Of a stretch of DNA of 22,029 bases, positions 1 to 22,029 are shown in pieces. How positions within the stretch are numbered: position 1 is the first letter of the stretch; every line of letters starts with the position of its first letter. A program made the translations under genes and the position numbers. Source of the stretch: a virus; IMG/VR virus record IMGVR_UViG_3300008117_001099, positions 1 to 22,029 of that record; one strand, 5' to 3'. The notes below the pieces were generated by a model. That model was not told the origin of the DNA, searched no databases, and worked only from the letters and a program-made list of their open reading frames with translations.

Positions 1-28
1 CAACAACAACGGTTAAGGGGATAGGACA

Positions 29-706
29 ATGATGGACACCAACGCTAGGTTGGATGCAGCTATTCGGTTGTGTCGTGCCGTTACCGGAGATGAGTACGGG
101 GTTGACTACGAACGTATCACTGGTATCGGGGTGGGTATCGCTGAACCGGGCTACGGTGATGCCGATACGGTTTGGGTTCTAGGTGATTGGAATGATCGCA
201 CCGATTACAGTACCGGGGAGCGTGTCGTTACCGATAACCGGTTTAGTCGGTTGTTCGATGCCCTGGAACGTATCGGGGTTGAAGCGCACTGGCTAGATGA
301 ATGGCAGCAGTGTTCGGGGTGTCAGTCTATCGTGCGTTCTAATGCCGACTCTTATCACTGGCAACCGTCATATGTCTGGGTAAGTGATGAACTGTTTTGC
401 GCAAATTGTGCGACAGGGGACTACCTAGAAGAGTCGCTAGCCGAGTTCATCGGTAACCCCGATAAGGCGATCACGTCGTGGTTGTCACTGTCAGATCTTG
501 AGTCCGCCGGCTTCGTTCGGTGGAATCACCCACCTTATGAGAACGGTTGGCACCCCGGCCAGGACGACAACCCCCGCGATATTGCAGACCGGTTTGAATC
601 CGGCAACCCCGACGCAGAATGGCTCTTTTACCTAGATGAGACGTCGCAGTTCTATATGCGTTTCTCACTGTTCTATCGTCCCACCGATACCGATAGCGAG
701 GTCTAA
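29..706 (+). CDS. Hypothetical phage protein with a CxxC...CxxC zinc-knuckle pattern
   Basis: A 225-residue acidic protein that I do not recognise. Residues near 95-98 (CSGC) and 123-126 (CANC) form two CxxC pairs about 24 residues apart, which suggests a small zinc-binding module in mid-protein. There is no signal peptide or membrane segment. Two adjacent ATG codons (29 and 32) follow AGGGG at 16-20 and AGGA at 23-26, so the start is uncertain by one codon. The C-terminus is DSEV, and its GCGAGGTC coding sequence doubles as the Shine-Dalgarno region of the next gene 4 bases downstream, so the two are probably co-translated. Upstream sequence is cut by the window edge, so its promoter is not visible. 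Confidence 0.8.
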   Translation: MMDTNARLDAAIRLCRAVTGDEYGVDYERITGIGVGIAEPGYGDADTVWVLGDWNDRTDYSTGERVVTDNRFSRLFDALERIGVEAHWLDEWQQCSGCQSIVRSNADSYHWQPSYVWVSDELFCANCATGDYLEESLAEFIGNPDKAITSWLSLSDLESAGFVRWNHPPYENGWHPGQDDNPRDIADRFESGNPDAEWLFYLDETSQFYMRFSLFYRPTDTDSEV

Positions 707-710
707 GGTT

Positions 711-1097
711 ATGCACGTTTCACGGTTTGAGAACATTATGCACCTAGCGGCCATCGAGCTCGATACCCATGACCTATGGGGTTCGGCGCTAGGTATGTTC
801 TTCGATATCGCGGCAGTGCTAGATATGTCGGACGTTGACGGCTCGGTAACCCCGGCACCGTTCGCCAGGTGGGACTACCATCGTGGTTATGGTTCGATAC
901 CAGACATTCACGCGCTAGCGGACAGGTTCGCCACCGACTATTCGGAGGGTGAGTTCGCGGACGATTACGGTTACAGTGTGATGGCTCTAGCGGCCGCATA
1001 CGTTGACGGTTTGGTATCCCAAGCGGACCTAATCTATGCGGGCGACGTTCTAGACCGGTACACTCGCGTACTACGGTCTGCCGGCAAGGATTACTAG
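711..1097 (+). CDS. Hypothetical phage protein
   Basis: A 128-residue acidic soluble protein of unknown function. The start at 711 follows GAGG (698-701, 9-base spacing) inside the end of the preceding gene. The frame is open further upstream to 636, but that extension would overlap the upstream gene by 70 bases and has no better ribosome site. The protein is rich in Asp, Tyr and Ala, without Cys clusters or membrane segments. It is followed by a strong hairpin at 1113-1138, so it probably ends a transcription unit or marks partial termination before the next small gene. Confidence 0.78.
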   Translation: MHVSRFENIMHLAAIELDTHDLWGSALGMFFDIAAVLDMSDVDGSVTPAPFARWDYHRGYGSIPDIHALADRFATDYSEGEFADDYGYSVMALAAAYVDGLVSQADLIYAGDVLDRYTRVLRSAGKDY

Positions 1098-1112
1098 CGC
1101 GCTAGGTGGGAC

Positions 1113-1138
1113 CCCCGGCAACAATTCGGTTGCCGGGG
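1113..1138 (+). terminator. GC-rich hairpin terminator
   Basis: CCCCGGCAAC (1113-1122) pairs perfectly with GTTGCCGGGG (1129-1138) around a 6-base loop, AATTCG. The following TTGGTTTATC is only moderately T-rich, so this is an atypical intrinsic terminator, as is common in high-GC hosts. It lies between the stop at 1097 and the start at 1169. Confidence 0.6.
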
Positions 1139-1168
1139 TTGGTTTATCGGTACGGTAAGGATGGCACC

Positions 1169-1411
1169 ATGACAGAGTTTGACTACTACGATATTGAAAC
1201 CGGCGTCGGGGTTAGCGACTATGAGTTGCACCAGCGTTATGACTCGATGCTCGATGACTGTTATGACTGGCCGACGGTAGCGGGTTATGGGTATCCCGTT
1301 GCGAGTACCCTGCAGCTGGTAGACCCTATCGCGTACCGTTGCGGTTTCGCTGATTGGTTGGATAGCGAGTTGGGTGAGACGCTATCGGAGGGCCCGCCGC
1401 CGGCTGGTTAG
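1169..1411 (+). CDS. Small conserved-looking actinophage protein
   Basis: An 80-residue protein starting at ATG 1169 with AAGGA at 1157-1161 (7-base spacing). The frame is open to 1106, but the upstream part runs through the hairpin and is unlikely to be coding. The region around residues 32-66 (AGYGYPVASTLQLVDP, then AYRCGFADWLDSE) resembles a short hypothetical protein that I remember as common in actinophages, with pattern DP-x-AYR-x-GF-x-DW. No function is known to me. It is followed by a perfect 13-bp GC hairpin at 1427-1455 and then by a long gene-free region. Confidence 0.75.
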   Translation: MTEFDYYDIETGVGVSDYELHQRYDSMLDDCYDWPTVAGYGYPVASTLQLVDPIAYRCGFADWLDSELGETLSEGPPPAG

Positions 1412-1426
1412 GTTACCGGGTTCGGG

Positions 1427-1455
1427 CAACCCCCGGGGATTATCCCCGGGGGTTG
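1427..1455 (+). terminator. Strong hairpin, probable terminator
   Basis: A perfect 13-bp stem: CAACCCCCGGGGA (1427-1439) with TCCCCGGGGGTTG (1443-1455), loop TTA. It sits 16 bases after the stop of the preceding gene. No clear U-tract follows. It probably ends the transcript of the three upstream genes and insulates the repeat array that begins directly after it. Confidence 0.65.
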
Positions 1456-1462
1456 TTCGCGT

Positions 1463-1714
1463 CTCGGGTTCGGTATCGGGTTCGGGTTTGGATACCGGAA
1501 CTGCAGATACCCGATCCGGAGATACCCGATTTTTAAATACCGGAAGTCTGATTCGTGAATCGGAATACATGAATTGGAATACCGGAATTGGAATACATGA
1601 ATCCAAGTTCGTGAATGTGAATACGTGTAACCGGATTCGTGTAACCGGTTTCGTGAGTAGCAGCACCGGAATGCCGGTTCGTGAACTTCAGCAGCTGAAT
1701 ATATTGTCGTGAAT
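1463..1714. repeat. Degenerate 14-bp tandem repeat array, about 18 units
   Basis: Cutting the sequence every 14 bases from 1463 gives 18 related units without a gap. The core units are CGGAATACATGAAT (1561), TGGAATACCGGAAT (1575), TGGAATACATGAAT (1589), CCAAGTTCGTGAAT (1603), GTGAATACGTGTAA (1617), CCGGATTCGTGTAA (1631) and CCGGTTTCGTGAGT (1645). Units at 1659, 1673, 1687 and 1701 keep the phase and mostly end in GAAT or GAAC. Units from 1463 to 1546 are more diverged (GATACCGGAA or GATACCCGAT types). A period not divisible by 3 argues against coding. Such arrays can be iterons, partition or centromere sites, or protein-loading sites; the sequence does not say which. Confidence 0.85.
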
Positions 1715-1929
1715 CGGACAGCAGGTAGTTTGGTGGTTGTGCGGGTAGGTTATTGTGTGCCATACTGTCGGTTGGGTTCGGATACGACCGCCAAACAGTG
1801 TGGAAACGCGTTTAACAACCCCGTATTGGTGCCCAGAATCGTTTCTAACGCACTTTAACGCGGGTATGGTGTAACGGGTCACAATACCGGGTTACCGTCG
1901 TTGTGGGGCATTCTAGAGCCTTTTACATG
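1715..1929. other. Gene-free stretch, no feature recognised
   Basis: Between the repeat array and the promoter region I find no convincing ORF, hairpin or promoter. Short ORFs on the minus strand here have no ribosome site and overlap the array. The sequence TAACGCACTTTAACGCG (about 1847-1863) contains an 8-base direct repeat, TTAACGCG/CTAACGCA, of doubtful meaning. Confidence 0.5.
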
Positions 1930-1942
1930 TTGACACGGTTTG

Positions 1943-1958
1943 TGTGATGTGTGTCACA
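1943..1958. promoter_or_regulatory. CRP/GlxR-like operator dyad TGTGA-N6-TCACA
   Basis: TGTGATGTGTGTCACA has perfect TGTGA and TCACA half-sites with 6-base spacing. This is the consensus of the CRP family, including mycobacterial CRP and corynebacterial GlxR (TGTGA-N2-TA-N2-TCACA). A TTGACA hexamer lies just upstream (1930-1935) and a TATACT hexamer just downstream (1961-1966), but these are 25 bases apart, too far for an ordinary promoter. The dyad also lies about 30 bases upstream of the extended -10 promoter at 1983-1991. Binding by a host CRP-type regulator is an inference. Confidence 0.5.
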
Positions 1959-1980
1959 TATATACTTTTGGGAGGTTTGG

Positions 1981-1999
1981 TGTGATAGACTTAATTATG
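1981..1999 (+). promoter_or_regulatory. Extended -10 promoter, copy 1 (TGTGA-TAGACT)
   Basis: TGTGATAGACT has the extended -10 arrangement TGn-TAnnnT (TG 1983-1984, -10 hexamer 1986-1991) and is followed by TAATTATG. The same element recurs at 2062, 4158 and 5277, each time upstream of genes, so it is probably a shared early promoter. No clear -35 is seen. The ATG at 1997-1999 falls where transcription should start and opens an 8-codon frame ending at 2023. Confidence 0.55.
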
Positions 2000-2061
2000 A
2001 GAAGGTTTGGTACAGATTTTTAGGAGGTTTGGCCGGCGGGATTTGGAAGGTTTGGTTTAGG

Positions 2062-2078
2062 TGTGGTAGACTTAATTA
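2062..2078 (+). promoter_or_regulatory. Extended -10 promoter, copy 2, for the small-gene operon
   Basis: TGTGGTAGACT with TG at 2064-2065 and -10 TAGACT at 2067-2072. A weak -35, TTGGAA (2043-2048), lies 18 bases upstream. Transcription would start near 2078-2079, just before GGAGGTTT (2081-2088) and the ATG at 2093. This is the nearest promoter to the eleven-gene operon that follows. Confidence 0.6.
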
Positions 2079-2092
2079 TAGGAGGTTTGAGA

Positions 2093-2338
2093 ATGGCTGA
2101 TCCGAAACTGGGCAAGATTCGCCGGCACAACGGCGTGGCAGGTCAGATAGCGTACACAGTACCTGTTACCTATGAGGGTGAGGATACTTCGCCGGTTACG
2201 TTTGTTGGGAATGCTTACGGCGGACCTGTTGTTATGCAGACACCCGGTAATCCTGGCGGTGTGTTTGTGCGAGATACCGAACGGTTTGGTGTGTTTGGTC
2301 CTGAATGGGTTCGTAGGTTCTTTGGTTCGGAGGTTTGA
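2093..2338 (+). CDS. Small hypothetical protein, first gene of early operon
   Basis: An 81-residue protein starting at ATG 2093, 4 bases after the GGAGGTTT element (2081-2088). The frame is open to 2063 but the extension crosses the promoter, so the internal ATG is the real start. The protein is Gly/Val/Pro-rich, with no Cys clusters, signal peptide or membrane segment, and probably forms a small beta-rich fold. It ends FGSEV, where GGAGGTTTGA provides both the last codons and the ribosome site of the next gene at 2342. Function unknown. Confidence 0.8.
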   Translation: MADPKLGKIRRHNGVAGQIAYTVPVTYEGEDTSPVTFVGNAYGGPVVMQTPGNPGGVFVRDTERFGVFGPEWVRRFFGSEV

Positions 2339-2341
2339 GGT

Positions 2342-2530
2342 ATGAAGCAAGCTTTAGATTTGGATGGGCAACCTCACCCGTATGTCTCTTGGATTCAATA
2401 CGGGGTGGCCGGCGGTTGGCGTCGAGTGTTTTTCAGCGACGGCACCGATATGCGTATGACGTGTGCGGAGGTTGAAAGTATCGGGGTTGACCCGTTTGTG
2501 AATGTGAACGATTTATTTTGGGAGGTTTAG
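2342..2530 (+). CDS. Small hypothetical protein
   Basis: A 62-residue soluble protein of unknown function, with a Trp-rich middle (SWIQYGVAGGWRRVFF) and an acidic C-terminal half. The ribosome site GGAGGTTT at 2329-2336 is embedded in the last codons of the preceding gene, 5 bases before ATG 2342. It ends LFWEV, again carrying GGAGGTTT for the following gene, so translation along this operon is likely coupled. Confidence 0.75.
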   Translation: MKQALDLDGQPHPYVSWIQYGVAGGWRRVFFSDGTDMRMTCAEVESIGVDPFVNVNDLFWEV

Positions 2531-2532
2531 GT

Positions 2533-2721
2533 ATGGCCAAGATTTCGATTGAAGAGAATAAGATCACGGTTCGTTTGTCGCAGACAAACATCGACCAACT
2601 CAATGACCCATACACACCGCCGGAGTATTCGCTCTGGAAGATGGTCACAGTTAACGGCGAGGATGTTTGGTTGAACATTGTGCTAGAACCTGATAGCGTC
2701 CACTACAATTCGGAGGTTTAG
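2533..2721 (+). CDS. Small hypothetical protein
   Basis: A 62-residue acidic protein without recognisable domains. ATG 2533 follows GGAGGTTTAGGT (2521-2532), the same start element as its neighbours; the frame is open to 2518 but that start would precede the ribosome site. The protein ends HYNSEV, giving the third case in a row of an (S/W)EV C-terminus produced by the shared element. Function unknown; membership of the operon is clear from 2-base spacing on both sides. Confidence 0.75.
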   Translation: MAKISIEENKITVRLSQTNIDQLNDPYTPPEYSLWKMVTVNGEDVWLNIVLEPDSVHYNSEV

Positions 2722-2723
2722 GT

Positions 2724-2900
2724 ATGGGTAAGCATAGGCTTGAAGGTAACTGGTACTCGCCTAGCACGTCTACGGTGTTTGTGTGCGATTCCGGTGAAGT
2801 TCGCTGCTCACGGCGAGGTTTTATCGGCTGGTCTAAGAAGGGTAACGTGCAGATTGGCACGGCTTGGGATAGTGTTCACGAAAACAGATACCATGTTTAG
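2724..2900 (+). CDS. Small basic hypothetical protein (58 aa)
   Basis: A 58-residue protein from ATG 2724 to TAG 2898-2900. It follows GGAGGTTTAGGT (2712-2723), identical to the element before the previous gene. It carries two Cys residues (VCDSGEVRCS) and several Trp and Lys/Arg residues. The stop overlaps the start of the next gene (ATGTTTAG, 2893-2900). Function unknown. The shared start element and gene overlap are the main evidence that this short frame is real. Confidence 0.72.
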   Translation: MGKHRLEGNWYSPSTSTVFVCDSGEVRCSRRGFIGWSKKGNVQIGTAWDSVHENRYHV

Positions 2901-3171
2901 GGCTGTTTTACTAGCGGGAGGTTTGGTGGTTGGCGCTGTTATCGCAGCGCCGGCAGCACAGGCTGAATCATGTGAGGCTCACCTAGCTAAACATGGCACA
3001 TCGAAAGCAGCGGATATAGCGCATCATGCTAGGTATGGCGGTGAGTCGCCGTGCGGGTATAAGGTTGACAACAGCAGCAGCAACGATTACAGTGATGATC
3101 GACGGTCACGTTGGGAAGATAAAACCAGCTTCGATTGTGGCTGGTCATGGCGCGGAGGTTTCGGATGCTAA
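2893..3171 (+). CDS. Probable secreted small Cys-containing protein
   Basis: A 92-residue protein with a clear Sec-type signal peptide: Met-Phe-Arg, a hydrophobic core LLAGGLVVGAVIAAPAA, and a likely AQA/E cleavage after residue 24. The mature part has Cys near residues 27, 54, 85 and 92 (two possible disulfides), is polar (a Ser/Asn/Asp stretch) and ends in a Trp/Gly-rich tail, WSWRGGFGC. The ATG lies inside the end of the preceding gene, so translation is probably coupled; no separate ribosome site is evident. GTG 2872 is an alternative start but too close to its GGGA. A phage-encoded exported protein in an early operon could act at the cell envelope, for example in superinfection exclusion; that is inference only. 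Confidence 0.72.
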   Translation: MFRAVLLAGGLVVGAVIAAPAAQAESCEAHLAKHGTSKAADIAHHARYGGESPCGYKVDNSSSNDYSDDRRSRWEDKTSFDCGWSWRGGFGC

Positions 3172-3323
3172 ACACTGATAGTGAACACTGGTCATACCTA
3201 GAGCAATGGATGGAAGATTGCTACTGGGAAGAACTAGCGGCGTTCGATGATATACTTGAATACCGTGTGTGGGATATGCCCAAGCTCACTAAACTGATGA
3301 GTAGCCGACTAGTATGGGAGTGA
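3165..3323 (+). CDS. Small acidic hypothetical protein (52 aa)
   Basis: A 52-residue acidic, Trp-rich helical-looking protein. ATG 3165 follows GGAGGTTT (3154-3161) by 3 bases and overlaps the stop of the preceding gene (ATGCTAA). The frame is open to 3135 but that start lacks a ribosome site. The stop TGA (3321-3323) touches the ATG codons of the next gene. Function unknown. Confidence 0.7.
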   Translation: MLNTDSEHWSYLEQWMEDCYWEELAAFDDILEYRVWDMPKLTKLMSSRLVWE

Positions 3324-3325
3324 TG

Positions 3326-3538
3326 ATGAGACAGCGTATCGTGACCGGTATGATTGGTATGGTAGCGTTCATGGGGATGCTGCTGGTACCGCAACCTGAG
3401 CGTGTCCCGACTCAACAGTGCCAGGAAGATATGGCTTGCTGGGATTGGCGCACAATGGGAAACGGTTGTGCCGGCGCGTTTGACGGCAAGATGGTTGTGT
3501 GCTACGATGAAGTAACCGGATACACGTTGAAAGGATAG
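3326..3538 (+). CDS. Small exported or membrane-anchored hypothetical protein
   Basis: A 70-residue protein with a basic N-terminus (MRQR) and one hydrophobic segment, residues about 5-21 (IVTGMIGMVAFMGMLLV), followed by a polar domain with four Cys. The segment could be a signal peptide or an N-terminal anchor facing the cell exterior. ATG codons at 3314, 3323 and 3326 are in frame; GGGAG at 3316-3320 gives the best spacing (5 bases) to 3326. The motif CWDWRTMGNG resembles a pattern I recall in other actinophage small proteins (C-x-WD...x-GNG), without known function. It is the second envelope-directed protein of this operon. Confidence 0.7.
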   Translation: MRQRIVTGMIGMVAFMGMLLVPQPERVPTQQCQEDMACWDWRTMGNGCAGAFDGKMVVCYDEVTGYTLKG

Positions 3539-3540
3539 AC

Positions 3541-3774
3541 ATGATGATTAATCTCTATGAGGTTCGGACCCGTGACGGCTACACCACGGTTGAGGGTGAT
3601 GAGTCCACGCTGTTCGACTGGATTGAAGCCTACGCTATGGATGTGGGCATGTTCGGCGGCTGGTATCTTGAGGACAACATCGTTGTTGCCGATTGTGACC
3701 AGGATAAATGTGATGTGTGTGATGGACACCACATTGCTGAGGTTCGACTGTACCGTGTAGAAAGTGAAGGGTAA
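3541..3774 (+). CDS. Small acidic hypothetical protein with Cys/His cluster
   Basis: A 77-residue strongly acidic protein. GAAAGG (3530-3535) precedes ATG 3541; a second ATG follows at 3544. Near the C-terminus C-x4-C-x2-C-x2-HH could bind a metal. The rest has no recognisable motif. It lies 2 bases after the preceding gene and 1 base before the next. A different-frame ORF over the same bases is a shadow. Function unknown. Confidence 0.75.
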   Translation: MMINLYEVRTRDGYTTVEGDESTLFDWIEAYAMDVGMFGGWYLEDNIVVADCDQDKCDVCDGHHIAEVRLYRVESEG

Positions 3775-3775
3775 C

Positions 3776-3943
3776 ATGAGTTTGTGGGACGATTTTAATG
3801 AGGCTAGAGAAGCTTATAACAGCTATTTAGCTGACCCTTATGTAGTCGGTAGTGATGAGGATACCGATTGTGTGCTTGAGCATTTGCTTGAATTAAGTGA
3901 TGCCGCTGTGCGGTTGATTGATTCTCTAAAAGGTAAGATATGA
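3776..3943 (+). CDS. Small acidic helical protein (55 aa)
   Basis: A 55-residue, strongly acidic, probably all-helical protein (MSLWDDFNEAREAYNSYLAD at the start). ATG 3776 follows GAAGGG (3766-3771). The stop TGA overlaps the next start as ATGA (3940-3943). No recognised domain. Its tight linkage on both sides and a good ribosome site support it as a gene despite its size. Confidence 0.68.
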   Translation: MSLWDDFNEAREAYNSYLADPYVVGSDEDTDCVLEHLLELSDAAVRLIDSLKGKI

Positions 3944-4059
3944 ACAGCGGACGTGAGCATGATGAGCGCCGTAAGGCACAAGCTGCAGCGGCGCGGAAGC
4001 ACCGCAACCGTAAACGGTTCCACAAAGGTAGCCGAAACAAAACTTTGGAGGACGATTGA
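3940..4059 (+). CDS. Very small, highly basic protein (39 aa)
   Basis: A 39-residue protein in which almost half of the residues are Arg, Lys or His (for example ARKHRNRKRFHKGSRNK), so nucleic-acid binding is plausible but unproven. AAAAGGTAAG (3929-3938) is the ribosome site, and the start overlaps the preceding stop as ATGA. It contrasts with the strongly acidic protein encoded just before it; the two might interact, which is speculation. Confidence 0.62.
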   Translation: MNSGREHDERRKAQAAAARKHRNRKRFHKGSRNKTLEDD

Positions 4060-4060
4060 C

Positions 4061-4153
4061 ATGTTTGACTGCACATGTAACGGCTGGGAGTACCCGGTAT
4101 ATGTGGAAGGTTTCACTGTCCACAGTGTGAGTTGTGACTTGCACAACGATTGA
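4061..4153 (+). CDS. Tiny Cys-containing protein (30 aa)
   Basis: A 30-residue frame with C-x-C near the start and one more Cys near the end (three Cys, one His), reminiscent of the zinc-knuckle mini-proteins common in actinophages. GGAGG at 4047-4051 gives 9-base spacing to ATG 4061, and the gene begins 1 base after the preceding stop. It is the last gene before the next promoter. It is too short for confident calling. Confidence 0.5.
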   Translation: MFDCTCNGWEYPVYVEGFTVHSVSCDLHND

Positions 4154-4175
4154 TCGTTGTGCTAGACTAGAATTA
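4139..4175 (+). promoter_or_regulatory. Promoter for the DUF932 gene (TTGCAC-N18-TAGACT, extended -10)
   Basis: TTGCAC (4139-4144) and TAGACT (4163-4168) are 18 bases apart, with TG at 4160-4161 making an extended -10. The downstream AGAATTAT matches the other copies of this element. It lies in the tail of the preceding gene and the 57-base gap before ATG 4211. AAAGGTAAG (4200-4208) is the ribosome site. Confidence 0.62.
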
Positions 4176-4210
4176 TCAACAGGCCAACAGGCCACAACGA
4201 AAGGTAAGAA

Positions 4211-5185
4211 ATGACCAAGCTCGCAGATATCCTGATCGGCAACACGTCCCGACGCACCGTAGCAGGTGGTGGTTCGTGGATGGGACAGGGACAGGTTAAG
4301 GCATCGTATGAGGATGCCATTCCGGTGCAGCATGTGTTCGATAAGCTGCTGAACTGGACACCATTGGAGGTCCCCAACGCGAACCTGATTCCGGTAGAGT
4401 TGGATGAACAGTTCGACACCATCATCGACGGGAAAGCCTACCGTGTGTTGCCGCGTGAGGATCATAAAGCTATCGTCCGGTCCGACAACTATGAGTCGCT
4501 GGGAGTGTTCACCAACTCTTACGATTCGTCGGCATACAACCGTATGGTAGGTTTCATTCAGGACGTGTTTCAGGGCGCGCTGCCGGTGTGGAATGCTGGA
4601 TTGTTGGGTGCTGGCCGTAAGTTTTTCATTACGGTAGGTATGGATGAAACGATGCACGATGACAAGTCGGGTCTGAACTTCATGCCGTACCTGATGTTCC
4701 ATTCCTCACTGGATGGTTCACTGGCTAACACGTTCGTCCCCGGCACACAGGTGGCGCAGTGTGACAACCAATTCCCGGCATTCCGCAAGAACGCTAAAGC
4801 TGCCGGCCGTTTGGTCAAGTTTAAGCGTTCACGGCATTCGCTGTCTGACATTCGTGTCAAGAGCATTCGTGACGCCTTGGGCATTATGACGTTGGAGGCT
4901 GAACAGTTCACCGACGCACTGCACACCTTTGTGGACACACCACTCACAACTGACCAGTTCTTTAAAGCGTTGGATGTGATTGTGCCTATGCCTAAGGATG
5001 ATGCTTCTAAGGCCGCTGTTACTAGGGCTGAGAACACTAGAGATACGATGGTCAACCTGTACCGTCAGTCGCCTATGGTGTCACCGTGGCAGGACACAGC
5101 GTTCGGGTTTGTGCAGATGGTGAACACCTACAATAATCGGGAGAAGCCGGTTCGGGTGCTTGGTAGGGACCTGTTGAGCGTCTAG
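4211..5185 (+). CDS. DUF932 / phage-plasmid-like protein (TIGR03299-like)
   Basis: A 324-residue cytoplasmic protein with the look of the DUF932 family found in many phages and plasmids. Supporting parts are the central stretch RVLPREDHKAIVRSDNYESLG followed by VFTNSYDSSAYNRMVGFIQ, and then the FFITVGMDET, LMFHSSLDGS and LVKFKRSRHSL elements. Its molecular function is not established, although relatives often sit near recombination or replication genes. ATG 4211 follows AAAGGTAAG and is preceded by its own promoter; a structured element at 5194-5256 follows the stop. Having its own promoter and terminator suggests independent, probably strong, expression. The length is typical for the family. 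Confidence 0.8.
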   Translation: MTKLADILIGNTSRRTVAGGGSWMGQGQVKASYEDAIPVQHVFDKLLNWTPLEVPNANLIPVELDEQFDTIIDGKAYRVLPREDHKAIVRSDNYESLGVFTNSYDSSAYNRMVGFIQDVFQGALPVWNAGLLGAGRKFFITVGMDETMHDDKSGLNFMPYLMFHSSLDGSLANTFVPGTQVAQCDNQFPAFRKNAKAAGRLVKFKRSRHSLSDIRVKSIRDALGIMTLEAEQFTDALHTFVDTPLTTDQFFKALDVIVPMPKDDASKAAVTRAENTRDTMVNLYRQSPMVSPWQDTAFGFVQMVNTYNNREKPVRVLGRDLLSV

Positions 5186-5193
5186 GATGGCGA

Positions 5194-5256
5194 TTCCCGG
5201 CCCTGTGCTTCACACAGGGACACTTTCACCCTTACTTTGGGGTGCAGGGCCGGGAA
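5194..5256 (+). terminator. Branched or switching RNA structure, probable terminator
   Basis: TTCCCGGCCCTG (5194-5205) can pair over 12 bp with CAGGGCCGGGAA (5245-5256). The inner CCCTGTG (5201-5207) can instead pair with CACAGGG (5213-5219), and CACCC (5227-5231) with GGGTG (5240-5244). The RNA can therefore form one long stem or a three-way junction with a 7-bp outer stem. No U-tract follows. It lies between the DUF932 stop and the next promoter, so termination is the simplest role. Confidence 0.5.
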
Positions 5257-5276
5257 ACGTGGTTGGGTTAGTAAGG

Positions 5277-5294
5277 TGTGGTAGACTAGAGTTA
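5277..5294 (+). promoter_or_regulatory. Extended -10 promoter, copy 4 (TGTGG-TAGACT)
   Basis: TGTGGTAGACT with TG at 5279-5280 and -10 TAGACT at 5282-5287, followed by AGAGTTATG. It matches the elements at 1981, 2062 and 4158. No good -35 is seen. The expected transcription start coincides with the ATG at 5294, so leaderless translation is possible. Confidence 0.58.
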
Positions 5295-5308
5295 TGGGAG
5301 GAAATAGT

Positions 5309-5521
5309 ATGGCAGGTGTATTCAAAACTTCAATCCGTGTGGAGAAAGACGCAGTGTTCGGGGTGGTGTTCGACCGGTATGATGAGATGATGATTTCGTT
5401 GGACGGGCCATTCACTGAAGGCACCATCGTCGTGAAGATGACTCAAGAAAACTGGTACTCTTTGTGTGAGTCTGTAGGAACCGCAATTATCAAGAAGATG
5501 AAGAAAGAAGGTAACGCCTGA
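5309..5521 (+). CDS. Small hypothetical protein (70 aa)
   Basis: A 70-residue protein, probably with a beta-rich N-terminal half and a Lys-rich C-terminal helix. ATG 5309 has GGGAGGAAA at 5297-5304. An in-frame ATG at 5294 lies exactly at the predicted transcription start of the promoter at 5277, so a 75-residue product from a leaderless mRNA is an alternative. The stop overlaps the next gene as TGATG. Function unknown. Confidence 0.72.
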   Translation: MAGVFKTSIRVEKDAVFGVVFDRYDEMMISLDGPFTEGTIVVKMTQENWYSLCESVGTAIIKKMKKEGNA

Positions 5522-5694
5522 TGGAAATTGACCACGAATCGTCCAACAAAGAGTTGGCTGTCCGCATCCTAGGACTACTGCATGTCATCAACCTGCTTGA
5601 AGAATTTGGTGAAGAACCGTTTGAACTGTATGAAGAATTGAAGCACGCAGCATTTACGGTGTCTGAGCGTCTAGCATTGGAGATTGATGTTTAA
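5521..5694 (+). CDS. Small acidic helical protein (57 aa)
   Basis: A 57-residue, Leu/Glu-rich, probably helical protein of unknown function. It starts at ATG 5521, overlapping the preceding stop (TGATG), with AAAGAAGG (5503-5510) upstream. It overlaps the next gene by 8 bases at 5687-5694. No domain is recognised; the gene is supported by the tight chain of overlaps. Confidence 0.68.
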   Translation: MEIDHESSNKELAVRILGLLHVINLLEEFGEEPFELYEELKHAAFTVSERLALEIDV

Positions 5695-5866
5695 GATTGG
5701 TGACCGGGTAGTTGACCGGTATGTCGAGGAAAGGTACGGTAAAATGTGGGCTGGCACCGTTATGGGTGTCAGCAACGGACGGATAGTGCAGGTTCACTGG
5801 GACATGGATGAAGACCATTGGGTTGACACAGCCTACGATATCGAATTGAGGAAAATCAATGCCTGA
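5687..5866 (+). CDS. Small SH3/KOW-like hypothetical protein (59 aa)
   Basis: A 59-residue protein beginning MFKIGDRVVDRYVEERYGK, with a later WAGTVMGVSNGRIVQVHWD segment. The pattern of short strands with Gly and a DRV opening suggests an SH3-like or KOW-like small barrel, which is inference from sequence texture only. GGAG (5679-5682) supports ATG 5687; the TTG at 5684 is too close. The stop overlaps the next start (ATGCCTGA, 5859-5866). Function unknown. Confidence 0.7.
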   Translation: MFKIGDRVVDRYVEERYGKMWAGTVMGVSNGRIVQVHWDMDEDHWVDTAYDIELRKINA

Positions 5867-6056
5867 AGTTATGGTGCTACATTGTGAGTGTGGTGAACCG
5901 TTGACGGGCCGGCAGAAGGTGCAGTGCCGCCGGTGTTGGATGATCGCACAGTCGGGTACGTCGCAGTGCCCGTTTTGCCTGGACTGGTATTGGACTCATT
6001 CTAATAGTTCGGAGTCTGAGCGTCAGTTTCATTTCAAGAAGAAATGTAAGGTGTGA
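5859..6056 (+). CDS. Small zinc-ribbon protein (65 aa)
   Basis: A 65-residue protein with many Cys: CEC at about residues 9-11, CRRC at 23-26, CPFC at 37-40 and one more Cys near the basic C-terminus (FHFKKKCKV). The CxxC pairs and the basic tail suggest a zinc-binding, possibly nucleic-acid-contacting mini-protein. The start is within the end of the preceding gene, with TGAGGAAAA as ribosome site. It is the last gene of the group driven from 5277; a 114-base regulatory gap follows. Partner and exact role unknown. Confidence 0.7.
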   Translation: MPEVMVLHCECGEPLTGRQKVQCRRCWMIAQSGTSQCPFCLDWYWTHSNSSESERQFHFKKKCKV

Positions 6057-6095
6057 TATAGAGCTACCTATCTACAACAAGGAACATGCAAATCC

Positions 6096-6170
6096 TTAAG
6101 AAACTCTTAACAATACCTTGCCCAAGGGCCGGATATACTATAGGTAGAGCAGAGAGAGAGAGAGGATACG
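6096..6170 (+). promoter_or_regulatory. Leader with two dyads, -10-like TATACT and AG tract
   Basis: The gap before the Cas4-like gene contains two dyads, TTAAG-N5-CTTAA (6096-6110) and CCTTG-CC-CAAGG (6116-6127). A -10-like TATACT follows at 6134-6139, and then an AG-rich run (6150-6164) that provides the ribosome site. CTACCTAT (6063-6070) is inverted as ATAGGTAG (6140-6147). A clear -35 at normal distance is missing, which fits a promoter that depends on an activator or is controlled at the dyads. The promoter call is tentative. Confidence 0.45.
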
Positions 6171-6968
6171 ATGACAGAATCGACACCAGAACATAGATCA
6201 GTGTCTCAATACAACACCTACCAGCGGTGCCCCTACGGATACAAGTTGGCCCGTATCGACAAGGTTTGGCAGCGGCCGGCAGCCTGGTTGGCGCAAGGTT
6301 CGGCGGTACATGAAGCTGCTGAAGCGTGGGAAAAATCTAACCGACTAATGTCACTGAATGATGCCCAGGATGTGTTTCGGGAATCGTACTCTAAACATAT
6401 CAATGAGGCTTGTGAGGTTACACCGGAATTTAATTCCTGGTTTGCTTCAGGGCCGTACCGTGGTGAGGCTGATGTTGAAAGAAGGTATAACATTGGATTG
6501 CAGCATGTTGAAACTTACTACAACTACTATCAAGAAAATCCTGAAGAAGTTATTTGGGTTAGCCCTGATGGTGTTCCTGGTGTGGAGTTGGATTTCGATA
6601 TTGTTTTGGATGGCGTATTGGTTAGAGGCTTTATTGACTCGATAATTCAGCACGGTGAGGATTTGATAGTTCGTGATATCAAAACTGGGAATAAGCCGGG
6701 TGACGAATTTCAGTTAGCCACCTACGCAGTCGGTGTTAATGAAGTATATAATATTAATCCTAATAAATTAGATTACTTTATGACAAAGACTGGTAGTACA
6801 GTGTCCCATCCTATTGAAGGATGGGATAAAGATAAAGTTTCTAGTATGTTTAGGGAGTTAGAAGATAACATTACTGCCGGTTTGTTTCCACCGAAACCCA
6901 GTAAATCGGTTTGTAATTTCTGTGATGTTTCTGACAGTTGTGAGTATAGATGGAAGGCACCATGTTAA
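6171..6968 (+). CDS. Cas4-like / RecB-family PD-(D/E)XK exonuclease
   Basis: A 265-residue nuclease of the Cas4/AddB-type PD-(D/E)XK group. Visible are SQYNTYQRCPY with Cys20, a helical GSAVHEAAEAW with His47, the acidic GFIDS (Asp156), the catalytic core RDIKTG (Asp169, Lys171), QLATY (motif with Gln181 and Tyr185), and the C-terminal cluster Cys248, Cys251, Cys257. Cys20 plus the last three probably hold an iron-sulfur cluster, as in Cas4. Family members cut DNA ends or single strands; in phages they are linked to replication and recombination. ATG 6171 follows GAGAGAGG. There is no CRISPR array or other cas gene here, so a role in spacer acquisition is not indicated. Confidence 0.85.
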   Translation: MTESTPEHRSVSQYNTYQRCPYGYKLARIDKVWQRPAAWLAQGSAVHEAAEAWEKSNRLMSLNDAQDVFRESYSKHINEACEVTPEFNSWFASGPYRGEADVERRYNIGLQHVETYYNYYQENPEEVIWVSPDGVPGVELDFDIVLDGVLVRGFIDSIIQHGEDLIVRDIKTGNKPGDEFQLATYAVGVNEVYNINPNKLDYFMTKTGSTVSHPIEGWDKDKVSSMFRELEDNITAGLFPPKPSKSVCNFCDVSDSCEYRWKAPC

Positions 6969-7099
6969 ACAGTGAATTGTGGTATGAACTTCACCGGATA
7001 GTTGATTATTGGGTTGTCGATCATCCTAAACTTCAAATGGATGATCTGGTTGACGATCTGCACGATTTTGTGATACAGTATTATGGACCACCGTTTTAG
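6962..7099 (+). CDS. Small acidic hypothetical protein (45 aa)
   Basis: A 45-residue acidic protein, rich in Asp and aromatic residues, starting inside the end of the exonuclease gene (ATGTTAA, 6962-6968). GGAAGG (6952-6957) is a well-spaced ribosome site. It resembles small acidic helical proteins of phage replication operons, but no function is recognised. Confidence 0.65.
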   Translation: MLNSELWYELHRIVDYWVVDHPKLQMDDLVDDLHDFVIQYYGPPF

Positions 7100-7108
7100 G
7101 AAGGAATC

Positions 7109-7321
7109 ATGGAACCGTACCGTAAACAAGTTGATCTACCCACAGGATCAGATTACTGGTTTGTCACAATGGGGCCAATCCCCAACAAACCTGACTGGCA
7201 CCAAAAGTTGTATGCTAACAGTTCCTACGCATTCCCAACCCAAGCGGCTGCTAACTTGTTTGCATCTAACCACCGCCGGCTGTACCCTGGACGGGATATT
7301 GAGGTAACACAAGGGGAATGA
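7109..7321 (+). CDS. Small hypothetical protein (70 aa)
   Basis: A 70-residue soluble protein of unknown function, with a Pro- and aromatic-rich first half and a short helical region (FPTQAAANLFASNH). AGGAAGGA (7098-7105) precedes ATG 7109. The stop overlaps the next start as ATGA (7318-7321). An out-of-frame ORF over the same bases is a shadow. Confidence 0.72.
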   Translation: MEPYRKQVDLPTGSDYWFVTMGPIPNKPDWHQKLYANSSYAFPTQAAANLFASNHRRLYPGRDIEVTQGE

Positions 7322-7695
7322 CATTATTTATACAACTTTACTTAGCGTGGTCCGCGCTACTAATAACCGGAATTACATTTCTACTAATCAGAAAGTTCAA
7401 ACCTAACATGTTGAAAACCATTATTGTCACAGCTATGGTTCTGTTCGCCGCAGCAGCAACCCCAACCGCATCAGCAGATTCCAGCGCAAACTGCTCCTAC
7501 CTCGACTCCAACACCAGCATCTCCGACGCAGAAGATTTGATGATCTATACCGCATTGGAAGCAATGGATAACGGACAAAACATGGAGTCGGCTGGACAGC
7601 AATTCGCTAAAGACATTGTTGCCAACTGCCCTGAACACATCAACACCATCCTTCAGGCGGCTGACAACATCAGCAACGATCCCCGCTACAACTAG
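7318..7695 (+). CDS. Membrane/secreted protein with DUF732-like exported domain
   Basis: From ATG 7318 the 125-residue product has two hydrophobic segments: residues 4-25, then after a basic turn (RKFKPN) residues 31-50. The second segment starts at an internal ATG (7408) and by itself is a good signal peptide, with ASA/D cleavage about 23 residues later. The remaining 70 residues contain two Cys (NCSYLD... and NCPEH) separated by about 50 mostly helical residues. This resembles the small secreted DUF732 proteins of mycobacteria, a tentative match. The 7318 start is supported by ATGA overlap; 7408 lacks a good ribosome site. Two products, anchored and exported, are possible. Third envelope-directed protein in the window. 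Confidence 0.65.
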   Translation: MTLFIQLYLAWSALLITGITFLLIRKFKPNMLKTIIVTAMVLFAAAATPTASADSSANCSYLDSNTSISDAEDLMIYTALEAMDNGQNMESAGQQFAKDIVANCPEHINTILQAADNISNDPRYN

Positions 7696-7703
7696 GAGTC
7701 ATA

Positions 7704-8504
7704 TTGTATACAATGCGGCAGTCGCTATTCATCAAAGGTTCCGCAGGTGACCCACTACCCACCGTCTGGAAATCCTTAGAGAACCGTGGCACAAGATTCC
7801 TGCGAGGTCAACTGTGTCTGGTCTGCGCCGGCCCAGGCGTAGGCAAATCGGCTCTCATCCTCAACTATGCCCTGAAAGCTAAGGTACCCACACTCTATTT
7901 TAGTGCAGACTCCGACGCATTCACACAGCTGAGCCGATCACTGTCCATCGTCACCGGGGAACCTATGGATAAGACAACCAAAATGGTGAGGGATGGTGAC
8001 CTTGGTTCAGCAGAGTCAGACTTTGCCGATATCCCCATCCGATTCAACTACTCCGCATCACCTACACTCACCCAAATAGAATCATCTATGCGATCCTACG
8101 AGGAAGTGTACGGCGACTACCCGGCACTAGTAGTTGTTGACAACATCACCAACGTCAGGACAGGCGGTGACCATGACGATGACCCGTTCAGCGGACTAGA
8201 AGCCTTGCTTGACGAGTTACATGTAATGGCCCGGTTCACCGGGGCATGTGTGATTGGATTGCATCACGTCACCGGCACCTACAATGACGCAGACCGGCCC
8301 ATCCCGCTATCGGGTGTCAAAGGTCAGGTTGCCAGAGTCCCAGAACTTGTGCTAACCTTGCATAAGGTGTTGGAACAGTTCGGCCCCGACAGTCTGCGGG
8401 TGTCCACCGTCAAGAATCGTGGCGGCAAATCAGACCCGTCAGGTTCAGAGTTTGTGGCACTCGACTTTGTGGGTGATACTATGCAAATTACGGAGGTAGT
8501 GTGA
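7704..8504 (+). CDS. DnaB/RecA-like ATPase, probable replicative helicase
   Basis: A 266-residue RecA-fold ATPase of the phage DnaB-like type. It has Walker A GPGVGKS (residues 43-49, Lys48, Ser49), Walker B ALVVVDN (Asp146), the sensor-like segment VIGLHHVTG (184-191), and the late KNRGGKSD motif (237-244), where DnaB-family proteins carry a finger residue. It lacks the N-terminal primase-interacting domain of full DnaB, as is usual for small phage versions. TTG 7704 is preferred because AGGAG (7694-7698) is 5 bases upstream; ATG 7713 would be 14 bases away. It presumably unwinds DNA at the fork together with the primase and polymerase encoded downstream. The RecA-like fold is certain; the helicase role is inferred. 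Confidence 0.82.
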   Translation: MYTMRQSLFIKGSAGDPLPTVWKSLENRGTRFLRGQLCLVCAGPGVGKSALILNYALKAKVPTLYFSADSDAFTQLSRSLSIVTGEPMDKTTKMVRDGDLGSAESDFADIPIRFNYSASPTLTQIESSMRSYEEVYGDYPALVVVDNITNVRTGGDHDDDPFSGLEALLDELHVMARFTGACVIGLHHVTGTYNDADRPIPLSGVKGQVARVPELVLTLHKVLEQFGPDSLRVSTVKNRGGKSDPSGSEFVALDFVGDTMQITEVV

Positions 8505-8584
8505 CAGACCTACAGATTGGATTAGGTATCATTGGCGTGTATTATGCCGTCCTGATCTGGTTGTTCGTTAGGACATACAAGTGA
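8501..8584 (+). CDS. 27-residue single-pass membrane peptide
   Basis: GTG 8501 overlaps the ATPase stop as GTGA, and its own TGA (8582-8584) overlaps the endonuclease VII start again as GTGA. The 27-residue product is almost one transmembrane helix: MTDLQIG, then LGIIGVYYAVLIWLFV, then RTYK. GGAGG at 8493-8497 is the ribosome site. The basic C-terminus and acidic N-terminus suggest an inside-positive orientation with the C-terminus in the cytoplasm. Too short for homology recognition, but the two exact stop-start overlaps make chance unlikely. Confidence 0.6.
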   Translation: MTDLQIGLGIIGVYYAVLIWLFVRTYK

Positions 8585-9048
8585 CAGTCAGGAAACGAGT
8601 ACCCACGCAACGATCACAAGATCGTGCCCACAAAAGAAAGAAGTGTATAGATTGTGTCGATGAAGGAATCACTACAGCGCGTAAAGCACCGCATCCTGGC
8701 CCTAGATGCGCGACTCATCACCGCGCTAAGCGAGCTAAACGGAGTAGTGCCACCCGCGAACAGCGTTGGCTCCAAGTCTACGGCATCACCGGAGAAGAAT
8801 ACTGGGCCATCCACGAGTACCAAGGTGGCTGCTGCTATATTTGCAGGAGAGCTAAAGGGATCGGCAGGAAAAGACTGTCGGTAGATCACTGCCACACCAC
8901 CGGCATCGTTCGGGGACTTCTCTGTCAGCCGTGTAACCGTGACGTATTAGGTCATGCGAGGGATGATGTTGAAGTTTTCCAACGTGCTATAGAGTATCTG
9001 AATAATCCACCAGCTGTTGATGTGATAGGATGGAGGGAGGTTCCATGA
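8581..9048 (+). CDS. Recombination endonuclease VII-like (HNH-type) nuclease
   Basis: A 155-residue protein of the endonuclease VII family, which resolves branched DNA such as four-way junctions. The core is YGITGEEYWAI, CCYICRR (Cys84/85 and Cys88), the catalytic DHCHTTG (102-108), and RGLLCQPCNRDVLGHARDD (Cys115 and Cys118 complete the zinc site). An extra N-terminal knuckle, Cys22-x2-Cys25...Cys43-x2-His46, lies in a basic region. GTG 8581 overlaps the preceding stop, and the end overlaps the primase start as ATGA. Role: probably debranching replicated phage DNA before packaging. An overlapping 76-codon ORF in another frame is ignored. Confidence 0.88.
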   Translation: MTVRKRVPTQRSQDRAHKRKKCIDCVDEGITTARKAPHPGPRCATHHRAKRAKRSSATREQRWLQVYGITGEEYWAIHEYQGGCCYICRRAKGIGRKRLSVDHCHTTGIVRGLLCQPCNRDVLGHARDDVEVFQRAIEYLNNPPAVDVIGWREVP

Positions 9049-9425
9049 GTTTAATAGTACAAACAATCTTACGGTACTGCCCGCAATTCGATCCCCCAAA
9101 TGATAACGGACGCGATTGGACACCATGCCTGTGCCCGTTCCACGGTGACGAAAACAGGTCAGCATCTATTTCGTATAGGCATGATGCGTTTCACTGCTTC
9201 GCTTGCCCAGTCAAGGGTGACGTGATAGCAATAATCAGAGAACAGGAAGGGTGCAGTTTTGCAAAAGCTAAGTCAATCGCAGAAGGACTATCTGAGGGAG
9301 GCAACGTCACGGTATCACAACGCACTAGCAGACAGCCCCGCCAGCGAATATTTGCAGACGAGGGGATTGGGTTGGGAGTCGATTCAACCGGCGGTGAACA
9401 GGTTCAGACTAGGATACGTTGGTGA
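9045..9425 (+). CDS. DNA primase, CHC2 zinc-finger half
   Basis: A 126-residue protein carrying a DnaG-type CHC2 zinc finger: Cys30-Pro-Phe-His33, then Cys51-Phe-Ala-Cys54, followed by the typical [18 protein letters not shown] helix. This domain recognises template and helps initiation of primers. ATG 9045 follows GGAGGGAGG and overlaps the endonuclease VII stop. Only about residues 1-80 look like primase; the remainder to 9425 is an out-of-frame reading of the next gene. The Toprim half is in the +1 frame from 9259, so the primase is either two polypeptides or joined by a frameshift between 9235 and about 9330. Confidence 0.82.
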
Positions 9426-9906
9426 CCCGCTACCCGGCCATGAAATGTATAAAGGTTATATGGCTATCCCGTATCTACGCTGGTCTGCTGACAAAGAGTG
9501 GGCTGTGGTGTCGATGAGGTTCCGCCGCCTAGATGACGGGAAACCAAAATATATGACGTTGGCTGGGGATCGTCCCCGACTGTTCAACACTATGGCGTTG
9601 CTTAAGGACACCGCTAATGTGGCTATCACCGAGGGTGAGATTGATGCCATTACTGCCACGGTGTGTGGTCTACCGGCTGTGGGTGTTCCTGGGGCGCAGG
9701 CTTGGCAGCCGTGGTTTCGGGAGCCGTTCCTAGGTTACCGCAACGTGTATGTGTTGGCTGACGGTGACGATGCCGGTATGCAGTTCGCTACCCAGGTGGT
9801 TTCGTCGCTGCCTAACGGTAAAATTATTCCTATGCCGTCAGGTTCGGACGTGAATTTGTTGGTGGCTGAGAAGGGTAAGGATGCCTTGTTGGAAAGGATC
9901 ATGTGA
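9259..9906 (+). CDS. DNA primase, Toprim catalytic half
   Basis: A 215-residue Toprim-domain protein: the helical lead-in [15 protein letters not shown] is typical after the primase zinc finger. Then come YMAIPYL, the first Toprim acid in TEGEIDA (Glu125), and DGDDAG (Asp168, Asp170) for metal binding. It synthesises RNA primers for the phage fork. TTG 9259 has AGGAAGGG (9244-9251) with 7-base spacing, so independent translation inside the zinc-finger gene is plausible; a +1 (or -2) shift would fuse the two. A TAA at 9232 limits the frame upstream. The total of about 300 residues matches small phage primases. Confidence 0.82.
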
Positions 9907-10016
9907 TGAGTATTAAAATTACTTGGGAACTTAGTTTTGATATGCCTAAGTGGGTTGACAAGATACACGATTATGTGTGGGAACCAGAAAATGAAGATGC
10001 GCCACCGACTGACTGA
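9906..10016 (+). CDS. Tiny hypothetical protein (36 aa)
   Basis: A 36-residue acidic protein with several Trp ([20 protein letters not shown] at the start). It begins at ATG 9906, overlapping the primase stop as TGATG, with GGAAAGGA (9890-9897) as ribosome site. It overlaps the next small gene by 26 bases. The overlap with the upstream stop is the main support. Function unknown. Confidence 0.6.
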   Translation: MSIKITWELSFDMPKWVDKIHDYVWEPENEDAPPTD

Positions 10017-10161
10017 AAGTATCTTGAATGACAATAATGGTCGATGGATAGACATTTACGGTAATCTGCATCACGGCGGTAAACAGATTTCTTACAACAA
10101 CAATTATAATGTTCGCCTAAATTTAGGCGAATTGTGGGAACCGGAGGATGAAGATGAGTGA
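9991..10161 (+). CDS. Small hypothetical protein (56 aa)
   Basis: A 56-residue Asn-rich protein with a basic start (MKMRHRL) and acidic end (LWEPEDEDE). ATG 9991 or 9997 are both possible starts; neither has a strong ribosome site, so coupling to the preceding gene is likely. Its codons include a perfect 20-bp palindrome at 10112-10131. GGAGG near its end serves the next gene, which it overlaps by 8 bases. Function unknown. Confidence 0.58.
   Translation: MKMRHRLTESILNDNNGRWIDIYGNLHHGGKQISYNNNYNVRLNLGELWEPEDEDE
10112..10131. promoter_or_regulatory. Perfect 20-bp palindrome within a coding region
   Basis: TTCGCCTAAATTTAGGCGAA is identical to its reverse complement, without a loop. A loopless dyad is more like a binding site for a dimeric protein than a terminator. 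It lies inside the 9991-10161 gene (codons for RLNLGE). The bound protein, if any, is unknown. Confidence 0.5.
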
Positions 10162-10276
10162 AACTTTTGCAGAGATGCTGGACAACGCTGAGGATGGCGA
10201 ACAGTTCGGTAACGTGATCCAAGGTTTGTTTGGATTCCTTGAGAAGAAGATGGAGGATGAAGATGGCTCTGCGTAA
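10154..10276 (+). CDS. Tiny acidic hypothetical protein (40 aa)
   Basis: A 40-residue very acidic protein (SETFAEMLDNAEDGEQFGN), probably helical. GGAGG at 10143-10147 is 6 bases before ATG 10154, which overlaps the preceding stop (ATGAGTGA). Its end overlaps the next gene by 14 bases. Function unknown; such acidic peptides are common in phage early operons. Confidence 0.62.
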   Translation: MSETFAEMLDNAEDGEQFGNVIQGLFGFLEKKMEDEDGSA

Positions 10277-10490
10277 AGGAGATTTAGCTTCCGCTACGGG
10301 ACCGTACATCACAGGTAAGGATGGGACACCCGTCAGGGATATCAAATACCTTGAGGTTGTTAAGGTCCTTAAGGAAAGGAACAAAGATGGTGACGTGTAT
10401 GTGGAAGGCTTGGACTCTCACGCTAAGTTTTGGGTGAAGGAGTCATCGTTGACTCGCGTCAAGCCTGAGCAAAAAGGTTGGTTGCAGTGA
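10263..10490 (+). CDS. Small hypothetical protein, possibly SH3-like (75 aa)
   Basis: A 75-residue Lys-rich protein beginning MALRKGDLASATG. The alternating short strands (YLEVVKVLKE, DVYVEGLD, AKFWVKESSLTRVKP) suggest a small beta barrel like that seen before, an inference. GGAGG at 10252-10256 lies 6 bases before ATG 10263; the frame is open to 10230, but that start lacks such a site. The stop overlaps the next start as GTGA (10487-10490). Function unknown. Confidence 0.72.
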   Translation: MALRKGDLASATGPYITGKDGTPVRDIKYLEVVKVLKERNKDGDVYVEGLDSHAKFWVKESSLTRVKPEQKGWLQ

Positions 10491-10705
10491 CCGATAGCGT
10501 TGACCATCCATCACACTACCAGTTCAAAGACGGCATTGAAGTTATTCAACTGACCGAACAGTTGTCTTTTCTGCGCGGTAATGTGGTCAAATATGTGTGC
10601 CGGGCCGGCAGGAAATCTTCGTCTAGTGAGCTTGAGGATTTGCGTAAAGCGGCATGGTATCTACAGAGGGAGCTTAATCGTGTCGGCCAAAATAGTCACG
10701 CTTGA
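10487..10705 (+). CDS. DUF3310 (SaV-like) protein
   Basis: A 72-residue protein with the full signature of DUF3310: DHPSHYQFKDGIEVIQ at the N-terminus, then FLRGNVVKYVCRAGRK, then ELEDLRKAAWYLQRELN. Some relatives are called nucleotide kinase-like, but the biochemical role is not settled; they are regularly found next to phage replication genes. GTG 10487 is preferred (GTGA overlap with the preceding stop, AAAAAGG 9 bases upstream) over TTG 10478. It overlaps the exonuclease start by 26 bases. Confidence 0.88.
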   Translation: MTDSVDHPSHYQFKDGIEVIQLTEQLSFLRGNVVKYVCRAGRKSSSSELEDLRKAAWYLQRELNRVGQNSHA

Positions 10706-11438
10706 CATTGAGCGTCAAAGCGCGGTGGTTGATGGCGTCTGGGATTTGAAACAGAACGGATACATCAGCCCCAACAACATCATCGAACCGGCCCGCACCA
10801 TCTGCCTTGCCTGGAAATGGTTGCACAAAGATGAAGTTGAGTTCGCCGCCGAATGGAAAGGTGGCAGCAAAAAGATGGTGAAGAAAGCATGGTCTGTGCT
10901 AGACGAGGCAGACTATGTGATAGGTTGGAACTCCAAAAACTTTGACTGCAAACATTTGCGGACAGAGTTCATCAAAAACGGAATGACCCCACCGTCACCG
11001 CACAAAGACCTGGACCTGATGCTCGTAGCTAGACGTAACTTCGGGTTCATGTCCAACCGGTTGTCATATGTGGCACAAGAGTTGGGCGTGGGCGAGAAGT
11101 TAGCTACCGGCGGCGCAGACCTGTGGCGTGACCTCAGATACGGCTCAAGTGAAGCTAAGAAGGAAGCTAAACTTCACATGGAAGCCTACAACAAACAAGA
11201 TGTTGTGCTGACAGAACAGTTGTACCATCATTTGTTGCCGTGGGTTGACGGACTGAACATTCCGATATACACTGGTATTGAAGGTCCCGCCTGCTCCAAC
11301 TGCGGTTCCAACAACATCCACTACCGGGGTGTGCAGGTGGCGGCTACACGTTCCTACCAGCGGTTCCAATGCCAGCAGTGCGGCAAGTGGGGTAGGGAAA
11401 CTAAATCAATCGGCGCAGTTCAATCGGCAGCAATCTAA
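10680..11438 (+). CDS. DnaQ-like (DEDD) 3'-5' exonuclease with C-terminal zinc ribbon
   Basis: A 252-residue RNase H-fold exonuclease. Exo I is VTLDIE (Asp9, Glu11), Exo II is IGWNSKNFD (Asn84, Asp89), and Exo III is AYNKQDVVL (Tyr170, Asp174), i.e. the DEDDy arrangement. The C-terminal 50 residues form a zinc ribbon: CSNC (205-208) and CQQC (231-234). GTG 10680 follows GAGGGAG (10666-10672) with 7-base spacing, giving a start directly at the exonuclease fold; the frame is open to 10581 only as a shadow of the DUF3310 gene. It probably removes 3' ends during replication or repair; the zinc ribbon may aid DNA binding. The polymerase at 15890 has its own exonuclease domain, so this is an additional activity. 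Confidence 0.8.
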   Translation: MSAKIVTLDIERQSAVVDGVWDLKQNGYISPNNIIEPARTICLAWKWLHKDEVEFAAEWKGGSKKMVKKAWSVLDEADYVIGWNSKNFDCKHLRTEFIKNGMTPPSPHKDLDLMLVARRNFGFMSNRLSYVAQELGVGEKLATGGADLWRDLRYGSSEAKKEAKLHMEAYNKQDVVLTEQLYHHLLPWVDGLNIPIYTGIEGPACSNCGSNNIHYRGVQVAATRSYQRFQCQQCGKWGRETKSIGAVQSAAI

Positions 11439-11446
11439 GGAGAAAC

Positions 11447-12253
11447 ATGAAAGTTGACAATCACATTGTTGAGCAAGCCCGTAGGGCAGCCAAATCTGCC
11501 CTTATTCTCTGGCATTCAGGCCAGTGGACCCGGCAACTAGAACTTGTGGACGATCTATCACAGGAACTTCTGCTATGGTACGCCGAAACTCCGTCAACAC
11601 AAGAGAAAATGGCAACTTTGTCGGAACCAGAAATTATGGTGACGTTCCGAATCCACGCCCGACAGTTGCTTAGTAAAAACACACATGATAACAATGTGTT
11701 CTCTGGCGGTAATCTGTATTCAGGGTCAGCAGTGCGTTCTGCGCTGCGTGGAGAGTCAACCAACAAATACTTGTATCAAGTAATACCCATTGCTATGGAC
11801 AGGATAATCAACAGCCAGAAGTCGGCTCTGCACAGCAGATACGAATTAGGGATTGTTCCTAAAGAAAACGATGAGCGCAATTTACTCAAACGTGCGGTTC
11901 GGTCCCTAACAGATGAAATCAACGTATTGTATTTGACCACAAACCAGGGCACGCTTGGTAGCAAATCTGTGATTTTCCCTGAATCAGTAAAAGCTAAAGG
12001 AGGGGATCACAGTGACTCAACCGGAAATACTGCATTAATGCTCATGGCACAGAAACCCGATTTTGTCGATGAGTATTTGTATGAGTCACCGTGGGAACAG
12101 GTATGTAAAGGTGCTGCCGCTGAACCAGTCATTGAGTTTGGTCCGTCAGGACGTTACCGTTTAAACGCTGAGGAAGCGGCATTGTTCCGGCGTGTGCCGG
12201 GACTGATCGAACTGTTTGTCGAACAGAAAAAGAAAGAGTGGGCAGATGAATAA
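11447..12253 (+). CDS. Hypothetical protein in replication cassette (268 aa)
   Basis: I do not recognise this protein. It is mostly helical and soluble, with an N-terminal basic-acidic region (ARRAAKSALILWHSGQWTRQ), a conserved-looking ELLLWYAE segment, and a region at about 110-165 with many Arg (DRIINSQKSALHSRYELG, ERNLLKRAVRSLTDEIN). The last 40 residues are a Glu/Lys-rich helix. Its size and Arg-rich helices would fit a DNA-binding or sigma-like factor, but I see no defined helix-turn-helix, so this is speculation. TAAGGAGA (11436-11443) precedes ATG 11447, and the end overlaps the next gene (ATGAATAA). Confidence 0.75.
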   Translation: MKVDNHIVEQARRAAKSALILWHSGQWTRQLELVDDLSQELLLWYAETPSTQEKMATLSEPEIMVTFRIHARQLLSKNTHDNNVFSGGNLYSGSAVRSALRGESTNKYLYQVIPIAMDRIINSQKSALHSRYELGIVPKENDERNLLKRAVRSLTDEINVLYLTTNQGTLGSKSVIFPESVKAKGGDHSDSTGNTALMLMAQKPDFVDEYLYESPWEQVCKGAAAEPVIEFGPSGRYRLNAEEAALFRRVPGLIELFVEQKKKEWADE

Positions 12254-12461
12254 CATTATGGATGGTTTGTTTAACGGCATGGCAGGGTCAGAGTTTTATC
12301 GGTCACAAGTGTTGCCGGAACTGTTTCCACACGAGAAGCCTATGCTGACACACAACTGGCCGGAAGAAGATCAAGAAATGTACTGCGGTGTGACCAACTT
12401 CACACCGCGTCGTCAACCAAGGGCCGCATATACTATTAGTGAGGCCGGAAAGGATGGGTAA
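12246..12461 (+). CDS. Small hypothetical protein (71 aa)
   Basis: A 71-residue protein of unknown function, with a helical N-terminus (MNNIMDGLFNGMAGSEFY) and a Pro-rich middle. ATG 12246 overlaps the preceding stop. The frame extends to 12216, but those codons belong to the previous gene. The stop overlaps the next start (ATGGGTAA). Confidence 0.68.
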   Translation: MNNIMDGLFNGMAGSEFYRSQVLPELFPHEKPMLTHNWPEEDQEMYCGVTNFTPRRQPRAAYTISEAGKDG

Positions 12462-12615
12462 ATATATGACACCAGAAGATGCAACCCTAGCAGGGAACTA
12501 CTCTGACTGGGTTGAAGATGAAGAATACACTGCTGAAGAAACAGAATACTGCTGCATGTGTGGGTTCGCTGTGTACGACAATTACTGTGACGAATGTGAG
12601 GAATACGTTGACTAA
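12454..12615 (+). CDS. Small acidic zinc-ribbon protein (53 aa)
   Basis: A 53-residue highly acidic protein with C-C-x-C (CCMC) near residue 34 and CDEC near residue 45-48, a minimal zinc ribbon. ATG 12454 overlaps the previous gene; its GGAAAGG is too close, so ATG 12466 (49 residues) may be the real start. It lies directly before the ribonucleotide reductase and overlaps its TTG start by 8 bases. A link to the reductase, for example as a redox partner, is suggested only by position; the CxxC pairs look metal-binding rather than thioredoxin-like. Confidence 0.62.
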
Positions 12616-13117
12616 CTTTGGGCCAACCGGACAGCTGGTGTACGACCGGACATACTCGCGGGTTAAGCCGGATGGGACGAAAGAAACTTGGCCCGAAACT
12701 GTGAGGCGGGTGGTGGACGGCAACCTTGCACTGGTCGATAAGAAGTATGAGCTTCCCGGTGAGCGGGAAACCCTGGCCCGGTTCATGGAGGAATTTAAAA
12801 TCCTGCCAGCAGGCAGGCACATCTGGGCATCCGGTGTCAAGAACGCTGAACATCTGTTCAACTGCTGGGTGGCAGGGTGGACCGACCGACCGGCAGACCA
12901 CTTCGCATTCACGTTCATGCGGCTGATGGAAGGCGGCGGAGTAGGCGCATCGTACTCTAATAGGCACCTATCTGCATCACTACCGACCGGACACCGTTCA
13001 CTTCAACCGGGTGTACGATATCTCCCGCATCCGGCACGCCGGGGCGAAACTGAAAACCTTCGGAGGTACAGCGTCAGGTCCGCTGCCGTTAGCAAACATG
13101 CTCACACTGGTCAGTGA
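12608..13117 (+). CDS. Class II ribonucleotide reductase, N-terminal part (frame-disrupted)
   Basis: The N-terminal part of an adenosylcobalamin-dependent, monomeric ribonucleoside triphosphate reductase. TTG 12608 follows GAGG (12598-12601) with 6-base spacing and gives [30 protein letters not shown] and FNCW (Cys86, the partner of Cys119 in the Lactobacillus leichmannii enzyme) and [10 protein letters not shown] (110-119) are family hallmarks. Homology stops near residue 125 (about 12985); the rest to 13117 is an out-of-frame reading of the second part. The continuation lies in the +1 frame, and about 79 residues between the catalytic cysteines are missing relative to the Lactobacillus enzyme. 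The product may be joined by frameshift, be an inactive remnant, or reflect an assembly deletion. Confidence 0.75.
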
Positions 13118-14450
13118 AATTCTGTCCAAACGTGCAGATGGTGTCAACAAGCTGGATGGTTTGTCCGCAATGGAAATTGACCACTGTATCGCGCAGTGTG
13201 TGGTGGCCGGCGGTGTGCGTAGGTCTGCCCGTATGGCTATGATGCATTGGGAGGACCCGCAGATCATGGAGTTCATCGAATGTAAAACCAAGTCGGGTTC
13301 CCATTGGACAACCAACATCAGTGTGGAGGTTGATGAACGGTTCTGGTATCAGGCACGGCAAGGTGAAGCGTGGCACGCTAAGAAGGTGTTGGACGCTATC
13401 GCTGAGGGTGCGTTGCATAACGGTGAACCCGGCTTCTGGGACTCATCATACTCCAATGAAGGTGAACCTAACAGGGTGGTTTGCACCAATCCTTGTGGCG
13501 AGATTACCTTGCAAGAGTGGGAGCCGTGCAATCTGGGTCACATCAATCTGGCTGCGTTTGTTGGTGGGCGTAACGATGGCGTAGATTTCCCTAGCATGTT
13601 GTTGGCGCACAAGCTGATGACTAGGTTCCTCATCAGGGCAACTTTCTCCAAGGTCAGTGACCCTAAGAGTCGGGAAGTGCTGGACCGTAACCGGCGTATC
13701 GGTGTAGGGCATTTCGGTGTAGCATCATATCTTGCTATGACCGGAACTAAATACTCTGATGCGCCTAAGGATCGGCAGTTCCGTGCCATGCTGATGGAGT
13801 TGGCTAAGGCTGTTGACCTTGCCGCTATTGAGTTCAGCCACGATCTGCGAATCCCGGTGCCGGTGAAGAAACGGACAATAGCACCTACCGGTACTATCGC
13901 TAAGATGCCGGGTGTGTCTGAGGGTGTCCACCCTATCTTCGCCAAATATTTCCTGCGGCGTGTCCGGTTCAACAAGCTGGGTGACGCTATGGAACAGGTG
14001 GAGGATTTGAGGGCGCAAGGATATAAGGTGGAGGACGATTTGTATGCACCTAATACTGCCGTGGTGGAGATTCCCACCAAGGATATCCTGATGCAGGAAG
14101 TTGAGGACAGGTTTGGTTTGGAGGTTGCGGAGGATATCGTGGAAGCTGCGGACGATCTGCCGTTGCACGCCATGCTAGGGTTCCAAGCCCTGTACCAGGA
14201 GTTGTGGGCAGACAACGCTGTCTCCTACACAGCCAACTTCCATCCCGACAAGTACACAGCGGAACACATTGGCCGTGAAATTCTATCGTATGCTGGTAGG
14301 ATTAAGGGCGGTACAATTTTCCCTGAAGCGTCTATGCCTCAGTCACCTTACGAACGCCTAGAGCGGTGGGAGTATGAGTCTGCTGTTGCTAAGCAGGTTG
14401 CTGATGGTATTGACGAAAACTGCACCACCGGGGCTTGCCCGGTACGGTGA
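13011..14450 (+). CDS. Class II ribonucleotide reductase, C-terminal catalytic part
   Basis: The main barrel and C-terminal tail of the B12-dependent reductase, which makes deoxynucleotides. From GTG 13011 (479 codons): [11 protein letters not shown], then N160-P-C162-G-E164 and Cys173. These have the same spacing as Asn406, Cys408, Glu410 and Cys419 of L. leichmannii RTPR, so radical cysteine, general base and one redox cysteine are present. The tail C471-TTGA-C476 matches the external thiol-relay pair. Homology already begins upstream, at about 12981 ([15 protein letters not shown]). No good ribosome site precedes 13011, so it likely depends on the first part. All key residues are retained, which argues against long decay. 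Confidence 0.8.
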
Positions 14451-14479
14451 TTGGCATTGTGACACCAATGTGTTATGAT
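14451..14479 (+). promoter_or_regulatory. Strong promoter TTGGCA-N17-TATGAT with extended -10
   Basis: TTGGCA (14451-14456) and TATGAT (14474-14479) are 17 bases apart, and TGT at 14471-14473 adds an extended -10. It starts directly after the reductase stop and precedes the 14523 gene by about 40 bases. A small hairpin, GGGGA-ATGAG-TCCCC (14490-14504), in the leader and GGAAAGGA (14507-14514) follow. This is the best canonical promoter in the window. Confidence 0.7.
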
Positions 14480-14522
14480 GAAGGTAAGTGGGGAATGAGT
14501 CCCCTAGGAAAGGAAAAGTAAA

Positions 14523-14993
14523 TTGTCCGATATCGACCCGTTTGATGACGTTGTGGACCTGGATGCACCGGAGCCTTTCGCGGATGAGCCTGTGAAGAAG
14601 GCTGCACCTAAGAAGGCGGCTCCTAAGAAGGAGCCGTCCGGTGACCGTGAGGGTGTTACCGTCACCCTGAAGGGCGGTGCAGGGTTTGATGCACCGTGGA
14701 TCGTTATTCATGCCGCAGACATTAATGATGCGTATGAGCAGCTGTCCGGTGACAATGCTTCTGTGCTGTCCAAGTTGATGGACCGTACCCGCAACGCCGC
14801 CTCACACTTCACGTCGCTGGGTGGTGCCACTACCTCCGCGCCGGCCACCCGTCCCGGTCAGGAAGTTCCCGCTGGTCTACCGGAGCCTCCCGGCCCCGAC
14901 TGGACCTACAAGACTGGTGTCGGTAAGAACGGTAAGACGTGGAAGGCTTATATGCCTCCGCGTGGTTCAGCAGAGCCGCCGGTCTGGCTGTAA
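14523..14993 (+). CDS. Lys/Ala/Pro-rich protein, possibly DNA-associated (156 aa)
   Basis: A 156-residue protein with an acidic N-terminus (MSDIDPFDDVVDLDAPEPF) and a KKAAPKKAAPKK linker (about 25-36). A compact middle domain follows (GVTVTLKGGAGFDAPWIVIHA then ADINDAYEQL), and a Pro-rich C-terminal part with TGVGKNGKTWKAYMPPRGS. I do not recognise the family. The basic linker, strong promoter and place between the reductase and polymerase genes would suit an abundant single-strand or nucleoid DNA-binding protein, which is inference. TTG 14523 is set by GGAAAGGA 8 bases upstream; no ATG is available nearby. A hairpin follows the stop. Confidence 0.72.
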   Translation: MSDIDPFDDVVDLDAPEPFADEPVKKAAPKKAAPKKEPSGDREGVTVTLKGGAGFDAPWIVIHAADINDAYEQLSGDNASVLSKLMDRTRNAASHFTSLGGATTSAPATRPGQEVPAGLPEPPGPDWTYKTGVGKNGKTWKAYMPPRGSAEPPVWL

Positions 14994-15008
14994 CACTTAA
15001 CATTGGGA

Positions 15009-15034
15009 AGGGGGCAGGGTCACACCTGCCCCCT
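15009..15034 (+). terminator. Hairpin after the 14523 gene
   Basis: AGGGGGCAGG (15009-15018) pairs with CCTGCCCCCT (15025-15034) around loop GTCACA. No U-tract follows. It separates the strongly promoted small gene from the methyltransferase and is likely a partial terminator or mRNA-stabilising stem. Confidence 0.55.
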
Positions 15035-15050
15035 CCCGAAAGGGGACACA

Positions 15051-15890
15051 TTGAAAATAGGTAGTTTATGCACAGGGTATGGCGGGCTAGACATGGCAGT
15101 GGAGTCTGTACTTGGCGGCGACATGGTGTGGTACTCAGAGTTTGACAAACCGGCATCACAGCTTCTCGCACACAGATTCCCAGGTAAAAATAATCTTGGT
15201 GATTTAACTAAAATTAATTGGTCACAGGTGGAACCTGTTGACATTTTGACCGGCGGCTACCCGTGTCAACCCTTCAGCAACGCAGGCAAGAAATTAGGAG
15301 AAGATGACCCACGACACTTATGGCCGTACATACGTGACGCCATTCGCATACTACAGCCAAGAATCTCAATCTTTGAAAATGTGTCAGCCCACCTTAACAG
15401 AGGATTCTCTTCCGTTTTGCGGGACTGTGCCGAAGACGGGTTGGATGTTAGATGGTGTGTTGTACGGGCATCCCAGGCAGGTGCCCCCCACAAACGTGAA
15501 AGAGTGTTCTTCATTGTTGCCAACCCCTACAGCGAGAGACTACAAGGGAATTGCATTCAACCCAGCGGACCTGTCCAGGTTGGTGAACGCTCTGGTGTGG
15601 TTGACTGGGTATCGGGTGGGTTCCAATGGGGAGAGTACACCGAAGCGATAAGCCAATGGGAAACAATTCTGGGGAGAGCAGCCCCATACCCTGTTGAAGA
15701 TAACGCCAACGGCAGACCTAGACCCCGGGCGGTTTTCTACGAGTGGATGATGGGGCTGCCTGAAGGTTGGGTGACAGACCCCGCTATTGGGTTGGCTTGG
15801 GGGCACCAGATAAAGATGTGTGGTAATGGTGTTGTTCCTCAGCAGGCTGAATTTGCTTTACGACTCCTGTTAGATGAGAAAGAGGATTAA
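15051..15890 (+). CDS. dcm: DNA (cytosine-5) methyltransferase
   Basis: A 279-residue C5-cytosine methyltransferase. Motif I is LCTGYGGLDMA (6-16, SAM binding), motif IV GGYPCQPFSNAGK (nucleophile Cys72), motif VI FENV (108-111), motif VIII SQAGAPHKRERVF (141-153), the phage-typical EWMMGLPEGWV (231-241), and motif X GNGVVPQQA (258-266). The recognition region between VIII and X is short. No restriction gene is nearby, so it probably protects phage DNA from host restriction. TTG 15051 follows AAAGGGG (15039-15045); the upstream extension to 15003 crosses the hairpin. The stop overlaps the polymerase start as TAATG. A second ORF is embedded at 15304-15651 in the +1 frame. Confidence 0.92.
   Translation: MKIGSLCTGYGGLDMAVESVLGGDMVWYSEFDKPASQLLAHRFPGKNNLGDLTKINWSQVEPVDILTGGYPCQPFSNAGKKLGEDDPRHLWPYIRDAIRILQPRISIFENVSAHLNRGFSSVLRDCAEDGLDVRWCVVRASQAGAPHKRERVFFIVANPYSERLQGNCIQPSGPVQVGERSGVVDWVSGGFQWGEYTEAISQWETILGRAAPYPVEDNANGRPRPRAVFYEWMMGLPEGWVTDPAIGLAWGHQIKMCGNGVVPQQAEFALRLLLDEKED
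15304..15651 (+). CDS. Candidate overprinted ORF inside the methyltransferase gene
   Basis: A 115-codon ORF in the +1 frame of the methyltransferase gene. ATG 15304 is directly preceded by AGGAGAAG (15296-15303, tight 3-base spacing). The product contains FCGTVPKTGWMLDGVLYGHP, then VPPTNVKECSSLLPTPTARD followed by YKG. From memory, these match a recurring phage protein pattern (SG-T-x-PKSG-M-x-G-x-LY, then SSLLPTPTARD-x-KG) found beside or fused to methyltransferases. In the main frame the same bases encode motifs VI to VIII (FENV to APHKRERVFFIVANP). Either both frames are used, or the database pattern itself arises as the shadow of conserved methyltransferase motifs. Expression is unproven. 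Confidence 0.35.
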   Translation: MTHDTYGRTYVTPFAYYSQESQSLKMCQPTLTEDSLPFCGTVPKTGWMLDGVLYGHPRQVPPTNVKECSSLLPTPTARDYKGIAFNPADLSRLVNALVWLTGYRVGSNGESTPKR

Positions 15891-17674
15891 TGAAAACATA
15901 CCACCACACAGTGGCAGGTGAACCAGTAACCATTTATGTGGTGGAGAACGAGGATGACCTTGAAGGATTCAAAACTTTCATTAGAGCTAACCTTCGCATA
16001 CTGGGATGCGATTCAGAAACAACCGGGCTGGATATCTTCTCCGACACCTTCAGGTGCAGGCTGGTTCAGTTTGGAACTGCCACCGAATCCTGGGTTGTTC
16101 CCGTCGAGCATGGCGGTGCGTTTGTGGATGCGGCTGTCCGATCACTGAAGGGTGTGCAACGTCTGATCTTCCAGAACGCCGCCTACGACCTTCAGGTGTT
16201 TGATCGGTGCTTCGGGTTGCCTATGGAGGAACTGTGGCCTAAGGTTGTGGACACAAAGATTCTGGCGCATCTGGTTGACCCTCGCTCCAAGGAGGAAGGC
16301 GGTTCAGGGCATTCGTTGGAGGATTTGACGAGGAAGCACATCGACACTAAGGTTGCTGATTCGGTTAAAACTTTGATGAAGGAGTTGGCTGCCGCCACCA
16401 AAAGTAAGGTTGGCGAAATCTGGAAAACAGTCGAACTTGACAACCCGCAGTATCTTCTGTATGCCGGTATGGACCCCATCCTAGCCGCTAGACTGTTGGG
16501 TAAGTTGAAGCCACTCATCCCGTCAGTGTCAGTTAAACTGGTATCGTATGAGCATAAGTTGGCTGAAGTGTGTGCCGTGATGGAACGCACCGGGTTCCTG
16601 TTGGATGTTGACTACACTGAACGTCTGTCGGAGAAACTGCACTGCGCCGAACTGGACTTCAATTGGAAGGCAGGCCAGATGGGATGCGAGAATGTCAACT
16701 CCACCGATCAGGTTGCTGATGTGCTGGAATCCAGGGGTGTGAAAATCACACAGACAACACCTACCGGCAGACGTAAAGTTGATAAGGTGCTGTTGGAACG
16801 TCTGGTAGATGAGGGTGACGAGTTTGCACATGCTGTGGTTGAGGCTAAGAAGGCGAGGAAGTGGAGAACAACGTGGGTGGATGGGTTCCTGGCACAGATG
16901 GATGGTGCTGGGAGATGCCACCCATCAATAAATCCGCTGAGGGCGAGGACCGCAAGAATGTCCATTACCGGGATTCCTGCCCAGACTCTCCCCGCTGGCG
17001 ACTCTGTGATCCGCAGGTGCTTTATTGCTGACCCCGGCCAGACGATAGCGTCTATCGACTATCAGGCACAAGAACTGCGGGTGTTGGCAGGTCTGTCGGG
17101 TGACCCGATGATGCAGGCTGCGTTCCGCAACGATGACGATTTGCACCAGATCACAGCTGATGCTTCCGGTGTGGCTAGGAAGATCGGTAAGATGGTGAAC
17201 TTCGCCTACGTCTACGGGTCAGGTCCCAGAAACATTGCGGAGCAGGCTGACATTGATTTAGCTACAGCTAAGAAGGTGATCGCGGGTTTTGAGTCTGCAT
17301 ACCCTAAGGTGAAGGAGTTGTCTAAACGGCTGCAACGTGAGGCCACTATGCGTGGCTACATCACCACACCCACCGGCAGGGTGCTGCCGGTCGATCAGAA
17401 CAGACCGTATGCTGCCCTCAACTATATGGTGCAGTCATCGTCTAGGGATATCACCGCTGGTGGTTTGATACGGTTGCATGATGCCGGGTTCACACCCTAC
17501 CTCAGGTTACCTATCCATGACGAGATTTTGGTGTCTGTCCCTGAGGGGAAAGCTGCGTGGGGTGCCAGTAAGATAGCTGCTATCATGTCCACCACGTTCA
17601 GGGGTGTCAACGTGTTAGCTGAATCGGAAGTGTACGGACCCAGCTGGGGTCACGGATATATGAAAGGTGAATGA
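15890..17674 (+). CDS. polA: Phage DNA polymerase I (family A) with 3'-5' exonuclease domain
   Basis: A 594-residue replicative family A polymerase of the actinophage type. Proofreading domain: LGCDSETTGLD (Asp41, Glu43), QNAAYDLQVFD (Asp100), YAGMDP (Tyr191, Asp195). Polymerase domain: motif A SIDYQAQELRVLAG (Asp390), O helix RKIGKMVNFAYVYG (Arg430, Lys434, Phe438, Tyr442), motif C PIHDEIL (Asp544, Glu545). No 5'-3' exonuclease domain is present. Phe438 occupies the position that in other family A enzymes controls dideoxynucleotide discrimination. ATG 15890 overlaps the methyltransferase stop as TAATG. The length matches phage relatives such as the L5 polymerase. It copies the genome with the helicase and primase above. 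Confidence 0.95.
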   Translation: MKTYHHTVAGEPVTIYVVENEDDLEGFKTFIRANLRILGCDSETTGLDIFSDTFRCRLVQFGTATESWVVPVEHGGAFVDAAVRSLKGVQRLIFQNAAYDLQVFDRCFGLPMEELWPKVVDTKILAHLVDPRSKEEGGSGHSLEDLTRKHIDTKVADSVKTLMKELAAATKSKVGEIWKTVELDNPQYLLYAGMDPILAARLLGKLKPLIPSVSVKLVSYEHKLAEVCAVMERTGFLLDVDYTERLSEKLHCAELDFNWKAGQMGCENVNSTDQVADVLESRGVKITQTTPTGRRKVDKVLLERLVDEGDEFAHAVVEAKKARKWRTTWVDGFLAQMDGAGRCHPSINPLRARTARMSITGIPAQTLPAGDSVIRRCFIADPGQTIASIDYQAQELRVLAGLSGDPMMQAAFRNDDDLHQITADASGVARKIGKMVNFAYVYGSGPRNIAEQADIDLATAKKVIAGFESAYPKVKELSKRLQREATMRGYITTPTGRVLPVDQNRPYAALNYMVQSSSRDITAGGLIRLHDAGFTPYLRLPIHDEILVSVPEGKAAWGASKIAAIMSTTFRGVNVLAESEVYGPSWGHGYMKGE

Positions 17675-17826
17675 TGGCGGATTACAATAAGGAACCTGTT
17701 GAAATTTTTGAGGAAACTGTGTGGAGCGTACACGATCCTTGGGTGGCCCAGGATTTAGCTTCATTCACATCTAAGGAGGCTGCGGAAATGTTTGCGAAAC
17801 TGTGGATGGAAACCAATGGTGAGTAG
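17674..17826 (+). CDS. Small hypothetical protein (50 aa)
   Basis: A 50-residue acidic protein, probably helical in its second half (LASFTSKEAAEMFAKLWMET). ATG 17674 overlaps the polymerase stop (TGATG), and GAAAGG (17662-17667) supports it over the adjacent ATG at 17671. It overlaps the following Cys-rich gene by 11 bases. Function unknown. Confidence 0.66.
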   Translation: MADYNKEPVEIFEETVWSVHDPWVAQDLASFTSKEAAEMFAKLWMETNGE

Positions 17827-17947
17827 CTACATCTGCCCGTACAGCGGGCAGATCGCCACCAATGCAGGCGACGGTGTGTTGATGTGTGATGGGTGTGTCT
17901 GTTGGGGTTGGACGGCTGAGGCGTTGAAGGAGCGTAACGATGGATGA
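17816..17947 (+). CDS. Tiny Cys-rich, probably zinc-binding protein (43 aa)
   Basis: A 43-residue protein with Cys near residue 7 and a C-x2-C-x-C cluster (CDGCVC) near residues 30-35, followed by WGWTAEALKERND. The pattern suggests a zinc knuckle with a short helix. Starts at ATG 17816 or GTG 17819; its end overlaps the next ATG by 8 bases. One of several such mini-proteins in this window. Function unknown. Confidence 0.55.
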   Translation: MVSSYICPYSGQIATNAGDGVLMCDGCVCWGWTAEALKERNDG

Positions 17948-18308
17948 CCGTGAGTTTTTCGACACCCTGCTACAGTTGTGGGCTAAAACAACGTGGTCCG
18001 AACAAGCGTATTGGGGTTACGAGGAAGTTGATGAAGGGCAGTTCGATTTGTTCGCTAAGACTGAGGGCGATCAACTGTTCGTAGGGTATGTGGGGTCTGA
18101 GGATGATGCCGACTTCATCACCGCCGTTCACGGTTGTCTACCCGATCTTGTGCGGCGGCTCCACGCCGCTGTGGATGAGGCTGACCGACTGGATTTGGAG
18201 ATGGATGAATGTCAGCACCGTCTGGCTGCCGCTGAACTTAGGGTCATGGAGTTGGAGCAGGAAGTAGCGGACCTTAAAGACGACCTGGAAGGGATTATCA
18301 CAGGATGA
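17940..18308 (+). CDS. Hypothetical protein with C-terminal coiled coil (122 aa)
   Basis: A 122-residue acidic protein. The middle (YWGYEEVDEGQFDLFA, DADFITAVHGCLPDLVRRL) resembles a common phage hypothetical family in which D-x-FI-x-AVH or AART-x-L-P-x-L is typical; I recall no function. From about residue 75 to the end, heptad-like Leu/Met/Val spacing with many Glu/Asp (AAAELRVMELEQEVADLKDD) predicts a coiled coil, so the protein likely oligomerises. AAGGAG (17927-17932) lies 7 bases before ATG 17940. The stop overlaps the next start as ATGA. Confidence 0.75.
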   Translation: MDDREFFDTLLQLWAKTTWSEQAYWGYEEVDEGQFDLFAKTEGDQLFVGYVGSEDDADFITAVHGCLPDLVRRLHAAVDEADRLDLEMDECQHRLAAAELRVMELEQEVADLKDDLEGIITG

Positions 18309-18517
18309 CAGATCAACTTAGGGACCGTATCGCTGCGGTGGTCATCCGGCACCACACCGACTGCGACGACACCGTAGACGGCACCTGGACGCAATGTGAG
18401 TGTGATGCGGGGTGGCGCAGTGAGGACGAGTGGGCGGTGCATGTGGCCGACGCGGTGATCGCGGAACTACAGTTGACCAAAGTGCAGTGCTGCGGATCGA
18501 CACTATACCGGCTGTAA
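18305..18517 (+). CDS. Small conserved-looking phage protein (70 aa)
   Basis: A 70-residue protein with QLRDRIAAVVIRHH, a Cys cluster (CDD, CECDAGW), and WAVHVADAVIAEL. From memory this layout, an amphipathic helix, CxC-containing turn and HVADAVI helix, occurs in many actinophage hypothetical proteins. Two further Cys near the C-terminus (QCCGS) may complete a metal site. It starts by ATGA overlap and is the last plus-strand gene before the convergent terminator. Function unknown. Confidence 0.7.
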   Translation: MTDQLRDRIAAVVIRHHTDCDDTVDGTWTQCECDAGWRSEDEWAVHVADAVIAELQLTKVQCCGSTLYRL

Positions 18518-18518
18518 C

Positions 18519-18568
18519 AAAAAAGGGGCGGGGAGAGTAATTAAACTCTCCCCGCCCTATTTCTATTT
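18519..18568. terminator. Bidirectional intrinsic terminator between convergent operons
   Basis: GGGCGGGGAGAGT (18526-18538) pairs perfectly with ACTCTCCCCGCCC (18545-18557), loop AATTAA. An A-run (18518-18524) on one side and TATTTCTATTT (18558-18568) on the other give U-rich tails in both directions. Plus genes stop at 18517 and the minus genes end at 18563, so it serves both transcripts. Confidence 0.88.
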
Positions 18569-18946
18569 GTCCCTAAGTAACGCTGAACCCAAGACTGTGA
18601 TAGCCCGCAGTGAACCTATCTGTACCAGCGCACCCAACCCGCCAGCCATAGTGAACTGTTGTAGCAGCGGCAAGTCAGTGGCGAAAGCCAACAACCCCAA
18701 CACCGCACAGATAACCACCAACCCAGCTATCTCCACCTTATATGCGGTTCTCCAATCGTTAACAAACAATCCCGCGACACAAGCGGCGGCACCCGCACTG
18801 AACAGTAACCCTAGCAGGTTTTCCTCAAAGTTTGAGATGCCGAACTCCACCTGCGGGTGGAACAAAATGTATAGCCCGGTGATGAGTAACCCAACCCAGA
18901 TAGGTGCGGTGTATAAACCTGACCTGTCTATCCGATCAACTTTCAC
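18563..18946 (-). CDS. Four-helix membrane protein in lysis cassette
   Basis: A 127-residue membrane protein with four hydrophobic segments (about 11-30, 43-62, 71-89, 97-113) and few charges between them. The start is GTG at 18946 (minus), 5 bases after GAGGG, overlapping the stop of the upstream membrane gene; the frame extends to 18994 only as a shadow. It lies immediately after two smaller membrane genes and the endolysin gene, so a role in membrane permeabilisation or its control (holin, pinholin or antiholin-like) is suggested by context. I do not recognise the family. It is the last gene of the minus operon. Confidence 0.72.
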   Translation of the reverse strand: MKVDRIDRSGLYTAPIWVGLLITGLYILFHPQVEFGISNFEENLLGLLFSAGAAACVAGLFVNDWRTAYKVEIAGLVVICAVLGLLAFATDLPLLQQFTMAGGLGALVQIGSLRAITVLGSALLRDK

Positions 18947-19112
18947 CTTTACCCTCTTTCTTGGGTGTGGCACCCACCGCGAACACTGCGCCAACCGCCG
19001 CTATAAAAGCCTGGTTCAACGCCTGCGGCGGCGGGATATGTCGGGAAGTCAACACCACCCACACGCCACCCAGGAAAACAGCCATAGCTGCTGGTGCTAC
19101 ACGTTTACCCAT
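18936..19112 (-). CDS. Small two-helix membrane protein, holin-like (58 aa)
   Basis: A 58-residue protein: basic start MGKRVAP, hydrophobic segment about 8-24 (AAMAVFLGGVWVVLT), a loop with PPPQ, second segment about 33-49 (NQAFIAAVGAVFAVGA), and a charged tail KKEGKGES. Two short helices and a charged C-terminus are holin-like features. ATG at 19112 lies 3 bases after the holin stop, with GGTAGCTT upstream. It overlaps the following four-helix gene by 11 bases. Whether it is a second holin or an antiholin cannot be told. Confidence 0.68.
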   Translation of the reverse strand: MGKRVAPAAMAVFLGGVWVVLTSRHIPPPQALNQAFIAAVGAVFAVGATPKKEGKGES

Positions 19113-19115
19113 AAG

Positions 19116-19511
19116 CTACCCTTTGTTAGAGCCTAACAGTTGATCCATAGCTTGCTGAACAATCCCACCCACTACAGGCACCTGACCTGCTAGGTTGCCG
19201 GTAATGTCTTTCAGCACATCCAAATTGGCTTGAGCTTCCTGCGCCTGAGAGACAACCTTATTGGCTGACTCCCGTAGCTGGTCAATCGGCGGCAACGCCG
19301 GATCGTGCAACCCTTCCTTGATCTGCTGGTGGGTGTGCTTAGCGGCGGTAGCCGCCCCGGTAGCGCCAAACAAACTGGCGATAGTGAGGATCAGTGTGTT
19401 TGTTGATTCACCTTGACCACTGTCCAACACACCCAACTGGATGAGGACCGGTATGACTGCGGCTGCGATACCCGACGCGAGATACAACCACCTTCTTGTT
19501 TGTGCATTCAT
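19116..19511 (-). CDS. Holin
   Basis: A 131-residue protein typical of actinophage holins: short basic start (MNAQTRRW), first membrane segment about 8-27 (WLYLASGIAAAVIPVLIQLG), second about 38-57 (NTLILTIASLFGATGAATAA), then a long hydrophilic tail with an amphipathic helix. It would form inner-membrane lesions to release the endolysin. The ATG (19511) overlaps the endolysin stop (TTAAT on the plus strand), which ensures coupled translation. The family call rests on layout and position. Confidence 0.8.
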   Translation of the reverse strand: MNAQTRRWLYLASGIAAAVIPVLIQLGVLDSGQGESTNTLILTIASLFGATGAATAAKHTHQQIKEGLHDPALPPIDQLRESANKVVSQAQEAQANLDVLKDITGNLAGQVPVVGGIVQQAMDQLLGSNKG

Positions 19512-21388
19512 TATTTAGCCAACGCTTCCACTAGTGCAGGTTCAACCTGCTCAATTTTACCCAACACTGTAGCTAGCACCGCCTGATCGACATGAGACAG
19601 CACCTGCTTAGCCCGGTGAATGAACTCCGGTGACGTGTCCGCGCCGTGGCCGGCGGCTGACCTGATAACACGATACACCGCTTCGGTGTCACCGATAGTG
19701 ACAGCGGACCACTCCACCCACAACTGGTGGAGCAACGCATCATCATTCAACTGGACAGACTCAAGTGGGCCTAGCGGCCCTTCTCCCGGCGTTCTATACG
19801 CGGACCGTGAACTAACACCAGACAGGTGTTCCGGTGCCTCTGCGTGGCTCTCAGGGGCCAATACGGGCCTATCCTGCTTCGCCTGGACACTAGCGTATGC
19901 GTATGCGTGGGGTGGGATAGCACTAGCTGCCTGATGTAAACTCATCCAGTAGCCGAACGGCTGGAAACCAGGGTCAGCTATCCAAACATGTTTTCCTCCC
20001 GGCCCGTCATCCGCATAGCCCATGCACGCGACATAATGCCAGATTTTATTGCCACGGTACTGCGGAGAAACAGACCCTCTAGTTCCTCTAGGGAAGTTAC
20101 TAGAAGGAACCTCAAAATTAAGTACGCATCCGAACCCCGCATCAATGCTCCCCTTGATGTTGTTCCACAATGTTTCTTCTTCACGTTGCGTCGGAGGATC
20201 ATGCGGAAGCCACACAGCTTTATACTGGCCGTCAGTGACACGATTCAACACAGGCAACGCCTGCTCCACAGTGTTAGTGCCGTCAGTGGTGGTGCCAAGT
20301 TCGCGGATCAACTGTTCTTCCGACATTTCGACACCGGCAGACTGCAACACAATTTGGGTGGAAGCTGGTCCGCAATCCCAAAACTTTTCCTGCGCCACCC
20401 GCTGCTGCGAATGGTCATACTCCAAAACCTTTTCGGCCACAGACTCAACCTTATCAACAATAGTAGTTTCAACAACCTTACCCTTAGCGGGTAACGTATC
20501 GGCGTAAGCAACAACATGATATTCGCGGTTACCGTCAGTCAACCACTGGGACACAAAAAACTTCATCCCATTAGGTGCATCTAATTTACTGTCCGGTGAA
20601 ATGTATCCACCATACAGTTGAGGTAACTGCTGACCCGTCACATAGTCAACACGATTAGCTTGACCCCAATCATCCTCAGGATCAGCCACACACAACGCCG
20701 ACTGCCGGTAATTCAGTTCATCAAAAAATGACAGAACAGCATTGCCCTGCACATTCCGTAAACACAACTCGCCGTAACGCCCACCCAAAATAGGGTTACC
20801 GTTATTCACCGGCAACCACTCCCCCTTAGGGAAATCTGCGGCTGAACATTTCCACATTTTGATCGGGCCATCCCGACGCAACCCATGCGTACCCACAACA
20901 TACACGTCATCACCGAACTGGTCGAATGACAACATAGTGGTACAAGGATCGGAACCTGGATGTGGGAAACCAAACCCAGTCAATTCCCAATCAATCAGAT
21001 TTTCCGACTGCCAAAATTCGGTCATTATTTCTTTACCCAAACCTTGAGTAAGCATGACCGCAACAAACCATGTGGAACCGACCCTGATAAAATCGCACGG
21101 CAGCACAGTGGAAAAGTCAGGGTTATTGTGACCGTACTCCCACAACTGTCTAGCAGGTTGGGTGGCGATACCATCCCTGACCGGCACACCTAAGCAGTTG
21201 AAGTCAGGGTCGAAACATGCCAGCACCGGGGCACGCCAATCCTGACCCCACGAAAAGGAAAAAGAATCCCCGAACATGGCGACGATACAATTCCTGTCAC
21301 CGTCCCACCGCATAATCCCAAGGTCAGTTAACTCCAACGCTATGCTGGTGGTTAAACCTTTACCGGTAACATTCTTGAGGAACGTCAT
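19511..21388 (-). CDS. DUF4185-C39 peptidase fusion, probable endolysin (lysin A)
   Basis: A 625-residue two-domain protein. Residues about 20-300 look like DUF4185, a beta-propeller/sialidase-like domain (MRWDGDRNCIVAMFGDSFSF, ELCLRN, LYGGYISPDS). Residues about 325-500 are a C39-type cysteine peptidase: Gln333, Cys339 (DCGPAS), TQIVLQSAG, GTTTDGTN, His451 (HYVACMGY), Asp472 (ADPGFQPFG). This module forms the N-terminus of many actinophage lysin A proteins and cuts peptidoglycan peptides. The last 120 residues are unassigned, with no cell-wall-binding repeat seen. Position between tail and holin genes supports lysis; DUF4185 could bind or cleave surface sugars. A virion-bound, tail-associated lysin is the alternative. 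ATG 21388 has only a weak ribosome site. Confidence 0.78.
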   Translation of the reverse strand: MTFLKNVTGKGLTTSIALELTDLGIMRWDGDRNCIVAMFGDSFSFSWGQDWRAPVLACFDPDFNCLGVPVRDGIATQPARQLWEYGHNNPDFSTVLPCDFIRVGSTWFVAVMLTQGLGKEIMTEFWQSENLIDWELTGFGFPHPGSDPCTTMLSFDQFGDDVYVVGTHGLRRDGPIKMWKCSAADFPKGEWLPVNNGNPILGGRYGELCLRNVQGNAVLSFFDELNYRQSALCVADPEDDWGQANRVDYVTGQQLPQLYGGYISPDSKLDAPNGMKFFVSQWLTDGNREYHVVAYADTLPAKGKVVETTIVDKVESVAEKVLEYDHSQQRVAQEKFWDCGPASTQIVLQSAGVEMSEEQLIRELGTTTDGTNTVEQALPVLNRVTDGQYKAVWLPHDPPTQREEETLWNNIKGSIDAGFGCVLNFEVPSSNFPRGTRGSVSPQYRGNKIWHYVACMGYADDGPGGKHVWIADPGFQPFGYWMSLHQAASAIPPHAYAYASVQAKQDRPVLAPESHAEAPEHLSGVSSRSAYRTPGEGPLGPLESVQLNDDALLHQLWVEWSAVTIGDTEAVYRVIRSAAGHGADTSPEFIHRAKQVLSHVDQAVLATVLGKIEQVEPALVEALAK

Positions 21389-21408
21389 GATGGCTTACCC
21401 ATGCTCCA

Positions 21409-22029
21409 CTAAATCCCCTTCGGGCTGGCGGTGATCCCACCAAAGTCCGGGGCCGGGTGGATCGCCCCACCGACACCCACGTACACCGGGACGAAACCTC
21501 CAAACCCGACGAACGTCCCCGTGCTCGGGGTATACGCCATATCAACGTCAGTGATTATGTTGCCGCCGGTATAGCGCATAAACTGCACCCGCGCCCCTGT
21601 CCACTTCACCTCCAAGGCGTCACCGGCCACCAGCGCCGGGATCGTCTTCGCCGCACCCACATTGGTTACCGCACCCACCGCATCCACGGTCTGCAGTTGC
21701 ACCTTGTTGTATTTCACCTCAAAGCGGTTACACGCCCCGGTAACGTCCATGTGCCAGCAGATGAACGCCGCCGCCTGCAACAAAGCTTTCGGTGGTTTGG
21801 TCAGACGCACATACACAGAGCCGTTCGCGCCTGCAATGGGGCGTAGCTTTTCCCGGTAAATGATCTGGCCGGGATCCAAGCCCACCACAGTGGCATTCGG
21901 GCGGTACGTCAACACGCCCTTGCCGTCCGGCCCCCACGACTGGTTGGCGTTCCCGCTGCGGTACTCCTGATATTTCGCCGCATCCAGCTTCGCGGCCTCA
22001 GAATACGCAAATTCGTCGGACCAGCCGCC
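21409..22029 (-). CDS. Minor tail protein, C-terminal part (cut by window edge)
   Basis: The frame is open from the window end (22029) to TAG at 21409-21411, giving at least 206 residues. The visible part reads WSDEFAYSEAAKLDAAKYQE, then SWGPDGKGVLTYRPN, ALEVKWTGARVQFMRYTGG and GGFVPVYVGVGG. The beta-rich, Gly/Val-rich texture and its place just before the lysin suggest a minor tail or receptor-binding protein with a lectin-like or glucanase-like fold, as is common in actinophages. The true start is outside the window; the GTG at 21915 is only internal. The lysin gene begins 20 bases downstream. Confidence 0.65.
   Translation of the reverse strand, partial: GGWSDEFAYSEAAKLDAAKYQEYRSGNANQSWGPDGKGVLTYRPNATVVGLDPGQIIYREKLRPIAGANGSVYVRLTKPPKALLQAAAFICWHMDVTGACNRFEVKYNKVQLQTVDAVGAVTNVGAAKTIPALVAGDALEVKWTGARVQFMRYTGGNIITDVDMAYTPSTGTFVGFGGFVPVYVGVGGAIHPAPDFGGITASPKGI

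Follow-up and report, generated by a model that had tools for sequence, protein, structure and literature searches.

In monomeric class II ribonucleotide reductases, the specificity site is formed by a long loop-1 insertion that mimics the dimer interface; dimeric class II enzymes work without this insertion (PMC9669993). A split class II reductase is also known, in Pseudomonas aeruginosa (PMC4520616). The closest described counterparts of the gene considered here are the reductases of cluster A actinobacteriophages (Wile gp49, Topanga gp47; 66%–73% identity), which share its family, genome place, and catalytic residues, and the RTPR of L. leichmannii (PDB 1L1L, monomeric class II), which is the best sequence match of an intact relative (4e-74) and has the same insertion domain. 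All cluster A reductases that were checked are intact, with 268–282 residues between the two catalytic cysteines (the Cys119 and Cys408 equivalents), whereas the gene in the window (the whole analysed stretch, a 22,029-base virus record consisting of one linear contig) is broken. Judged by sequence, it is a broken copy of a monomeric B12-dependent class II ribonucleotide reductase gene (RTPR/NrdJm) from a cluster-A-like actinobacteriophage.

Genes in the window follow the same order as in the right arm of cluster A actinobacteriophages (Wile and Topanga, for example), and in relatives, as in the window, a gp49-family gene comes after the reductase. In order, the features are:

Upstream genes: PD-(D/E)XK exonuclease, DnaB-like helicase, endonuclease VII, two overlapping primase ORFs, gp53/sigma-K-like gene
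12608 to 12977, plus strand: 5' part of the reductase, comprising the alpha domain and the first strands of the barrel; its frame has a TTG start at 12608
12945 to 13117, plus strand: stretch over which both reading frames are open, the 5' frame being without a stop before 13115 (direct reading and ORF list)
12977/12978, plus strand: deletion junction, 182 bases gone relative to L002 (1605–1786) and L003 (2819–3000)
12978 to 14450, plus strand: 3' part of the reductase, in the +1 frame; rest of the insertion domain, barrel, C-terminal cysteine pair, and normal stop
14523 to 14993, plus strand: gp49-like gene (L5/D29 gp49 family; Pfam PF25690 5e-22, PHROG 364, match to Wile gp48)
Downstream: DNA polymerase I

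Several observations concern the neighbouring genes. The gp49-like family is called "ribonucleoside reductase class II" by PHROG and in some GenBank records, a label that may have been borrowed from the neighbouring gene; the Pfam model names it only as "L5/D29 gene 49 protein". A C5-cytosine DNA methyltransferase gene (15003–15890) lies between the gp49-like gene and the DNA polymerase. It is absent from L002, a close relative in which only about 70 bases separate the aligned parts; Wile has related methyltransferase halves at another place (gp74, gp75). Two ORFs that overlap in different frames (9030–9425 and 9259–9906) encode the DNA primase, and because this layout recurs in Wile and Topanga it is a conserved split, unlike that of the reductase. 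A small ORF of about 50 residues (12468–12617), with several cysteines at zinc-finger-like spacing, overlaps the reductase start; Topanga has small unnamed genes at the equivalent position. Short tandem repeats of 14–15 bases (GATACCCGAACCGCA; TGAATTGGAATACA; CGTGTAACCGGATT) lie at 1491–1655, a region without a convincing gene.

Both parts of the reductase match the RTPR family. The 5' part matches Pfam RNR_Alpha (6e-17) and TIGR02505 RTPR (1e-39, model positions 7–138) and is 73% identical to residues 3–130 of Wile gp49, while the 3' part matches TIGR02505 from position 198 to 724 (2e-141). Model positions 139–197 are missing from the window; an intact relative scores 8e-204 against the same model. 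As the initial annotation had proposed, the halves are out of frame with each other, the 5' half being read in the frame of 12608 while the 3' half follows that of 12954, a +1 step. Beyond 12977, the 5' frame codes for unrelated sequence up to a stop at 13115–13117. A working member of the RTPR/NrdJm family would be expected to have one open reading frame, and with its halves offset the gene was filed as a broken copy. Its catalytic residues are all present, at the positions originally reported: the Cys119-equivalent codon (in NCW) is at 12863–12865 and the Cys408-equivalent codon (in NPCGE) at 13494–13496, 631 bases away, and equivalents of Asn406, Glu410, Cys419, and the C-terminal cysteine pair (in CTTGAC) are encoded within 13488–13502, at 13527, and within 14421–14438.

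The nearest relative, L002 (IMG/VR 3300024433_000469), has the same upstream and downstream genes, shares 93.6% DNA identity downstream, and encodes a protein 97% identical over the 3' half and 93% over the 5' half. Its reductase is an intact single frame of 690 codons that includes the 182 bases. Comparison with the closest phage homologues, which the initial annotation had recommended, located the break precisely: a global alignment of window positions 12600–13200 with L002 is interrupted internally only once, by a gap of 182 bases at 12977/12978. Left-flank blastn alignments to L003 and L004, which are lower in identity than L002, end exactly at 12977, and that to L002 picks up again at 12978; since the L003 and L004 alignments reach 12977, the bases left of the junction are native flank and not filler. 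As 182 is not a multiple of three, the deletion produces the +1 step. The site first given for the shift (about 12985–12995) was slightly too far downstream. A loss between the catalytic cysteines was also correctly recognized, with its size overestimated. The two cysteines are 268–282 residues apart in 28 loci (271 in L002–L005), so the 289 residues of L. leichmannii RTPR used as reference were 18 too many, a normal shortfall of these phage enzymes, and the loss relative to the nearest relatives is about 61 residues and not 79. The lost segment was searched for elsewhere in the window and not found. The only repeat seen at the junction was an inverted match of 17/19 to 3845–3863, which is about chance level in 22 kb and was therefore not used.

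The placement of the loss near the effector-binding insertion was borne out. By count along the HMMER alignment, the lost segment corresponds approximately to residues 175–237 of RTPR 1L1L, for which the window has no match. The insertion domain model Pfam PF21995 (RNR-II_ins_dom) is matched at positions 53–107 or 68–107 in the window and at 4–107 in an intact relative, so that the first half of the model is unmatched and the loop-1 insertion is incomplete. In an alignment of 17 intact relatives, about 24 residues of the lost segment (A1 residues 120–180) are invariant, including the block EDSREGW. A predicted structure of an intact relative (mean pLDDT 72, pTM 0.69; mostly 84–94 in the lost segment) has 1L1L as its best match (TM 0.74/0.69), and in this model the deletion takes away strand 128–132, helix 140–145, and most of helix 167–182. 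By homology, the removed strand and long helix would belong to the dimer-mimicking, effector-binding part (PMC9669993), and the remaining piece of the insertion would stand without its partner strand and helix.

We assessed how widely the deletion is shared among relatives. Of 111 loci, some of which are extracts that overlap on one contig, 107 have left flank, segment, and right flank in a single frame. Two of the remaining four were cut from the window, and in the other two the contig stops at this point; all 107 loci that span the region are intact. The segment together with its right neighbour occurs in 933 of 50,697 phage records (coverage of at least 80%). A 39-residue query spanning the join in frame found no match in these 50,697 records at E 1e-10. 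At 1e-5, the matches listed consist of two pieces that measure about 303–306 bases end to end and are therefore intact genes. Thus, no relative carrying the same deletion in one open frame was found among the 107 spanning loci or the 50,697 phage records. In the viral collection, a 21-mer of the left flank matched no other contig and a 20-mer of the right flank matched only the intact L002 contig, so the junction is known from one contig; no integrated relative was found in a bacterial genome collection, and searching the literature for phages that have lost a reductase gene returned nothing useful. Separately, the N-terminal part of the reductase, but not the insertion segment, is matched by four Mycobacterium phage records (687 versus 683), and one or more of these could have a deletion of this kind or encode a divergent version of the enzyme.

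Substitution patterns bear on the age of the break. Relative to L002, dN/dS was 0.065 for the 3' part and 0.13 for the 5' part, the latter falling to 0.08 when its final 18 bases are left out; the neighbouring intact polymerase gene gives 0.105. These ratios indicate that both halves stayed under purifying selection during almost the whole period since divergence from L002, implying that the break is either young or an artefact. Immediately left of the junction, 12 of 63 bases differ from L002, compared with 0–7 per 63 over most of the gene and two further peaks, of 13 and 15.

The gene is best read as that of an ordinary reductase, not of a novel enzyme, from which 182 bases are missing out of frame in this contig alone. 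The explanation we favour for the gap, at a probability of roughly 60% (a judgement, not a measurement), is a genuine and recent mutation in this phage copy. The initial annotation had offered a fresh inactivating deletion or an assembly error, and both fit the finding that all spanning relatives are intact and that both halves look constrained. An artefact of the assembly or the library, in which the flanks of an intact gene were wrongly joined through gap closing, a chimeric read, or a strain mixture, is a possibility we take seriously, although at less than even odds. Near-intact halves are expected from such an artefact and from a very young deletion alike, the sequence is one linear contig, and the raised divergence from L002 just left of the junction makes a strain mixture near the break conceivable. 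However, the join contains no N, no comparable break occurs in matched neighbouring genes, and the alignment with L002, whose bases stand in for those lost from the window, reveals no shared word at the ends of the break long enough to collapse an assembly graph.

The third option put forward originally, a working minimal reductase in which a programmed +1 frameshift joins the halves into an unregulated enzyme without most of the allosteric (effector) segment, found no support and appears very improbable. The retention of every catalytic residue, the constraint on both halves, and the precedent of dimeric class II enzymes that manage without the long insertion (PMC9669993) would suit it, but the deletion occurs in none of the spanning relatives, no in-frame version exists among the phage records searched, the lost part is highly conserved, and the leftover piece of the insertion is out of frame and lacks its structural partners. 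Programmed frameshifting would also call for a conserved slippery site with a stop or rare codon in the upstream frame. Between 12945 and about 13000, where the shift would need to take place, the upstream frame has neither a stop codon nor a known, classical +1 site, and beyond the junction it continues for about 140 bases before its stop; the relatives use a single frame. No more credible is a split gene whose two polypeptides assemble into an enzyme, as in P. aeruginosa. The 3' part does have a possible GTG start at 13011, with 479 residues coded, yet this codon lies inside the insertion domain with no visible ribosome site, the 5' part finishes in foreign residues, and the break removes conserved sequence rather than dividing the protein. 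We rejected the frameshifted and the split enzyme alike.

Under the favoured reading of a private deletion, the 182-base event would have removed about 61 residues of the loop-1 insertion and shifted the frame, so that the protein would end early and lack most of the barrel. From the normal start, translation yields about 123 native and about 46 foreign residues before the stop at 13117, so no active reductase would be expected from this copy; its product is most likely inactive, and a phage with the broken allele would rely on the ribonucleotide reductase of its host. In phage Kampy, the reductase gene is very highly expressed (PMC4626039). The enzyme family itself is already known, and a private deletion in one contig changes little in that respect. 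If the join is an artefact, it is a reminder to check such contigs against reads before claiming gene loss; if the deletion is real and the phage viable, it means that a conserved gene can be lost.

Follow-up and report, generated by a model that had tools for sequence, protein, structure and literature searches.

Two-polypeptide C5-cytosine methyltransferases (MTases) are already known, and the beta gene of one of them, M.EcoHK31I, reportedly lies nested within the alpha gene in another frame, an arrangement said to have been described by Lee et al. in 1995. M.EcoHK31I and M.EaeI consist of two polypeptides, motifs I-VIII and X lying in the large alpha subunit and motif IX in the small beta subunit, and both polypeptides of M.EcoHK31I are required (PMC3404938). 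M.AquI is likewise a split C5-MTase, with one subunit carrying motifs I-VIII and the other the distal variable region and motifs IX-X (PMC3404938). Within the open-access subset of the literature we found no paper on phage MTases with nested +1 subunits. The locus analysed here lies in a window of 22,029 nt of IMGVR_UViG_3300008117_001099. We propose, with a probability of roughly 0.78, that its MTase gene is a nested, dual-coding gene for a two-subunit C5-cytosine MTase whose beta subunit would give DNA recognition in trans.

A nested +1 reading frame in the MTase gene

We refer to the MTase frame of the window as f0 and to the +1 frame as f1. The f0 product is matched by PF00145 (profile search, E=2.4e-35) and is a C5-cytosine DNA MTase with motifs I, IV (PCQ), VI (ENV), VIII, IX and X in order; all of motifs I-VIII, IX and X are in f0 (Table 1). 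The match of M.HhaI to alpha is limited to residues 5-156. The initial annotation had described an ORF in the +1 frame of this gene, and we find it as described: P0001 lies wholly within the f0 ORF, and its ATG falls inside the coding region of motif V, with the reported AGGAG ahead of it at a short spacing. The frame shifts that had been read base by base are also correct, since f1 SLKM is the shifted reading of f0 IFENV, and f1 VPPT...SSLLPTPTARDYKG that of f0 GAPH...ANPYSERLQG.

Table 1. Coordinates of the MTase gene, its motifs and the nested ORF within the window
Feature	Position	Strand	Remarks
Alpha, C5-cytosine MTase ORF, f0	15051-15890	+	279 aa; TTG start after AAGGGG; TAA end
f0 motif IV PCQ (catalytic Cys)	15261-15269	+	From sequence
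AGGAG, putative Shine-Dalgarno of nested ORF	15296-15300	+	3 nt before ATG 15304
Beta-like subunit P0001, nested f1 ORF	15304-15651	+	ATG; 115 aa; stop 15649-15651
Beta N-terminal block PFAYYSQESQSLKM ('FAYYDPDTRSWK' motif)	15340-15381	+	f0 position-3 substitution lowered in relatives
f0 motif VI ENV	15375-15383	+	f1 reads SLKM across (I)FENV
f0 motif VIII GAPHKRER	15480-15503	+	From sequence
Beta block SSLLPTPTARDYKGIAFNPADLSRLVNALVWLTGYRV, putative target-recognition part	15508-15618	+	Between motifs VIII and IX
Alpha low-confidence linker, residues 163-186	15537-15608	+	Within stretch selected in f1; no target-recognition domain
f0 motif IX region YEWMMGLPEGW	15738-15770	+	From sequence
f0 motif X GNGVVPQQA	15822-15848	+	From sequence

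The PKTGWM-type pattern, a phage segment that the initial annotation had associated with MTases, belongs to a real phage family tied to these enzymes. An HMM search with the 115-aa product returned PHROG 1008 ('DNA methyltransferase'), which matches P0001 residues 2-84 (profile 61-147, E=2.4e-9) and also the window f0 C-terminus (profile 222-318, E=1e-33); this profile of 329 positions thus holds in one piece the parts that the window divides between f1 and f0. Searching phage genomes with P0001 gave 172 records, chiefly Mycobacterium and Gordonia, and at the inspected loci the +1 ORF overlies MTase motifs VI-VIII, as the pattern family does essentially everywhere examined. PHROG 1008 matches 9 of 10 divergent +1 proteins tested, and the tenth matches PHROG 16143. 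Pfam and NCBIfam have no model for any of seven +1 proteins tested, and beta has no relative among solved structures. Existing annotations treat the two frames unevenly: only the MTase frame is annotated in Papez, both frames are in JewelBug (gp81/gp80, with a 179 nt overlap), and ReT1v-2 (L007) and DosHalletts (L009) have the +1 ORF as 'hypothetical protein', with the MTase frame missed or truncated. The idea that the database matches are generally shadows or frameshift products finds no support here, as they include separately annotated genes and belong to PHROG 1008, though often only one of the frames is annotated.

Two further genes of the window lie over two ORFs in different frames. A class II ribonucleotide reductase occupies 12512-13117 and 13011-14450, with the RNR_Alpha domain first and then the insertion and barrel domains; a single ribonucleotide reductase feature in Mycobacterium phage Goose covers the second ORF, and the frame break near 13.0 kb may be genuine or may stem from a sequencing error. 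A DNA primase lies over the overlapping ORFs 9030-9425 (CHC2 zinc finger) and 9259-9906 (Toprim).

Stop avoidance and selection in two frames

We fetched 65 diverged viral C5-MTases by their f0 sequence, comprising 36 short-spacing and 29 long-spacing loci, and computed the expected number of f1 stops by synonymous-codon resampling. Over codons -50..0 relative to motif VIII the short-spacing loci have 0 f1 stops against 84.3 expected, and over codons -40..0 the long-spacing loci have 0 against 34.7, which makes 0 observed against about 119 expected for both spacing types together. After clustering at 70% identity, the expected numbers are 27 (short) and 16 (long), again with 0 observed. Farther upstream in the short type, f1 stops are about as frequent as expected (51 observed vs 39 expected, 42 vs 36 and 13 vs 14), as they are just before the long-type onset (30 vs 22), and stops in the third frame (f2) are at the expected level. 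A control MTase family (Escherichia phage 12474III-like, 30 loci) has 53 f1 stops against 57.8 expected and hence no avoidance. A Streptococcus-phage MTase family was tried as a control and dropped, as it parsed in 4 loci only and itself seems to have a +1 protein (PHROG 16143). After motif VIII, 0 f0 stops were observed against 140 expected, a figure that is partly biased because the loci had been chosen for long f0 tails and that we take as supporting evidence only. The onset of avoidance in the short type coincides with an f1 ATG that has AAGG, AGGA, GGAG or GAGG upstream in 27 of the 36 loci (16.3 expected), and the long-type onset has in most cases a GTG, which is preceded by an AGAGGA-like sequence and often follows immediately on an f1 stop. 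The conserved ATG is lacking in L013.

The closest relative of the window, and the sole close one found, is L011 (IMG/VR), whose f1 product is 72% identical to P0001 over 115 aa. Position 1 of f0 codons is position 3 of f1 codons. Counted at f0 positions 1, 2 and 3, the window-L011 substitutions are [15,13,45] in 15051-15303, [11,3,14] in 15304-15420, [9,5,9] in 15421-15516, [14,4,2] in 15517-15651 and [15,9,37] in 15652-15870, so that 14/4/2 in the fourth stretch stand against 30/22/82 outside. Because the substitution positions switch in this way, 15517-15651 evolves as f1 coding sequence and both flanks as f0; f1 is 93% identical there and f0 64%. Third-position changes of f0, which the initial annotation had singled out for a check, are abnormal in 15517-15651, numbering 2/45 vs 82/157 outside (Fisher P=8e-10), and amount to 23/71 over 15304-15516 (P=0.006). 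The window f1 is stop-free and under purifying selection beyond chance, which the control family is not. Neither of the two outcomes named in the initial annotation as speaking against its reading, matches to shadow ORFs only and normal synonymous variability of f0, was found.

The frame switch of selection is seen also in many other pairs. The L016-L020 pair has [16,6,33] upstream, [41,7,6] after motif VIII and [5,2,13] past the f1 end, the L018-L019 pair [22,4,2] after motif VIII, and the JewelBug-L072 pair [70,23,13]; locus pairs in these substitution profiles are not independent, related loci being non-independent samples. The same profiles show that +1 is also constrained ahead of motif VIII, at the blocks 'FAYYDPDTRSWK / TWNxxRxVWE' and 'WPxSGM', and in the 'FAYYDPDTRSWK' block of the long-spacing type f0 position 1 substitutions exceed those at position 3.

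These data bear directly on whether the nested frame might be a pure shadow ORF, a +1 reading that only reflects codon conservation in the MTase, with no translation or selection of its own. Shifted motifs VI and VIII do yield SLKM and LLPTP-like strings, the phage-genome matches sit within MTase genes, and the f1 amino-acid constraint over motifs VI-VIII is weak, so that the 'PKTGWM' likeness is to a large extent a side effect of codon conservation in the MTase. But the switch of frame rules out a shadow for the part after motif VIII, the complete lack of f1 stops where about 119 were expected is set against normal f2, normal upstream f1 and a control family with no avoidance, and some phages carry motifs IX-X in +1 itself. 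With stop frequency and substitution pattern both unlike what the MTase frame by itself would produce, we give the shadow reading next to no chance. Judging from the constraint, f0 would be the older frame over motifs VI-VIII, with the beta N-terminus overprinted on the MTase, and after motif VIII (LLPTP onward) +1 is probably the original frame of the target-recognition domain (TRD), with the f0 linker overprinted there. The proposal that the whole pattern family was born by overprinting of MTase motifs thus fits the first ~70 residues, as far as motif VIII, but not the part from LLPTP onward, where +1 is the more constrained frame.

Another reading invokes programmed +1 ribosomal frameshifting near motif VIII, which would produce an alternative C-terminus and no separate subunit. 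It would suit loci such as JewelBug, L013 and L021 (type C below), in which f0 ends after motif VIII and +1 carries the remainder, and +1 selection is indeed strongest past motif VIII. A slip at motif VIII, however, does not need a +1 frame that is stop-free 40-50 codons upstream, as it is here, and an MTase made by frameshifting would have +1 open only past the slip site; nor does frameshifting agree with the start codon and Shine-Dalgarno-like sequence at the +1 onset, often right after an f1 stop, or with the constrained +1 blocks ahead of motif VIII. The early onset of avoidance and the frame's own start codon therefore favour independent initiation, and we consider frameshifting unlikely.

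Layouts across genomes and the proposed enzyme

Three layouts were distinguished among the parsed viral loci. Type A, that of the window, has motifs IX and X both in f0 (33 loci); type B has IX in f1 and X in f0 (11 loci); and type C has both in f1 (20 loci), with f0 usually ending ~20 codons past motif VIII. Two loci related to the window, L013 and L021, whose best f0 segments are 71% and 64% identical to it, are of type C. L021 has a single +1 protein whose N-terminal part matches P0001 (5e-16) and whose C-terminal part matches window f0 residues 178-275, motifs IX-X (5e-27), so that what is one protein in L021 is spread over two frames in the window. Nesting is likewise found in chromosomal actinobacterial MTases, an Acinetobacter plasmid, a Bacteroides plasmid and a Paenibacillus phage. 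As the actinobacterial MTases have a common +1 protein, nesting is not confined to phages.

Several groups of loci have features of their own. MTases from Leucobacter, Microbacteriaceae and other actinobacterial genomes (L109, L118, L120, L123, L125, L133, L135, L141 and L156) have in common a +1 protein with LFRTPLASDASRGGE...ALSHQ(I/V)ID. In another group (L068, L070, L078, L080, L081, L085, L086, L087 and L091) +1 stays open across nearly the whole MTase gene, for 465 aa in L085 for example; motif IX is read in +1 there and motif X in f0. The +1 frame of the Streptococcus family contains LSDILEEQVDERFFLSEEMTRKL, which is homologous to a segment read in-frame in the MTase of a Staphylococcus phage (65% over 26 aa, 2e-7); in Streptococcus phages L174, L186 and L199 an apparent +1 protein (PHROG 16143, E=1e-56) includes a DILEE...LSEE segment, which is in-frame in Staphylococcus phage L177. 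The Streptococcus/Staphylococcus MTase family may be a separate instance in which such nesting arose. Between motifs VIII and IX, Gudmit (L003), ReT1v-2 (L007), DillTech15 (L008), Yorick (L004), L066 and L057 have arrays of 'LLPTPxAxDxxG' units that vary from one to another and lie in part in +1, in part in f0, and the Gudmit +1 LLPTP repeats match in-frame DillTech15 repeats (4e-8). These arrays suggest that the putative recognition region is shuffled in modules.

The AlphaFold model of the window f0 protein has a mean pLDDT of 86.8, the only segments with values under 50 being residues 163-168 and 170-186, and shows the M.HhaI fold (TM 0.72) minus the TRD. With no TRD in the alpha model and the linker inside the f1-selected stretch, any VIII-IX region that the enzyme has would come from the +1 protein. 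When the beta of L013, a type C locus, was modelled alone, the structure was of low confidence and had no match in the PDB, and the TRD function proposed for beta is therefore based on its position. In the two-subunit enzyme that we propose, f0 would give alpha, with a catalytic domain of motifs I-VIII, a disordered linker and then motifs IX-X, and f1 would give beta through its own initiation at ATG 15304. The N-terminal ~70 residues of beta would read across motifs VI-VIII, and its C-terminal part (LLPTPTARDYKG...LVNALV) would take the place of the TRD between VIII and IX that is absent from alpha. We infer that beta is translated and docks on alpha, where it would supply DNA recognition in trans, the pair being the active enzyme.

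Beta could instead be a small protein with a role of its own, perhaps in regulation or anti-restriction, that is translated and selected but nested by chance. A protein that has no solved relative and no Pfam or NCBIfam model among those tested, and whose TRD function is deduced from position only, leaves room for this, but alpha lacks its TRD at exactly that place, types B and C carry motif IX or IX-X in +1, so that the +1 protein must belong to the enzyme, and M.EcoHK31I offers a biochemical precedent (PMC3404938). We regard a separate protein as quite improbable. The return of motifs IX-X to f0 in the window and the f1 stop just ahead of them might also mean that the window +1 ORF is a fossil, a decaying remnant of a split enzyme whose TRD was replaced by the f0 reading. 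This is very improbable in our view, given the purifying selection on f1 between the window and L011 in 15517-15651, the predicted disorder of the f0 version of that stretch, and the stability of the type A layout in 33 viral loci.

Comparison with described MTases

The loci examined are evidence that the nested two-subunit kind is far more widespread than the described examples. On balance we favour, though with clear reserve, the broader view that they form a large, mostly unrecognised class of dual-coded C5-MTases with a +1 specificity subunit, present in phages as well as bacteria (Actinobacteria, Firmicutes, Proteobacteria and Bacteroidota) and occurring in three layouts (TRD only, TRD+IX or TRD+IX+X in the nested frame), with interconversion between sister clades. 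If true, this class would be among the largest same-strand overlapping-gene families in prokaryotes, one-frame annotation would miss half of each enzyme, and many annotated MTases would be half-enzymes, which could account for inactive cloned MTases and unpredictable specificity. The M.EcoHK31I curiosity of 1995 would then become a case of widespread, ancient and long same-strand dual coding that is datable and comparable across layouts. Because the frame boundaries shift between sister phages (window and L011 vs L013 and L021), the evolution of overprinting would be directly observable.

Compared with the described systems, the alpha of the window shares its catalytic fold with the single-chain M.HhaI, but unlike M.HhaI it has no TRD; a disordered linker, read from the bases of the beta gene, stands there instead. 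The layout of M.AquI fits JewelBug gp81/gp80, L005, L013, L021 and others; the window differs from it in that alpha runs through motif X and keeps IX-X, and the nested ORF stops before IX. The window resembles M.EcoHK31I in having an ORF for a small subunit nested within alpha in another frame and under selection. The layout of M.EcoHK31I itself, with IX in beta and X in alpha, fits S72 (L006), DosHalletts, the L068-L091 group and the Acinetobacter plasmid L180. Unlike M.EcoHK31I, the enzyme here belongs to a phage, no restriction partner was seen within the window, and its beta comprises only the overlap with motifs VI-VIII and the VIII-IX region. The window differs from both M.AquI and M.EcoHK31I in keeping motifs IX-X in alpha.
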